This document shows, in pieces, positions 1 to 64,000 of a DNA stretch of 64,000 nt (the first letter of the stretch is position 1; every line of letters starts with the position of its first letter). The stretch spans positions 1 to 64,000 of the forward strand of contig CADCTC010000018.1 in NCBI GenBank assembly GCA_902805635.1. Direction: 5' to 3'. The notes beneath the pieces are model-generated. The model saw only the letters and a program-made list of their open reading frames with translations. It did not search any database and was not told the DNA's origin. The stretch comes from an uncultured Chloroflexota bacterium. GTDB lineage: Bacteria; Chloroflexota; UBA11872; UBA12225. Both the position numbers and the translations under genes were made by a program.

Positions 1-3000
1 CACCACCAGCAGGCGCAGCGGGCGCAGCGGGCGGTGGACGCCAGCGCCCTGCGCACCGCCCCCGTCTCCGGCGCTGTCAGGACCCGCTGCAGGCATGCTG
101 GTGGCTGGTGCCGCCACGGGCAGGCGCAGGCGCACCGTCGTGCCCGTGCCGGGCGTGCTGTCAATCTCCAGCGTACCGCCGTGGCGCTGGACGGTGCCGT
201 GCACCATGGCCAGCCCGAGGCCGGTGCCCGTCTCGCCCTTGGTGGTGAAGAACGGCTCCAGGCAGCGCCCCCGCGTCTCCGCGTCCATGCCCGCGCCGGT
301 ATCCACCACCTCCAGCACCACAGCGGTGCCCTCCGCCCGCGTGCGGACGGTGATGACGCCGCCGCCTGGAAGCGCGTCCACGGCGTTGATAAGTAGGTTT
401 GTAAGCGCCTCGCGCAGCTCCGGCGCGCTGCCTGCTACCGGTGGCAGGTCGGAGGCAAGCTCGGTGCGCACGGCCACGGTCCTGCCCGTCGCCTGTGCGT
501 CGTCCTTCCAGCGTGGGCGGGTGAGCTCGACCGTCTGCGCCACCACCGCGGCGAGGTCCACCGGCGCAAAGGCGTCGTGCCCATCACGCTGGCGGTAGAA
601 CTCGCGCAGGCGGCGTACCACCTCGGCGGCGTCGAGCGCCCCCGCGTGCAGCAGGTCCAGCCACTCCTGCTCAGGGCGGCCCAGCGTCAGTGGGCTCCCC
701 GCAGCCGAGGCCGATCGCGCCCGTGCGAGCAGGAGCTCCGAAAAGCCGACCACGGGGGCGAGCGTGTTGTTGAGGTCGTGTGCGATGCCGGCGGCGAGCT
801 GCCCCAGCGCCTTTAGGCGCTCCTGCTGCACCAGCCGCACCTGCGCCGCCCCGAGCGCCGCAAGCGCGGCGCGCAGTTGCCCCGTCGCCCGCGTCCGGGC
901 GATGACGCTCCCCGCCTGCGACGCGAGCGCCACCGCCAGCGCCAGGTGCTCGCGGGTATAGTAGCCCGGCTCGCGGTGGTCGAACTGGAGTGTCCCGATC
1001 CGCTGTCCCCCGGCATCGACCGGGACGTGGAGCGCCGACCGGCTCCCCTGCCGCGCCCGGTCCTCTCCATAGGGGTACGTCTCGCCCGCGAGCGCCCAGT
1101 AGTCCTCTACCAGCACCGCCGCGCCGCCGCCGTCGAGGAGCGTCGTAAAGCTGCCGGGGCCGGGCGAAACCGGGAGCTCCCAGCGGTGCACGCGCCCGAC
1201 CTCGTCGATCCGCAGGTGCATGACGCAGGTGCCCGTCTCGGGGTCCAGCAACCGCGCCACGCACTTGTACCCGCCCACCAGGGCGTGCGCACCGGCGAGC
1301 AGCGCGCGCAGCGCCCCTTCCAGCGTTTCCGCAGCGGCCACCGCGCCCAATGTACTGGCTAGCCGTTCGGCGGCCTCAACCCGCTGCCCGCTGCTCTCCC
1401 GCAGCCGCTGCTCCGCGACCGCGCGGTCGGCGATCTCGCGCTGCGCGTCCTCGTACAGCTGTGCGTTGTGGATAGCGAGCGCCAGGTGCGCCGCTACCCC
1501 CTCCAGCAGGGCCACGCACTCAGGCGTGGTCCTGCCCGGCTCGGCGAACGCCACGTTCAGCATCCCCCAGACCGTGCCGCCGATGGTGATGGGCACGCAG
1601 GCCAGCGAGCGAACACCACTGGCGAGGTGGCGGTCCGCCAACTCTGACTGCATCAGGCGCGTGTCCCCAACGGTGACGGTCCTCCCGGTGCGGAGGCCGG
1701 CGGCGTTGGCGCTGGCCGCCTCGATCTGCCGCGCGCGGCCCACCGTAGTATCCGGCTCGCCGCCGGTCTGCTGCCCGACCATCACCGTCACCGTGTTCGT
1801 CACCGGGTCGTGGCGTACCACCCGGCAGCGCAGCGCATCAGCCAGGGCGAGCACTTCCGTTGTGACACGATCGAGCAGCGCGGGCAGGTCGAGCGAGCTG
1901 CTTGCGACGCGGGCGAACTCGTTCAGCAGGCGGCGCTCCTCGGCCTGGCGGCGCACTTCTCCATAGAGACGGGTGTTACGCACCGCCAGCGCCAGGTGCG
2001 CCGCTACCCCCTCCAGCAGCGCCACGCAGTCCACCGTCGCTTTGCCCGGCTCGGCGAATGCCACGTTGAGCGTTCCCCAGACAACGCCGTCCACCGCGAT
2101 GGGCACAGATGCCAGCGAGCGGACGCCATCGACACGGTGGTCGCGCGCGAGGAAGGGCGGCTCTAGTAAGGTATCCGCGACGGCGACGGACCGGCCGGTC
2201 CGCACGACGCGGGTGTTGGCGCCGCCTCCGGGGGGACGATCCGCGGGCAGGTCGCCCCCGATGTCCCAGCTGTTCCCCACCCAGTGGTCGGGCGTGCCGC
2301 CGCTCGTGCGGCCCGCAAGCACGCGCAGCACGTCCGCCTCCGCCTCGTGGCGCACCACGCGGCAGCGCATGGCCCCCGTGAGCGACAGCACCTCGGCGAC
2401 GACGCGGTCCAGGAGCGCCTCCAGATCCAGGGAGCTGCTTGCGACGCGGGCGAATTCGTTGAGCAGGCGGCGCTCCTCGGCCTGGCGGCGCACTTCCCCG
2501 TAGAGGCGGGCGTTGTCCAGCGCCACGCCCAGCTGCGCGGCCACGCCCTCCAGCAGCCGCACGTCGTCGTCCGTAAATGCCGCCCGTCCCGACCCGACCG
2601 TCAGCACGCCTACCAGGTGCCCGTCGCCCGCGCGCAGCGGCACCGCCGTGCTGTGCCCGAGTGAGCGCCCACCGTCCAGCCCGGCCAGCAGCGACGCGTT
2701 CTGTGGGCTGAGCGTGGCGTGCAGGTCCGGCGCCAGTGTGTCCCCCAGCGGCCCGGTGCGGACCGTCTCCTGCCGCTGAAATGCCGTGCCGGAGACGCCT
2801 TCGCCCGGCAGGAGGCGCACCTTCTTGAAGTCCGCCGCCCGCCCGACAAAGCAGTGGGGCGCAAGCAGCCCCGTATCCGCGTCGTGCAGCAGGATCGCGG
2901 CGCTCTCCGCCTCCGGTAGCAGCTCGACCAGTGCCGCAACCGCTCCCTCCAACGGCGCGTCGAGCGTGAGGGAGGACCCGGTCCGCGCGCCCGCGGCCAG

Positions 3001-3156
3001 CAGAAGGCGCAGTGCGTCTACCGGTGTGGCAGCGAACCTAGGAGAAGCAGGAGAGGCAGAGACCACTCCCTTCGCGGCGTCTGCCGCGGCGCTACTCGAC
3101 CGCAGGTGTGGGGACGTATCCCCGGCTGGACGACGCGCAGCAACCCCTAACACCAT
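1..3156 (-). CDS. Multi-GAF hybrid sensor histidine kinase, 3' end off the left window edge
   Basis: Not in the ORF track because it has no in-window stop. The reverse-strand frame is open from ATG at 3156 to base 1. It reads MVLGVAARRPAGD..., GAF modules (RLYGEVRRQAEERRLLNEFARVASSSLDL twice), HisKA (QQERLKALGQLAAGIAHDLNNTLAPVVGFSELL), HATPase (VVDTGAGMDAETRGRCLEPFFTTKGETGTGLGLAMVHG) and ends at the window edge with PLRLLVV, typical of a REC domain start. Confidence 0.9.
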   Translation of the reverse strand, partial: MVLGVAARRPAGDTSPHLRSSSAAADAAKGVVSASPASPRFAATPVDALRLLLAAGARTGSSLTLDAPLEGAVAALVELLPEAESAAILLHDADTGLLAPHCFVGRAADFKKVRLLPGEGVSGTAFQRQETVRTGPLGDTLAPDLHATLSPQNASLLAGLDGGRSLGHSTAVPLRAGDGHLVGVLTVGSGRAAFTDDDVRLLEGVAAQLGVALDNARLYGEVRRQAEERRLLNEFARVASSSLDLEALLDRVVAEVLSLTGAMRCRVVRHEAEADVLRVLAGRTSGGTPDHWVGNSWDIGGDLPADRPPGGGANTRVVRTGRSVAVADTLLEPPFLARDHRVDGVRSLASVPIAVDGVVWGTLNVAFAEPGKATVDCVALLEGVAAHLALAVRNTRLYGEVRRQAEERRLLNEFARVASSSLDLPALLDRVTTEVLALADALRCRVVRHDPVTNTVTVMVGQQTGGEPDTTVGRARQIEAASANAAGLRTGRTVTVGDTRLMQSELADRHLASGVRSLACVPITIGGTVWGMLNVAFAEPGRTTPECVALLEGVAAHLALAIHNAQLYEDAQREIADRAVAEQRLRESSGQRVEAAERLASTLGAVAAAETLEGALRALLAGAHALVGGYKCVARLLDPETGTCVMHLRIDEVGRVHRWELPVSPGPGSFTTLLDGGGAAVLVEDYWALAGETYPYGEDRARQGSRSALHVPVDAGGQRIGTLQFDHREPGYYTREHLALAVALASQAGSVIARTRATGQLRAALAALGAAQVRLVQQERLKALGQLAAGIAHDLNNTLAPVVGFSELLLARARSASAAGSPLTLGRPEQEWLDLLHAGALDAAEVVRRLREFYRQRDGHDAFAPVDLAAVVAQTVELTRPRWKDDAQATGRTVAVRTELASDLPPVAGSAPELREALTNLLINAVDALPGGGVITVRTRAEGTAVVLEVVDTGAGMDAETRGRCLEPFFTTKGETGTGLGLAMVHGTVQRHGGTLEIDSTPGTGTTVRLRLPVAAPATSMPAAGPDSAGDGGGAQGAGVHRPLRPLRLLVV

Positions 3157-3378
3157 CTTTATTCCTTGCCGGGACGCAGGAAAGGCCGGTTCCCGATAGG
3201 TTTCCCTACGCCGATGCTGCGCCCAAGGTCCTGCGCCTATGGTATGCAGGTAAGGGACACAAAGGGTCGATACCAGGACTAAAGGCTAAACGCGCTGCGC
3301 CGCAGCGCACTGCCACCTGATCCCCGGCGCCTGCGTGGTGGGGGACGCAGCCGGAACCAAGCACGGTAGGAGAGCGCG

Positions 3379-3573
3379 ATGAAGCCCATGACACTGCCGG
3401 AGACGCTGCGCACGCTGGCGGTGCGCTAACTCGCTGCATTCGAGGAGGCGCTGAGCGAACGGCCGGCGCTGCTCCGCGGCCCGGACACCATTCGGGCGCG
3501 GGAGGACAGAGAGGCGCTCGGGCTGCTGATCGAGGACTACCGTGCCGAAAGAGGGCGCTGCGTGGTCGAGTGA
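3379..3573 (+). pseudogene. Small ORF interrupted by an in-frame TAA (MKPMTLPETLRTLAVR*LAAFEEALSERPALLRGPDTIRAREDREALGLLIEDYRAERGRCVVE*)
   Basis: ATG at 3379 with GGAG upstream; TAA at 3427-3429; the same frame stays open to TGA at 3571-3573. Confidence 0.45.
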
Positions 3574-3722
3574 CGCCCATCGCACGATATGCCTAGCTTT
3601 CCTCCGCCGTCGGCGCTACCATGGTGGCGCAGCGCTTCCGTGGGAGTAATTCCACTGGTTGTGCGTTCTCGTATTTAGTGCGCCCAATGAGGCGCAGCAC
3701 CATGGAGGGGCATCACACGGTC

Positions 3723-5165
3723 ATGACAGCATTCACGCGGCGTACGGTCGTTGGGGCGGGAGGGGCAAGCGTCGCGGCGCTTGCATTGGCGGCATGCGGA
3801 GCGAGCACCGGCGGATCGACGGTAGGGCAAGGGCAGCAGGCCGGTGGGTCCAAGCTGGCCGGCACGATGGAGTTCTGGCAGCCGTGGCCGGTTGAGCAGC
3901 CCACGCACGGTGGCCCCATCGGCTGGAAGCAGCTTTCGGAAAACTACAATGCCAAGGGCGGCGCGCGGATCACCATGGTGTCGCCGGCCGGTAATGCGGC
4001 CATCGAGACGCCGCTGCAGACCGCCTTCGCCGGAGGCAACCCGCCCGACGGGTGGCAGTCGGACCAGCTGTGGGTGCCGGTGTGGGCGGCCAAGGGGTTT
4101 GCCGCGTCGCTGGACGATGTGATGAAGCGCGACAAATGGGACAAGAACCAGATCTTCAGCTCCGCCTATGAGACGATGACGTGGTCCGGCAAAGTCTGGG
4201 CAATGATGCAGCACCCGGACATCGTCTTCAATTGGATCTCGCTCAGCCTGATGGAGGAGAACGGGCTGAACGTCCGCAATCTACCCACCACGTGGACACA
4301 GCTTGACGAGATCATGCTCAAGCTGACCAAGAAGACCGGGCCCGACCAGTTCGAGTTCGTGGGCGGTCTGCCGCACCTGTGGCAGAACTGGCAGTACGTG
4401 CTGCCACAGGCCAACGGCGCCAAGCTCATCTCCGACGACGGCCGGAAGGCGCAGCTGGACACCGCGGAGGTGGTGGAGGCGATCGAGTGGGCCAAGGGCC
4501 ACCTCAAGCGAGTCGGCACCTTCGAGGCGATCAGCAACTGGCGAAAGACGGGGGTGCAGCCGGGGGACAACCAGTCGCCAGGCGCCGAAGCGGGGACGAA
4601 CGACATCTTCGGCCAGAAGAAGCTGGGCGTGAACGTCAACGGCAACTGGGCCGCGGACAACGTGCGGCGCTGGAACAAAAAGATGCAGTCGCCGCTCAAG
4701 TTCGCCACGACCGCGGTGCAGAGTGGGCCGCGTGGTCCGAAGGACATCAAGACCAATGTCTTTTCGGGCGGCATCTTGGAGATGGCGCGCAAGGGCGGCC
4801 CCAAGCTGGACTTGATTTGGGACTTCATGAAGTACACCGCCTCCAAAGAAGGCGGCTATTGGGTGCAGTTGAACACGTCTGACGTGTGCGCCAACCGCGA
4901 AGGGGCGAAGGACCCGCGCATCATCGACAATGCCGATACCGGCGTGGGCCGTAAGGACTTTCTGCCGCTGCTTGATACAGGCGTGGGCTCCCGCACCATC
5001 AAGCACCCGGCGGCGATCGAGATCCAGGCGGAGTACAGCAAGCCGCTGACGCCATTCCTGCGCGACGAGGTGGGCAGCATCCGCGACGCCCTCAAGGAAG
5101 CCAACCGCCTGGCGCAGCAGAAGATCGACGAGTTCTGGCAGCAGAACCCTAGCGCCGGGAAGTGA
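3723..5165 (+). CDS. Extracellular solute-binding lipoprotein (sugar ABC transporter type)
   Basis: MTAFTRRTVVGAGGASVAALALAACG: twin-Arg-like motif plus lipobox; UgpB/MalE-like body. Confidence 0.88.
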   Translation: MTAFTRRTVVGAGGASVAALALAACGASTGGSTVGQGQQAGGSKLAGTMEFWQPWPVEQPTHGGPIGWKQLSENYNAKGGARITMVSPAGNAAIETPLQTAFAGGNPPDGWQSDQLWVPVWAAKGFAASLDDVMKRDKWDKNQIFSSAYETMTWSGKVWAMMQHPDIVFNWISLSLMEENGLNVRNLPTTWTQLDEIMLKLTKKTGPDQFEFVGGLPHLWQNWQYVLPQANGAKLISDDGRKAQLDTAEVVEAIEWAKGHLKRVGTFEAISNWRKTGVQPGDNQSPGAEAGTNDIFGQKKLGVNVNGNWAADNVRRWNKKMQSPLKFATTAVQSGPRGPKDIKTNVFSGGILEMARKGGPKLDLIWDFMKYTASKEGGYWVQLNTSDVCANREGAKDPRIIDNADTGVGRKDFLPLLDTGVGSRTIKHPAAIEIQAEYSKPLTPFLRDEVGSIRDALKEANRLAQQKIDEFWQQNPSAGK

Positions 5166-5201
5166 GGACTGAAGACTGAGGGGAGCCGGCCAGTACCCTT
5201 C

Positions 5202-6572
5202 TTGAAAGGGGTGGCAGCAAACTCAGTCCTCAGTCCTGACGCCTCGGCCCTGGTCGGCGGAGCCGGCACCGACTGGCGGCGGTCGTCCTACGGGATGGCC
5301 GCCGTCGTCTTCATCGCGTTCTTCGGGTTCAACTTCGTCCTCCCCATCCTGCCACTGTACGTGCGGACGCTTGGGTCGGGGGACGTGGGCCAGGCGGCGC
5401 TGGTCAGCGGGCTGATGCTGGCCATCTCGCCCTTGCTGGCAGCGATCTTCTCGCCAGTGTGGGGACTGGTGGCCGACCGCTACGGGCGCAAGCGGATGGT
5501 GCAGCGCTCCCTGCTGGTGATGGTGGCCTGCACCATCCTGATGGGCTTCGTCGCACACCTTTGGCAGCTCTTCTTGCTGCGCGCCGCCATTGGCGTCTTC
5601 GGCGGCTTTACCGCGATGGCCATGGCGTACATGGTGACGGTGACGCCGCCCGAGAAGGCCACCAGCGCGTTGGGGCTGCTGCAGGCGTCCCAGGTGGGCG
5701 GTGTCATCGTCGGGCCACTCTGCGCCGGCCTGGTGGCCGACCACTGGGGCATCCGCGCGTCGTTCTTCGGCGGCGCCATCGTCGTCTTCTGCGGCTTCCT
5801 GGTGCTCACGCTGCTCACGCCTGATGACCGTGCCGCGGCGGCCTCCAGGGTGGCAGGCGATGGGCCTACGGGCGCCACAGCAAACGACCGTGAGACAGTC
5901 CAGGCGCAGCCCACGAGTGGCCCGGCCCGAACCGAAAAGTCCGGCAATCCCCTGCGTGGCTTGGCCACGCTGGGCACTGCCGCGCGGCTGCCGGGCTTCT
6001 TCGCCGTGATGGCGGTGCTGTTCTGCGCGCAGGTGGTGGACCGCTCGTTCGGGCCAGTGCTGCCGCTCTACGTCGCGGCGCTGGGCACGCCGGAGGAGCG
6101 CGTGGCGTCGTTTGCCGGACTGGTGGTGTCGCTGGGCGCCATAGGGACGGCCATCTCCGCCACTGTGACGGGCCGGCTAGGCGCACGCCTGCCCCTGCGC
6201 TGGCTGCTGGTAGTCACGCTGGTGGCGGGGGTGGCGCTGTGTCTGCCGATGGCGCTGGCGCAGACCCCGCTGCAGCTGTTGGTGGAGCGCACCCTGCTGG
6301 GCCTCTTTGCCGGCGGCACGCTGACGCTGGGCTACAGCCTGGCCAACTCGCTGGTGCCGCCGGAACGCAAGGGCGCGGCGTTCGGCGTGCTCTCCAGCGT
6401 GACGCTGCTGGGTAGCGCGCTGAGCCCGCTCACCATGGGCGCGCTCTCCGCTATCGACCTGCGTGCCGTCTTCGTCGTGGACAGCGTGCTCTACGCCATC
6501 GCCCTGCTGCTGGCGCTACGGATCAAGCCAACTCGGCAGCCCGCGGTCGTGGCGGCGGTCGCGGGAGCGTAG
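5202..6572 (+). CDS. MFS transporter (multidrug efflux type)
   Basis: Twelve-TM-like pattern; MFS loop motif GLVADRYGRKRM; true start could be ATG 5295. Confidence 0.88.
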   Translation: MKGVAANSVLSPDASALVGGAGTDWRRSSYGMAAVVFIAFFGFNFVLPILPLYVRTLGSGDVGQAALVSGLMLAISPLLAAIFSPVWGLVADRYGRKRMVQRSLLVMVACTILMGFVAHLWQLFLLRAAIGVFGGFTAMAMAYMVTVTPPEKATSALGLLQASQVGGVIVGPLCAGLVADHWGIRASFFGGAIVVFCGFLVLTLLTPDDRAAAASRVAGDGPTGATANDRETVQAQPTSGPARTEKSGNPLRGLATLGTAARLPGFFAVMAVLFCAQVVDRSFGPVLPLYVAALGTPEERVASFAGLVVSLGAIGTAISATVTGRLGARLPLRWLLVVTLVAGVALCLPMALAQTPLQLLVERTLLGLFAGGTLTLGYSLANSLVPPERKGAAFGVLSSVTLLGSALSPLTMGALSAIDLRAVFVVDSVLYAIALLLALRIKPTRQPAVVAAVAGA

Positions 6573-6609
6573 CCGCCTGGTCGGGCACCGATGGACCGCG
6601 TGACGCGCG

Positions 6610-7647
6610 TTAGCCTTCGCGCTCGATCATCTGGATGGCGCAGCGCATCCAACCCAGCGCGTACGCCATGCCGGCATGCCACGGCGCGGCGCACTCCAGG
6701 CCGGGGGTGTGGTCCGGGATCAGGACACCATCGAAGTTGTGCTTCTTGTACAGGCGCAGCGCGCGGACCATGTCCACGTCGCCGTCGTCGATAAACATCT
6801 CGTAGTAGTTGGGGACGGTGCCCTTTACGTTGCGCAGGTGCACGTAGGCGATCTTCTGCTGGGCGGCGTAGGTGTCGATCGCCTGGTAGACGTCCATCTC
6901 GCCGGTCATCTCGGCGACGGTGCCCTGACAGAACTCGGCGGCGTTGTGGTGGCTGGGCACCAGGTCCAGCACGCGCTGGTAGATTTCCGGTTTCCAGACC
7001 AGTCGCGCGGTGCCACGCAGCTCCGGCAGCGGCGGGTCATCCGGGTGCAGCGCCAACCGCACGTTGGCCTCCTCCGCCACCGGCACCAGGTCCTTTAAGA
7101 AGCGCTCGAACCGATCCCACAGCTGCTCCTGCGTCACTCGGCCGATGTTCCCCTCCGGCGCCTGCGGGTCGTAGACGGTGTTCCAGATCATGCCGTTGGG
7201 GATGGGATCCTGGGGCGGCGCCTGGTCTTCCAGGTAGCCCACCGAGATGGCGCCGCCCCGCGCCCACGGTCCACGGGCCCGCCCCCACACGCCCGCGAAT
7301 GAGAAGTTGTAGCCCATCACCGGGATGCCGGCTCGTCCCATGTTGCGGATGATGGTCTTGAGGCCCTCCATCTGCGCGTCGCGCTGAGGGCCGTCCAGCA
7401 GCACGTCGTACCAGTGCTCGGGCTCGAAGTTCTCAGTGGCCGCCATCTCCACGCCTTCGGCGGCCATGGCGGCCTTCATGTCGCGCAGCTCCTCGTAGGT
7501 CCACACCTGCTCGGGTGGCACCGGACGCTGGCCGCGCTTGGAGAGTCCCGGCAGGTGCGCCACGATGTGCGTTGCGCCGGCCTGGCGTGCGAACCGGTAG
7601 TTCTCCTGCGTCATCAGGTGCGGGTACAACCCCAGTCCAACCTTCAT
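6610..7647 (-). CDS. Mannonate dehydratase-like (UxuA family) TIM-barrel protein
   Basis: MKVGLGLYPHLMTQEN...LALHPDDPPLPELRG...EFCQGTVAEM...IAYVHLRNVKG...LIPDHTPG; UxuA-like metal-site motifs. Confidence 0.82.
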   Translation of the reverse strand: MKVGLGLYPHLMTQENYRFARQAGATHIVAHLPGLSKRGQRPVPPEQVWTYEELRDMKAAMAAEGVEMAATENFEPEHWYDVLLDGPQRDAQMEGLKTIIRNMGRAGIPVMGYNFSFAGVWGRARGPWARGGAISVGYLEDQAPPQDPIPNGMIWNTVYDPQAPEGNIGRVTQEQLWDRFERFLKDLVPVAEEANVRLALHPDDPPLPELRGTARLVWKPEIYQRVLDLVPSHHNAAEFCQGTVAEMTGEMDVYQAIDTYAAQQKIAYVHLRNVKGTVPNYYEMFIDDGDVDMVRALRLYKKHNFDGVLIPDHTPGLECAAPWHAGMAYALGWMRCAIQMIEREG

Positions 7648-7766
7648 GCGTCTCCTGCTCCTTCGTGTCCTGAACGGCGCCGAGTATTGCACAATGGGTC
7701 GCTACCGCAGGCGAACCGCCGCCTGACGAGGCTACCGGGCCGGGCGCCCGGAACGAGGGAGAAGGA

Positions 7767-8756
7767 ATGTATCTAGGCCATCAGACGCACAGCCTCTCGG
7801 ACGAGAAGCTACAGTGGATCGCGCAGCTGGGCGTAGAGCACGTCGCCTGCGAAAACCGGCAGGGGATCGAGCGCGAGGACGGCACATGGGACGTGCAGGG
7901 CATCCGCGACGCACAAGCGCGCCTCAAGAACTGGGGCATCACCATGGACGTGCTGGCGCTGGCGCTGCCCAGCGTCATCCCTACCCGGCAGCGCTTCCCG
8001 GAGATCATCCTCGGCACGCCGGGACGCGACAAAGCGATTGAGACCATCCAGCAGAACATCCGTACTGCCGGTGAGGCGGGGGTGCCGGCGCTCAAGTACA
8101 ACCTGAACCTGATGGGCGTGGCGCGTACCCAGCGCTCGAAGGGGCGCGGCGGCGCCATGTATTCGCACTTCAACTACGACGAGTGGCCCTCCCACGACGC
8201 GCCGGAGTGGGGGCCGATGCCGGCGGAGAAGGTGTGGGACAACATCTCTTATTTTCTTGAGAAGGTGGTGCCGGTGGCGGAGGAGGCGAAGGTGAAGCTG
8301 GCCTGCCATCCGCATGACCCCGGCATCAAGGAGGGCATCCCGCTGAGCGAGCAGTACTGCGTGCTTGGCTCGGTCAACGGCCTCAAGAAGTTCATCAGCA
8401 TGTTCGAGAGCCCCTACCACTGCCTGAACTTCTGCCAAGGCACCATCACCGAGATGCTCGAGGACCCGGCCGCCGAGATCCACGACGTCATCCGCTACTT
8501 CGGCGAGCGCCAGAAGATCGTGATGGTGCACTTCCGCAACATCAAGGGGAAGGTGCACAACTTCGAAGAGGTCTACCCCGACAACGGCGACGTGGACATG
8601 CTCAAGGCGGCGCGCACGTACAAGGAAGCTGGCTTCCCCGGCATGCTCTGCCCGGACCACGTGCCGCAGTCGGCGGTGGACCAGGGCGGCGATAAGCAGT
8701 TCTCGTTCTGCCTGGGCTACATCGCCGCTGCCATCCAGGCGGCGAACGCGAGCTAA
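7767..8756 (+). CDS. Mannonate dehydratase-like (UxuA family) protein, divergent paralog
   Basis: KLACHPHDPG, LNFCQGTITEM, VMVHFRNIKGKVHNFEEVYPDNGDVDM, CPDHVP motifs. Confidence 0.82.
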   Translation: MYLGHQTHSLSDEKLQWIAQLGVEHVACENRQGIEREDGTWDVQGIRDAQARLKNWGITMDVLALALPSVIPTRQRFPEIILGTPGRDKAIETIQQNIRTAGEAGVPALKYNLNLMGVARTQRSKGRGGAMYSHFNYDEWPSHDAPEWGPMPAEKVWDNISYFLEKVVPVAEEAKVKLACHPHDPGIKEGIPLSEQYCVLGSVNGLKKFISMFESPYHCLNFCQGTITEMLEDPAAEIHDVIRYFGERQKIVMVHFRNIKGKVHNFEEVYPDNGDVDMLKAARTYKEAGFPGMLCPDHVPQSAVDQGGDKQFSFCLGYIAAAIQAANAS

Positions 8757-9658
8757 CGCTCCGAGAGGCGGCTGACCTCGTCCCGCTCGGCGGGGGTCAG
8801 CCGCCACCCGGCCGCGCGCACGTGCTCGTCTACCTGCTCCGGGGACTTGGCCCCGCACAGGCAGACAGTCATGGCGGGGTGGGCGAGCACCCACGCGATA
8901 GCGAGCTCCACCAGCGTGTGGCCGCGCTCTTGCGCCCACGCCTGCTGGCGCGCGGCGGTGGCCAGTTGGCGGCGATACTCCTCGCCCTGGAAGCGCGGCA
9001 TGCGCGAGCGCTCGTCCTCCGCGGGGAATCGGTGGTCGGGGTCGTACTTGCCGGTGAGGAGGCCCTTGGCCAGCGGGCTGTGCGCCAGCACGCCGATGCC
9101 CCTGCGCTCGCAGTAGGGTAGAATCTCGGCTTCGATCTGCCGGTCCAGCAGGTTGTAGCGCGGCTGGAGCGAGTGGAAGGGCCGCGTTGCCCAGGCGGCG
9201 GCCATCTGCTGGGCGCTGAAGTTGGAGACGCCGATGTAGCGCACCTTGCCGGCGCGCACCAGGTCGTCAAAGGCGCGCATGGTCTCGTCGATGGGGTGCT
9301 GCGCGTCCCAGGAGTGCGCCTGGAGCAGGTCCACGTAGCCGGTCCGCAGGGCGCGCAGGCTGTTTTCGGTGGCCTCCATGACGTGGGCGCGGCTGAGGTC
9401 GGCGCCGCGCACTTTGGTCGCCAAGAACACGTCCTCGCGCTTGCCGGGCCACTCGCTCAGCGCGCGGCCGATGACGTCCTCGGAGGTGCGGTACGCCTCG
9501 GCGGTGTCGATGAGCGTGACGCCGCTATCCAGCGCGTGGTGCAGGGTACGGATGGCGGCGCGCTCGTCCACCTCCCCCATGCCGCCGCCAATGGGCCACG
9601 CGCCGAACCCGATCACCGGCAGTGCCTGCCCGTCCTTCCCCAGCCGTCTCCGTTCCAT
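8753..9658 (-). CDS. Aldo/keto reductase
   Basis: GFGAWPIGGG, DTAEAYRTSEDVIGRAL, YIGVSNFSAQQM, APLAKGLLTGKY-like motifs. Confidence 0.9.
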   Translation of the reverse strand: MERRRLGKDGQALPVIGFGAWPIGGGMGEVDERAAIRTLHHALDSGVTLIDTAEAYRTSEDVIGRALSEWPGKREDVFLATKVRGADLSRAHVMEATENSLRALRTGYVDLLQAHSWDAQHPIDETMRAFDDLVRAGKVRYIGVSNFSAQQMAAAWATRPFHSLQPRYNLLDRQIEAEILPYCERRGIGVLAHSPLAKGLLTGKYDPDHRFPAEDERSRMPRFQGEEYRRQLATAARQQAWAQERGHTLVELAIAWVLAHPAMTVCLCGAKSPEQVDEHVRAAGWRLTPAERDEVSRLSER

Positions 9659-9833
9659 GTCGCTGTCTCCTTTCGGCCTGCCTCAGCGTGCCTTGGGCAG
9701 ATGGTGCCGTATGCACGGGTGCCTGCACCGACCGCCCGGGTCATGCTGCTATCCTGGTCCCAAAGCGCGGCATGAATAGTGCTTTACCTGTGCGCAGGGC
9801 AGCACGGGGGCTGTACCAGACAAGGACGATCCA

Positions 9834-9947
9834 ATGTACGACGCCGACTTCACCGACCTGCGCTTTGTCCTGCTGGTGGTGGCTGCCTTCATCATGGGCA
9901 TCGCCGGCTCGCTCTCCCAGCTCAACCAGATCCTGCCGCTCGGCTAA
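9834..9947 (+). CDS. Putative 37-aa single-TM microprotein (MYDADFTDLRFVLLVVAAFIMGIAGSLSQLNQILPLG)
   Basis: ATG 9834 to TAA 9945-9947; hydrophobic core; below the ORF-track length cutoff. Confidence 0.4.
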   Translation: MYDADFTDLRFVLLVVAAFIMGIAGSLSQLNQILPLG

Positions 9948-10312
9948 TCCGCACTCCGCCCTCCGGCGGGGCACGGGATAGTGGCTGCACCGTACTGCCC
10001 GATCCCCGGCAGAGTCCGCAGCGCGGCCTCTGCCTCGGGGAGCCGTCTGTCGTGCTTGTGCATGACGGTGAGTGCCAGCCGCATCAGCCGCTCGGTGCGC
10101 GCCGGCAGCCCTAGCGGCCCCACGAGTGCCCGCACGTGGGCCGGGTCGGCTGCGGCAAGGGCCTCAACCTTCGGGCAGCGCTGCAGAAAGCGCTCGTACA
10201 CCGGCGCCGCACTGGCAACCGAGGCGTGCTGGAGTATCACCACTGCCACCGCGATCTCGTAGGGCGGCTTGCCCCAGCGCCAGGGCAGCCAGGGCAACTG
10301 TCGCTCGTGCAT
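9944..10312 (-). pseudogene. Truncated MutY/HhH-GPD-like DNA glycosylase remnant
   Basis: PPYEIAVAVVILQHASV...VYERFLQRCPKVEALAAAD...LRTLPGIGQYGAAT resembles the MutY N-terminus and HhH, but ends before the catalytic Asp and FeS region; the Glu-containing EVMLQQT motif is degraded. Confidence 0.65.
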
Positions 10313-10548
10313 GCGGAATCAGTCGAGCAGCCGGGGAGCAAACTCGCGGACTTTGGCCGAGCGGCTCTGCGCTTGTCGCACCGTCGTTGATGGCGGTATC
10401 ACCTGTGAGTCGCTCACCTCGTGGACTCGGGAGTATCACCGGGCTAGTGCCGGTCCAGTTCTGTCGAGAGGCGGCTAAACTTTCAGACCCCCAACGTTTC
10501 GCACGTGCCACACGTCCCGTCTGCGTTCCGAAGGTCTGTCTCGTCTCG

Positions 10549-11457
10549 ATGCTCCGCTCTCTTCCCAGGTTTCTTCCCCGACCTATCGGGCTGGCGCTCG
10601 CGCCTCTCTCGACAGCGCCTGTGCATCCGGTTGCCTTAGCGCATCCGCAAATGTCGGCCGGGCGCTCCACGCGCCTGGCGGCGGTGGTGCAGTCGGCGCG
10701 CACGCGGCGCGCGGTGATTCGCGCGGGCGTTGCTGCGTTCGTGCCGCTGGTGGCCGGTGGGTTGGGCTCGTGGGCCGATGCACTGGGCCCGCTGGCGTTG
10801 GTGGTTGCGCCGCTGCGGCGGCCGGCGCCGGCCGCGCTGGAGCGCACGCCGCTGGACGCGCAGAACGGACCGCTCACCTACGTGGCAGTTGGCGCCTCAG
10901 ACACGGTGGGTTTTGGTATCGCGGATAGGGCGCGGCGTGGGTGGGTGCCGCTGCTCAACAATAAGCTGCCGCAGCCGTCGCGGCTGATCAACCTGGGGTG
11001 GGGCGGCAGCACGCTGCGCCAAGCGCTGGCTCAACAGCTGCCGCGGGCGATCGAGGCGCAGCCGGACCTGGTCACCATCTGGCTGGCGGTGAACGACGTG
11101 CTGGGGGGCGTGGGGCTGAGCGAGTACCGCGCGGACCTGGACTACCTGCTGGGCGAGCTGCGGACGAAGACGCGGGCGGTGGTGGCGGTGGGTAACGTGC
11201 CTTACCCGGCGGACTTCCTGGACCCGTGGGGCGTGCCGGAGATCGTGCGGCGCACCGTGGCCGGCAGCTGGAACCGTGCCATCGCGGGCGCCGCGCACAA
11301 GCACGGCGCGGTCCTGGTGGACCTCTACCGCGGCTGGCGCGTGGCCGAGCACCCGGAGTACATTGGGCCGGACGGGCTGCACCCCAGCGAGGCCGGCTAC
11401 GCGTCGCTGGCGGAAACGTTCCTGGCGACGCTGCGCGCGCAGCGCGTAATTGGCTGA
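10549..11457 (+). CDS. SGNH/GDSL-family hydrolase
   Basis: YVAVGASDTVGFGI (block I), INLGWGGSTLRQ, TIWLAVNDVLGG, GPDGLHPSEAGY (Asp-x-x-His). Confidence 0.85.
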   Translation: MLRSLPRFLPRPIGLALAPLSTAPVHPVALAHPQMSAGRSTRLAAVVQSARTRRAVIRAGVAAFVPLVAGGLGSWADALGPLALVVAPLRRPAPAALERTPLDAQNGPLTYVAVGASDTVGFGIADRARRGWVPLLNNKLPQPSRLINLGWGGSTLRQALAQQLPRAIEAQPDLVTIWLAVNDVLGGVGLSEYRADLDYLLGELRTKTRAVVAVGNVPYPADFLDPWGVPEIVRRTVAGSWNRAIAGAAHKHGAVLVDLYRGWRVAEHPEYIGPDGLHPSEAGYASLAETFLATLRAQRVIG

Positions 11458-11593
11458 GTCAGCCGATCAGAGAAAGAGGCGTGCGGGGAGGCGAAGGGTC
11501 ACGTGAGTTGGCTGGTGCTCCCGTCTGATCGGGAGTGGTCCATGTGCTGAGGTGGTGAGACTGAAGCTGACGACCGGGGATGTTGACGCGACC

Positions 11594-12598
11594 ATGAAGA
11601 TTCTGATCCTTGGAGGGACCCGCTTCCTGGGGCGGCACCTCGTCGACGCAGCGAAGGCGAGTGGCCACCAACTGGCGCTGTTCAACAGAGGGTGGAGCAA
11701 CCCTGACCTCTTTCCAGATGTGGAGCAGCTGCGCGGCGACCGTGACGGCGATTTGGAGGCGCTACGGGGTAGGCGCTGGGATGCAGTAATCGACACGTCT
11801 GGCTATGTGCCACGTAGTGTCGGAGCATCGGCTCGCCTGCTCGCAGACGCGTGCGAGCGCTATGTATTTGTCTCAACCATCTCGGTGTACGCAGACCCCT
11901 CCCGGTGGCCTATCACGGAAGACCACGCTGTGGGACGGCTGGACGATCCGCAGGTGGAGGAGATCACCGGCGCCACATACGGTCCGCTCAAGGTGCTGTG
12001 CGAGCGCGAGGTGGAAGGCGCGCTTCCCGGGCGCGGGCTGATCGTCCGGCCGGGGCTGATCGTGGGGCCGCATGACCCGACCGGTCGCTTCACGTATTGG
12101 CCGCGGCGCGTGGCGCAGGGTGGTGAGCTGCTGGCGCCGGGCCATCCGGGAGAGCTGGTGCAGGTTATCGATGCGCGCGACCTGGCGGCGTGGACGGTGC
12201 GCTGCGTGGAAGAAGGAACTGCCGGCACCTTCAACGCCACCGGCCTGGCCGCGCCGCTCACTATCGGCGAAGTGCTCCAGACCAGCAGGGCCGTCAGTGG
12301 CAGCGATGCGTGCTTCACCTGGGTAGACGAAGCGTTCCTGCTCGAGCGCGGTGTGCGTTACTGGCAAGACCTGCCGGCGCTGGTGCCGGAGAGCGATGCG
12401 TCGCTGGCTGGCATGGTGCATATCGACTGCACGCGTGCCATTGCGGCTGGCCTGACGTTCCGGCCGCTGGAGGACACCATCCGCGACACTCTGGCGTGGG
12501 ACGCCACGCTGCCTGCAGGTGTACCCGTGCAGGCAGTGCAGGCAGGGCTGACCCTGGATCGTGAAGCCGAGCTGCTGGCGGCCTGGCACGAGCGGTGA
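11594..12598 (+). CDS. NAD-dependent epimerase/dehydratase family protein
   Basis: MKILILGGTRFLGRHLV Rossmann motif; extended-SDR body. Confidence 0.85.
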   Translation: MKILILGGTRFLGRHLVDAAKASGHQLALFNRGWSNPDLFPDVEQLRGDRDGDLEALRGRRWDAVIDTSGYVPRSVGASARLLADACERYVFVSTISVYADPSRWPITEDHAVGRLDDPQVEEITGATYGPLKVLCEREVEGALPGRGLIVRPGLIVGPHDPTGRFTYWPRRVAQGGELLAPGHPGELVQVIDARDLAAWTVRCVEEGTAGTFNATGLAAPLTIGEVLQTSRAVSGSDACFTWVDEAFLLERGVRYWQDLPALVPESDASLAGMVHIDCTRAIAAGLTFRPLEDTIRDTLAWDATLPAGVPVQAVQAGLTLDREAELLAAWHER

Positions 12599-12640
12599 CG
12601 GTCTTGGCCTCCCTGCTGGTGCGGCCCGGATCCAGCCTGC

Positions 12641-13729
12641 TCAGGTCAGCGGATGGCCATTCACCGAGCGGTAGTAGGCATCGTCCGGGGTGATGGCCCC
12701 GCGGCGTACGGGCTGTCCCGTAGACGACGACTTGTAGAGGGCGCTGCAGAACTCCAGTGTGCGGCGCACCTCATCACCGCTAGCCAGCGGGCGCCGACCT
12801 TGCTCCATGGCGTCGATCAGCTCAGCCAGCTGCGCACCATGGGAGGCCGCCGGTGCATCGGGTAGTGCCATCCGGGGGGCGACGGTATCGCCGGGCACTG
12901 TGGTGGAAGGCGCCGCCTGCGCAGGCGGCGTTATCTGCCAGTCTGGAGTGGTGTTGCGGTAGAGGTAGACCGCCTCAACGGTGGCGTGCTGGAAGTCCAG
13001 GCGCAGCCGTGTCTCCTGGCGCGGCGAGACCGCGCTGTTCACCACGGTGGTGAGCGCGCCGGAGGCGTGGTGTACCACGGCGACCGACACGTCTTCCGCC
13101 TCCATTCGGTGGTCCAGCGTGGCGGCACTGGCGAAGACCTGCGCCCAGTCGGGCCAGAGCCAGAGGAACAGGTCCATGGTGTGAATGCCAAGCTGCATGG
13201 TGGGACCGCCGAACGCTTCCTGCCAGCGGCCATGCCAGGCCACGTCGTAATACGCCTGCGTGCGATGCCACGTCGTGGCGCAGTGGCCCACCAGCGGCCG
13301 GCCCAGCTCACCCGCCTCGATGAGCTGCTTCACGTGGCGCGCGGCGCCGCTGAAGCGGTTCTGCACCACGCTGGAGCAGACGGCGCCGCTGCGGCGCGCG
13401 GCCGCGTCAATCTGGTCAAGGTCGGCCAGCGAGCCACACAGCGGCTTTTCGCACAGTACCCAGGCGCCTACTTCCAGGCAGCGGACGGTCAAGCGAGTGT
13501 GCGAGGCAGGTGGCGTGCAGATCAGCACCAGGTCCGGTCGCTCTGCGGCGAGCAGCGTGTCCAGGTCGTCGTAGGCGCGTGGAATGCCGTGCTGCGCACA
13601 GAACGTCTCACAGCGCGCGCGATCCAGGTCTAGCGCCGCCACCAGCTCCACCCGGCCGGTGCACTCCGCCACCGCCGCCACGTGCTGCCGGGCAATGCTC
13701 CCCGTCCCTACCAGGACCGCGCGGTTCAT
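12641..13729 (-). CDS. Gfo/Idh/MocA family oxidoreductase
   Basis: VLVGTGSIARQHVAAV, CEKPLCGSLADLDQI, GIHTMDLFLWL. Confidence 0.88.
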   Translation of the reverse strand: MNRAVLVGTGSIARQHVAAVAECTGRVELVAALDLDRARCETFCAQHGIPRAYDDLDTLLAAERPDLVLICTPPASHTRLTVRCLEVGAWVLCEKPLCGSLADLDQIDAAARRSGAVCSSVVQNRFSGAARHVKQLIEAGELGRPLVGHCATTWHRTQAYYDVAWHGRWQEAFGGPTMQLGIHTMDLFLWLWPDWAQVFASAATLDHRMEAEDVSVAVVHHASGALTTVVNSAVSPRQETRLRLDFQHATVEAVYLYRNTTPDWQITPPAQAAPSTTVPGDTVAPRMALPDAPAASHGAQLAELIDAMEQGRRPLASGDEVRRTLEFCSALYKSSSTGQPVRRGAITPDDAYYRSVNGHPLT

Positions 13730-13771
13730 CGCGCGTGAGCATACCGCCCCGTCAACCGCTCAGTGGGCCGC

Positions 13772-14248
13772 TCAGTGAGTGGCGCTGATGTAGCGGGCGT
13801 GTGCGGGCGGCTGCCCGCGCTGCCGGATCGCCACGCCCAACACCATGGTGATGAGCCCCGCGCCCAGCATCATGAGCGGCGTGTCGGGCTGCTCTGCATC
13901 GCCAAGTAGCGGCCGTATCTGTATGCCAGCTACTTCCACAGCGGAGCTCCGAGCCTGTGCCTGCACCTGCGCGGGCGCATCGGCCTGTTGCGTGCGGGAC
14001 TCAGCGGCAGTGCCCACGGCTTTGACGGCGGGCGCTGCTGGTGCAGCCAACGAAGCCACCGCAAGCGGTGACGATGGCGCGGCTTCTGTCATGGCGCGTC
14101 CCTGCCAGCCGGCTACGGGAGGCGGGTCGCCTACTCCGCTCCCCAGCGCCAGGATCAACGCCAGCAGCAATCCGCCTACCGGAAGCAGCAGGCCGGCAAG
14201 GTAGGCCCACAGTTCGCCCAGCAGACCACCACGACGTTGACCTGTCAT
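13772..14248 (-). CDS. Hypothetical membrane protein, N- and C-terminal TM segments with Ala/Pro-rich linker
   Basis: MTGQRRGGLLGELWAYLAGLLLPVGGLLLALILALG ... LMMLGAGLITMVLGVAIRQRG. Confidence 0.6.
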   Translation of the reverse strand: MTGQRRGGLLGELWAYLAGLLLPVGGLLLALILALGSGVGDPPPVAGWQGRAMTEAAPSSPLAVASLAAPAAPAVKAVGTAAESRTQQADAPAQVQAQARSSAVEVAGIQIRPLLGDAEQPDTPLMMLGAGLITMVLGVAIRQRGQPPAHARYISATH

Positions 14249-14397
14249 CGCTCGCTCGCTCCCGGGCATGCTCGTCGCCCATGATGTAAAGCAGGCGGCG
14301 TGCCAGCGCACGCCCGGGCACGTGTGTCTGGTCGTGCGAGTGCGGCGGCCAGAGGGAGAAGCACGAGCACAGCCAAGCGAGGTGGTGTCAGGCAGTA

Positions 14398-15444
14398 CTA
14401 ACCGCCAAAGGCGTTCCGCAGGGCGACGAGCTGCCCGACGGCGAAGCCCCAACCGGCGTGGTGGTCCAGCGTATCGTCGACGATGCCGGGGGTATGGTCT
14501 GGCTCGACCATGCCGTCGTAGCCGCTCTCGAAGAACGCGCGCATGCACGCCGCCATGTCAGTATCGCCGTCGTCATGGAAGGTTTCCACGTAGCGCGTGT
14601 ACGGCTCCAGCACCCGCACGTTGCGGAAGTGGACCATGCCGATCCGGCCGCGCCGTCCGAAGGCGCGGATCACATCTGGCGCCGACTCGCCCATCTCGGT
14701 GAGCACGCCGGTATCCAGGAAGAGCGTGTTAGCCGGGCTGTCGACGATCGTGACCAGGCGCTCAAGGTCGGCCAATGTGCGGACCGGCTGGGCGACGCCG
14801 CGGAAGACCGGCACCGGAGGGTCACAGGGATGCTGCGCCAGCCGCACTCCGGCGTCTTCCGCGGCGGGGACGACTGCCTTGAGGAAGTACTCCAGGCGAT
14901 CCCACATCTCCTCACGCGTGTGCGTGCCCACGGCAGGGATGGGTGGCAGGTCGGCGATGCGCGTATTGTCAAAGGCGCGGTAGGCCGCGCCACCGCGCCC
15001 TTCCACCAGGTAGTAGCCGGCGGAGGCCCGCAGAGCGGTGAAGTTGTACGTCAGTGTGCGCAGACCGGCGGCGCCCACCACCTGGATGCAGCGCCGGACA
15101 GTGGCCAGGTCGTCATCGCGGCCGTGCTGGCCCATCACGATACGGCCCGAGAGGGGGAGCGAAATGGTGGTTGGCTCCAGGGCGAAGGCACGCACGCGGT
15201 CGCAGATGCGGCGCTGCTCTTCCCGGTCGTATGCCGGCGCTTGCGGTCCGTGCGGGCGCTCTTGCGCCGGTGGAACCAGTGGCCGGCTGGAGCGTGGGGT
15301 GTCAACGTAGCGCGAGGGCACCCCCACCTCTTCCACGCCAATCTGGCGGTAGAAGCGCAGCGAGCTTTCCGACAAGTCGGCTATCTGCTTGCCAATCTTG
15401 ACCTGGTAGGTCCGTGTCGAGGACGCCTGGATCGTGGTGGACAT
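14398..15444 (-). CDS. Mannonate dehydratase-like (UxuA family) protein, third paralog
   Basis: VRLAQHPCDPPVPVFRG, GMVHFRNVRV, FHDDGDTDMAACMRAFFESGYDGMVEPDHTPG. Confidence 0.8.
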   Translation of the reverse strand: MSTTIQASSTRTYQVKIGKQIADLSESSLRFYRQIGVEEVGVPSRYVDTPRSSRPLVPPAQERPHGPQAPAYDREEQRRICDRVRAFALEPTTISLPLSGRIVMGQHGRDDDLATVRRCIQVVGAAGLRTLTYNFTALRASAGYYLVEGRGGAAYRAFDNTRIADLPPIPAVGTHTREEMWDRLEYFLKAVVPAAEDAGVRLAQHPCDPPVPVFRGVAQPVRTLADLERLVTIVDSPANTLFLDTGVLTEMGESAPDVIRAFGRRGRIGMVHFRNVRVLEPYTRYVETFHDDGDTDMAACMRAFFESGYDGMVEPDHTPGIVDDTLDHHAGWGFAVGQLVALRNAFGG

Positions 15445-15457
15445 GGGACGGTGGACC

Positions 15458-16156
15458 TCAACCTGGCCTTTGGCCTGTCCCTCTCCTGTGGGAGAGGGAC
15501 ACATTGCCCGGGCCGCTGCCCGGCCGCGGCGTCGGGAATATACTGGTGGCGTTCTGCTGGAAACGCGGGCGCAGGCGTGCCCAGGTCTGGTCCAGCGCCT
15601 CAGGGAGGACCTTGGTTTCGCTAAGCACCGGCATGAAGTTGGTGTCGCCGTTCCAGCGTGGCACGACGTGCACGTGCAGGTGGTCGGGCAGACCGGCGCC
15701 CGCGGGGCGTCCCAGGTTGAGGCCGACGTTGAAGGCGTCTGGCTGGTATTCGTCCCTCAGCGCGGCGACAGCGCGCTGCGTTAGGTCGAACACTTCGTGG
15801 CCCGTCTCGGACGGCAGTTGCGTCAAATCTCCGCCGTGGGCGTAAGGCGCCACCATCAAGTGGCCGCTGTTGTACGGGTACAGGTTGAGCAGCACCAGCG
15901 CGTGCTCGCCGCGCTGGAGCACCAGCTGCTCTGCGTCTTGCTCCGGCGCGGCTGCGATAGCGCACAGGAAGCACGCCTGTTGGTCTCGTTGTTCGGGGTG
16001 CGGCGGCGGCTGGTCTAGCTTTGCCGGGGTGTCCACCTTGCGCGAGGGCCGCTCGCGCCGAGCCTTTGGCGCGGAGTGACTCTGCCGCGAGGACTGCGCC
16101 GATTCGGCAGTGCCGGCGACGTAGCCCATGCGCCAGGGGGTCCAGAGGCGCTGCAT
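15458..16156 (-). CDS. HIT-domain protein (Ap4A hydrolase/phosphorylase-like)
   Basis: MQRLWTPWRMGYV start; CFLC; NLYPYNSGHLMVAP; HIT motif HLHVHVVPRW. Confidence 0.88.
   Translation of the reverse strand: MQRLWTPWRMGYVAGTAESAQSSRQSHSAPKARRERPSRKVDTPAKLDQPPPHPEQRDQQACFLCAIAAAPEQDAEQLVLQRGEHALVLLNLYPYNSGHLMVAPYAHGGDLTQLPSETGHEVFDLTQRAVAALRDEYQPDAFNVGLNLGRPAGAGLPDHLHVHVVPRWNGDTNFMPVLSETKVLPEALDQTWARLRPRFQQNATSIFPTPRPGSGPGNVSLSHRRGTGQRPG
15476..15501. repeat. Perfect 11-bp inverted repeat with 4-nt loop (TGTCCCTCTCC-TGTG-GGAGAGGGACA)
   Basis: Direct read; lies in the 3' end of the HIT-protein ORF. Confidence 0.85.
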
Positions 16157-16265
16157 CGGCGGAGTGTACTGCGCGCGAACGGTAGCTGGCTGACCCGGCC
16201 GGTATGATGGGAGTGGGGCTCCGGCAGCGCACGGCAGCGCACAACGCAGGAGAGCGAGGTCCAAC

Positions 16266-17495
16266 GTGATCAGGCACAGCGCGGCGCGTGAGGCGCCCCA
16301 GGTACCGCGGCGCTTGGCAGCACACGCAGCGTTGCGCCTGGCTATGTCGCTTGCGGCCGGCGCCCTGCTGGCGGCCTGCAGCTTGTCCAACCAGGCGCAC
16401 CCGGCGGCGCAGCCGCCGGCGGGCACGGGCGCCGGAGCGGGAGTGCGCCCGGCCGATGTGGCGGTGCAGCCCACGGTAGTCGTACCGGCGCCCGCGACGG
16501 CGGCGGCACCTACCGTCACGGTCGCGCCGCTACCCACTGCACTTCCCACCGTCGCGCCCACACCCACCGCGCAGCCGCCGCACCCGCTCTCCATCGCGGC
16601 GGCGCGCTCGCGAGACTACCCCGGCAGCGACATGATGGTGGAGCAGACGCTGGCTCCGGGCGCCAACTACGATCGGTTCATCGTGTCGTATCGCACCGAT
16701 GGGCTGAAGAACTTCGCGCTGCTGACCATCCCACGCGGAGCGAAACCGCCGACTGGGTGGCCGGTGATCGTGTTCAACCACGGCTTCATCGCGCCGGCAC
16801 AGTACCGCACCACCGAGCGCTACATCGCCTACACCGACGCCTTCTCGCGCAATGGGTACATGCTGCTGCGCCCGGACTACCGCGGCCACGGGTCGTCGGA
16901 GGGTCAGGCGCGCGGCGGGTACGGGAACGACGACTACGTCACCGACGTGCTCAATGGCTTCAACTCGGTGCGCCGCCACCCGGATGCCGATCCCAACCGG
17001 ATGGCGATGTGGGGCCACTCGATGGGCGGCTACATCACGCTGCGCTCCATGGTCATCTCGCCGGAGGTCAAGGCGGGCGTGATCTGGGGTGGCGTGGTGG
17101 GATCGTACCCGGACTTGCTCTTCAACTGGGGCAACCGTAACCCGCTGGCCGCGCTCACCGCGACGCCGACGACCACCCAACCGGGCCCCTGGCGAACGCA
17201 GCTGCTGCGCTACTACGGCACGCCGGAGCAGAATCCCGGTTTCTGGGCGTCCATCTCCGCGAACACCTACCTACGAGATCTGTCCGGCCCGGTGCAGCTG
17301 CACCACGGCACGGTTGACACAAGCGTGCCGGTGCAGATGTCCATCAACCTGGATCGCCAGATCCGCGAGGTGGGGGGCCACGTGGAGCTCTTCACGTATG
17401 CAGGGGATGATCACGACGTCTCGCGCAACCTCTCCGTGGCGCTCAACCGCTCAGTCGCCTTCTTCGATGCGCACGTGAAGAACCGTTCTACCTAA
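16266..17495 (+). CDS. Alpha/beta hydrolase lipoprotein (dienelactone hydrolase/prolyl-oligopeptidase-like)
   Basis: Lipobox LAAC; VFNHGFIAP, nucleophile elbow GHSMGGY, YAGDDHDVSRN catalytic His region; GTG start. Confidence 0.85.
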   Translation: MIRHSAAREAPQVPRRLAAHAALRLAMSLAAGALLAACSLSNQAHPAAQPPAGTGAGAGVRPADVAVQPTVVVPAPATAAAPTVTVAPLPTALPTVAPTPTAQPPHPLSIAAARSRDYPGSDMMVEQTLAPGANYDRFIVSYRTDGLKNFALLTIPRGAKPPTGWPVIVFNHGFIAPAQYRTTERYIAYTDAFSRNGYMLLRPDYRGHGSSEGQARGGYGNDDYVTDVLNGFNSVRRHPDADPNRMAMWGHSMGGYITLRSMVISPEVKAGVIWGGVVGSYPDLLFNWGNRNPLAALTATPTTTQPGPWRTQLLRYYGTPEQNPGFWASISANTYLRDLSGPVQLHHGTVDTSVPVQMSINLDRQIREVGGHVELFTYAGDDHDVSRNLSVALNRSVAFFDAHVKNRST

Positions 17496-17668
17496 CCCCC
17501 GGCCCCGCACCTCCACCCCCTGACGCCCTGCGGTCACCTAAAGGGAAGGGGAGGTTCGCAGGCGTTGCTGCCCGGAATAAACGGCGAGTGGGTGCCTCAA
17601 TCCACCATACTCACGACTCGCGGACACAGCGGCCGAGACGGCCGCGTGAGAGTGAGGAGGAACAAAAA

Positions 17669-18721
17669 ATGGCGGTACGATTGGGTTTCGTGGGAGCGGG
17701 CGGGCGGACGGTGCGCGAGTTACTGGACCTGGTCCAGGTTCCGGATGCGGAGATCGCGGCGATGTGCGACATCGACGAGGCGCGCTGCCAGCAGGCGATC
17801 GAACGGGTGCAGAGCCGCACTGCCCAGACGGGGGACGCGGATGCGATGGAGCGGGCCGGCGCACTCAACCCGGCAACCTACAGAGACGTGCGCCGGCTGC
17901 TGGATGGAACTGACGTGGACGCCGTGTACGTCAGCCTGCCGCCGTTCGCGCACGGCGAGATCGAGCACGCCGTCCTGGACGCCAAAAAGCACCTGTTCGT
18001 CGAGAAGCCGGTGGCGATCGACATGGTGACCGCGCGCGAGATCGCCGCGCACGCGCGCGAGGCCGGGGTGATCACCGCGGTGGGCTACCAGTCGCGCTAC
18101 TCCTCGGCGGTGCAGGCGGCGCGCAAGACGCTGGAGGGCGTGCCGATTGGTCTGGCGATCGCCATCCGCATGGGGGGGCTGCCGGGGACGGCATGGTGGC
18201 GTGTGCAGGACCGTTCGGGCGGCATGCTCGTGGAGCAGCACACGCACGGCGTGGACCTAATGCGCTACCTGGTCGGCGAGGTCGAGTCGGTCTTTGCCTA
18301 CGGCAACACGCAGCTGCTGACCGACGTGCCTGACCTGGACATCTTCGACGTGAACTCGGTGGCGGTGCGCTTCGCGGGGGGCGCGGTGGGCTCCATCGTC
18401 AACACGTGCGCGCTGCAGCCGGGGCAGGGCTCGCCGGCCAACGTGGCCGGCTCGGTGCACATCGTGGCGAAGAACATGACGCTGATGGCGGGCGCCGGCT
18501 CGCTGACGGTGATGCGCCCGGAGCGCCAGCAGGAAGAGGTCAGGGCAGAGGGCGACCCGAACCTAGAGATGAACCGTGTGTTCGTGCAGGCCATCCAGAG
18601 CGGCGACCGCAGCGGCATCCTCTCCGACTACGACGACGGCATGCGCACGTTCGAGCTGACCTACGCCTGCCAGCTGTCCGCCGAACGCGGGCAGCCGGTG
18701 ACGCTGGGGCAGGGGTACTGA
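17669..18721 (+). CDS. Gfo/Idh/MocA family oxidoreductase
   Basis: MAVRLGFVGAGGRTVREL; FVEKPVAIDMVTA; EQHTHGVDLMRYLVGEV. Confidence 0.9.
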   Translation: MAVRLGFVGAGGRTVRELLDLVQVPDAEIAAMCDIDEARCQQAIERVQSRTAQTGDADAMERAGALNPATYRDVRRLLDGTDVDAVYVSLPPFAHGEIEHAVLDAKKHLFVEKPVAIDMVTAREIAAHAREAGVITAVGYQSRYSSAVQAARKTLEGVPIGLAIAIRMGGLPGTAWWRVQDRSGGMLVEQHTHGVDLMRYLVGEVESVFAYGNTQLLTDVPDLDIFDVNSVAVRFAGGAVGSIVNTCALQPGQGSPANVAGSVHIVAKNMTLMAGAGSLTVMRPERQQEEVRAEGDPNLEMNRVFVQAIQSGDRSGILSDYDDGMRTFELTYACQLSAERGQPVTLGQGY

Positions 18722-18804
18722 GCCGCTGGCGAGCACATCCGAACAGCGAAGGCCCTGTGGGCCTCCTTTCTTGGCCTGATAGTCGTTACCCCGGGCGGCT
18801 CTTA

Positions 18805-18844
18805 TTGTGTCCCAATGTGTCCTTTTGTGTCCCTGCCCACACGG
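18805..18844. repeat. Three tandem TGTGTCC motifs with exact 10-bp period, followed by CACACGG
   Basis: TTGTGTCCCAATGTGTCCTTTTGTGTCCCTGCCCACACGG; motifs start at 18806, 18816, 18826. Confidence 0.75.
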
Positions 18845-19142
18845 TGGAAGGTACAAAGGCACTGTAGTCCCTCTGCGGCTGTGGAGGTGCGGAGGGCGCC
18901 GGCTGCTGTACCGCCGGCTGACATAGCGCGACCTCTCCCGTAGATATAGAGCGGCAGAGCCGGGCAGATTTTCGGGGCAGTTTGGTCTCACCGTGGGCGT
19001 TCCGTAGCTGGCCAGCGGGTCGCGTCGTCCTCCGCCGGTCTTGCGCCAAGCGCGGGCGGACGATGGCATGGGGCGTCTACGATAGGGCGGCATGATCGAG
19101 AGCGAGAGTGGCGACGGCTAAGGCGCTGCGGGCGCGGTATAT

Positions 19143-20004
19143 GTGCCTGACGCGAATCAGCTGCAGGCGATGGCCGAGCGGCACGATCTGGGCACGCTGA
19201 CCGACTGGCGCAAGCTGGAGGGCGGCATCGTCAACCCGGTGCTGCTGCTCGATACGGCCGCCGGGCAGGCGGTGCTCAAGATGAATACCCGTGAGCCCGA
19301 GTACCCGACGGTGGTGAAGGAGGCGTGGGTGCTGGGCCTGGTTGGCCGCGCCGTCTCGGAGCGATCTGCACGCGGTGCCGGTGCCGGGTGCCCTATACGG
19401 TGATTGGAATGCCGCACGCGACTCTTTGGGCGCGGACGAGGACTGGCGCGAGCACGTGGCGCGCGCGGGAGCAGAAGCGCTGAAGCGCGCGTGCGCGACG
19501 GGTGCGCTGGGGAAAGAGCTCGCGCGGGAGGTGGAACGCTGGCTGGCGTGACACCTGGAGGTGGCCCCGCGGCGGCCGCGGCGGGTGCTGCTGCACCACG
19601 ACCTGTCGCTGTGGAATGCGCTGGTCAGGCCGCGCACCGCGCCGGCAGGGGCAGCGAGAGAGCCGGATGGCCCGGACGGCTGGGAGGTGGCGGCGATCAT
19701 CGACTTCGAGTGGTGTGGAGTCGGGTCGGCTGCTTCCGAGTTCTCCACCGTGATGAAGTCCATGGGCGACTGCATGCACCCGCCGGCGTTCTGGGAGGCG
19801 TACCTGGACGGCGGCCGGCCGGACGCGGCGTTCGCGCGGGAGGGGACGTACCACACTATGCTCTACCGGCTGACGCTGACCAACGTGGCGCCCAAACATT
19901 GGGGAGCCGCCGCGGTACGTCGCCAGGTGAATGAGGTCGAGCGGCTGCTGAAGGGTGCGCCGGCCTGGGCCTTCAAGGACGTGGACGGCGCCGGACTGGC
20001 GTGA
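19143..20004 (+). pseudogene. Aminoglycoside/choline-type phosphotransferase (APH family) remnant
   Basis: N-lobe LEGGIVNPVLLLDTAAGQAVLKMN in frame 3; LLHHDLSLWNALV and AAIIDFEWCGVG in frame 1, preceded by a TGA at 19549-19551. Substrate-lobe start appears deleted. Confidence 0.75.
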
Positions 20005-20062
20005 GGGCCTGGTGGCGTGAGCGACCGGGACTGAGGCTGCGCCGAAATGCCGGGCGCAGGTG

Positions 20063-20665
20063 TCAGCGCAGGCGCGCTGCGGCAAGCGGCGGCAGCGGAG
20101 TGACCTTCTTGCCGGTGAGGAAGCGGGCCGCCACGCCGCCGCCCGCGAAGCCGAAGAGGTGGCCTTCCCAGGAGATGCCTGACCGGGTGGGGAGCACGCC
20201 CCACAGGGCGCCGCCGTAGAGAAAGCCGGCGACGAGCGCGAGGATGACGGCGGTGGGGCTGCGCTCCCGCCAGGCGCGGACCAGCAGGTAACCCAGGTAG
20301 CCGAAGACGACGCCACTGGCGCCGACGTGGATGGTGCCGGGGCGAGCGAACAGCCAGACGCCCAGGCCACCTAGCAGCGTGACGATGGCGGTGACCAGGA
20401 AGAAGTCGAGGCTCTGGCGCAGGATGACCAGCCACCCGAGCACGAACAGCGGCGCGGTATTGGCTATCAGGTGGGCGAACCCGCCGTGCAGGAACGGCGC
20501 GAGCACGATGCCCCACAGCCAGGATGCCTCGCGCGGACGGATGCCCAGCCGGTCCAGGCTGCCGCCCAGGAGCAGCTGGTCCACCACCTCGCTGAGCCAG
20601 ATCAGGCTGATGAACCCCACCAGCGCGCCCAGGCGCGCCTTCCCTTCCGCCACCAGCGTCTGCAC
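20063..20665 (-). CDS. Rhomboid-family intramembrane serine protease
   Basis: HGGFAHLIANT, GASGVVFG (catalytic Ser), WEGHLFGFAGG (catalytic His). Confidence 0.92.
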   Translation of the reverse strand: MQTLVAEGKARLGALVGFISLIWLSEVVDQLLLGGSLDRLGIRPREASWLWGIVLAPFLHGGFAHLIANTAPLFVLGWLVILRQSLDFFLVTAIVTLLGGLGVWLFARPGTIHVGASGVVFGYLGYLLVRAWRERSPTAVILALVAGFLYGGALWGVLPTRSGISWEGHLFGFAGGGVAARFLTGKKVTPLPPLAAARLR

Positions 20666-20724
20666 GGTTGGTCCTCTTGTATCAGTACGACGGCAGCGCG
20701 GTGCGTGTTACACAGCCGGTCGGC

Positions 20725-22137
20725 TTAGCCGACTGACACGACTGGCTCAGGGAGTGGGTGGTGGATCTCGGCCAGCCGGTAGCCGAAGCCGGGGCCGCGC
20801 ACGGTGGAGAGGTCCACCTGGCCGCCGCGGCGGCGGTAGATGCCGGGGTGGACGGCGGCCTCGGCGTTGGAGGCTTCGGGGTAGAACTGCATGCCGTTGG
20901 TCTCCACGCCCATGATGGTGCCGGCGTGGGCGGCCAGCAGCACGTGGGGCACCTGCGCCAGCATCGGATTGGTCAGGTCCTGGACCATCAGCGTCATGCC
21001 GTGCGCCCTGGCCCAGCACAGGCTGAGCAGCGCCCCCGTCTGCGTCTTGCACGTCTTGAGCGCCACGCCGGTCCAGCCCAGCTCGCGCCCCAGCTTCACC
21101 AGCCGCCAGTCGTGCGCGCTCTCGTCCATGAAGAGCGGCTTGCGCGCTGAGACGCTGTGCACGTCTATGCGGTCCTCTTCCAGCTCATAGGGGAAGGGCT
21201 GCTCGACGTACAGGATCATGCCGTACGTGCGCGGGTGCTCCCACAGCAGGCGGTCGAGGATCTGATTGACGTAGGCGGGGTCGGTGACGGTGCAGTTGAA
21301 GTCGGTGGTCAGCCAGTCCACGCCCTCCTCCTCCGCGATCTGCCCCACCATCACCAGGCGCTGGTAGTCCCACGCCGCGTCGTTGCCGCGCAGCTTCACC
21401 TTGAGGCACTTGAGGGCGTCGCGCCGGATCCAGTCGCGCAGCAGCACGGGGTAGCCGTCGTCGGGCTCGCTGCCGTCCAGCTCGTCGGGCGTGATGGGGT
21501 CCTTACCGCCCACCAGGTGCCAGGCGGGCAGCGCCTGCGGGCGGGGCGTCACCAGGAAGTCCGCGGGGTACTTCCCGGCGAACGAGACGTCCACGTCCGC
21601 GGCGGGCGTGAGGAATGCCGCCAGGTCGGTGGTGAGGAAGTCGGGTGTGTACGTCTGGTACACCGGCACGCCCACCAGCTGGCCGTAGGCGTCGTGCAAT
21701 GCGATGTCGAATGCCGAGCAGCACACCAGCGCCGCCAGGTAGGGCATCGGCTCGGCCATGCCGTGGCGGGCGCGGCGCGCGTTGAAGTCCGCCAGCAACT
21801 CCGGCAGCCGCTCTTCCAGGAAGGCGTGCCCCACCTCCAGCGCGTGGCCGCTCGTCTCGTGCTTGCCCCACGCCAGCGCCAGGCCGGTGCAGAACGCCTT
21901 GAGCGCCTCGTGGCGCTCCTCGTACGGTAGGCTGCTCGGCCAGACCCACTGCACGGAGAGCGGAGTCTCGCCCCAGCCCTCGGCGGTGCTGCCGTCAGCA
22001 GCGGCCACGCGCAGCCGCACGCGGGCGCAGGTCACGGAGGTCAGGGTTTCGGTGCCGAACTTGAGCGGCACGCGAGTTTCTACCGGCAGGAAGTACAGTG
22101 CTGCGCCGGTGACGTGGATGTCGGTGGGTTTCGCCAT
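20725..22137 (-). CDS. Enolase-superfamily (mandelate racemase/MLE-like) protein
   Basis: CLKVKLRG, LTTDFNCTV, LYVEQPFPYELEED, LFMDESAHDW, LKTCKTQTGALLS. Confidence 0.8.
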   Translation of the reverse strand: MAKPTDIHVTGAALYFLPVETRVPLKFGTETLTSVTCARVRLRVAAADGSTAEGWGETPLSVQWVWPSSLPYEERHEALKAFCTGLALAWGKHETSGHALEVGHAFLEERLPELLADFNARRARHGMAEPMPYLAALVCCSAFDIALHDAYGQLVGVPVYQTYTPDFLTTDLAAFLTPAADVDVSFAGKYPADFLVTPRPQALPAWHLVGGKDPITPDELDGSEPDDGYPVLLRDWIRRDALKCLKVKLRGNDAAWDYQRLVMVGQIAEEEGVDWLTTDFNCTVTDPAYVNQILDRLLWEHPRTYGMILYVEQPFPYELEEDRIDVHSVSARKPLFMDESAHDWRLVKLGRELGWTGVALKTCKTQTGALLSLCWARAHGMTLMVQDLTNPMLAQVPHVLLAAHAGTIMGVETNGMQFYPEASNAEAAVHPGIYRRRGGQVDLSTVRGPGFGYRLAEIHHPLPEPVVSVG

Positions 22138-22185
22138 GCGTCTGTTGGTGATAGCCTATCAGCGGAGCACCAGGAGCATCTTCTC

Positions 22186-22455
22186 ATGAGCCGCTTCATC
22201 CGCGTACAGCTTGAGGTCGACCGAGAAGCGCTGACCGACGCGTACCTGGCGTACGTGACCGATCCGCGCCCGTCGCGCAACGAGCACCACCAGGAGGTGC
22301 TGGAGGAAGGCCCCATCCCTCAGGCGTGCCTGGAGGCGATGGTGCTGGACGGCGTGGACGACCGGCGGGTGGTGGCCGAGTTCGTGGACTGGTTCGCCCA
22401 GTTCCCGATGGGCAACATCCCCGCCGGCCAGGACTACCTCTCAGCCTGGCACTAG
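22186..22455 (+). CDS. Hypothetical protein (89 aa)
   Basis: Divergent from the upstream gene; ATG 22186 with AGGAG upstream. Confidence 0.6.
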   Translation: MSRFIRVQLEVDREALTDAYLAYVTDPRPSRNEHHQEVLEEGPIPQACLEAMVLDGVDDRRVVAEFVDWFAQFPMGNIPAGQDYLSAWH

Positions 22456-23408
22456 GCCGGTGTAGGTGCTTCCTCAGCGATCAGTCCTTCCTCCCTGAGT
22501 GAGGCCCACAGGGCCGCGGGCACGGCGTGGCGGGCCATCCGCTCGTTCTCTTCCAGCTCGGCGACTGAGCGGACGCCGGTGAGCACTGTCGCGACGGCGG
22601 GATGCGCCGCCGGGAACTGGATGGCGGCGGCCATCAGCGGCGTATCGTGGCGGTCGCAAACCGCCTTGAGGCGCTGCGCCTTTTCCACCCATTCGGGCGC
22701 GGCGGGCCGGTAGTTGAAGTTGGCGCCCGGCACGGGGTTGGTCAGGATGCCGCTGTTGTAGACGCCGCCGATGTAGAGGCTGATGCGCTTCTCCACGCAC
22801 AGTGGCAGCAGCTCGGGCAAGGCGGTGGCGTTGTCGAGCAGCGTGTAGCGGCCGGCCAGCAGGAAGGCGTCGAAGTTTCCTTCGCGTGCGAAGCGTGCCT
22901 CCATGGCCGCCTGGTTCATCCCTGCGCCTACGGCGCTGATAGTCCCCTCGCTGCGCAGGCGGTCGAGCGCGCGATACGCGCCCGCGATGGCATCGTCGTA
23001 GTGCTGGTCGGGGTCGTGGATGTGCAGCACGTCCACTCGATCCAGCCCCAGACGGTCCAGGCTTTCCTCCAGCGAGCGCAGCGTAGCGTCGAAGCTGAAG
23101 TCGAACTGCGGCTTCGCGGCGCCCTGCTCGTCGGGGCGGACCAAGCGCCCGACCTTGGTGGCGACGACAATCTCGTCGCGTGGGAGCTGGCGCAGGGCGG
23201 CGCCCACCCAGCGCTCGGATCTGCCGGCGCCGTACAGCGGCGCGGTGTCGAAGGCGCGGATGCCCAGCGCGAACGCGCGCTGCACGATCTCGTGCGTGGT
23301 CTGCTCGCCGCTCTCCTCCGGCAGCTGGGCGAACGGCGCCCCGCCCAGGCTCAGCCGGCTGACGCGCAGTGGTGTCTTCCCTAGAGGGACTCGCTCTGCC
23401 GGGTCCAT
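22452..23408 (-). CDS. Aldo/keto reductase (L-fucose/D-threo-aldose dehydrogenase-like)
   Basis: LGGAPFAQL, AFDTAPLYGAGRSERWVGAAL, DVLHIHDPDQHY, YIGGVYNSGILTNP. Confidence 0.87.
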   Translation of the reverse strand: MDPAERVPLGKTPLRVSRLSLGGAPFAQLPEESGEQTTHEIVQRAFALGIRAFDTAPLYGAGRSERWVGAALRQLPRDEIVVATKVGRLVRPDEQGAAKPQFDFSFDATLRSLEESLDRLGLDRVDVLHIHDPDQHYDDAIAGAYRALDRLRSEGTISAVGAGMNQAAMEARFAREGNFDAFLLAGRYTLLDNATALPELLPLCVEKRISLYIGGVYNSGILTNPVPGANFNYRPAAPEWVEKAQRLKAVCDRHDTPLMAAAIQFPAAHPAVATVLTGVRSVAELEENERMARHAVPAALWASLREEGLIAEEAPTPA

Positions 23409-23551
23409 TGCTGTGGTCACGCCTTCCTGGTTGGTGTCGAGAATCGGGGATGTGGGGCTTGCCCGCTCCGGCAACGTGGCGGGAGACAAGTCCCGCGCAC
23501 GTCCGGGTGTCGCGGGATGATACGGAGCAGGCAGGCGCGTTTCAGGAGTGC

Positions 23552-24415
23552 ATGCTCGGCATCCTGCTCGCGCTCAGCTCGGCGGTTTCCTGGGGCAGCG
23601 GCGACTTCCTGTCCGGGCTGCTGGGTCGCCGGCTGCCGCTGCCGACGGTACTGCTGGTTTCGCAGGCGGCCGGCGTGCCGCTGATGCTGGCACTGGCGCT
23701 GTGGCGAGGTGTCCCATCTGATTGGGCGTTCCTGCCGTACGGTGTGCTCGCCTCGTTCACCGGCCTGTGGGGACTGGCCGCGCTTTTCCGTGGTATGGCC
23801 GTGGGGCTGATCAGCATCGTCGCTCCCATCTCCGCCACCGGCGCCGTTATCCCGGTAGTGGTGGGATTACTCACGGGTGAGCGTCCCACGCCGCTGCAGG
23901 GCGCTGGCGTGGCGCTGGCGTTGCTCGGCGTCGCCGTTGCCTCGAGGCCATCAGCGCCTCAAGATGGGGTGGGCGCGACCGGGCACGCGGCTCGCCTCGC
24001 CGCCGGTGCCTCCTTCGGCCTGCTCGCTGCAGCTGGCTTCGGTCTCTATTACGTCGTGCTGCGCTACGCCAGCGACGCTGCGGGACAGGACCCGTATTGG
24101 CCCGTGCTGGTGCAGCGGGCGGTTTCCACTGTCCTTCTGTTGGTGGTTGCCGCCGCGCTGCGTCCGCGCCTGGTGATGTCACCTACCAGTGCCGGCACGC
24201 TAGCGCTTGCGGGAACGCTAGATGTCAGCGCCAATGCGCTCTACGCCGCTGCCAGCACGTCCGGGATTGGCCCGCTGGCGGCGGTGCTCTCGTCGCTGTT
24301 CCCAATCTCGACTATCGCCCTGGCGCGCATGTTCCTGCAGGAGCGCCTCTCCGGCGCACAGGCGTTCGGCGTCGTCAGCGCTCTGGCCGGTGTGGTCCTC
24401 ATCGCGTGGCGGTGA
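23552..24415 (+). CDS. EamA/DMT-family transporter
   Basis: Ten-TM-like hydrophobicity; duplicated EamA halves; SSLFPISTIALARMFLQERLS. Confidence 0.85.
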   Translation: MLGILLALSSAVSWGSGDFLSGLLGRRLPLPTVLLVSQAAGVPLMLALALWRGVPSDWAFLPYGVLASFTGLWGLAALFRGMAVGLISIVAPISATGAVIPVVVGLLTGERPTPLQGAGVALALLGVAVASRPSAPQDGVGATGHAARLAAGASFGLLAAAGFGLYYVVLRYASDAAGQDPYWPVLVQRAVSTVLLLVVAAALRPRLVMSPTSAGTLALAGTLDVSANALYAAASTSGIGPLAAVLSSLFPISTIALARMFLQERLSGAQAFGVVSALAGVVLIAWR

Positions 24416-24449
24416 GGGGTCACACGTTGCCACAGCGCGGGCGTGGTGA

Positions 24450-24734
24450 TTAGAACGCACGGGGGCTGTGCACCAGGGCGCCACCCATGGCAATGGGTGA
24501 CGAAAACGCGCCGCGCAGGCTGGCGGTGCCAATGGCGGTGATCAGCTCCCGCAGCTCGTCAGGGCTGAACCTCTTGGGATCGCGCTTCACTAGTGAGAGC
24601 GACTGCGGCGAGAGCGTGCCCGTGCGGTCGATCTCTGCCAGCAGCTGGCCCATGCGGGGGTTGACCGGCTCGCGCACCGGAGCGCCGGGGTGAGCGTACG
24701 TGAGGGAGGAGGCGAACGGGTTCTTCATGGTCAT
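24450..24734 (-). CDS. Hypothetical protein (94 aa)
   Basis: Complete ORF, plausible coding composition, no overlap with a stronger ORF. Confidence 0.5.
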   Translation of the reverse strand: MTMKNPFASSLTYAHPGAPVREPVNPRMGQLLAEIDRTGTLSPQSLSLVKRDPKRFSPDELRELITAIGTASLRGAFSSPIAMGGALVHSPRAF

Positions 24735-24922
24735 CAGAATAGGCTGCTTGGGTGAAGGAACCGTTCGCGCCCGGTGAAACGACGGTGGAAACCGGGAAAC
24801 AGGGTGACGTGGATGGGGAATGCCAGTGAGATTGTTGGCGAGAAGACTAGCCAGGTGGCCAGGCGAGGTCTGGCCGGCCGTCCGACGCGGTTAGCGCCGC
24901 TGGCTGCCATGCTTGAGACAGC

Positions 24923-25312
24923 ATGCGCGTGCTCCTCGCCGACGACGACTCAAGCATCCGCTCCGCGCTGCGTCTCTTGCTGGAGCAGGGCCTGGGCTTC
25001 GCCGTGGTAGGGGAGGTGGCAGCCGCCGGCGCGCTGGCCCAGGCTGCCGGGGCCGCCGGCGCTGCCGGGGTGTGTGCGGACGTGGTGCTCGTCGATTGGG
25101 AGCTGCCGGACCTGGACGCGCCGGCACAGCTGGCGGCGCTGAAGCGCGCGCACCCCGCGGTGAAGGTCATCGCGGTAAGCGGGCGCCCGGAAGCCGGCAA
25201 CGCGTCGCTCGCGGCCGGGGCGGACGGTTTCCACTATCGTGGTGACCCACCGGACCGATTGCTGGACGTGCTGGCGTCGATGCGGGCGAACGGTGCGATT
25301 TCCGTGGTCTAG
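24923..25312 (+). CDS. Stand-alone response-regulator receiver domain protein
   Basis: MRVLLADDDSSIRSALRLLLE, VLVDWELPD, VIAVSGRPEA; conserved Lys position reads Arg (FHYRGDPP). Confidence 0.82.
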   Translation: MRVLLADDDSSIRSALRLLLEQGLGFAVVGEVAAAGALAQAAGAAGAAGVCADVVLVDWELPDLDAPAQLAALKRAHPAVKVIAVSGRPEAGNASLAAGADGFHYRGDPPDRLLDVLASMRANGAISVV

Positions 25313-25381
25313 GGTGTCGAATACGCCAGACGGCCCACTGCCCGGCGCCAGGCCCACCAAAGGAGCGATACTTTAGGCGGG

Positions 25382-26086
25382 ATGAACGCTTCTGGAGGGA
25401 TGGCCGTGCTGCGCGGCCGTCAGACGACCGGCGCCGGGGCGCCAAGCGCAGACGGGACCGCAATCCGCGTCATGCTGGTGGACGACCACGCGGTAGTGCG
25501 CAGTGGACTATCGGCTTTCCTGCTCGCCTTTGACGACCTGGAGCTGGTCGGCGAGGCCGGCAGCGGCCGCGACGCCGTGCGACTGTGCGGAGAGATGCGG
25601 CCGGACGTGGTGCTGATGGACCTGGTGATGCCGGAGATGGACGGCGCGGCGACGACGCGCGCCATCCGCCAGCAGCACCCGGACGTGCAGGTGATCGCGC
25701 TGACCAGCTTCCCCGAGGATGACCTGGTGAAAGGCGCGCTGCAAGCGGGCGCGATCGGCTACCTGCTCAAAAACGTGACGGCGGACGAGCTGGCGCGGGC
25801 CATCCGCGCCGCGCGCGCCGGAAAGCCCACGCTCGCCCCGGAAGCGCAGCAGGCGCTGATCCACGCCGCGACCGCGCCGCGCTCGCCCGGGGCAGATCTG
25901 ACCGAGCGGGAGCGCGAGGTGCTGGCGCTGATGGTGGAGGGCATCAGCAACCCGGAGATTGCCGAGCGGCTGGTGGTGAGCCGGGCTACGGTGAAGTTCC
26001 ACATCAGCAGCATCCTGTCCAAGCTCGACGCGTCCAGCCGTACCGAGGCCGTCGCGATCGCGCTGCAGACGAAGCTGGTGCGCTGA
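25382..26086 (+). CDS. NarL/LuxR-family response regulator
   Basis: [32 protein letters not shown]; Lux[47 protein letters not shown]. Confidence 0.93.
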
Positions 26087-26107
26087 CCGGTCGCTGACGG
26101 GATCGTG

Positions 26108-27826
26108 ATGGCCTGGCTGCGTGGCCACTTGCTGCCCCTGGCGGCCGCGTTGCTCGCAGCGGTCTCGGCGCTGGCCGCCGTCGCCTTCGTGGACCAGGGC
26201 GAGCGCGACCGGGCGCTGCGGGCGCACCGCGCCGAAGTGCGCCTGGAGGCTGGCGAGGCGCGCGCCAAGCTGGAACAGGCGCTCTCGTCTCGGGTGCAGA
26301 TGGCGCGCGGCCTGGCGGCGTTCGTCGTGGCCAACCCCAACGGCCCCACCACGGACCGCGCCGCGCTGGACGCCTTCTCGCGCAGTCTGCTGGCGGTGCA
26401 GCCCGGCATCCGTAGCGTGTCGCTCTCCGAAGACGCGGAGGTGATCTACACCTACCCGGTAGAGGGCAACGAGGCGACCCTGGGGATGGACCTTCTGGCG
26501 ATCCCGGAGCAGCGGGACGCGGTGCGGCGCGCCCTGCTGGGCCGGCAGTTCGTGCTAGCCGGTCCGTACGAGCTGGTGCAGGGAGGGGTCGGCTTGATCG
26601 CGCGGCAGCCGATCATCCTGCCGTACACCGAGCCGGGCCCGGGCACGCCGCCTGACTACGTCGGGCCGTCCGTGGTCACCGAGGGCGGCCGCGCGGGGCA
26701 GCCGGGACGGGTGTGGGGCCTCTCGCTGGTGGTGTTCCACGTCGGGTCGCTGCTGGGCGAGGCGGGGCTAGTGGATTCCACGTCACCGCTGGAGTACGCG
26801 CTGCGTGGCGCTGACGGTTGGGGCGCGGACGGCGAGGTGTTTTACGGCCGGCCGGAGCTGTTCCAGCAGAGTCCGGAGACGCTGGATATCTCGCTGCCGA
26901 CTGGCAGCTGGCAGCTGGCGGCGGCGCCGCGCATCGGCTGGTCCTCCAGTACGCAGTCGCTGGTATGGATTCGCGTCAGTGGCGGCGTGGTGGCGCTGCT
27001 ACTGGCGCTGCTGGTGTATTCGCTGGTGCGCGACCCCGTGCGCCTGCGCGACGCCGTGGAGCGCGCCACCGCGGCCGCGGTGGAGAATGCGCGCCTGTAT
27101 GAGGCGGAGCGCACCCGCGCGGAGCACGCCACGCTGGACGAGCGCCAGCGGTTGGCGCGTGAGCTGCACGATTCGGTGACGCAGACGCTGTTCTCCGCCA
27201 GCTTGATTGCCGAGGTGCTGCCGCGGCTGTGGCAGCGTCACCCGGACAGTGCGCTGCCCCGGCTGGAGGAGCTGCGCCAACTGACCCGAGGTGCGCTGGC
27301 GGAGATGCGTACCCTGCTGCTGGAGCTGCGACCGGCGGTGCTGCTGGAGATGCCGCTGCCCGACCTGTTGCGCCAGCTGGCGGAGGCCGTCACCGGCCGG
27401 GCCCGGCTGCCGGTCAGCCTTGAGGTGGACGGCGCGCGCGAGGCAGCGCTGCCGCCCGACGTGCAAATTTCGCTCTACCGCATCACACAGGAGGCGCTCA
27501 ACAACGCCGTGAAGCACGCAGGGGCAACGGCAGCATTTGTCACGCTCTCCTGGCACGCGGAAGGCGTGCGGCTGCGCGTGCGCGACAACGGGCGGGGCTT
27601 CAACCCGAAGGACGTGCCGGGCGGCCACCTGGGGATGGGTGTCATGCGGGAGCGGGCAGCCGCGGTGGGCGCGGCGTTCGTGCTGCACTCAGCGCCCGGC
27701 GAGGGGACGCACATCTCGGTGGACTGGATGGAGCCACCCGCATTAGAGGAACCGGCGCCGGAAGCAGACAGCGGTGCGCTGCGGGCCGAGGCAGGCGACT
27801 ACGGCCGCAGCCACTTATCGCCGTAG
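26108..27826 (+). CDS. CHASE-domain sensor histidine kinase (NarX/LiaS HisKA_3 type)
   Basis: N-terminal TM, CHASE-like ectodomain, second TM, ERQRLARELHDSVTQTLFSASL and HATPase VRDNGRGF. Confidence 0.9.
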   Translation: MAWLRGHLLPLAAALLAAVSALAAVAFVDQGERDRALRAHRAEVRLEAGEARAKLEQALSSRVQMARGLAAFVVANPNGPTTDRAALDAFSRSLLAVQPGIRSVSLSEDAEVIYTYPVEGNEATLGMDLLAIPEQRDAVRRALLGRQFVLAGPYELVQGGVGLIARQPIILPYTEPGPGTPPDYVGPSVVTEGGRAGQPGRVWGLSLVVFHVGSLLGEAGLVDSTSPLEYALRGADGWGADGEVFYGRPELFQQSPETLDISLPTGSWQLAAAPRIGWSSSTQSLVWIRVSGGVVALLLALLVYSLVRDPVRLRDAVERATAAAVENARLYEAERTRAEHATLDERQRLARELHDSVTQTLFSASLIAEVLPRLWQRHPDSALPRLEELRQLTRGALAEMRTLLLELRPAVLLEMPLPDLLRQLAEAVTGRARLPVSLEVDGAREAALPPDVQISLYRITQEALNNAVKHAGATAAFVTLSWHAEGVRLRVRDNGRGFNPKDVPGGHLGMGVMRERAAAVGAAFVLHSAPGEGTHISVDWMEPPALEEPAPEADSGALRAEAGDYGRSHLSP

Positions 27827-28200
27827 GAGCGGAGCACGTCCAGCAGGGGCAGGATGTCCCGGCCCTTGTCCGTCAGCTCGTACTGAACACGCGGCGGAAT
27901 CTCCGGGAACATTGTGCGGGTCATCACGCCCTGGCTCACCAGCGCGCGCAGGCGGTCGGTGAGCACGCGCGGGCTGATGCCGGTGGACGCCTCAAGCTCC
28001 TTGAACCGTCGCGGACCGTTGGACAGGTCCCGCACCAGCAGCAGGGTCCAGGCATCGCCGAGCAGCTCGGCGGCTGCCGCCACGCCGCAGAAGGTGTCGC
28101 CTCCCGGCAGTGTCTCTCCCGCCGCGCATGCCTTCGCCGTTGTGCATGCCGCAGCCGCGCTGTCGCTCTCCACCAATGCCTGTGCCATTGTTCGCACCAT
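27799..28200 (-). CDS. HxlR-family transcriptional regulator
   Basis: LLGDAWTLLLVRDLSNGPRRFKELEASTGISPRVLTDRLRAL...YELTDKGRDI; overlaps the end of the kinase ORF tail-to-tail. Confidence 0.9.
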   Translation of the reverse strand: MVRTMAQALVESDSAAAACTTAKACAAGETLPGGDTFCGVAAAAELLGDAWTLLLVRDLSNGPRRFKELEASTGISPRVLTDRLRALVSQGVMTRTMFPEIPPRVQYELTDKGRDILPLLDVLRSYGDKWLRP

Positions 28201-28292
28201 CTCATTATCGCGCAGATCGGACGTGCACCGAATAGAATGCCGCGCTCCGCCACCCAATCCTAGCACCACTATCATCGACGCAGCAGCAACGC

Positions 28293-28321
28293 TTGACACA
28301 GCGATAGTTGAGTGCTATACC
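28293..28321 (+). promoter_or_regulatory. Sigma70-type promoter upstream of yceI-like gene
   Basis: TTGACA (28293-28298), 17-nt spacer, TATACC (28316-28321). Confidence 0.65.
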
Positions 28322-28395
28322 TTGGTTGTCGCTGCGAAACACGCAGTAACAATCACAACGCTTGCAATGTGCGAGCACAGCAAGGGAAGACGACC

Positions 28396-28980
28396 ATGAC
28401 TGCTACCACGCTCACATCCACTCAGCTCAATAAGACGGGCGTCGCCGCGCCGGCAGCCACCACCTGGAAGATCGACGCCTCGCACTCGCACGTGGAGTTC
28501 GCCGTGAAGCACCTGATGATCTCCACAGTGAAGGGCCGCTTCACCGAGGTGGAGGGAGACATCGTGATCGACGAGGCGAACCCTGCCAGCTCACGGGTCG
28601 AAGTGAAGATCCCCGCCGCCAGTATCGACACGCGCGAGTCCACGCGTGACGCGCACCTGCGATCGGCCGACTTCTTCGATGCGGAGAACCACCCCTACCT
28701 CACCTTCACGAGCACCGGCGTGGAGCTCGACGGCAGCGACCTGACCGTACGCGGCGACCTGACCATCCGCGGCACGACGCTTCCCGTGACCCTGGAGGGC
28801 GAGTACCTGGGCAGCACCCCCACGCCATTCGGCACCACGGTGGCGGCGTTTAGCGCCAAGACCAAGGTCAACCGCAAGGATTACGGGTTGCACTACAATG
28901 CGGCGCTGGAGACCGGCGGCGTTCTGGTCGGCGACGAGATCAAGATCAGCCTCGAAGTCGAAGCAGTCAAGCAGGCGTAA
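28396..28980 (+). CDS. YceI-family protein
   Basis: WKIDASHSHVEFAVKHLMISTVKGRF...HLRSADFFDAENHPYLTF...GDEIKISLEVEA. Confidence 0.93.
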   Translation: MTATTLTSTQLNKTGVAAPAATTWKIDASHSHVEFAVKHLMISTVKGRFTEVEGDIVIDEANPASSRVEVKIPAASIDTRESTRDAHLRSADFFDAENHPYLTFTSTGVELDGSDLTVRGDLTIRGTTLPVTLEGEYLGSTPTPFGTTVAAFSAKTKVNRKDYGLHYNAALETGGVLVGDEIKISLEVEAVKQA

Positions 28981-28994
28981 GGTGTGAAGTGTGG

Positions 28995-29025
28995 AAGGGG
29001 CGTACCGAGGGGTGGTACGCCCCTT
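28995..29025 (+). terminator. Perfect 12-bp stem hairpin after yceI-like gene
   Basis: AAGGGGCGTACC-GAGGGGT-GGTACGCCCCTT; weak T tract. Confidence 0.6.
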
Positions 29026-29048
29026 GCGACCAGACGAGTGAAAGTCAG

Positions 29049-29999
29049 ATGACAGCAGACGTCCGCAGCGCAGATGCGACGGAACAGAAGGCGCACGAAG
29101 TAACCGGGGTACTTGATCCGCAGACGGTGCTGGACCACGCGCACCTGATCGTGCACAGCTTGGACAAGGTGCTGCCGTTCTACACCGACGTGCTGCGCTT
29201 CAAGGTGCACCGGCGCGAAGACCAACCGGACGGACGCTTCGTCGCACTGGGCGCCGGGGCACATGACCTGCTGCGCCTCACAGAGCGGCCGGCGTCGCCG
29301 TCTGCCGGCCGTACCGCCGGCATGTATCACATGTCGTTCGTGGTGCAGGAACGGGTGGACCTGGCGCGCTGGCTGCAGCGTATCGCCGAGACGAAGACGC
29401 CGGTAGAGGGGTTGGTGCACCACGCGCCGGCGGCCGAGGCCATCTACCTGCCCGACCCGGAAGGGAATACCGTGGAGCTGAACTGGGACCCGCCGCGCGA
29501 GGTGTGGTCCCGGCCGGGGCAGCCGCCGTTCAAGGGAAACCTGCCGCTGGACACCGATTCGCTGCTCCAGCTGCTGGTGGGGCAGCCGGAGGAATGGGCC
29601 GGGCCGCCGCCAGATACGACCTTCAGCCACATCCACCTGTACGTGGGGGATCTGGAGGCCGCGTCCCGGTTCTACGAGGGCGTACTGGGGTTCGAGCGGA
29701 CGGCGGCATTCCCTGGCCAGGCGGTGTTCGTGTCGGCGGGTGGCTACCACCACCACGTGGCGTTCAACGTCTGGAAGGGGCGCGGCATCCCGCCGCAGCC
29801 GGAAGGATCGGCGGGGCTGCGGTATTACGTGGTGCGTCTGCCGGACCAGCCGGAGTTCAACCGTGTGCTGGCGCGGGTGCGCGCCGCCGGGCTCCCGGTG
29901 CAGGACGTGCCGGACGCGGCTAACGCGGGCGCCACGGGCGGCGTGCTGCTGCGCGATCCCGCCGGGCTGGGGGTAGTGCTGGCTGTGGACAGCGCCTGA
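29049..29999 (+). CDS. VOC-family ring-cleaving dioxygenase/glyoxalase (two VOC modules)
   Basis: LDHAHLIVHSLDKVLPFYTDVLRF ... YLPDPEGNTVELNWD; second module FSHIHLYVGDLEAASRFYEGVLGF. Confidence 0.88.
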   Translation: MTADVRSADATEQKAHEVTGVLDPQTVLDHAHLIVHSLDKVLPFYTDVLRFKVHRREDQPDGRFVALGAGAHDLLRLTERPASPSAGRTAGMYHMSFVVQERVDLARWLQRIAETKTPVEGLVHHAPAAEAIYLPDPEGNTVELNWDPPREVWSRPGQPPFKGNLPLDTDSLLQLLVGQPEEWAGPPPDTTFSHIHLYVGDLEAASRFYEGVLGFERTAAFPGQAVFVSAGGYHHHVAFNVWKGRGIPPQPEGSAGLRYYVVRLPDQPEFNRVLARVRAAGLPVQDVPDAANAGATGGVLLRDPAGLGVVLAVDSA

Positions 30000-30068
30000 T
30001 CCGTTCACGCATCAGAACGGCGAGGGGTTCTTGAGCCGAGGGCGCGCAAGTTTGCTGACAGTGGCGGC

Positions 30069-30097
30069 TTGACGCTCAGCGCAGGGCGGGCTAGCAT
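30069..30097 (+). promoter_or_regulatory. Candidate sigma70 promoter for clpP
   Basis: TTGACG (30069-30074), 17-nt spacer, TAGCAT (30092-30097). Confidence 0.45.
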
Positions 30098-30168
30098 TCT
30101 GTGAGGGCCGGGGGATCGGCCCTACCGCGCTTGCGGGTCCCCAAATCTTCTTCAATTCGGAGTGTTGT

Positions 30169-30858
30169 ATGGCCCTCGTTCCTCATGTCATCGAATCGAC
30201 TCCGCGCGGCGAGCGCGGCATGGACATCTATTCGCGCCTGCTGCGCGAGCGAATCATCTTCATCGGCACGGCGATAGACGACCAGCTGGCGAACACGGTG
30301 GTGGCGCAGCTGCTCTTGCTGCGCAGCGAGGATCCTGACCGTGACATCCAGCTGTACATCAACTCGCCGGGTGGCGGCGTGCACGCGGGGCTGGCGATCT
30401 ACGACGCGATGCAGTACGTGCAGTCGAGCGGCAAAGCGCGCATCCACACTTACTGCTACGGACTGGCGGCGAGCTTTGGCGCGGTGCTGCTGGCCGGTGG
30501 AGGCAAGGGCAACCGCTACGCGCTGCCCAACGCGACGATCATGATCCACCAGCCGTGGGCACAGGGCACACGTGGCGGGCAGGCCAGCGACCTCGAGATC
30601 GAGGCGCGCGAGATCCTGCGCACGCGGGCGCGTCTGAACGAGATCCTCGCCAAGCACACTGGCCAGCCGCTAGAGCGCATCCAGCGCGACACCGATCGCG
30701 ATTATTACCTGACCGCGGAGCAGGCGCTTGAGTACGGCCTGATCGACGCCGTGATCACGAACGCTGCCGAAGCGGGACAGGCCGATGCGGGCCAGGACGG
30801 CGCTGCTCAGGCTGAAGCCGGGCAGCGTGAGTCTGGACAAGCAACGCCTGCGGCATAA
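30169..30858 (+). CDS. clpP: ATP-dependent Clp protease proteolytic subunit
   Basis: [33 protein letters not shown] (catalytic Ser), IMIHQP (His), [18 protein letters not shown]. Confidence 0.94.
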
Positions 30859-31101
30859 GGGTGTCTGGCTGGGAGCAGGAACGCGCGCCGAGGCGGCCGA
30901 TCAGCTTGCGACGCGCCTGGCGGAACGGCTACGGTCGCTTGGCGTCGATACATCTGCGGTGTGATACGCACGGCTCCGCATGGACCGTTGCGGTCATCGT
31001 GTAGCGCGGTGGAGCTGCGTGCCCGTGAGCCGCGCCAGGGTCGCCAGCCGGGCGGAGACATCAAACGTGAGCGTGTGGTCCGGGTGGACTACTCTCCCGC
31101 G

Positions 31102-32235
31102 CTACTCGACTGTTCGCGCCACACGCCGCCGCAGGAGTGCGTCTTCGGCTGCGTAGCGGGCGTGCATCTCCTGCTCGGAAGGCACCCGGTCTGCCGGTGG
31201 GGGATTGGCACGCTCCCACGTGACTGTCCGCCGCAGCGCCTCCTCTGGCACAACGCCCTCGGCATACCCCAGCTCGGCTCTGATGCGCGCAGTGTCCACC
31301 ACCCAATGGTGGTCCGTGTCGATCTGGGGCACCAGGTGCGCGGGCGCGTCTTCCGGTGGAATGACAACAACCTCGCCGCGCCAACCGGCGGCACGGCCAA
31401 CGGCGCGGACCCACTCGGCTTCGGTTACCGCGTCCAGCTCACCAACGTTGTAAATGCGGCCGGCGGCACGGTCGTTGGTGGCTGCCAGCACTGCCGAGAA
31501 GGCTACGTCCCCGGCGTAGCCGCGCGTGGCACCCCAGCGCGCACGGCCAGCTTCGAGCATGATCGTGGGGCGGCCGGCGTCCATCTGGCGCAGGTATCCG
31601 AAGAGGCGGTGTAGCGGGTCGCGCGGACCGTATACCATCGGCCAGCGCAGCATGGTGCCGGGCAGAGCTGGCTCGCCAAGCAACACGCGCTCGGCTAGGA
31701 TCTTCTCCACTCCTGGTTGGTCGGGGAACAACTGCTCGCGCAAGGGCGCTTCCTCGGAGAGTGGCACCGGGTCTGGCGGACCGGGTTCACGTCGGTGGAT
31801 GCGCCCGTAGGCACGGTACACGTCCATGCTGCTGATGCCGACAATGCGGTGGGCAATGCCGCGGAGTGCATGCACAGCGAGGTATGAGTCTGCCTGCGCG
31901 CGGGGCACCGTGTACAGGGCGACCTCCGGGGTGAAGCGGCGCACCTCCGCCTGAATCTCCGGGTCCAGCAGGAACGCGGGGTAGCGCAGCGCGAAGAGGG
32001 GGTCTTCGGCCGCAAACCGCTCGACGTAGTCCGGTGCCAGCTGCCGCACGAGCCGGTGGCGGCTCTCTGGGTCGAGCCACTTCGCGGGGTCCGGATGGAG
32101 GTGCGCGACCTCTGACGGCAGGTCGGCCTCGTGTGTGCCGTGGTGCGCAACCGTCACCGTGTGCCCCAGAGCGATCAAGCCGTGCACTACGTAGGGGCCG
32201 ACGAAGCCGGTACCACCAAGCACAAGTATTCGCAC
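31102..32235 (-). CDS. NAD-dependent epimerase/dehydratase family protein
   Basis: GTG start; VRILVLGGTGFVGPYVVHGL; extended SDR. Confidence 0.85.
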   Translation of the reverse strand: MRILVLGGTGFVGPYVVHGLIALGHTVTVAHHGTHEADLPSEVAHLHPDPAKWLDPESRHRLVRQLAPDYVERFAAEDPLFALRYPAFLLDPEIQAEVRRFTPEVALYTVPRAQADSYLAVHALRGIAHRIVGISSMDVYRAYGRIHRREPGPPDPVPLSEEAPLREQLFPDQPGVEKILAERVLLGEPALPGTMLRWPMVYGPRDPLHRLFGYLRQMDAGRPTIMLEAGRARWGATRGYAGDVAFSAVLAATNDRAAGRIYNVGELDAVTEAEWVRAVGRAAGWRGEVVVIPPEDAPAHLVPQIDTDHHWVVDTARIRAELGYAEGVVPEEALRRTVTWERANPPPADRVPSEQEMHARYAAEDALLRRRVARTVE

Positions 32236-32369
32236 AAGCCTACTCCACCGCCATGGCTGCGTGTCTCTTGGCCGCCGACCTCGGCGATGACGTCTGAGAC
32301 ATTGTTTATGCCGAGACTCCGTGACCCAAGGATACCGAAAATAGGCTGCTCTCATCTAATTTTGTTAGG

Positions 32370-34334
32370 ATGACCAGCAACACGATGAACGCGGGGGCGC
32401 TCGACGCGCGGCGGCTGCGCCACTGCTTGCGCGTCTCGCCGGCGACGCTGGGGCAACTCCACCTCATGGCGCTGCTGCCGCGGGTGAGTGGGCAGCTGGC
32501 GGCGGCGCTGGGCGTGCTGGTGGCGGTGACGGCGGCGCTGCCGCTGGTGTTCACGCTGGCATCGGGTGCGCTGGTCGGCTCGATCCCCGGCGCGGTGCGC
32601 GCGGGAGCCGGCTCGCCGGAAGCCGAGGCGGCGCTGGGCGTGCTGGCACTGACGGCGGCGGTCTTCGTGCTGCAGCGGCTGATCGGCCCGATCCGGGGGA
32701 TCGTGGCGGCTCAGCTGGGGCTGCTCGTGGAGCAGCACCTGGAAGCGCGGCTGATGTGCGCCGTGTGCACGCCGGTGGGGATCGCGCACCTGGAAGACCC
32801 GGCGATGCTGGACCGCATCGCGCAAGCGCAGGAGGTGGGCACGGCGGGGTGGAAGCCGGCAGAGGCGGTGACGGCGCTGGCGAACGTCGCACCGCTCTGG
32901 CTGCAGAGCGTTGGTTTTGCGCTGATGCTGGGCAGCTTCCAGTGGTGGCTGGGCGCGGGCACTCTGGCCGTCCAGGTCTACGCAGCGCGGATACACCGGC
33001 GCGAGTACCTGCGCACGGTGAAGGTGCAGGCGGGCAGCACGACGCTGCTGCGGCGCGCCAGCTACTTGCGCGATCTGGCGCTGATCCCCGCGCCGGCCAA
33101 GGAAGTGCGCCTGTTTGGGCTGGCCCGCTGGTTGAGCGCGCGGTTCGCGGCGGAGTGGGCGGGCGCGATGCGTGGGGTGTGGCGCGAGCGGGCGCACGGT
33201 GCGCGGGCGCGTAGCGTAGCTGTGGCGCTGGACATGGCAACGTACGGCGCGGCGCTAGCGTACGCGGGCTGGGCAGGCGTGCAGGGGATGGTCTCGCTCG
33301 CAACGCTGGCGGTGCTGGTGAGCGCCATCAACGGAGCGCGTGCAATTCAGAGCCTCAGCGCCGACGACATGCGCCTGGAGTGGGGCGCGGCCGCGGTGCC
33401 GGCGGTACTGGAGCTGGAGCGGCTGCTGGCCGGCGGGAACGGCGGGAACGCCGGCCGAAGTCCGGGTTCAGCTGGTGAGCCACGGCGCCGGTTAGATGGA
33501 AACAGGCAGGCGGCTTCAGCAGCGCCGGGCATCCGGTTTGAGGGGGTTACGTTTCGGTACCCCGATGCCAAGCGCGAGACGCTGGCGGGGCTGACACTAG
33601 AGATCCCGGCAGGCCGTTCGCTGGCGATCGTGGGTGCGAACGGGGCGGGCAAGACGACGCTGATCAAGCTGCTGTGCCGGCTCTATGAGCCGCAGGCGGG
33701 GAGAATCACCGTGGATGGCGTGTCGCTGGCGGAGACTGAGCCGGCGGTCTGGCGCCGGCGAGTGGCGGCGATCTTCCAGGATTTCGTGCAGTATCCACTG
33801 CCCGCGCGCGACAACGTGGGTTTCGGCGCGCTGGAGCACGCCCGCGACATGGCGCGGCTGGAGGCGGCGGCTCGGGCCGCGGGGACACTGGATGTGATCC
33901 AGCAACTGCCCGCGGGATGGGACACGGTCCTCTCGCGCGAGTTCACGGGTGGGGCGGAGCTGTCGGGCGGACAGTGGCAGCGGGTGGCGCTGGCGCGGGC
34001 TCTGTTCGCGGCCAACGGCGGGGCGGACGTGCTTATCCTGGACGAGCCGACGGCGAGCCTGGACGTGCGCGCCGAGGCGGCGCTGTACGAGAGTTTCTTG
34101 GAGATCACGCGCGAGATCACCACGATTCTGATCTCGCACCGATTCTCGACCGTGCGCTTGGCGCAGCACATCTGCGTGCTGGAGGACGGCCGGGTGGCGG
34201 AGCGCGGGACGCATGATGAGCTGATGGCGTTGAGAGGGCGGTACGCCGAGCTGTTCGCGCTGCAGGCCGCGCGATTCGTGGGGGACCAGCCGCCGGCGCC
34301 GGAGCCCGGGCAGTGCGCGCAGGCGGCGGTGTAG
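32370..34334 (+). CDS. ABC transporter, fused TMD-NBD exporter half
   Basis: AKEVRLFGLARWL; Walker A GANGAGKTT; signature LSGGQWQRVALARAL; Walker B VLILDEPTASLD. Confidence 0.92.
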   Translation: MTSNTMNAGALDARRLRHCLRVSPATLGQLHLMALLPRVSGQLAAALGVLVAVTAALPLVFTLASGALVGSIPGAVRAGAGSPEAEAALGVLALTAAVFVLQRLIGPIRGIVAAQLGLLVEQHLEARLMCAVCTPVGIAHLEDPAMLDRIAQAQEVGTAGWKPAEAVTALANVAPLWLQSVGFALMLGSFQWWLGAGTLAVQVYAARIHRREYLRTVKVQAGSTTLLRRASYLRDLALIPAPAKEVRLFGLARWLSARFAAEWAGAMRGVWRERAHGARARSVAVALDMATYGAALAYAGWAGVQGMVSLATLAVLVSAINGARAIQSLSADDMRLEWGAAAVPAVLELERLLAGGNGGNAGRSPGSAGEPRRRLDGNRQAASAAPGIRFEGVTFRYPDAKRETLAGLTLEIPAGRSLAIVGANGAGKTTLIKLLCRLYEPQAGRITVDGVSLAETEPAVWRRRVAAIFQDFVQYPLPARDNVGFGALEHARDMARLEAAARAAGTLDVIQQLPAGWDTVLSREFTGGAELSGGQWQRVALARALFAANGGADVLILDEPTASLDVRAEAALYESFLEITREITTILISHRFSTVRLAQHICVLEDGRVAERGTHDELMALRGRYAELFALQAARFVGDQPPAPEPGQCAQAAV

Positions 34335-34339
34335 GCGAG

Positions 34340-36174
34340 ATGGAAGTGCAGCCCGATGAAAGCACGCGCCGGGAGGCACCAAGGGAGTGGCCTCGGGCGC
34401 GTGTCCGGGCTCTGGCGGTGCTGCTGGCGTTCGGATTCCGCGCGAGTCCCACGCAGTGGGTCACGCTGTTCGCCGCCAACCTGGGCTATCCGCTCGCGGG
34501 GCTGGCCATGACGTACTCGACCAAGCTGCTCGTGGATGCCGCGTTGGTGGGGCATTGGGACGGCGTGCTGTTCGCGGCCTCGCTGGCGGCTACTGCGGGG
34601 GTGGTCGCGGGCCTGTGCGGATTGGGCTACGTACAGCTCGTGATCGAAAACATCGAGCGGGCAGGTGAGCTGATCGACCGGCAGCTGATCGGGCTGGTGG
34701 CGGGAATCCCGGGGCTGGAGCACCACGAGCGCCCGGATTACGCTGACGAAGTGGCGCTGGTGCGCTCCCAGCGGCACCTGCTGGCGGAGGCGACCAACGG
34801 CGTGGTGCTCAATCTCCGCATGTGGGTGGCGTTGATCGGCAGCGCGGCGCTGCTGTTCCGGCTGGACCCGCTGCTGGTGCTGCTGCCCCTGTTCGGGCTG
34901 GGCTCACTGCGGACGGGGGGAAGAGCGAACAGGATACGAAAGCGCCTGGAGGAGAGGAACGCGGAGCGCGGCCGGCTGCGGAGGCACCTGTTCACGATGG
35001 CGACGACGGCCGCGCCGGCGAAGGAAGTGCGTGTCTTCGGGCTGGCGGACGAGCTGGTGGCGCGGCATGGAACGGTGGTCGGCGCGATGGTGGCGGACTC
35101 GGCGCGTGCAGCCTGGCAGCGGTCGTGGTTGGAGGTGGCGGGCTCGCTGTGCTTCGCAGTGGGGTACGTGGGATCGGTGGCGCTGGTGCTGGTGCGGGCG
35201 CTGCGGGGGGAGGCGACACCGGGCGACGTAGTGCTCGCGCTGGGACTGGCGGCGCAGGTCAACCGGGCGCTGGCGGACGTGGTGGACATGGCGAGCTATC
35301 TGGGGCGGGCGCTAACGGCGGCGAGCCGCTACGTCTGGCTAGCGGACTACGCCGCGACGGCGCAGCACGACCGGGTAGATCCGTCAGCTGCGCCGTCGCG
35401 GCTACTGGGCGGGATCGCCGTCGAGGGCGTGTCGTTCCAGTATCCGGGGACGCCAGCGCCGGTTCTGCGGGACGTGTCGCTGCGGCTGCCGGCGGGGGCG
35501 GTGGTGGCGCTGGTGGGGAGAACGGCTCCGGCAAGACGACTCTGGTGAAGTTGCTGTCGCGCTTCTACGGGCCGGACCAGGGACGGATCACCGTCGATGG
35601 GATCGACCTGCGTAGCTTCGACGTGGACGGGTGGCGTGGCCGCATGAGCGCGGGGTACCAGGACTTCTGCCGCTTCGAGCTCCTGGCACGCGAGACGGTG
35701 GGCGTGGGGGACCTGGGGCGCATGGCGCAACCCGGGGTCGTGGAGGATGCCGCCGCGCGGGCGGGCGCGGGAGAGGTGGTGGCGGCGTTGCCGCGGGTGC
35801 TGGAGACGCAGCTGGGCACGGCGTGGGAGGGCGGCGTGGAGCTCTCGGGCGGGCAGTGGCAGAAGCTGGCGCTGGCGCGGGCGCTGATGCGCGAGACGCC
35901 ACTGCTCGTCGTGTTTGACGAGCCGACGGCGTCGCTGGACGCGCAGGCGGAGCACGCACTGTTCGAGCGGTTCGCCCAGGGGGCGCGCAGCGGTGCGCGA
36001 TGGGGCGCAGTGACACTGCTGGTGTCGCACCGCTTTTCCACGGTGCGTATGGCGGATCTTATCGTGGTGCTGGAAGGTGGGCGGGTGCTGGAGCGCGGGA
36101 GTCACGCCGAGTTGATGGCAGGCAACGGCCTATACGCCGAGCTGTATGCGCTGCAGGGCAGGGCCTATCGGTAG
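34340..36174 (+). pseudogene. ABC transporter, fused TMD-NBD exporter half, apparent -1 frameshift at Walker A
   Basis: TMD frame (34313..35548) reads ...VVALVGRTAPARRLW*; the next frame continues ENGSGKTTLVKLLSRFYG...LSGGQWQKLALARAL...VVFDEPTASLD. Break at GGGG 35515-35518. Confidence 0.85.
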
Positions 36175-36411
36175 GGCACACGCGCCTCTCTTCACCGTGT
36201 CGCGCGGTATCCACTGGAGCGTCGCCCACGGTTGAGAAAGAGTGCCCCACCGCGTGCGCCGTTGTCACCATTTTGTCACCTCTTCGCGACCTTGCCGAAC
36301 GTCCTAGTTTCTGCTGAGCGAGAGGCGACCGCCGTAGAGTACATATGCGTCCACCGCAGTACGAAAGTACCGTAGGGGAATGGGGAACGGGCGCGGGAAA
36401 TCAAGGAGCGT

Positions 36412-36780
36412 ATGTTCATGTTCAAGCGGAAGCTACTTTCAGGTCTTTTTGCGGGCGCAATGCTGGTGCTCTCGGCACTGCCGGCGGCTGCGCAGGACCA
36501 GCTGGCGTTTACCTTCGTCAATAACAGCGGCTTTGTCGTGAGCGGCCTGTACGTCGATCCTTCGAGCGCCAAGAACTGGGGCGCGAACATCCTCTCGGCT
36601 CCTATGGACGTTGAGGGCGGCTCGGTTGACGTCTCCTTCTCCGGCTACGGCAGCGGCACTTGCGTGTTCGACATTGCGGCCGAGTTCACCGACGGCTCAT
36701 GGCAGTACAACGACCAGTTCAACCTCTGCTCCATCGGCAAGGTCACGCTCAACCCCGAGAACAAGTGGTCCTGGGAGTAA
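36412..36780 (+). CDS. Small secreted protein (signal peptide, two Cys)
   Basis: MFMFKRKLLSGLFAGAMLVLSALPAAAQDQ signal peptide; FTFVNNSGFVVSGLYVDPSSAKNWGANIL. Confidence 0.8.
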   Translation: MFMFKRKLLSGLFAGAMLVLSALPAAAQDQLAFTFVNNSGFVVSGLYVDPSSAKNWGANILSAPMDVEGGSVDVSFSGYGSGTCVFDIAAEFTDGSWQYNDQFNLCSIGKVTLNPENKWSWE

Positions 36781-36816
36781 TCCCAATCGCCGGCATGCCG
36801 GCACCTCGTTGATCGC

Positions 36817-36855
36817 CGAACGGGCGCTGCTCCTAGCTGGAGCAGCGCCCGTTCG
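36817..36855 (+). terminator. Perfect 17-bp stem/5-nt loop hairpin
   Basis: CGAACGGGCGCTGCTCC-TAGCT-GGAGCAGCGCCCGTTCG downstream of the secreted-protein gene. Confidence 0.75.
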
Positions 36856-36900
36856 TGATTCTGGCGGACACCTAAGTGGGCCTACGCGCTCCTGCGGTTG

Positions 36901-37695
36901 CTAGCTGCGCACCGGAAAGACGGACAGGGCGGTGCCGCCGAAAATGGCCTCCCGATCTGCAGCGGACCGATCCGCGAATCGGTCCTGGATCAGGCGCAGC
37001 GCGTTCTGGTAGCCTTCGCGGCCGGCAGCCGGCGGGTAGTCGCTGCCCCACATGAGGCGTGAGGGGCCGAACGCGTCGTAGAAGCGTGGCAGAAGCGCGG
37101 GGATGGGCTCGACGAACATGAATGGCTCGCGCACCGGCATGGCGCGCTGGCAGAATTCGCCCAGGCCGGGCACCTTGACGTACAGGTTGGGGTAGCGTGC
37201 CAGCGCCAGCACCTGATCGTGCACCTCGGGTTTCCAGGTGGGGAACGACGTGCCGATGCCGGCGAGATGCTCCATGACGATCTTGAGCTGGGGCAGCGCC
37301 TCCACGATGTGTAGAAAGTCCGGCGACGCAAACTCGGCGTCGGCGCCCAGGCAGCTGATCGAGAGGCCCAGGCGGTCGGCCTCGCGCCAAATTGCGAGCG
37401 GGTCGTCTCCGGGCGAGCGACTCCAGGGGCGCAGGCGCACGCCGCACGCCCCCTCGCCGGCTAGTTGCGCCAGCCGGTCCGGCGCGTCCGCTTGCTCCCA
37501 GTCCAGGCCCACTACATTGGCGAACCGGCCCGGAAAGCGCTGCTGGCACTCCGCCTGGTAGGAATTGTCGTACTGGCCGCGGATCTGGATCAGGATGGCG
37601 TGCGCCACGCCGTTGCGGTCCATCTCGTGGACGAGGCTCTCCACCGGCTGGAACCAGGCCAGCGAGGCGTGGCAGTGGCTATCGACTATAGGCAT
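36901..37695 (-). CDS. Amidohydrolase family protein (PDC lactonase/ACMSD-like)
   Basis: MPIVDSHCHASLAWF; MEHLAGIG; LYVKVPGLGEF; LMWGSDYPPAAG. Confidence 0.85.
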   Translation of the reverse strand: MPIVDSHCHASLAWFQPVESLVHEMDRNGVAHAILIQIRGQYDNSYQAECQQRFPGRFANVVGLDWEQADAPDRLAQLAGEGACGVRLRPWSRSPGDDPLAIWREADRLGLSISCLGADAEFASPDFLHIVEALPQLKIVMEHLAGIGTSFPTWKPEVHDQVLALARYPNLYVKVPGLGEFCQRAMPVREPFMFVEPIPALLPRFYDAFGPSRLMWGSDYPPAAGREGYQNALRLIQDRFADRSAADREAIFGGTALSVFPVRS

Positions 37696-37744
37696 GGTGG
37701 TCACTCCGAGAGTGGTGTGAAGTGCTGATGTGGTGATGGCAGGT

Positions 37745-40078
37745 CTACATCTGCGGAGCGCGCGTGGCGGTGGGAGTGGTAGGAGGCGGAGCAGCTGGCG
37801 GCCGCGTCGGCGTCGCTTGCGCGACGGCGGTGGGTGCTCCGGGAGGGGTGGCGACGGCTGGGGGGCTGGCGCCCTGTAGCGAGGGACGGGAAGCATCCTG
37901 GATGCGGCGCACCACGTTGTTGTCTCGGTCCGCGATGAAGAGGCTGCCGTCGGGGCCGAGCGCCAAGCCGGAGGGCGAGCTCAGCTCCGCCTCGGTCGCG
38001 GGGCCGCTGTCGCCGGAGAAGCCGGTCGAGCCGCCGCCCGCGATGGTGCTGATGCGCCCGTCCGGTGCGATGCGCCGTACAACGTCGTTGAGGGTTTCGC
38101 TGACAAAGAGGCTGCCGTCGAAGCCGGCGGCCAGGCCGCGCACGCCCGAGAGGCGCGCGGCCACCGCGGGCCCACCGTCGCCTCGATAGCCCGGTGTGCC
38201 GGTGCCGGCGACGGTAGAGATGGCGCCGTCCGGCGCGATGCGCCGCACGCGCTCATTCCCTGAGTCGGCCACATACAGGCTGCCATCAGGAGCGACTACG
38301 ATCCCGATGGGTGAGTCGAGCATGGCCTGGGTGGCGGGGCCGCCATCGCCGAAGAAAGCATCTTCACCGGTGCCCGCGATGGTGGCGATTGCGCCATCAG
38401 GGGTCACGCGGCGGATGCGGTGGTTGCCGGTGTCGGCGATATACACCGTGCCGTCTGGGCCGACCGCGACCCCGGTGGGGTCTTGCAGGCGGGCGCGGCT
38501 GGCGGGGCCGCCGTCGCCGGTAAAGCCGGGCAGTAGCGCCCCAGCCACGCTGGTGATGACGCCATCAGGGGTCACGCGCCGGATGCGGTGGTTGCCGGTG
38601 TCGGCGATGTAGACGGCGCCGTCGCGCCCCACGGCGACCCCTTCCGGGTAGTTCAGGTCGGCCTGTGTGGCGCGGCCGCCGTCGCCACTGAAGCGCGCAT
38701 TGCCGGTGCCCGCGAGTGTGCTGAGGATGCCTGCCGGCGTGATCCGCCAGACGCGCGAGTCCTGGGTAGCGGCGACGTAGAGCGTGCCGTCGGGGGCGGC
38801 GGCGACGGCCGCCGGGGACCCCAGAACGCTGCTGAGCGCGGGCACGCCCTCCTGCGGCGGCGTGCCGGGGTCTTTGCCGGCCACGGTGGTCGCCATCCCC
38901 GCGGGCGTCACCCGCAGGATGCGGCCGTTGCCGGTATCGGCCACGTAAAGCGTGCCGTCCGGCGCCAGCGCCACGCCCTCCGGCGTCTCGATGGAGATAG
39001 ACGTAGCCGGGCGAGCGTCACCCGGCAGTGCCGCGCTGCCCGACGCGCCGCGCGACGGTGCGCCGGTGCCGGCGACGGTGGTGATGGCGCCGTCGGGGCC
39101 GACCTTGCGGACGCGCTCATTCCCCCAGTCGCCGATGAAGATGCTGCCGTCGGCGCCCACCGCGACGCCCGATGGCCCCAAAAGCGCGGCGGCGGTGGCC
39201 GGCCCGCCATCGCCGTCGAAGCCCGGCTGACCGGAGCCGGCGACGGTGCGGATGACGCCGTCCGCCCCTATGCCGCGGATGCGGTGATTGCCGGTGTCCG
39301 CCACGTACAGCGTGCCGTCGGGGCCGACCGCGATCGCCTCTGCAGCGTTGAGCAACGCCGCGGTGGCCGGGCCGCCGTCTCCGCCGAAGCCGGGCTCACC
39401 CGCGCCGGCCAGCGTGCTGATGGCGCCGTCCAGGCCCACACGGCGGATGCGATGGTTGCCGGTATCGGCGATGAGAAGCGCGCCATCCGGGGTGAAGGCG
39501 ACCCCCTCCGGGTTCTGCAGCTGCGCGGCGGTGGCGGGGCCACCGTCGCCGGCTGCACCACTCTCGCCGTTGCCGGCGACGGTGACTATCAGGCCATCCG
39601 CGGTGACCTTGCGGACTCGATGGTTCCCAAAATCGGCGATATAGAGGGCGCCGTCGGGTCCAACGGCAGCGCCACTGGGCAGGCTGAGCCGGGCTTCCAG
39701 GGCGGACGTGCCTTCGCCGCGCGAGCCGCCGCGGCTGGCGCCTGCCACGACCTGGGGCACGCCGTCAGCGCCCAGCCGCAGCACCCGATTGTTGCCGGTA
39801 TCCACGATGAAGAGAGCGCCATCGGGCGCCACGACTACGGCCTCCGGCGCGTCGAGTTGCTCCGGCCCGGCGGCCATCTGCGGCATCGGGCGGGTACCGG
39901 CGTAGGTAGTGATGACGCCGGCTGCCGGCCGCTCGCCCTGCGCCATCGCAACGCGGGCGCCCGCGCCGTGCGTGAGCCGGAACGTGGCCGAGGCGGGTGT
40001 GAGCAGCTGCGCCGCGACCAGCAAGGCAGCCGCTCCGGCGCCGGCGGCAAGAGATAGTTCGCTTCTGTGAACGCTCAT
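37745..40078 (-). CDS. Secreted NHL-repeat beta-propeller protein (about 12 repeats)
   Basis: Repeated GVAVGPDGTVYIADTGNHRIRRVTPDGAI.T.AGTG....GDGGPAT units of about 56 aa; N-terminal signal/TM; Pro/Thr-rich C-terminus. Confidence 0.92.
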   Translation of the reverse strand: MSVHRSELSLAAGAGAAALLVAAQLLTPASATFRLTHGAGARVAMAQGERPAAGVITTYAGTRPMPQMAAGPEQLDAPEAVVVAPDGALFIVDTGNNRVLRLGADGVPQVVAGASRGGSRGEGTSALEARLSLPSGAAVGPDGALYIADFGNHRVRKVTADGLIVTVAGNGESGAAGDGGPATAAQLQNPEGVAFTPDGALLIADTGNHRIRRVGLDGAISTLAGAGEPGFGGDGGPATAALLNAAEAIAVGPDGTLYVADTGNHRIRGIGADGVIRTVAGSGQPGFDGDGGPATAAALLGPSGVAVGADGSIFIGDWGNERVRKVGPDGAITTVAGTGAPSRGASGSAALPGDARPATSISIETPEGVALAPDGTLYVADTGNGRILRVTPAGMATTVAGKDPGTPPQEGVPALSSVLGSPAAVAAAPDGTLYVAATQDSRVWRITPAGILSTLAGTGNARFSGDGGRATQADLNYPEGVAVGRDGAVYIADTGNHRIRRVTPDGVITSVAGALLPGFTGDGGPASRARLQDPTGVAVGPDGTVYIADTGNHRIRRVTPDGAIATIAGTGEDAFFGDGGPATQAMLDSPIGIVVAPDGSLYVADSGNERVRRIAPDGAISTVAGTGTPGYRGDGGPAVAARLSGVRGLAAGFDGSLFVSETLNDVVRRIAPDGRISTIAGGGSTGFSGDSGPATEAELSSPSGLALGPDGSLFIADRDNNVVRRIQDASRPSLQGASPPAVATPPGAPTAVAQATPTRPPAAPPPTTPTATRAPQM

Positions 40079-40100
40079 GAATAATCGATTTCGGCGTGGG

Positions 40101-41225
40101 TCAGTGCGAGGCCTGGTAGTGATCGGCTAGCAGGTCGTGGCCCCAATCGCCCTCGAAGTCGCGCCAGACGGAGTGGATGTGGTTGGCGCCGTTCTGGGTG
40201 TTGTCGTACTCCACTAGGAAGGTGGGGCCCTGGAGGCGGTAGTAGTGCGGCTGGCCGGGATGAAGGTCGCCGGCCCAGGCGAAGTGGATGTGGCCGGAGC
40301 CTTCCTTCTCGATGCGGTCCAGGCGGGTATCGGCCACATCGCGCGGCATGCGGCCGACGTACTCCGCGATGAGATCCATCAGCGTGTGGCGCTGATCGCC
40401 GCCAAGCTCGCCCGCCCGTATGCCGGACGGCGACTCGCGTTTGACGCGCCGCTCGGCGCGGCTGAGGATGTCCCCTGGCGCCTCAGGATCAATCACGGCG
40501 CGGCGGCGCAGCGATTCGTCGAGTGACGCGACGAGGTGACGCGCCAGGTCCTCCTCGGCTGCGAGCACGCGCAGGCCGGGGGCAGGGGCGCCCTCTGGCA
40601 CGCGGGCTGGATTGGCGCCGAAGAAGTTGGGCGTCGGGGCGATGCGGTTGCCGTCCACCACCAGCATGTTCACCGAGACGTGGTGCCCCTCCACGCGCCA
40701 GCCCCAGGACCTGCTGTCGGACGGCTGACCAAAGATGGTGACGTGGTAGAGGTCGGGATTGCGCGGTTGGCGGCGCTGCGCGCCTTCGATGTGCGCCAGG
40801 ATGGCCTCCAGCCCCATGATGCTGACTGCCTTGGCGTAGCCGCGCTGGCTCAGCCCGGAGGAAAGGAGCGCATGGGCGTACTTCTGCTGGGCGCCGTCCA
40901 TCTCGGTGAACGGCAGGCCCCGGCGCTCCTTGGGTACGTAATGCCAGTTCTGGCGCTCGTCGTGGTCCACAGGGTACGTGGCGCGCTCGCGCTGTTCGGG
41001 CGTGAGCAGCGCCAGGAAGGTGGACGCCGCTTCGGCCATGCGCCACGCCGAGTCGGACTCCAGCGTGACGTTGCGACGGCCGCCCGCCTGCTCATCGCCG
41101 CGATGGTCATGGTCATCGTGGCCATCATGCTGGTCGTGCGGAGCGTGGGCGCTGTGCGCAGCAGGGGCGGGGTGGACGCCGTGCGCGGCGTGCGCCGGGT
41201 GGTCGTCGTGGCGTGGCGTGCTCAT
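40101..41225 (-). CDS. DUF3500 domain protein with His-rich N-terminus
   Basis: SGHIHFAWAGDLHPGQPHYYRLQGPTFLVEYDNTQNGANHIHSVWRDFEGDWG; N-terminal RHDDHPAHAAHGVHPAPAAHSAHAPHDQHDGHDDHDHRGD. Confidence 0.85.
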   Translation of the reverse strand: MSTPRHDDHPAHAAHGVHPAPAAHSAHAPHDQHDGHDDHDHRGDEQAGGRRNVTLESDSAWRMAEAASTFLALLTPEQRERATYPVDHDERQNWHYVPKERRGLPFTEMDGAQQKYAHALLSSGLSQRGYAKAVSIMGLEAILAHIEGAQRRQPRNPDLYHVTIFGQPSDSRSWGWRVEGHHVSVNMLVVDGNRIAPTPNFFGANPARVPEGAPAPGLRVLAAEEDLARHLVASLDESLRRRAVIDPEAPGDILSRAERRVKRESPSGIRAGELGGDQRHTLMDLIAEYVGRMPRDVADTRLDRIEKEGSGHIHFAWAGDLHPGQPHYYRLQGPTFLVEYDNTQNGANHIHSVWRDFEGDWGHDLLADHYQASH

Positions 41226-41251
41226 AGTGGTGAGGGTACACCCCCACACTA

Positions 41252-41584
41252 CTACGCCTGCGCGCCGTACACCTGTGGCGTGCGCGCGGCTTCACGCGCC
41301 AGGCAGAGGTTCCAGACTTCCTCTTCGGCCATGGCCAGCGGCTTGATCATAGAATCGACGGCAAACCAGTCACGCCAGAAGGCATAGCTGAGCCCGCGCA
41401 GCTGGGTCTCGGTCTGGCGGGGGTCTTCCCCCAGGTCGGGAGCCTCCGCCACCAGGCCGGTGATCTCCTCTTCCACCTGCTCAGGCGTAGGCGGAGGCGC
41501 GTGCAGCAGCGCCTGGTCGAGCGCGCTGCCCAAGACCTCCAGGCGCCGCAGCGCCGCTTCTTCCGGCCCCTCCATGGACGTCAT
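41252..41584 (-). CDS. Hypothetical protein (110 aa), ATGA overlap with upstream HxlR gene
   Basis: MTSMEGPEEAALRRLEVLGSALDQALLH...; start overlaps the HxlR stop by 4 bp. Confidence 0.7.
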   Translation of the reverse strand: MTSMEGPEEAALRRLEVLGSALDQALLHAPPPTPEQVEEEITGLVAEAPDLGEDPRQTETQLRGLSYAFWRDWFAVDSMIKPLAMAEEEVWNLCLAREAARTPQVYGAQA

Positions 41585-42021
41585 CGCGCGGTTGCCACCT
41601 CGCGCGACTCGTGTCGCTCTTCGGCAGCTGGTGCTTCGGGCTCGTGCGTCTCGCGGCCCGCTGTGCCGGCTTCGGCGAAGCACGCCGCGCCGAGGGCAGG
41701 GTCCAGCCAGCGGGCGGCCCAGCGGCCGATGGCCATGAAGATGGGGTCCAGGTCGCGGCCCTTCTCGGTGAGGCGGTACTCCACGCGCACCGGCACCTCG
41801 GCGAACACCTGGCGCGAGATGAGCCCCTCGCCCTCCAGCTCCTTGAGCCGCTCGGAGAGCATGCGGTCGCTGACGAACTCGATCTGGCCGGCAATCTCGC
41901 TGAAGCGGCGCGGCCCATCGCGCAGCACGAAGAGGATCAGCGGCGTCCAGCGCTTGGCCAGGATGCCCACCGCTTGCTGGAACGCTTCCGGCAGGTTCCC
42001 CGTACACCGTACTGCACTCAT
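41581..42021 (-). CDS. HxlR-family transcriptional regulator
   Basis: AVGILAKRWTPLILFVLRDGPRRFSEIAGQIEFVSDRMLSERLKELEGEGLI...YRLTEKGRDLDPI. Confidence 0.92.
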   Translation of the reverse strand: MSAVRCTGNLPEAFQQAVGILAKRWTPLILFVLRDGPRRFSEIAGQIEFVSDRMLSERLKELEGEGLISRQVFAEVPVRVEYRLTEKGRDLDPIFMAIGRWAARWLDPALGAACFAEAGTAGRETHEPEAPAAEERHESREVATAR

Positions 42022-42151
42022 GCCCGTCTCCCCTTGTCGACGGCCGGCGCGGCCGCTATCGAAACTATAGCCCACCACACGCGCTTCCGGGAGCGCACGC
42101 CGGAAGCTTGCTGCACAGCCGGGCCCGTGTGGACCAGACACCAGGGCCCTT

Positions 42152-43381
42152 CTAGAGAAGGTATTCGGAAATGTGGCGGTGGATGCAGAACTCCTGATGG
42201 CCGATCAGCTCGGCGCTGGCGAGCTGGCCGCTGCAGATCTCGATCATGAGCGTGTAGAGCTGGCGGCCGAGCTCTTCCTTAGTGGAGAGGCCCAGCACGA
42301 TGGGCGAGGCGTCGAAATCGAAGTTGTCGCGCATCATGGCGACCGTGTCCGGGTTGGCGCAGACCTTGATGACGGGGTAGACGGCGTTGCCCAGGGCGGT
42401 GCCGCGGCCGGTGGTGAACACGCACAGGTGCGCCCCGGCAGACGCCTTGGCAGAGACGGAGACGCAGTCGTGGCCGGGGGTGTCCATGATATGCAGCCCC
42501 TTTCGCGTGGGGCGCTGGGCGTAGTTCAGCACGTCCTGGATCTCGCGGCTGCCTGCCTTGTAGATGCAGCCCAGGCTCTTCTCTTCGATGGTGGTCAGCC
42601 CGCCGGCCATGTTGCCTGGGGTGGGGTTGCCGCCCGCGACGGTGGCGCCCACGGCGTTGGCCGCCTTCTCCACATTGGCGACGATCTCCACGATGCGGCG
42701 CGCGACTTCGTCGTTGCGCGCACGGCGCGCCAGGACGTGCTCGGCGCCCATCAGCTCGGTGGTTTCGGAGAGGATGGTCGTGCCGCCCATGTCCACGATG
42801 ATGTCCGACATGACGCCGACGGTGGGGTTGGACGCCATGCCGGAGGTGGCGTCGGAGCCGCCGCACTCGGTGCCGATGATCAGCTCGGCCACGGAGGCTT
42901 CCTCGCGCTGCTGCATGAACAGGCGTGACATCAGCTGCTGGCCGATCTCGACGCCGCGCGAGATGGCCCGGATAGAGCCTCCGGTCTCGTCGATGGAAAA
43001 GCCCTCGATCGGCTTGCCCGGGGAGAGCGCGCGGGCCTGCTGCAAGACGCGCTCGGCCTCGCCGCCGCTCTGGTTGAGCCCAATGACGATACTGGCCCCG
43101 GCGTTGGGGCTGGCAGCGGCGCCGGCCAGCACCAGCTCGGTGAGCGTGCGCGACTCGGTGGCTTCTGCGTCGTCGTCGAGCAGTGGCAGGGCGATGCAGC
43201 CGGGGATCATGGCAGCGACGCGGCGGGCGACGGTGTTGGCAGAGCTGGTGGCGGGCACCACCAGCAGGTGATTGCGGATGCCGACGGTGCCATCGGGCCG
43301 GCGGTAGCCCCAGAACGTGCTCGGCAGCGTGTCCAGCGCGCCGGTGGAAGAGTACGTTGTCGCGACGGAAGTAGCAGTCAT
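42152..43381 (-). CDS. UxaA-family hydrolase (altronate/galactarate dehydratase catalytic domain)
   Basis: GYRRPDGTVGIRNHLLVVPATSSANTVARRVA; GTECGGSDATSGMASNP; TPGNMAGGLTTIEEKSLGCIYKAGS. Confidence 0.9.
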   Translation of the reverse strand: MTATSVATTYSSTGALDTLPSTFWGYRRPDGTVGIRNHLLVVPATSSANTVARRVAAMIPGCIALPLLDDDAEATESRTLTELVLAGAAASPNAGASIVIGLNQSGGEAERVLQQARALSPGKPIEGFSIDETGGSIRAISRGVEIGQQLMSRLFMQQREEASVAELIIGTECGGSDATSGMASNPTVGVMSDIIVDMGGTTILSETTELMGAEHVLARRARNDEVARRIVEIVANVEKAANAVGATVAGGNPTPGNMAGGLTTIEEKSLGCIYKAGSREIQDVLNYAQRPTRKGLHIMDTPGHDCVSVSAKASAGAHLCVFTTGRGTALGNAVYPVIKVCANPDTVAMMRDNFDFDASPIVLGLSTKEELGRQLYTLMIEICSGQLASAELIGHQEFCIHRHISEYLL

Positions 43382-43401
43382 GGTGTCAGCGTAGTCTATC
43401 G

Positions 43402-43956
43402 CTAGAACGGCAGCGCCGCCTGCTGGTGCGCCGATATCGTGAAGCCGGCGGCGCCCTCCAGCGCGAGCAGGCGCTGCTTGAGCGCCAGGCCGCCGGCGTA
43501 GCCGGTGAGTGTGCCGTTGCTGCCCACCACCCGGTGGCAGGGCACAACGATCGGGACGGGATTGGCGCCATTTGCCAGCCCCACGGCGCGCACGGCGCGC
43601 GGGTTGCCGATGGTCTCTGCAACCTGGCCATACGACCGCGTCTCGGCGTGCGGGATGGTGGCTACCGCTTCCCACACCCGGACCTGGAAGGACGTTCCGC
43701 GCAGATCCAGCGGCACGGCGAACGTGCGGAGCCTGCCAGCGAAATAACCGTCCAGTTGCTCGGCAAGCTCCGCCAGTGATGAGGAAGAGTCGTCGACCCC
43801 AGCACTTGGAAACCAGCGCTTCGCCCAGGCGGCGCACTGCTCGAACCGCTCGTCTGGGAAGGTCAGGCGCGCCAAACCGCGTGATGTCAGCACCGCGCCG
43901 AACGTGCCTAGCGGCGTCTCGACGCGCCCAATGGTGACGGTAGGGTGCAGGGACAT
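43402..43956 (-). CDS. ogt: Methylated-DNA--protein-cysteine S-methyltransferase
   Basis: SFQVRVWEAVATIPHAETRSYGQVAETIGNPRAVRAVG...PIVVPCHRVVGSNGTLTGYAGGL. Confidence 0.93.
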   Translation of the reverse strand: MSLHPTVTIGRVETPLGTFGAVLTSRGLARLTFPDERFEQCAAWAKRWFPSAGVDDSSSSLAELAEQLDGYFAGRLRTFAVPLDLRGTSFQVRVWEAVATIPHAETRSYGQVAETIGNPRAVRAVGLANGANPVPIVVPCHRVVGSNGTLTGYAGGLALKQRLLALEGAAGFTISAHQQAALPF

Positions 43957-43988
43957 AGATCCGGTCTCAGACGGAGTGTGACGAATTG

Positions 43989-44076
43989 GCAGTAGGGTAG
44001 GGGCTTGTCCCCTACCGCGCGATGCTTCGTGTGGTGCGGCCGCTGCACGGCAAGGGACGAGCCCTTGCCCTACTGC
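43989..44076. repeat. Nested palindromic element: two 31-bp inverted arms, each itself a hairpin
   Basis: Left GCAGTAGGGTAGGGGCTTGTCCCCTACCGCG; reverse complement of right GCAGTAGGGCAAGGGCTCGTCCCTTGCCGTG (25/31 identical, all differences transitions). Confidence 0.8.
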
Positions 44077-44116
44077 TGATTTCAACGACGTACCTACTCC
44101 CGTCAAGAGTCTCGAT

Positions 44117-45637
44117 TCACTCTGCGGCGCTCTTGGCTGTGTGTCTGGTGTCGCGGTCGTCGTCGTTGTCATGGTCTGTGCTCCGTTCGAGAGTGGTCCA
44201 CAAGTGGAGGGTCGCGTAAGCGCGCCAGGGGCGCCAGGCTTCGGCGCGGGTGGTGAGTGAGCGCGGGTCACTCGCAATCCCGAGCGCCGCTGCGGCGCGG
44301 CGCAGCCCGGCGTCTGCTGCTGGGAACGCGTCAGGATCGCCCAGCGCGCGCATGGCGATGTACGACGCGGTCCATTCGCTGATGCCGGGCACGGCGCGCA
44401 GCTGGGCCTGTACCGCTGGACGGTCGACGCCGTGGTCGAGGCGCAGGCGCCCGTCTGCCACGGCGGCTGCAAGGGCCTGGAGCGCTGCCGCTCGGGTTCG
44501 GGGCAGGCCGAGCCGCCCCAGGACTTCCGGAGTTGCCGCGGCGACTGCTTCGGCGCTCGGGAAGTAGTGTGTCAGCCCGCCGTGCACGTGCGGCAGTGGA
44601 TCGCCCAGCGCCATCACCAGCCGGCTGCCCAGGGTGCGTGCGGCGGCGAGCGTCACTTGCTGGCCCAGCACGGCGCGGGCGGCCAACTCCCAGCCGTCCA
44701 GGGCGCCGGGCAGACGCAGCCCCGGCCGTGAAGCCACCAACGGCGCCAGCTGCGGGTCCGATTGGAGGACGGCTGTGACGGCGGCCGGGTCCACGTCGAG
44801 GTCCAACAGGCGCCGGCAGCGCTGGACCAGGAGGGTCAGGTCACGCAGGTCGTCCAGGTGCAGGCGTAGGAGCACGTAGGGCTCGCCGGCCAGTGGCTCG
44901 AGCTCCAGGGTGCCCGTGGAGCGGCCTAGAGAGACCGTGCGGCGGTAGCGTCCGTCGCGTACCTCTTCCACGCCGGGCAGCGCACGGCGAGCAAAGTAGG
45001 CGAGGAGTGCTTGACCATCCAGGGGTGGGCGGTAGCGTAGGCGCAGCGTCACGGCGCCCTCGGCGGCGGTGGGCAGGCGCTCGCGGCGGCGCAGCTCGCC
45101 GGGGGCGGCACCGAAGGCGTCGCGCATCGTCTCGTTGAACTGGCGCACGCTGGCGAACCCGGCGGCGAAGGCGATGGTCGTCAGCGGCAGGCCGGTCTGG
45201 TCGATCAGCAGGCGCGCCGTCTGCGCGCGGCGGGTGCGTGCATGCGCTAGGGGGCCGGCGCCCACTTCGGCCACCAGCTCGCGGTGCAGGTGGCGCGGGC
45301 TGACCGCCAGGCGGCGCGCCAGCCCGGCGATGCCGTCCGCGTCTGCCGCGCCCTCGGCGATGAGGCGCAGCGCGCGTCCCACCAGGTCGGCGCGCACGTT
45401 CCAGTCGGGCGATCCCGGCGTCGCCTCCGGACGGCAGCGCTTGCAGGCGCGGAAGCCCGCCGCCTGCGCGGCCGCGGCGGAGGGATAAAAGCGGACGTTG
45501 CGCTGCTGCGGCGTCTGCGCCGGACAGATGGGCCGGCAGTAGATCCCGGTGGAGGTGACGGCGGTGAAGAACCGGCCGTCGAAACGCGCGTCGCGGCTGG
45601 CGATGGCGCGGTAGCACGTCTCGAAGTCCAGGCTCAT
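44117..45637 (-). CDS. Ada-like (Zn-Cys + AraC HTH) / AlkA DNA-3-methyladenine glycosylase fusion
   Basis: DARFDGRFFTAVTSTGIYCRPICPAQTPQQRNVRFY...CKRCRPE; AraC HTH; AlkA GWELAARAVLGQQVTLAAART...VPGISEWTASYIAMRALGDPDAFPAADAGL. Confidence 0.92.
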   Translation of the reverse strand: MSLDFETCYRAIASRDARFDGRFFTAVTSTGIYCRPICPAQTPQQRNVRFYPSAAAAQAAGFRACKRCRPEATPGSPDWNVRADLVGRALRLIAEGAADADGIAGLARRLAVSPRHLHRELVAEVGAGPLAHARTRRAQTARLLIDQTGLPLTTIAFAAGFASVRQFNETMRDAFGAAPGELRRRERLPTAAEGAVTLRLRYRPPLDGQALLAYFARRALPGVEEVRDGRYRRTVSLGRSTGTLELEPLAGEPYVLLRLHLDDLRDLTLLVQRCRRLLDLDVDPAAVTAVLQSDPQLAPLVASRPGLRLPGALDGWELAARAVLGQQVTLAAARTLGSRLVMALGDPLPHVHGGLTHYFPSAEAVAAATPEVLGRLGLPRTRAAALQALAAAVADGRLRLDHGVDRPAVQAQLRAVPGISEWTASYIAMRALGDPDAFPAADAGLRRAAAALGIASDPRSLTTRAEAWRPWRAYATLHLWTTLERSTDHDNDDDRDTRHTAKSAAE

Positions 45638-45699
45638 CGGCACACCACAGTGATACCGCGAGCGGCCGCTTTAGACTGGCGGGTTTCGGACGCGGCGAT

Positions 45700-46872
45700 C
45701 TACGTGCCCTGGCGAAGCCGGTCCAGCCGCAGGAAGTCTGCTTCGGGGGTGGTACGGCCCGTGGTCGCCAGGTCGGCCAGGAGCTCGCCGATGACGCTGG
45801 CGAACTTGAAGCCGTGGCCGGAGAAGCCGGCGGCGAAGACGACCCGGGTGTGCTTCGGGTGGCGATCGACCACGAAGTGCTCGTCGGGCGAGTTGGTGTA
45901 GAGGCACACCGCGCTGCCGGCCACGGCGCCGTCGAGCGGGGGAATGGCATGGCGCACGAATCGCCGCAGCGGCGCTTCGTCCGCCGGCGTGACGGAGCGC
46001 TCTGCGGTGTCAGGATCGCAGACGACGCCGGAGTGGTGGCGGGCGACCTTCACGCCGGGTCGCTCGTGGTGCGGCAGGCCGTAGTACTGCCCGTTGGCGC
46101 CGTCGTCCCAGATAAAGACGGGGAACCGGTCTGCCGAGAAGTGCTCCGGCGTCTCGCGCGGCTGCAGCCAGAAGACGACGTTGCGTTCCACCTGTAGCGG
46201 CAGCGGCTGTCCGCCGAGAGGTCCCAGCGGCCCGACCACCGGCCCGGCCCACGCCCCTGCCGCGAGCACCAGCCGCGCAGCCCGGAATGTCGAGTCTGTG
46301 GTATGCACTTCTACTCCGCCTGCTGTCGCCGACCAACGGCGGATAGGCTGGGCGTAGCGCAGGTCGGCGCCCGCTTGCGTGGCCAGTCGGCAGTGCGTGG
46401 CGATGCAGCGCTCCGGGAAGAGCATCCCGGCCTGTTCCTCGAAGAGCGCGACCTGGTCGTCCGCCGGCTGGAACAGAGGGAAGCGCCGCCGCACGGCCGC
46501 CGCGTCGAGCAGCTCGTGCGGGAGCTGGTGCTCGCGCGCGCTGCGCAGTGAGCCGGCCACCAGCTCGCTGTCTGGCGTTCCGACGTAGATGCCGCCGGTC
46601 AGCCGGAGCAGCTCCTCGCCGGATGCGCGCTCCAGCTCGTGCCAGAGCGCGTAGGCGCGGCGCAGCAGGGGGACATAGCTGGGGTGCTCGAAGTAGGAGA
46701 GCCTGATGATGCGCGTCTCGCCGTGCGACGAGCCGCGGTTGTGGCCGGGCTGGAACTGCTCCAGCCCCAGCACGCGCTGCCCGCGCTGCGCCAGGTGGAA
46801 GGCCGCGGCGCTGCCCATCGCGCCGAGCCCGACGACGATCGTGTCGTAGTCGCCGGGTGTGCTCGCGGTCAT
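45700..46872 (-). CDS. N-methyl-L-tryptophan oxidase / monomeric sarcosine oxidase family
   Basis: YDTIVVGLGAMGSAAAFHLAQRGQRVLGLEQF; GSSHGETRIIRLSYFEHPSYVPLLRRAY; CLYTNSPDEHFVVDRHP; FSGHGFKFASVIGELLADL. Confidence 0.9.
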   Translation of the reverse strand: MTASTPGDYDTIVVGLGAMGSAAAFHLAQRGQRVLGLEQFQPGHNRGSSHGETRIIRLSYFEHPSYVPLLRRAYALWHELERASGEELLRLTGGIYVGTPDSELVAGSLRSAREHQLPHELLDAAAVRRRFPLFQPADDQVALFEEQAGMLFPERCIATHCRLATQAGADLRYAQPIRRWSATAGGVEVHTTDSTFRAARLVLAAGAWAGPVVGPLGPLGGQPLPLQVERNVVFWLQPRETPEHFSADRFPVFIWDDGANGQYYGLPHHERPGVKVARHHSGVVCDPDTAERSVTPADEAPLRRFVRHAIPPLDGAVAGSAVCLYTNSPDEHFVVDRHPKHTRVVFAAGFSGHGFKFASVIGELLADLATTGRTTPEADFLRLDRLRQGT

Positions 46873-47416
46873 GGGGACAGCATGGTACGTGGCGGCCGCA
46901 GTGTGGCACTCCTGAGCATGCGGCCGACACCAGCTGCACCGGGGGCAGTGGCAGGCACGAGGTCAATTATGGGGCGGCAGCTCCTCCAGCTCGATCACTG
47001 CTCCGCCGCCGGCCGCAGCGCTCAGGTTGGCCAGCGCCGAGATGACGAGGCCGACAATGGCGCCGAAGACAGCCCCGATAAGGACCGCCGCGAGGGTCAG
47101 TGCAGCGAACACCACCGCGGGAGCGGCGTCCCAGGAGCGCAGGGCGATGTGGGCGGGTTGAAGATGCAGCAGGTCGACGAAGTTAACGGTGGCCGACAGG
47201 CCGGCCGGCAGCGTGAGGCGCACGGCGCGCCAGCCTTCGACGATCTGATGCGCCACGTCGACCAGCCTGACCACGGCCCACGCCAGCAGGGCAGCTGGAG
47301 GCAGAGCGATCAGTGCGCCGGCAGCCGCTCCCTGGCGCGACAGCGCGCCCGGACTGACAGAGCGGACGCGGTAGCGCGCGCGGCGCGGTGCGTTCACTGG
47401 ACCGGGTACCGGATGG

Positions 47417-48478
<1,062 letters not shown>

Positions 48479-48503
48479 TACGTCAACCATTCGTCAGCTC
48501 GTT

Positions 48504-49736
48504 CTATTGCGCGCCGCAGGCGAGGGCGATGTTGAGCAGCTCGGCGTCTGCCAGCGGACGCTTGCTCGCCAGGCCGGCCTGGTGGGCGCGGTGGAGGATG
48601 TGCTGCACCTGCTCGCCGTTGGCAGTGAGGCCCAGGTCGGCTAGCTTCTTCTCGACCGCGGTGGCGTCGCTCCACTTGCCCACCAGCACCTCGGGCAGGC
48701 GCCCAACGGCCTCGGGCTCGAACGCGAATGCGGCGCGTCGCTGGCCGGCGGCGATGAGCTTGGAGGAGGCGCCCCACTGCTCCACGCGGGTGGCGCCAGT
48801 GCCGGTGACGCCCTTGAAGTAGGCGATGGGGATGCCAGATATCTCCGCCGCCAGCTGCGACAGCGCCATCAGGCGGTCCAGCTTGACTCCGGTGCGCACG
48901 CCAAAGAGCGCCTCCAGGCCCATGGCCAGCTCCTCCAGTGACGAGCCGCCGGCGCGGTAGCCGATGCTGTTGACCGAGCAGTGCAGCGCGTCGGCGCCGC
49001 CTTCGTAGGCAGCGAGTGCGCAGGCGGTGGCCAGCCCGTAGTCGTTGTGGCAGTGCACTTCCACAGCCCGAAGGGTGAAGGTCTTGAGCCGGCGGACCAC
49101 GTGGCGCACCGCGCTGGGGTGGCAGATGGAGAGGCTGTCCACGAAGGTGAAGGCGTCGGCGCCGGCCTGCTCGGCAGCTTCGACGGTCTGGCGGAGCAGG
49201 TCGATTGACAGGCGCGACGACTCGGGCATGAACAGGTTGACGTGCGCGCCCGCAGCTTTAGCAGCACGCACGCCGTCGAGCGCCTCGTCGAGCAGCTCGG
49301 CGCGCGGGCGCTGCATGACGTACTGCTGGTAGACGTCCGAGCAGCGGTACCAGACCATGACGTGGCGCACGCCCAGGTCCAGCACGCGCGGCGTCTTGGC
49401 GGGGTCCCAGGTGACGTACAGGTCCAGCGGCAGGCCCGCCGCCACACGTTCCATCACCGCACGCACCGACTCGAACCAGCCCGGCACGGTGAGGAAGAGC
49501 TCCATGCGCCGCACGCCCACGCTGGCCAGCGCAATGGCGAAGCGTAGCTTGTCTTCAACCGTATAGGCGACGTCGGCGCACTCTTCTCCATCGCGCACGG
49601 TGATGTCGTGCAGCTCCACCGGGCGCGGCGGGACGGCCACGGCGGGATCGAAGTTGTGCGGGCTGGTGGACCAGTGCGGCCCTTCCCAGGGATTGGCGTT
49701 GCCGGTGGTGCCAGTGGTGCCGGTGGCTTCGATCAT
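48504..49736 (-). CDS. DRE-TIM metallolyase family (HMG-CoA lyase/homocitrate synthase-like)
   Basis: VELHDITVRDGEECADVAYTVEDKL; VEVHCHNDYGLATACALAAYEGGADALHCSVNSIGYRAG. Confidence 0.85.
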   Translation of the reverse strand: MIEATGTTGTTGNANPWEGPHWSTSPHNFDPAVAVPPRPVELHDITVRDGEECADVAYTVEDKLRFAIALASVGVRRMELFLTVPGWFESVRAVMERVAAGLPLDLYVTWDPAKTPRVLDLGVRHVMVWYRCSDVYQQYVMQRPRAELLDEALDGVRAAKAAGAHVNLFMPESSRLSIDLLRQTVEAAEQAGADAFTFVDSLSICHPSAVRHVVRRLKTFTLRAVEVHCHNDYGLATACALAAYEGGADALHCSVNSIGYRAGGSSLEELAMGLEALFGVRTGVKLDRLMALSQLAAEISGIPIAYFKGVTGTGATRVEQWGASSKLIAAGQRRAAFAFEPEAVGRLPEVLVGKWSDATAVEKKLADLGLTANGEQVQHILHRAHQAGLASKRPLADAELLNIALACGAQ

Positions 49737-49796
49737 TTTGGATGCTCCTTCGGTGGTCTTGAGGATGGCAATCTCGCGGGGCGCACGGCCAGAATG

Positions 49797-49825
49797 TGTG
49801 TCCCATTGTGTCCCACCGCACACGG
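49797..49825. repeat. Two TGTGTCC motifs with exact 10-bp period followed by CACACGG
   Basis: TGTGTCCCATTGTGTCCCACCGCACACGG; motifs start at 49797 and 49807. Confidence 0.7.
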
Positions 49826-50257
49826 AGACGGATCTAACCGGCAGCGCCTGCTGTCCGTAGAGGTGTGAAACACAGAGTGCATGGCGCGGGGGGGCGACTG
49901 GTTGGTTCTTGTCGCTATTTGTCGCCCTTTGTTGTCGCTGCTACCTGGTAGTGGGCACGGGCGGTGGCGAGACCGTGCGGCGCCGGCGCAAGTCGCGGCG
50001 GGGTCGTCTGGCGGGACTGTGGTCAGTTGATGTGGTGTCATTCCAATGTGGGCGGCTGGGAGTGGAGAACCGGCATCGACGGACCTCCCATAAGAGAAGA
50101 CGATTCAGGGCCGCGAAACCGGCAGGGGCACGTACCGATGGCGCGACGGTGCGGGTCGACCAATGGTGTCAACTTCTTCTTCGTCTTTGGTAGAACCTGG
50201 GCTGCCTGGACGGGCTGCCCAACGGTTGGACGGGTGTATGCGAGGAGAGCGAGAGAG

Positions 50258-51607
50258 ATGGCGACGGGACATGGTAGGACGCGGCGGGTGGTGATGGGTG
50301 CGCTGGCCGGTGGTGCGGCCGGGGTGGTGACGGCGTGCGGCGCGCAAGCGGGCGGGAGCAGTGCACAGCAGGGTGGCGCGGCAGCGGAGCTGCAGCCGGC
50401 AAAGCTGCACGCGTACGTGCGGCAGCAGGTGGCGCTGTTTGGCGACGTGATGGAGAAGCGGGTACGTGCTTATGAGACGGCGCGGCAGAACAAGATCACG
50501 GTCAACTGGGAGCTGGTGTCGACCGACTACGACAAGAAGCTGGGGGCACTGGTCGCCGCGGGATCGCCGCCGGACATTAGCGACCATTCAACGGACACGT
50601 TCAAGCCGTGGGCGGCGCAGGGAGTGCACCGCACGCTGGAGCCGCTGGTCAAGCGCGACAAGGACTTCAAGCTGGACGAGTTCTTCCCGCGCCTGATCGA
50701 GGGCAGCCGCTGGCAGGGGCAGCTGGCGCGCATCCCGCACTACGCGGCGCCCTACCCGATGTACTTCAACCGGAACCTCTTCCGCGCAAAGAACGTGGCG
50801 CTGCCAACCGCAGACATGACGTGGCAGCAGCTGCGCGAGACGGCGCTCAAGCTCACCTCCAAGCCGGAGAGCCTGTGGGGCTTCGAGGCGGACGTGGACC
50901 CCAACCTGTGGGTGAGCTGCATCTGGGGTGAGGGCGGCGAGGTGCTGGACAAGGAAGGGACGAAGTGCCTGATCGATTCGCCGCAGGCGATGGCGGGAGT
51001 CGAGTTCTACGCAAACCTGCGCGTGCGCGACCGGGTGGCACTGGACAGCAAGGATGACTTCGCAGGCAAGAACCGCGACACGCTGTTCGCGGGGGGCAAC
51101 GTGGCGATGTACGTGGCGCCGCTGTCGCGCGCCAACCAGCTGATCGAGCTGTCCAAGGGCGCGTTCGAGTGGGACATCCAGCAGCCGCCGCGGGGCAGCG
51201 TCAAACGCGAACAGCGCCTGGGCGACGGCGGTCTGTCGATCACGGCGGGGTCCAAGGCGCTGGACCAGTCGTGGGACTTCGTGAAGTGGATGACGAGCGC
51301 CGAAACGCAGAAGGAGTGGGCGGGCCAGCGCCTGAACATGCCCAGCCGGAAGGCGGTGGCCGAGTCCGACGCGTTCCTCAAGACGCGCCCGCCGGAGAAC
51401 ACTAAAGCCATGGTGGACATGATGGCGACGTCGCGCGGTTTCTGGCCGGTGCCGAACCGCGGCATGAGCTCGGTGCTGGAGACGGGGATGGGGAACATCT
51501 TCGCGGGCAAGCAGGGCGTGCGCGAGGCGTGCCAGGAGATGAAGCGGCTGATCGACGCGGTGATCGAGAAGGAGCGGCCCAACTGGAAGCCGCTGGCCGG
51601 CGTTTGA
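50258..51607 (+). CDS. Extracellular solute-binding lipoprotein
   Basis: MATGHGRTRRVVMGALAGGAAGVVTACG: twin-Arg plus lipobox; UgpB-like body. Confidence 0.87.
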   Translation: MATGHGRTRRVVMGALAGGAAGVVTACGAQAGGSSAQQGGAAAELQPAKLHAYVRQQVALFGDVMEKRVRAYETARQNKITVNWELVSTDYDKKLGALVAAGSPPDISDHSTDTFKPWAAQGVHRTLEPLVKRDKDFKLDEFFPRLIEGSRWQGQLARIPHYAAPYPMYFNRNLFRAKNVALPTADMTWQQLRETALKLTSKPESLWGFEADVDPNLWVSCIWGEGGEVLDKEGTKCLIDSPQAMAGVEFYANLRVRDRVALDSKDDFAGKNRDTLFAGGNVAMYVAPLSRANQLIELSKGAFEWDIQQPPRGSVKREQRLGDGGLSITAGSKALDQSWDFVKWMTSAETQKEWAGQRLNMPSRKAVAESDAFLKTRPPENTKAMVDMMATSRGFWPVPNRGMSSVLETGMGNIFAGKQGVREACQEMKRLIDAVIEKERPNWKPLAGV

Positions 51608-52734
51608 TGCGGATATTCATTGCCGACCCGGCGGCACTGGAGCGGGCGCGCGAGCGGGCGCTAGGCGGCGACCCGGCGCTGCGCCCGGCGATAGAGAAGC
51701 TGCGGGCCGAGGCGGAGGCGGCGCTGGAGGTGCGGCCGGTCTCGGTGATGGACAAGCTGCATGCGCCGCCGAGTGGCGACAAGCACGACTACATGAGCCT
51801 GGCGCCGTACCACTGGCCCAACCCGGAGACGCCTGACGGGCTGCCGTACGTCAACCGGGACGGGCCGGTCAACCCGGAGCGCAATGAGTACGACCGGCCC
51901 AAGGTGGACGTGCTGATGGGCAGCGTGGACACGCTGGCGCTGGCGTACTGGGTCACTGGCGACGAACGGTACGCCGCACACGCTGCCCTGTTCCTGCGCA
52001 CTTGGTTCCTGGACCCGCAAACCCGGATGAACCCGCACCTGCGCTACGGGCAGGCGATCAAGGGAGTGTGCGAGGGGCGCCGCGGCGGGGCAATTGACTT
52101 TCGCGGGTTCGACCGGACAATCGACAGCATTGGCCTGCTCGGTGGCTCCTTGGCTTGGACTAATGCGGAGGACAGACAGCTGCGCGAGTGGCTGCGGGCA
52201 TTCCTGGCCTGGCTGCGGGAGAGTGACCTGGGGCAAGAGGAATCGCGGTCACAGAATAACCACGGCACGTGGTACGACGCGCAGGTGTGCCTGCTGGCGC
52301 TGGCGACGGGGCAGCCGCACCTGGCGCGGGAGACGCTGGAGGCGCGTGCGTTCGAGCGCATCGCGACTCAGATCGAGCCCGACGGGCGGATGCCGAACGA
52401 GCTGCGCCGGACGCGGGCGCTGCACTACTCGACGATGAACCTGATCGCGTGGCTCAACCTGGCGCGGCTCGGCGGCCAGGTGGGGGTGGACCTGTGGCGG
52501 TTCGAAACCGACGACGGACGGAGCATCCGACGCGGGCTGGACTGGCTGCTGCCCTACGCGCTGCGCGCACGTGAGTGGCTCTACCAGCAGATCACGGAGT
52601 ACGTGGAGCCGATCCTGCCGGTGCTGCGCCGTGCGGCCAACGCGTTTGGCGCGCCGGAGTACGAGGCACGCGTTGCGGCGCTGCCGGGAGCGGCAGCAGC
52701 GCGTGAGCAACTGCTGTTTCCGGCCGGTGAGTAG
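51607..52734 (+). CDS. Alginate lyase-like family protein
   Basis: DYMSLAPYHWPNPETPDGLPYVNRDGPVNPE; QNNHGTWYDAQVCLLALATGQ; TRALHYSTMNLIAWLNLARLG; start overlaps the upstream TGA (TGATG). Confidence 0.85.
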   Translation: MRIFIADPAALERARERALGGDPALRPAIEKLRAEAEAALEVRPVSVMDKLHAPPSGDKHDYMSLAPYHWPNPETPDGLPYVNRDGPVNPERNEYDRPKVDVLMGSVDTLALAYWVTGDERYAAHAALFLRTWFLDPQTRMNPHLRYGQAIKGVCEGRRGGAIDFRGFDRTIDSIGLLGGSLAWTNAEDRQLREWLRAFLAWLRESDLGQEESRSQNNHGTWYDAQVCLLALATGQPHLARETLEARAFERIATQIEPDGRMPNELRRTRALHYSTMNLIAWLNLARLGGQVGVDLWRFETDDGRSIRRGLDWLLPYALRAREWLYQQITEYVEPILPVLRRAANAFGAPEYEARVAALPGAAAAREQLLFPAGE

Positions 52735-52810
52735 CGCCGGACGTGTGAACCGTGAGAGCTTCGCCGGGGTGCGTGATACTGGTCCGGCGCCGCTTGCGCT
52801 GCGTCCCCAA

Positions 52811-53917
52811 TCAGGGACCGGGCCGCTGCGCCCGACGCTTCGCTAGCTGCGCCACACTCGCCTTTACCATCGGCTCGATCGCGGCCGGCGGAAACGGCCA
52901 CACGGCGCTGACGTTGATCTCGCACAGCACGTAGGAATCCTCTCCTGCGTCATCCTTGGGCCCGTAGAGAAAGTCGGCATCCCAAATGATCGGGAGGTCG
53001 TGCGTCTCGATATCCAGCAGGTGCTGCATCTGGGGCACCCACTCGCGCATCTTGGACTTGAGCGCGCGAAAGGCCGGAGCGTTGGGCCCCTCCATCACGG
53101 AACGGCGTTGTGGCGCGGCCGACTGTCCCCCGGTTGCGCCTGCGTCGAGCAGCGCCTGCGGCCACTGATGGCAGAACCCCACGACTTCGTCGTGTGTCAA
53201 GTAGCAGCGGACCATCCCGTCCCGTAGTCGGTCCTGATAGGTCTGGTCGACCAAACAACCCGACCACGCAAAGTACTGGCCGCAGCGGTCGAGGAATGCG
53301 CCGAGGCGCAGCTCCTCGACGGCTTCCCCGTCCGCGAGTCCCACGAGTGCGTGTTGCACCTGCACCATAGCGTCTAGCGAAAGGGTCTGCCCGTTGAGCG
53401 GGACCGGAGGCAAGAGGTCGATGCGCCATACGCCGTTTCCTGCCGTACCCCGGCCCTGCTTCAGCACGCGCCGGCCGTGCCGGGCGAGCCGGGTGGGGAA
53501 GCGCTCCATTAGCTCCCCCACGCTGCGGTAGACGTCGGTCTCGGTCTCCCACCCGACGGTGCGAGTCTGGAAGAGCACCTCCTTGGTGCCCATCTTCAGG
53601 ATCACGTCGGGGCGCGCCGAGACCCATACGCCTGCACCGGCAACGTCGCGCAACAGCGCGTCGAGGCTGGCCCGCGTCGCGCCGTCCTGGATAGGGTTGA
53701 CCCAGACCAACACGCCGTCCAGCGCGCGCAGCTGCTCCTGCACCTCGGACACGGCATCGTCGGCATAAACGACGTGCTCGGCGAGCACGCCCGCCGCGCC
53801 GAACGCCTCGATCACAGGGACCATTAGCTCCTTCGCCCGCGGCGATGGAGTCCCGGTGTGGGCGTCGCCACGCGCGAGCAGACCCACCCGTCTTGATTGT
53901 TCAGACCGCGCCACCAT
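52811..53917 (-). CDS. ATP-grasp-like conserved protein, possibly Cj0069-like
   Basis: DVILKMGTKEVLFQTRTVGWETETDVYRS; VLKQGRGTAGNGVWRI; LCEINVSAVWPFPPAAI resembles an ATP-grasp metal-site end. Confidence 0.6.
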   Translation of the reverse strand: MVARSEQSRRVGLLARGDAHTGTPSPRAKELMVPVIEAFGAAGVLAEHVVYADDAVSEVQEQLRALDGVLVWVNPIQDGATRASLDALLRDVAGAGVWVSARPDVILKMGTKEVLFQTRTVGWETETDVYRSVGELMERFPTRLARHGRRVLKQGRGTAGNGVWRIDLLPPVPLNGQTLSLDAMVQVQHALVGLADGEAVEELRLGAFLDRCGQYFAWSGCLVDQTYQDRLRDGMVRCYLTHDEVVGFCHQWPQALLDAGATGGQSAAPQRRSVMEGPNAPAFRALKSKMREWVPQMQHLLDIETHDLPIIWDADFLYGPKDDAGEDSYVLCEINVSAVWPFPPAAIEPMVKASVAQLAKRRAQRPGP

Positions 53918-54017
53918 GGTCGTGTACCTCCGCCCGCGCTGCATCCTACCGTTCACACACCATTAGCCATGCGCGGCGAACGGCTCGAAGGTGGCGGGCG
54001 TGACGGTGTAATGGGCG

Positions 54018-54740
54018 CTACCCGCGTCCGATGAACGGCTGCTTGATTGGCATCACCGTCGCCTCCAGCATTGTCACGTGCGGCGGGAGCAGCGCCATCC
54101 ACACCGCCGCCTGCGCCAACTCGTCCACGCTCATGTTCGCCTCGGCGCTCGTCGTCCCCACATGGCGCTCGATGCGCGTATTGCCGGGATACAGGCAGCT
54201 TGCCGCGATATTGTGGTCGCGCCCCTCAAGCGCAGTCACCTGGGTCAATCCCCAGACGCCGTGCTTGCTCGCGCTGTACGGTCCGGAGTTCGGCCGCACC
54301 CGCTGCGCCGAGATGCTGCTGACGTTGATGATCCGCCCGCCGCCCTGCGCCTTCATGATGCGGAACGCCGCGCGCGTGCACAGGAACGGCCCCGTCAGGT
54401 TAGTGGCTATGACCCGGTTCCACGCCTCCAGCGTCAGCTCGGCCAGCGGCCCGCCGCTCGAGATGCCCGCGTTGTTCACCAACACGTCCAGTCGCCCGAA
54501 GCGCTCGGTCACCGCCTCGAACAGCCGCTCGACCTGCCCTTCGTCGGTCATGTCCGCCGGTACCGCCAGTACTGGCCCACCCAGCGCCTCAAGCTCGCCC
54601 CGCGTTTGCTCCAGCACCTCGCTGGGCCGCGCCGCGATTGCCACGCTCGCCCCCTCGCGCGCCATGCCGCGCGCGATGCCCTTCCCAATCCCCCGGCTCC
54701 CGCCGGTCACCAGCACTACCTTGCCGTCTAACCCACCCAT
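54018..54740 (-). CDS. SDR-family oxidoreductase
   Basis: GKVVLVTGGSRGIGKGIA; DVLVNNAGISSG; YSASKHGVWGLT. Confidence 0.93.
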   Translation of the reverse strand: MGGLDGKVVLVTGGSRGIGKGIARGMAREGASVAIAARPSEVLEQTRGELEALGGPVLAVPADMTDEGQVERLFEAVTERFGRLDVLVNNAGISSGGPLAELTLEAWNRVIATNLTGPFLCTRAAFRIMKAQGGGRIINVSSISAQRVRPNSGPYSASKHGVWGLTQVTALEGRDHNIAASCLYPGNTRIERHVGTTSAEANMSVDELAQAAVWMALLPPHVTMLEATVMPIKQPFIGRG

Positions 54741-54806
54741 GTCTGTCCTCCTCGTTGTCCAGGGTAGCGTGCGACGGTCGAGCGATCCGGCGTGGGTCTC
54801 CGTGCG

Positions 54807-55868
54807 CTACGTGGCGTGGCGCAGATATGCGACGAGCCGCTCGGTGGTGCGACCGGGTCCGGCGGGCGGTGGGACACGGCGCTCATCCGCGATGGCCTGC
54901 GCGGCGGCCTGGGAGAAGGTGGTCAGGCGCGTGTGGCGGATGGCGATCCAGTAGCGCGCGTCGCGGGCGAGCAGGTCCGACGAGAGGCCGAGTACGAGCT
55001 CGCGTGCAACCTCCCAGTTGGCTCGTGTTACGAGCCTGACCCACTGCGACGAGAGCCACGGGGTGAGCAACGGAACCTCCACCGCCACGGGGCGCCGCAG
55101 CCGCAGCGCGCGGGCGGCGGCGTCGATAATCTCGCGCCCGGTGAGCGCCTCCGGGCCGGGCAGATCAAACGACGCGCTGGCGGGCAGGGGCAGGCGCAGC
55201 CCCGCCTCCAGGGCGGCTACGACGTCGGCGATGGCGACCGGCTGGGTGCGCGAGCGCATCCAGCGTGGCAGGACCATAGTGGGTAGCCGCGCGGCGAGGT
55301 CGCGCACGATCAACCAGGAGATGCTTCCCGCGCCGACGATCATGCTGGCACGCAGCTCCAGTGACGGCACCGGCCCGGACGCCAGCGCTTCGCCCACGTC
55401 CAGGCGGCTGCGCAGGTGCTCGGACGCTTCACCCGAGGGAGCCACCCCGCCGAGGTACACGATGCGCTCCAGTCCGGCCGCCGCTGCGGCCGCCGCGAAG
55501 CGGTGCGCGGCGTCCACTTCGCGTCGTCGGAAGTCTGGATGGCCGCCGCGCATGCCGTGAACAAGATAGAACGCGGCGCGGCAACCATCTAGTGAAGCCG
55601 CCAATCCGGCACCGCTTTCGACATCCGCCTGAACCCACGTGCGCGACGGCCAGCGGCGGGCGGCGCGCCCAGGATCGCGTGTGGCCCCTCGGACGTGGTA
55701 CCCGGCGGCTTCCAGCACGGGCCACAGCGCGCCGCCCACGAACCCGGTGGCGCCGGTGAGCAGCACCGAATCGCCGGCGCCTGTCCCGCCGTCCTGATGG
55801 TGCGCAGGTGACGGGCCGGCCGAATTTCGCGTCCCGTCTTGTAGAGCTGGCGGCGTACTGGCGGTCAT
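54807..55868 (-). CDS. NAD(P)H-binding atypical SDR (NmrA/NDUFA9-like)
   Basis: VLLTGATGFVGGALWPVLEAAGYHVRGATRDP; YLVHGM; RIVYLGGVAP. Confidence 0.85.
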   Translation of the reverse strand: MTASTPPALQDGTRNSAGPSPAHHQDGGTGAGDSVLLTGATGFVGGALWPVLEAAGYHVRGATRDPGRAARRWPSRTWVQADVESGAGLAASLDGCRAAFYLVHGMRGGHPDFRRREVDAAHRFAAAAAAAGLERIVYLGGVAPSGEASEHLRSRLDVGEALASGPVPSLELRASMIVGAGSISWLIVRDLAARLPTMVLPRWMRSRTQPVAIADVVAALEAGLRLPLPASASFDLPGPEALTGREIIDAAARALRLRRPVAVEVPLLTPWLSSQWVRLVTRANWEVARELVLGLSSDLLARDARYWIAIRHTRLTTFSQAAAQAIADERRVPPPAGPGRTTERLVAYLRHAT

Positions 55869-56569
55869 GTGAGTGCTCCTATCGACCGAGAGATCGAGGC
55901 AAGCGCGCTGTGCGCGGCGTGGCTGTGGTAGGCGCCGTACAACCAGCCGATGCCTTCCCAGACGGCTGCAAGCGCCCGTGGAAGGAGCGCACCCCTCGGC
56001 TGCCTGGGGAGTGGCTGGTGCGGGGCGGAGCGGCGTAGTGGCAGTGGGCCGAGGAAGCGCGAGGGGAAGGCCTCGACACGCATCCAGGCGTGAAGCTCGT
56101 CACCGCGGCGACGCTCTACGCCAAGCGTGAGCGCGCCGAGCGCCGCGGCGGCTTCGGGCGTGGAGGGGCTTTGCGTGGGGCGGACGAGCAGACCAGGAGT
56201 AATGCGCCAGCGGCGGACGACGTGCGTGTCGCCCACGTCGGTGCGCTCGTGCACGAGCGAGAGCACGTTAGACCCGAAACGGAGGCGGCAGTCGATTCCG
56301 GAGGCGCTGGCGTGGCAGCGGATCAGACCGAGCGAGAAGCGTCCGATGCTGCGCGCAAACGCAGCCGTGATGAGGGCTGGGATGCGATCGCGCGCATTGG
56401 GGTCGGGCCACCGGCCGCGCCAGACCAGGTGCTCTTCACTGTCCAGCAGCCCGCGGGAGAGATCGCGCCTGATCCAGCGGCCAGGACCGCGCATCGAGGT
56501 CTCAGCGGGCACGGCCGGCACAGCAAGGATGGGGATTCCGTAGGGCACCTGAGCACCTGAGACGATCAT
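55865..56569 (-). CDS. Hypothetical protein, ATGA-coupled to downstream SDR
   Basis: Stop overlaps the start of the 54807..55868 gene by 4 bp; DSEEHLVWRGRWPDPNARDRIPAL. Confidence 0.6.
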   Translation of the reverse strand: MIVSGAQVPYGIPILAVPAVPAETSMRGPGRWIRRDLSRGLLDSEEHLVWRGRWPDPNARDRIPALITAAFARSIGRFSLGLIRCHASASGIDCRLRFGSNVLSLVHERTDVGDTHVVRRWRITPGLLVRPTQSPSTPEAAAALGALTLGVERRRGDELHAWMRVEAFPSRFLGPLPLRRSAPHQPLPRQPRGALLPRALAAVWEGIGWLYGAYHSHAAHSALASISRSIGALT

Positions 56570-56667
56570 GGTGCGACAGGCGTATATACGCCCCGGAGAT
56601 GAAATTGGTCGTCCGCTACGGACCGCCGGCGTCAATCGCCGTGCTTCGCACGGCGAAGCCGGGTGGA

Positions 56668-57648
56668 CTAGGGGAGCACGAGCGTCTGGCCGATGGACAA
56701 CATCGTCTCTGGGGTATTGAGATTGTTTGCCGTGACCAGTGCCTCTACCGTCGTGCGATAGCGCACGGCGAGCGCGAGCAGGGTATCGCCCCCTTGTACG
56801 GTGTGCTTCCGCTGTCCCGACGAACTGGTTGCCACGGTCGAGCCGGGAGTGGCCGCCGGCGCCTGCCGCATGCCGGATGCCCCGGCCGGTGTGGCCACGG
56901 ATGTCGCGCCTGCAGATGGCGTGCGGCCCGGCGTGGCCCCGGAAGCCACTGTCGTTCGTGGTGTCGCTTGTGCCCCTGCTACCTGGGTCGAGACTACGGT
57001 CCCGGGTCGAGGCGTGCCGGAGGACGGGGTGGCGGCCGTGGTTACTAACCCGCCGGCGCCGGCAGCCTGCACTGATCCGGCCGGCGTCATGGTTGCGAGT
57101 GCCGCCGCGGGCGTCGTGTTCGGTGGAGATACCACGGTCGTGACCGGGTTTACAGCGGCTCCCGCCGCCGCGGTGGCTGATGGTCGAGCGGTGCCGCTAG
57201 CGCCGGGAGTGCCCGCAGCGGTGCCGCCGATGCTTGCAGTGCGATCGGGTACCGTCGTTGCCGTCGTTGCCACGCGCAATGCGGATGCAGTCGCATCGGA
57301 CGGAACGAGCGTCGCCACGGGCGCCAGCGCCACAGCGGTGGACGTTGCGGCGGGCAGCAGGCTGGCTTGCTGCGTAGTGCCGGTGGTGGGGCGCGCGGGC
57401 ACCGCCGCGGCGTTGCTGGCGGTGCTTCTGCCTGCTGCCTGGACGAGAAGAGTGCCCAGGATCAGGACGCTCGCCACGGCGCCACCCACGCACAGGCCGA
57501 GCTCGGTGCGACGTCGCTCGGTCCGCAGCCTGGCGCGAGCGTTAGACCCGACGGTTGGCAAAGGCGCCGTCTGGTGGATCGCACCGGCGGGCCACGGTGT
57601 CCCCTCCATGTAATCGGGCTGCGGCGTGGGGTCGTAGCTGCTCCGCAT
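56668..57648 (-). CDS. Membrane-anchored LysM protein with Ala/Thr/Pro-rich linker
   Basis: TM GLCVGGAVASVLILGTLLVQAAG; C-terminal LysM KHTVQGGDTLLALAVRYRTTVEALVTANNLNTPETMLSIGQTLVLP. Confidence 0.88.
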   Translation of the reverse strand: MRSSYDPTPQPDYMEGTPWPAGAIHQTAPLPTVGSNARARLRTERRRTELGLCVGGAVASVLILGTLLVQAAGRSTASNAAAVPARPTTGTTQQASLLPAATSTAVALAPVATLVPSDATASALRVATTATTVPDRTASIGGTAAGTPGASGTARPSATAAAGAAVNPVTTVVSPPNTTPAAALATMTPAGSVQAAGAGGLVTTAATPSSGTPRPGTVVSTQVAGAQATPRTTVASGATPGRTPSAGATSVATPAGASGMRQAPAATPGSTVATSSSGQRKHTVQGGDTLLALAVRYRTTVEALVTANNLNTPETMLSIGQTLVLP

Positions 57649-57772
57649 GTCGTTCGGGCTCCTTCGGCGCGACGGCGAGAAAGCGCGGTCGTTCGGTCGT
57701 GGTCATCGACAATAACGGCGCAGGAACCCGAACGCATCGCGATTGATGCGTAAGTAATGGACCGACCGATCT

Positions 57773-58546
57773 TCAGACCGTGCCGGCGGCGTCCGCCGAT
57801 GAGTCGCCGAAAAGCGCTTGGGTGGCGAGTCGGTCGGCGCCGATGACCAAGCCAGGAACACCGGGCACGCGCAGGGCCGGCGCCGCCAGCCGCAGTGTGC
57901 GCTGCAGCAGAGTGAGGAGGGCCTGCGTGGCGCGCTGGCCAGGGCTCTTGTCAAGCAACCACCACAGCAGCACTGCCAGGTGGGCAAGGTACAGCAGCCG
58001 GCCGAGCGCGGGGCCCAGGTCCCCTCGCGGCGCGTCGATGGCTCCGACTACGGCGCCGACGAAGACGTGCTGCACGCGCAGCCGGGAGAACGCCGTGCTG
58101 GGGGCGAACAGGCCCTCGTTGGCGTCGCCCACCAGCACCGGCACCAGCGCGGCAAGCGTGTCGCGCTGCGGTCGGAGCACCTCCAGGCTAGTCCGCAAGG
58201 CGTACATGAACCGGTCGCGCCACCGTCCGCGTGGCATTTCCGTAGCGCGTGCGGCGTACACCGCGGAGAGCTCGTCGTACAGCGCGAGCACCACCGCGCG
58301 CTTACTCGGGAAGTACCGATAGAGCAGCCCCACGCTAACGCCGGCCGCTTCGGCCACGTCACGCAGTGTCGTGGCCTGCCAGCCCCGCTCCGCGACCAGC
58401 CGCACGGCCGTCTCGTACAGGCGGCGGCGCGTCTCTTCCCCCTGGGCAGTGCGCCCGGGCGGGCGACCGCGCCGTCGGGGGGCGCCTTGCTTCAACTCCT
58501 CGTCACGATCCACCCCTGGTGCCGGCGGCTCCTCTTGCCTTGACAT
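57773..58546 (-). CDS. TetR-family transcriptional regulator
   Basis: TRRRLYETAVRLVAERGWQATTLRDVAEAAGVSVGLLYRYFPSKRAVVLALYDEL. Confidence 0.93.
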   Translation of the reverse strand: MSRQEEPPAPGVDRDEELKQGAPRRRGRPPGRTAQGEETRRRLYETAVRLVAERGWQATTLRDVAEAAGVSVGLLYRYFPSKRAVVLALYDELSAVYAARATEMPRGRWRDRFMYALRTSLEVLRPQRDTLAALVPVLVGDANEGLFAPSTAFSRLRVQHVFVGAVVGAIDAPRGDLGPALGRLLYLAHLAVLLWWLLDKSPGQRATQALLTLLQRTLRLAAPALRVPGVPGLVIGADRLATQALFGDSSADAAGTV

Positions 58547-58552
58547 TTTACT

Positions 58553-58577
58553 TGAACACGTTCACTATAATTGTGAA
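58553..58577. promoter_or_regulatory. Divergent tetR promoter/operator: overlapping dyads and TATAAT
   Basis: TGAACACGTTCA (58553-58564) and TTCACTATAATTGTGAA (58561-58577), TATAAT at 58566-58571. Confidence 0.6.
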
Positions 58578-58600
58578 ATGAAATATCAACGAGGCGACGG

Positions 58601-59452
58601 ATGAAGGTGGTGCTTCCGGGAGGCTCGGGACACCTTGGGCAGCTGCTTGCGCGAGAGCTTGGGCGGCGCGGGCATGAGGTTACGGTGTTGTCCCGTGGAG
58701 GGACCGCAAGGAATGGGCGCGCCAGCGGACTAGGCGTACCGCGTGTGGTGGGGTGGGATGGGCAGAAGCTTGGCCCGTGGGCCGGCGAGCTGGATGGGGC
58801 GGACGCCGTGATCAACCTGGCCGGACGCAGCGTGAACTGCCGCTACACGCACGCAAGCCTGAAGGCGATGCTGGACTCGCGGGTGGACTCGACACGCGCT
58901 GTGGGTCGGGCGATCGAAGGCGCCGCGCTCCCGCCGCGGGTGTGGCTACAGGCGAGCACGGCGACCATCTACGCCCACCGCTTCGACGCGCCGAACGACG
59001 AGCTGACCGGGCGCATGGGAGGTGACGAGCCGGACGTGCCGGCGTACTGGCGGCGCAGCATAGAGATCGCCAGCGCATGGGAAGACGCGCTGGATGAGGC
59101 GAAGACGCCGGTGACGCGCAAGGTGGCGCTGCGGGCCGCCATGGTGATGGGCACGCAACGTGGTGGCGTGCTAGACGTACTGGTCCGCCTGGCGCGCCTG
59201 GGGCTTGGCGGCGCGATCGCGGGAGGCCGGCAGTTCGTCTCGTGGATCCACGAACGCGACTTCGTGCGGGCGGTGGAGTTCCTGCTGGAGCGGGACGACC
59301 TGCGCGGCGCCGTGAACGTCACTGCGCCTGCGCCGCTCCCCCAGCGGGAGCTTATGGCCGGGCTGCGGTCGGCGCTGAAGGTGCCGGTCGGACTGCCGGC
59401 GGTGCTGACAGAAGAGGGTGAAGGGGTATCGCGCGGGGCGGGGCGCCGTTAG
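58601..59452 (+). CDS. TIGR01777-like (YfcH-type) atypical SDR, C-terminus apparently truncated
   Basis: MKVVLPGGSGHLGQLLARELGRRGHEVTVLSR; ADAVINLAGRSVNCRYTHASLKAMLDSRVDSTRAVG; SWIHERDFVRAVEFLLE; ends VGLPAVLTEEGEGVSRGAGRR. Confidence 0.85.
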   Translation: MKVVLPGGSGHLGQLLARELGRRGHEVTVLSRGGTARNGRASGLGVPRVVGWDGQKLGPWAGELDGADAVINLAGRSVNCRYTHASLKAMLDSRVDSTRAVGRAIEGAALPPRVWLQASTATIYAHRFDAPNDELTGRMGGDEPDVPAYWRRSIEIASAWEDALDEAKTPVTRKVALRAAMVMGTQRGGVLDVLVRLARLGLGGAIAGGRQFVSWIHERDFVRAVEFLLERDDLRGAVNVTAPAPLPQRELMAGLRSALKVPVGLPAVLTEEGEGVSRGAGRR

Positions 59453-59462
59453 CAATGGAGCA

Positions 59463-59702
59463 ATGATCGAGAGTCCCCAGCACCATGGCGACCTCCTGCG
59501 GTTGGTCGCACAGTTGCGAGCGATGCGCGCGGCGGATCCAACGAAGTCGGCGGACTGCGACCGGCTGCTGGCAAAGCTGAGGCCACACGTCGATCTGCCC
59601 ACACTGCCTACGCGGCGCATACCAGCCGCCGAGTGGCAACCAGCGACGCTCAGCGCCGCCAGTGGACGAGAGTGCCGCGTTCTCGCAGAAACGGCTCGTT
59701 GA
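59463..59702 (+). CDS. Hypothetical small protein (79 aa), 3' end overlapping the convergent gene
   Basis: MIESPQHHGDLLRLVAQLRAMRAADPTKSADCDRLL...; weak support. Confidence 0.35.
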   Translation: MIESPQHHGDLLRLVAQLRAMRAADPTKSADCDRLLAKLRPHVDLPTLPTRRIPAAEWQPATLSAASGRECRVLAETAR

Positions 59703-60828
59703 GCGTGAAGCCCCAGCCTGGACGGTCGAGCACCTCGATGTGTCCGTTACGGGTCTGCGGGTAGTCGGGGAAGAGGTCGAGCCAGGCGACGTGCTGCTTG
59801 GCGTTGTCGAAGACTTCGATCCACTCGGTCTGCGGGTAGGCGGCGGCGATTTGCACGTGGAAGTGCGGTACGTGGTGCGGCGCGAGCGCCACGCCCTTAG
59901 CCTCGCAGTAGGCAGCCACCTTGGCGAACTCGGTGAGGCCGCCATTCTTGATGCAGTCAAACTGGACGTAGCGGACGTGTCCCTTGTCCACCAGGTCGCG
60001 CGTCTCCGCCAGCGTCACGTGGTTCTCACCAGACGCAATGGGGATGCTGGTGCTGGTGCCGAGCCGGCCGGTCTCGGCGTCCCAGTCGCGGGTTTCCTTG
60101 GTGCCGCGGTGGGGGCGGCCGGGGCTGGGCAGCGGCTCTTCGAGCCAGGTGAGGTCGTACGGCTCCATCGCTCTGGCATGCTCGATCGCCTCTTCGGTGC
60201 TCCATGCCTGGTTCGCGTCCACCATGATCTGGCCGTCCGGGCCGAGCGCTCCGCGCATGGCGCGCACGCGCGCGGCGCTCACGTCGGGGCCGCCGCGCCC
60301 GACGCGGATTTTTGTGGCGCGGAAGCCGCGCTCGTGCATCTCTTCCAGCGTCTCTTGCGCCATCTCCTCGGGCGGCTGCCCATCGGTGAGGAAGCCGGCC
60401 GAGCAGTAGGCGCGCATTGGCCGCGGCTGGCCGCCGAGCAGACGGCAGACGGAGAGCCCGGCCGCTTTCGCTTTGGCCTCCCAGAGCGCCAGGTCCACGG
60501 CGGCGATGGCGCCGAGGGCGGCGTTGCGGGTCCAGGCGGCGTTGCGCGGCGTGCCGTCGTCATGAAGCAGCGCCTGGGCCATCGTGGTCCACAGGTGCTG
60601 GGTGGCGGCCGCGTCCTGGCCCAGCAGCAACGGGCGAAGCACCTCGACGATGGCCGACGAGATCATGGGCAGCGGGGCGCCGCGCGCCTCGCCGATGCCT
60701 TCTACGCCGTCGGAGGTGGTGACGCGGCAGATGACGTCGGTGCTGTGCGTGATCGGGCCGCCCGAGAGGCCCCTACCTTCCGCTAATGGCAGCTGAATCC
60801 AGGCGACCTCGATGTCGGCAATCTTCAC
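59650..60828 (-). CDS. Mandelate racemase/muconate lactonizing enzyme family (sugar-acid dehydratase-like)
   Basis: ATKIRVGRGG; GQIMVDANQAWSTEEAI; DLTWLEEPL; IPIASGENHVTLAE; VQFDCIKNGGLTE; LAPHHVPHFHV. Confidence 0.9.
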   Translation of the reverse strand: MKIADIEVAWIQLPLAEGRGLSGGPITHSTDVICRVTTSDGVEGIGEARGAPLPMISSAIVEVLRPLLLGQDAAATQHLWTTMAQALLHDDGTPRNAAWTRNAALGAIAAVDLALWEAKAKAAGLSVCRLLGGQPRPMRAYCSAGFLTDGQPPEEMAQETLEEMHERGFRATKIRVGRGGPDVSAARVRAMRGALGPDGQIMVDANQAWSTEEAIEHARAMEPYDLTWLEEPLPSPGRPHRGTKETRDWDAETGRLGTSTSIPIASGENHVTLAETRDLVDKGHVRYVQFDCIKNGGLTEFAKVAAYCEAKGVALAPHHVPHFHVQIAAAYPQTEWIEVFDNAKQHVAWLDLFPDYPQTRNGHIEVLDRPGWGFTLNEPFLRERGTLVHWRR

Positions 60829-61051
60829 GTGTCGTTCCTCTTCGTTAGACCAAGTGTCAACGGCGCGTATGTTCGTGGCTGTCCAGATTCATGTGTTCCC
60901 CCTCTCCATCACCAATTGCCACGTTGACCGGGTCCACGCTCTGTCTGCCCCGCCATATTCGCCACGATACCATGCTCCGCCGCACGTGCAAGGGTTGAGA
61001 CTGGTAGCCTGAGGACGAGGCAACAATGGCGGCGTGTTTGGCGGGTACATC

Positions 61052-62992
61052 ATGAGGGCTGCTACTGGTTCGACGGCGATACCGCCTTCGGCGGGCGCGC
61101 GCCACGGACCCCTGCCGGCGACGGGGGCGGCACTTCGCCATCCGGGCCTGGCGGCGTGGGTGGAGGAGCTGGCGGCGCTCTGCCGGCCCGAGCGCGTGCA
61201 CGTGTGCGACGGATCGCAAGCGGAGTTCGACCGCCTCTGCGCCGAGATGGTGGCGGGGGGCACGCTGATCCCGCTCAACCCGGCGCTGCGGCCCAACAGC
61301 TTCCTGGCCCGCTCCGATCCCGGCGACGTGGCGCGCGTGGAGGACCGCACGTTCATTTGCTCGCGCAGTCCGCAGGACGCTGGCCCCACCAACAACTGGG
61401 TGGACGCGCGCGAGATGCATCAGACGCTCGACCGGCTGTTCACCGGCTGCATGGCGGGGCGCACGCTGTACGTCGTGCCGTTCAGCATGGGGCCCATCGG
61501 CTCGCCCATCGCCGTGATTGGCGTGGAGATCACCGACAGTCCCTACGTGGCCGCGAGCATGCGCATCATGACCAGGATGGGTCAGCGCGTGCTGGAGGCG
61601 CTGGAGGCGCTGGGCGACGACGCGGTGTTCGTGCCGTGCGTGCACTCGGTGGGGATGCCGCTGGCGCCCGGCCAGGCGGACGTGCCGTGGCCCTGCAATG
61701 CCGAGCACAAGTACATCGTCCATTTTCCGGAGGAGCGCTCCATCTGGTCGTTCGGCAGCGGCTACGGCGGCAACGCGCTGTTGGGCAAGAAGTGCCTGGC
61801 CCTGCGCATCGCCAGCATCGCGGCGCGAGACGAGGGCTGGCTGGCCGAGCACATGCTGATCATGGGCGTGGAGAGCCCGGAGGGCGAGAAGACGTACCTC
61901 GCGGCCGCGTTCCCGTCGGCGTGCGGCAAGACCAACCTGGCCATGCTCATCCCCCCAGATGAGCTGACCGGGTGGAAGGTCACCACCATCGGGGACGACA
62001 TCGCCTGGATCAGGCGCGGCGCGGACGGGCGGGTCTACGCCGTCAATCCGGAGGCCGGGCTGTTCGGCGTGGCGCCGGACACCAGCGAGCGCACCAACCC
62101 GAACGCGATGGCCGCGCTGCGCGGCGACTGCCTGTTCACCAACGTGGCCATGACGCCGGAGGGCGACGTGTGGTGGGAAGGTATGACCGAGACGCCGCCG
62201 GCGCGGCTGATCGACTGGCAAGGGCAGGAGTGGACGCCCGGCTGTGGCCGGCCGGCGGCGCACCCGAACGCGCGCTTCACGGCGCCCCTTCAGCAGGTGC
62301 CGTCGCTCGACCCGGCGTGGGACGACCCGCGCGGGGTGCCGCTCAAGGCGTTCGTCTTCGGCGGGCGGCGCAGCGGCGTCCAGCCGCTGGTGTACCAGGC
62401 GTTCAACTGGGCGTATGGGGTGTACCTGGCGGCAACCATGGCGTCCGAGACGACCGCGGCGGCCACGGGGCAGGTGGGGCAGGTGCGCCGCGATCCGTTC
62501 GCGATGCTGCCGTTCTGCGGCTACCACATGGGCGACCACTTTAATCACTGGCTGCAGTTCGGTCGCGAGACCCCCGAGCCGCCGCGCATCTTCAGCGTGA
62601 ACTGGTTCCGGCGCGACGCGGATGGCAGGTTCCTGTGGCCTGGCTTCCGGCAGAACATGCGCGTGCTGCAATGGATCGTGCAGCGCGCGCAGGGCCGCGC
62701 CGTCGGCATCGAGAGCCCGCTGGGCTGGATGCCGCGCCACGAGGACCTGGACTGGCGCGGACTGGACGTCACCCCGGAACGGTTCCACGACCTGATGGCG
62801 GTGGACCGCGGCGCGTGGATGGAGGAGATCAACGCGCATGACGCGCTGTTTGGCCGGCTCTACGACCGCCTGCCCAAGGAGCTGCTGTTCATCCGCGAGC
62901 TGATCCTGTCCAGCCTGTGGCGCGCGCCGGCACGCTGGAGCCTGCGCCTGCCGCGCCGCCCTGGTGGCGTACCCGCGGCTGCCAACGAGTAG
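61052..62992 (+). CDS. pckG: Phosphoenolpyruvate carboxykinase (GTP)
   Basis: [76 protein letters not shown]. Confidence 0.95.
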
Positions 62993-63018
62993 TGGCCGGC
63001 GCAAATCCGCCCGGCCGC

Positions 63019-64000
63019 TTAGCCGGCGAGGCGCTCGACGGCTTCTTCGTCGAGCGCCACTCCCAGCCCAGGACCGTCGGGCACCTGGATGTAGCCGCCT
63101 TCCGGCAGCAGCGGTGTCTTGAGGATGCCGCTGCGCTGGCGGCTGGCGACGACGTTGAACTCCTGGGCGTAGCGGCAGTTCGGGGTGCTGGCCCAGAAGT
63201 GTAGATGCGCCGCCAGGCCGACGCTGACCGTGGTGGTGTGGGTGGTGACGTACTTCCCAAACGCGTCGGCCAGTGAGGCGATCTTCTTGCCTTCCGAGAG
63301 GCCGCCGCACTTGGTGACATCCGGCTGCAGGATGTCCGCGGCGCCCTTGGTCAGGATGTCCTTGAAGTCGTAGCGCGTGTGCTGCTGCTCTCCCACGGCG
63401 ACGGGGATATCCAGCGCGGCGGCCACCTCGGCCATGCCGTCCAGATCGGTGTAGGGGATGGGCTCCTCATAGTGGAAGACGCCGTACCGCTCCAGCATCC
63501 GGCCGACCTTGATGGCGGTGTGGACGCTATACCCGGAGTTCGCGTCCACCAGGAGCTCGGCCCTGGGCCCGATCGCCGCGCGCACCGCGGCCACCAGCGA
63601 CTCGTCCTGCGACACGTCCTTGGCGTCGAAGCCGTAGCGCTCGCCGATCTTGATCTTGACGCCGGAGAAGCCGCCTTGCATCGCCTCGGCGGCGCGGCGG
63701 GCGTACTCTTCGTCGTCGAGGTCACGGCTCATGTAGCTGGCGTAGACGCGCACGCGGTCGCGGTACTTGCCCCCCAGCAGCTGGTAGACGGGGATGCCCA
63801 GCGCCTTGCCGGCCAGGTCGTGCAGCGCCTGGTCCACGCCGGAGATGGCGATGCTGGTCCCCTGGCCCCTGGTCTTGTACGTGGTGACGTACATCTTTTC
63901 CCAGCAGCCCTCCAGGTTGCGGGCGTCCATGCCCACCAGGAGCGGCTTGAGCTGCGTCTCCACGGCCACCTTGGTGACATCCGGGTGCATCGGGCTGGCC
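63019..64000 (-). CDS. Enolase-superfamily (mandelate racemase/MLE-like) protein, N-terminus off the right edge
   Basis: GVKIKIGERYG; AELLVDANSGYSVHTAI; FHYEEPIPYTDLDG; IPVAVGEQQHTRYDF; LQPDVTKCGGLSEG; frame still open at the window edge. Confidence 0.9.
   Translation of the reverse strand, partial: ASPMHPDVTKVAVETQLKPLLVGMDARNLEGCWEKMYVTTYKTRGQGTSIAISGVDQALHDLAGKALGIPVYQLLGGKYRDRVRVYASYMSRDLDDEEYARRAAEAMQGGFSGVKIKIGERYGFDAKDVSQDESLVAAVRAAIGPRAELLVDANSGYSVHTAIKVGRMLERYGVFHYEEPIPYTDLDGMAEVAAALDIPVAVGEQQHTRYDFKDILTKGAADILQPDVTKCGGLSEGKKIASLADAFGKYVTTHTTTVSVGLAAHLHFWASTPNCRYAQEFNVVASRQRSGILKTPLLPEGGYIQVPDGPGLGVALDEEAVERLAG

Follow-up and report, generated by a model that had tools for sequence, protein, structure and literature searches.

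What are the clustered TGTGTCC motifs found at two intergenic places in this stretch of 64,000 nucleotides of Chloroflexota DNA (the window), and do they belong to anything larger? The motifs lie where the first-pass annotation had placed them, at 18806, 18816 and 18826, followed by CCCACACGG, and at 49797 and 49807, followed by CACACGG. Their pairing is a real excess: with up to two mismatches, the paired motif occurs 3 times in the window against 0.40 expected, and TGTGTCC(N3)TGTGTCC matched the 6.1-Mb genome 14 times at 9 sites, against 1 match in the reversed control, so that the case named in the annotation as fatal to its proposal, a genome without further copies, is clearly not the one encountered. 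Both clusters belong to a set of about 45 non-coding intergenic elements of one bacterial species.

When the 9 genome sites were compared side by side, TGTGTCC proved to be one version of a degenerate unit; the wider array consists of three TTGTNNY-N3 units at exactly 10 bp, followed by CCACACGG. Genome searches for TTGTNNY-N3 x3 gave 50 exact matches (2 in the reversed control) and 96 with up to two mismatches (20 in the reversed control), and the loci that they returned are the 42 studied here. A sequence model (R1) trained on 53 arrays finds 78 places in the genome, with new arrays on contigs C245, C267, C95 and C228; the one on C267 adjoins a match to the conserved distal block (see below) that had been detected earlier and independently. 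The genome assembly, a draft, is fragmented (327 contigs, 6.1 Mb, 89% complete, 5% contamination) and elements are enriched at contig ends, with 9 lying within 350 nt of an end against 1.8 expected (contigs C1, C92, C162, C167, C245, C268, C273, C313 and C314), so that some copies are truncated. Probably, the repeats themselves broke the assembly at these nine ends.

A gapless alignment of 72 arrays (CGATTC-TTGTNNYCNT-TTGTNNCYNT-TTGTNNYCCM-nnCCACACGGTAG) shows that the 10-bp register is exact in every one of them. The variable NN dinucleotide is almost only AG, GA, TG or GT, with few CG, and is the same in all three units of 57 of the 67 full arrays (5 expected). Pairwise agreement between units reaches 191/201 and 187/201, against 75 and 80 expected, and agreement within arrays stands about 17 SD above chance. 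The spacer (unit positions 6-9) agrees between units at chance level only, suggesting that the units were matched by recognition and not by recent duplication; recent tandem duplication or slippage was therefore rejected as the source of the arrays, because it would make the spacers agree too. The most economical interpretation has a protein reading the dinucleotide, with each of the three units having to match one and the same reader. A potential hairpin after the array (CACG-GTAG-CGTG) was not above column shuffles.

At the first window site, a GT-type array of three 10-bp units (TTGTGTCCCA ATGTGTCCTT TTGTGTCCCT) occupies 18805..18834 on the + strand (score 46.7, E 2.6e-7), and its ACACGG follow-on at 18839..18844 (+) has the standard offset of the array alignment, +34 from the array start. 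The second site opens with another GT-type array in the standard register, at 49786..49825 (+, E 0.017): unit 1 is degenerate and units 2 and 3 start at 49796 and 49806, the TGTGTCC pair thus being units 2 and 3 of a three-unit array, with ACACGG at 49820-49825 (+). A further array, of CG type (TTGTCGC; TTGTCGCTAT TTGTCGCCCT TTGTTGTCGC), lies at 49909..49938 (+, E 2.1e-9) and had been missed in the first-pass annotation. The GAGGTG block described there as following both clusters is in part recognizable: the 18.8-kb copy, CGGCTGTGGAGGTGCGG at 18876..18892 (+), is a variant of an internal motif CGGTTGTGAAGGTGCGG and a weak form of the motif TTCGGTTGTGAAGGTGCG present in several loci, whereas the match at 49.86 kb is poor. 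Elsewhere in the window, a gene at 37745-40078 carries 168-nt internal repeats like NHL-type propeller repeats.

The elements are about 130-450 bp long and polar, with one to three 30-bp arrays upstream, all on the same strand, and a conserved, partly dyad block downstream. The arrays of an element are of different types: according to types tabulated by hand, with a few arrays degenerate, a type recurs in 2 of 29 multi-array elements, L064 and L065, which are homologous copies, where 10.4 would be expected, none of the 23 two-array elements is homotypic, and the arrays follow an order, GA being distal in 14 of 25 elements and proximal in 1 of 25 once homologous copies are left out. The block is almost always present downstream of the arrays and bounds the element, usually starting 77-142 bp, and at most 240 bp, past the start of the last array. 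Its first class has the consensus CCCYNNNNTATNAAGACGNTT-N9-AAANCGGCANG (in summary form AGACG-N13-AAANCGGCA), spans 27 bp from AGACG to the final CGGCA in 25 of 26 blocks and is devoid of the TTGTNNC motif; its dyad is weak, with GACGNTT and AANCGGC half-sites around a variable 9-bp centre and weak symmetric covariation. In the window, this class is found at 50083..50126 (+; CCTCCCATAAGAGAAGACGATTCAGGGCCGCGAAACCGGCAGG, E 9.9e-7). A second class (TAGATATAGA..CGG....ATTTTCGGG.CAGTTTGG) is present at six loci including the 18.8-kb site, where it lies at 18933..18985 (+; CTCTCCCGTAGATATAGAGCGG...CAGATTTTCGGGGCAGTTTGG, common to L019 and L068 and assigned to its class by eye). Block and arrays are tightly paired, as 27 of the 28 genome places found with a block model lie in array elements and the remaining one at a contig start. 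At L086 (5393-5620), the ATG of an MFS transporter gene remnant coincides with the block end (CGGC-ATG). Tandem CCCTTCGGCTCCGCTCAGGACGGG repeats were seen within the element at L015 (8090-8220) and beside the element in L078, and a second, unrelated dispersed repeat, CAGTTTGGCGCAGGTTCTCTTACTTTTCTGCCGGT, at L019 (~503-545), L068 (1194-1236) and, inverted, L021 (1488-1547; all three in coordinates of the extracted pieces).

Several elements are copies of one another: L064/L065/L080, L076/L078 and L059/L070 align at about 79-86%. Homology starts 2-10 bp before the first array, full-length pairs end at or near the block, and the flanks are unrelated. After copying, 6 of 178 core array positions changed versus 155 of 701 interior positions (p 9e-11), and free positions inside the arrays changed at a rate similar to the interior (44/217). 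The array core is thus under purifying selection. With many non-coding copies, sharp boundaries and unrelated flanks, the elements share traits with MITEs, but terminal inverted repeats are absent, the array end and the block end being different sequences. No target-site duplication was consistently above shuffles in 26 elements, no inward-facing pairs of ends were found, arrays within 5 kb of each other always having the same orientation, and no subterminal hairpin of the IS200/IS605 type follows the array, the block showing a weak dyad.

All 42 loci are intergenic, overlapping genes by a few bases at most. Relative to the element, the flanking genes at 35 loci are divergent (10), tandem against it (12), tandem with it (3) or convergent (10), and several loci lie less than 150 bp from the 3' end of the next gene. 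The neighbours, called by our own codon-usage script, comprise enzymes, transporters and regulators that are unrelated and share no theme; of 30 looked up one by one in Pfam, 26 gave a match in the frame that had been called. No transposase was found among the best 25 Pfam families per side when 76 immediate neighbours were tallied. Only two of the 38 downstream neighbours are integrases, on contigs with an intervening tRNA, and two neighbour proteins considered as integrases turned out to be a glycosyltransferase and an ABC ATPase. A scan of 17 loci at Rfam gathering scores returned three tRNAs and one guanidine-III riboswitch (L088, 9028-9092), none inside an element; two tRNA genes are located ~80-100 bp downstream of elements on the plus strand. 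The elements are oriented along the chromosome: at 34 of 41 loci, the TTGT strand is the one rich in G (third-codon-position GC skew; slope 0.131 +/- 0.011), and whole-contig skew gives the same polarity on 21 of the 25 contigs with |z|>2. We take the G-rich strand as the leading strand on a limited calibration, in which tRNA and groEL orientation lean the same way, whereas a negative correlation links T-A skew to G-C skew.

We propose, with a probability of roughly 0.45, that the element is a polar multi-protein binding site adapted to its host. An array would be bound by a head-to-tail trimer, with one protomer per helical turn on one face of the DNA. At least four paralogous proteins may make the same TTGT..Y contacts, each reading a dinucleotide of its own (AG, GA, TG or GT). 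Different paralogues would assemble on each element in a preferred order, the GA reader farthest from the block, and may act together with a block-bound protein as one nucleoprotein complex. Recognition by proteins on double-stranded DNA is favoured by the helical spacing, the type code, the lack of a hairpin and the selection at presumed contacts, and the first-pass suggestion of multi-site operators, understood as repeated protein-binding sites, fits very well with the exact spacing, the type-matched units and the selection on the core. The elements are indifferent to the direction of the genes beside them, yet they keep to the replication-associated strand, which makes a host chromosomal or regulatory role combined with spread by copying seem most likely. 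It is more tentative that they form an undescribed class of polar chromosomal cis-elements, in which paralogous readers of a two-base code would occupy, in set order, heterotypic triple arrays together with a shared core site, about 45 times along a single chromosome. With more than 70 natural sites, whose ten-base units vary essentially at two bases and do so in concert over three units, the set offers a ready-made specificity code for a paralogous family; heterotypy and the order rules suggest that several readers are combined per element, and strand orientation links the elements to replication. Taken together, these properties open to test the idea that certain interspersed repeats of bacteria serve as multi-protein sites of the chromosome and are not remnants of mobile DNA. 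Weak helical phasing between array and block (p about 0.01-0.1) and the seven or eight loci on the opposite strand count against the proposed host site, and so do the lack of a theme among neighbours and the position of roughly one element in four between convergent genes, which is hard to reconcile with a gene regulator.

Mobility could also account for much of the data. The elements would then be miniature non-autonomous mobile elements with two unlike ends, the array and the block, and would be mobilised in trans by recombinases or transposases whose genes lie elsewhere. Each array type would mark a subfamily that depends on a different enzyme, and the strand bias would arise because replication forks offer single-stranded DNA for insertion, as for IS200/IS605-like elements. 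Discrete boundaries with unrelated flanks, the similarity of the copies, the co-occurrence of array and block, and intergenic location in every gene orientation with strand polarity all agree with this idea, and the absence of terminal inverted repeats and target-site duplications also suits IS200/IS605. Two distinct ends and a spread limited to one lineage are likewise in keeping with mobility, and confinement to one genome, more typical of mobile repeats, speaks against a host site. However, neither a target-site duplication at a consistent offset nor a hairpin at the array end was detected, neither an autonomous copy nor a transposase neighbour was seen (immediate neighbours, best 25 families per side), ordered heterotypic arrays on a single element would be unexpected, and the array core is kept in all copies. 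Heterotypy, order and the lack of inverted repeats, duplications and hairpins rather fit a functional complex, and we regard mobility as possible but doubtful. In the specific form suggested by the first-pass annotation, ends of TnsB/TniA-type elements, it finds no support: target-site duplications, terminal inverted repeats and an opposed partner within 5 kb are all lacking, no transposase family stands out among immediate neighbours, the opposite end of the element is without a TTGTNNC motif, and wherever a contig holds two elements (four contigs), these point the same way.

Two further explanations give the block another role. The arrays could be activator or repressor sites next to a two-box promoter formed by the block, either on the minus strand (TGCCGG-N16-CGTC, with ECF-like spacing, similar to promoters of extracytoplasmic-function sigma factors) or with a TATA-like -10 on the plus strand. 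The fixed 27-bp block length, the excess of tandem genes toward the minus direction of the element (12 vs 3, p 0.035) and the two downstream tRNA genes would be explained. Yet 10 of 35 loci are convergent, several adjoin the 3' end of the next gene, the second block class is spaced differently and, unlike in a sigma regulon, the block never occurs without an array, save the one at a contig start. A promoter of the neighbouring gene was rejected, as every orientation class occurs, the 10 convergent cases included, and we consider promoters improbable. Still less probable are site-specific recombination sites, modelled on the arms of lambda attP or the accessory repeats of resolution sites, with the block as a core dyad with variable overlap and the arrays as one-sided arm or accessory sites. 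The half-sites around the variable centre and the one-sided direct-repeat arrays, 77-142 bp away in most copies, would suit such sites. Against this, the genome contains 12 tyrosine-recombinase matches and the integrase neighbours number only two with a tRNA between, two elements sharing a contig never show the inverted arrangement expected of attL and attR, and about 45 sites in a chromosome would be more than any known use involves. Integrase attachment sites proper were rejected, the only two integrase neighbours being on tRNA-bearing contigs.

Parts of this architecture are found in known systems. Binding sites of the OmpR/PhoB family consist of direct repeats in tandem, spaced by roughly a helical turn and usually in pairs at promoters; the minus strand here (GNNACAA) resembles their GTTACA-type half-sites, but in that family we know of no set of triple arrays of mixed type that share a distal block. 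KOPS are likewise dispersed and oriented with the replication strand; they are single 8-bp words in hundreds of copies that also lie inside genes, unlike the long, modular and intergenic elements described here, which number ~45. BldC and certain response regulators bind direct repeats head to tail on one face of the DNA (PMC5859096), and direct repeats one helical turn apart, here in an exact register, are a trait of their operators. As in BldC operators, the repeats are variable in number and would accommodate one protomer per turn, and the BldC consensus AATTNNNN(C) is laid out like TTGTNNYC; BldC units, however, measure 9 bp, have one specificity and lie at promoters, whereas those described here measure 10 bp, are typed and are not tied to genes (PMC5859096). 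Pneumococcal BOX elements, built of modules A, B and C of about 45-60 nt with predicted RNA folds, are similarly modular, intergenic, non-coding, numerous and of variable length, with constant modules at the ends and differing numbers of modules inside; here, by contrast, the modules are typed triple 10-bp arrays without a hairpin signal and the distal block is not BOX-like (PMC3049150). Literature searches on CACGAAGG-type repeats and on dispersed repeats in Chloroflexi returned nothing usable and no report, respectively.

Outside this genome, the array model found nothing in 40 other genomes of the class (78 matches in the source genome), the exact array pattern was absent from 84,980 species genomes, a set that may miss near relatives of the source, and from viral contigs, and plasmids and phages gave no array match. 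In a draw of 400 genomes from the phylum with stricter filters, the other matches came only from two genomes of another family, which hold palindromic repeats with a similar 10-bp unit; the exact pattern scan pointed to Brevefilum and another Anaerolineales bacterium. The unit of Brevefilum and other Anaerolineaceae, TTTGTGACCC, also repeated every 10 bp, is nearly identical to the GA-type unit, but there opposed arms make up an inverted repeat, a single array combines different unit variants, and a distal block was not observed. Such intergenic palindromic repeats, of 10-bp TTYGTGNYYY units, were collected from Brevefilum-like Anaerolineaceae (L148, L149 and L180-L199). In genome G002, of the same family as the source, three GCCGACACAA units lie just 5' of a groEL-like gene (L092, 1494-1528) and may reflect chance or a related operator.
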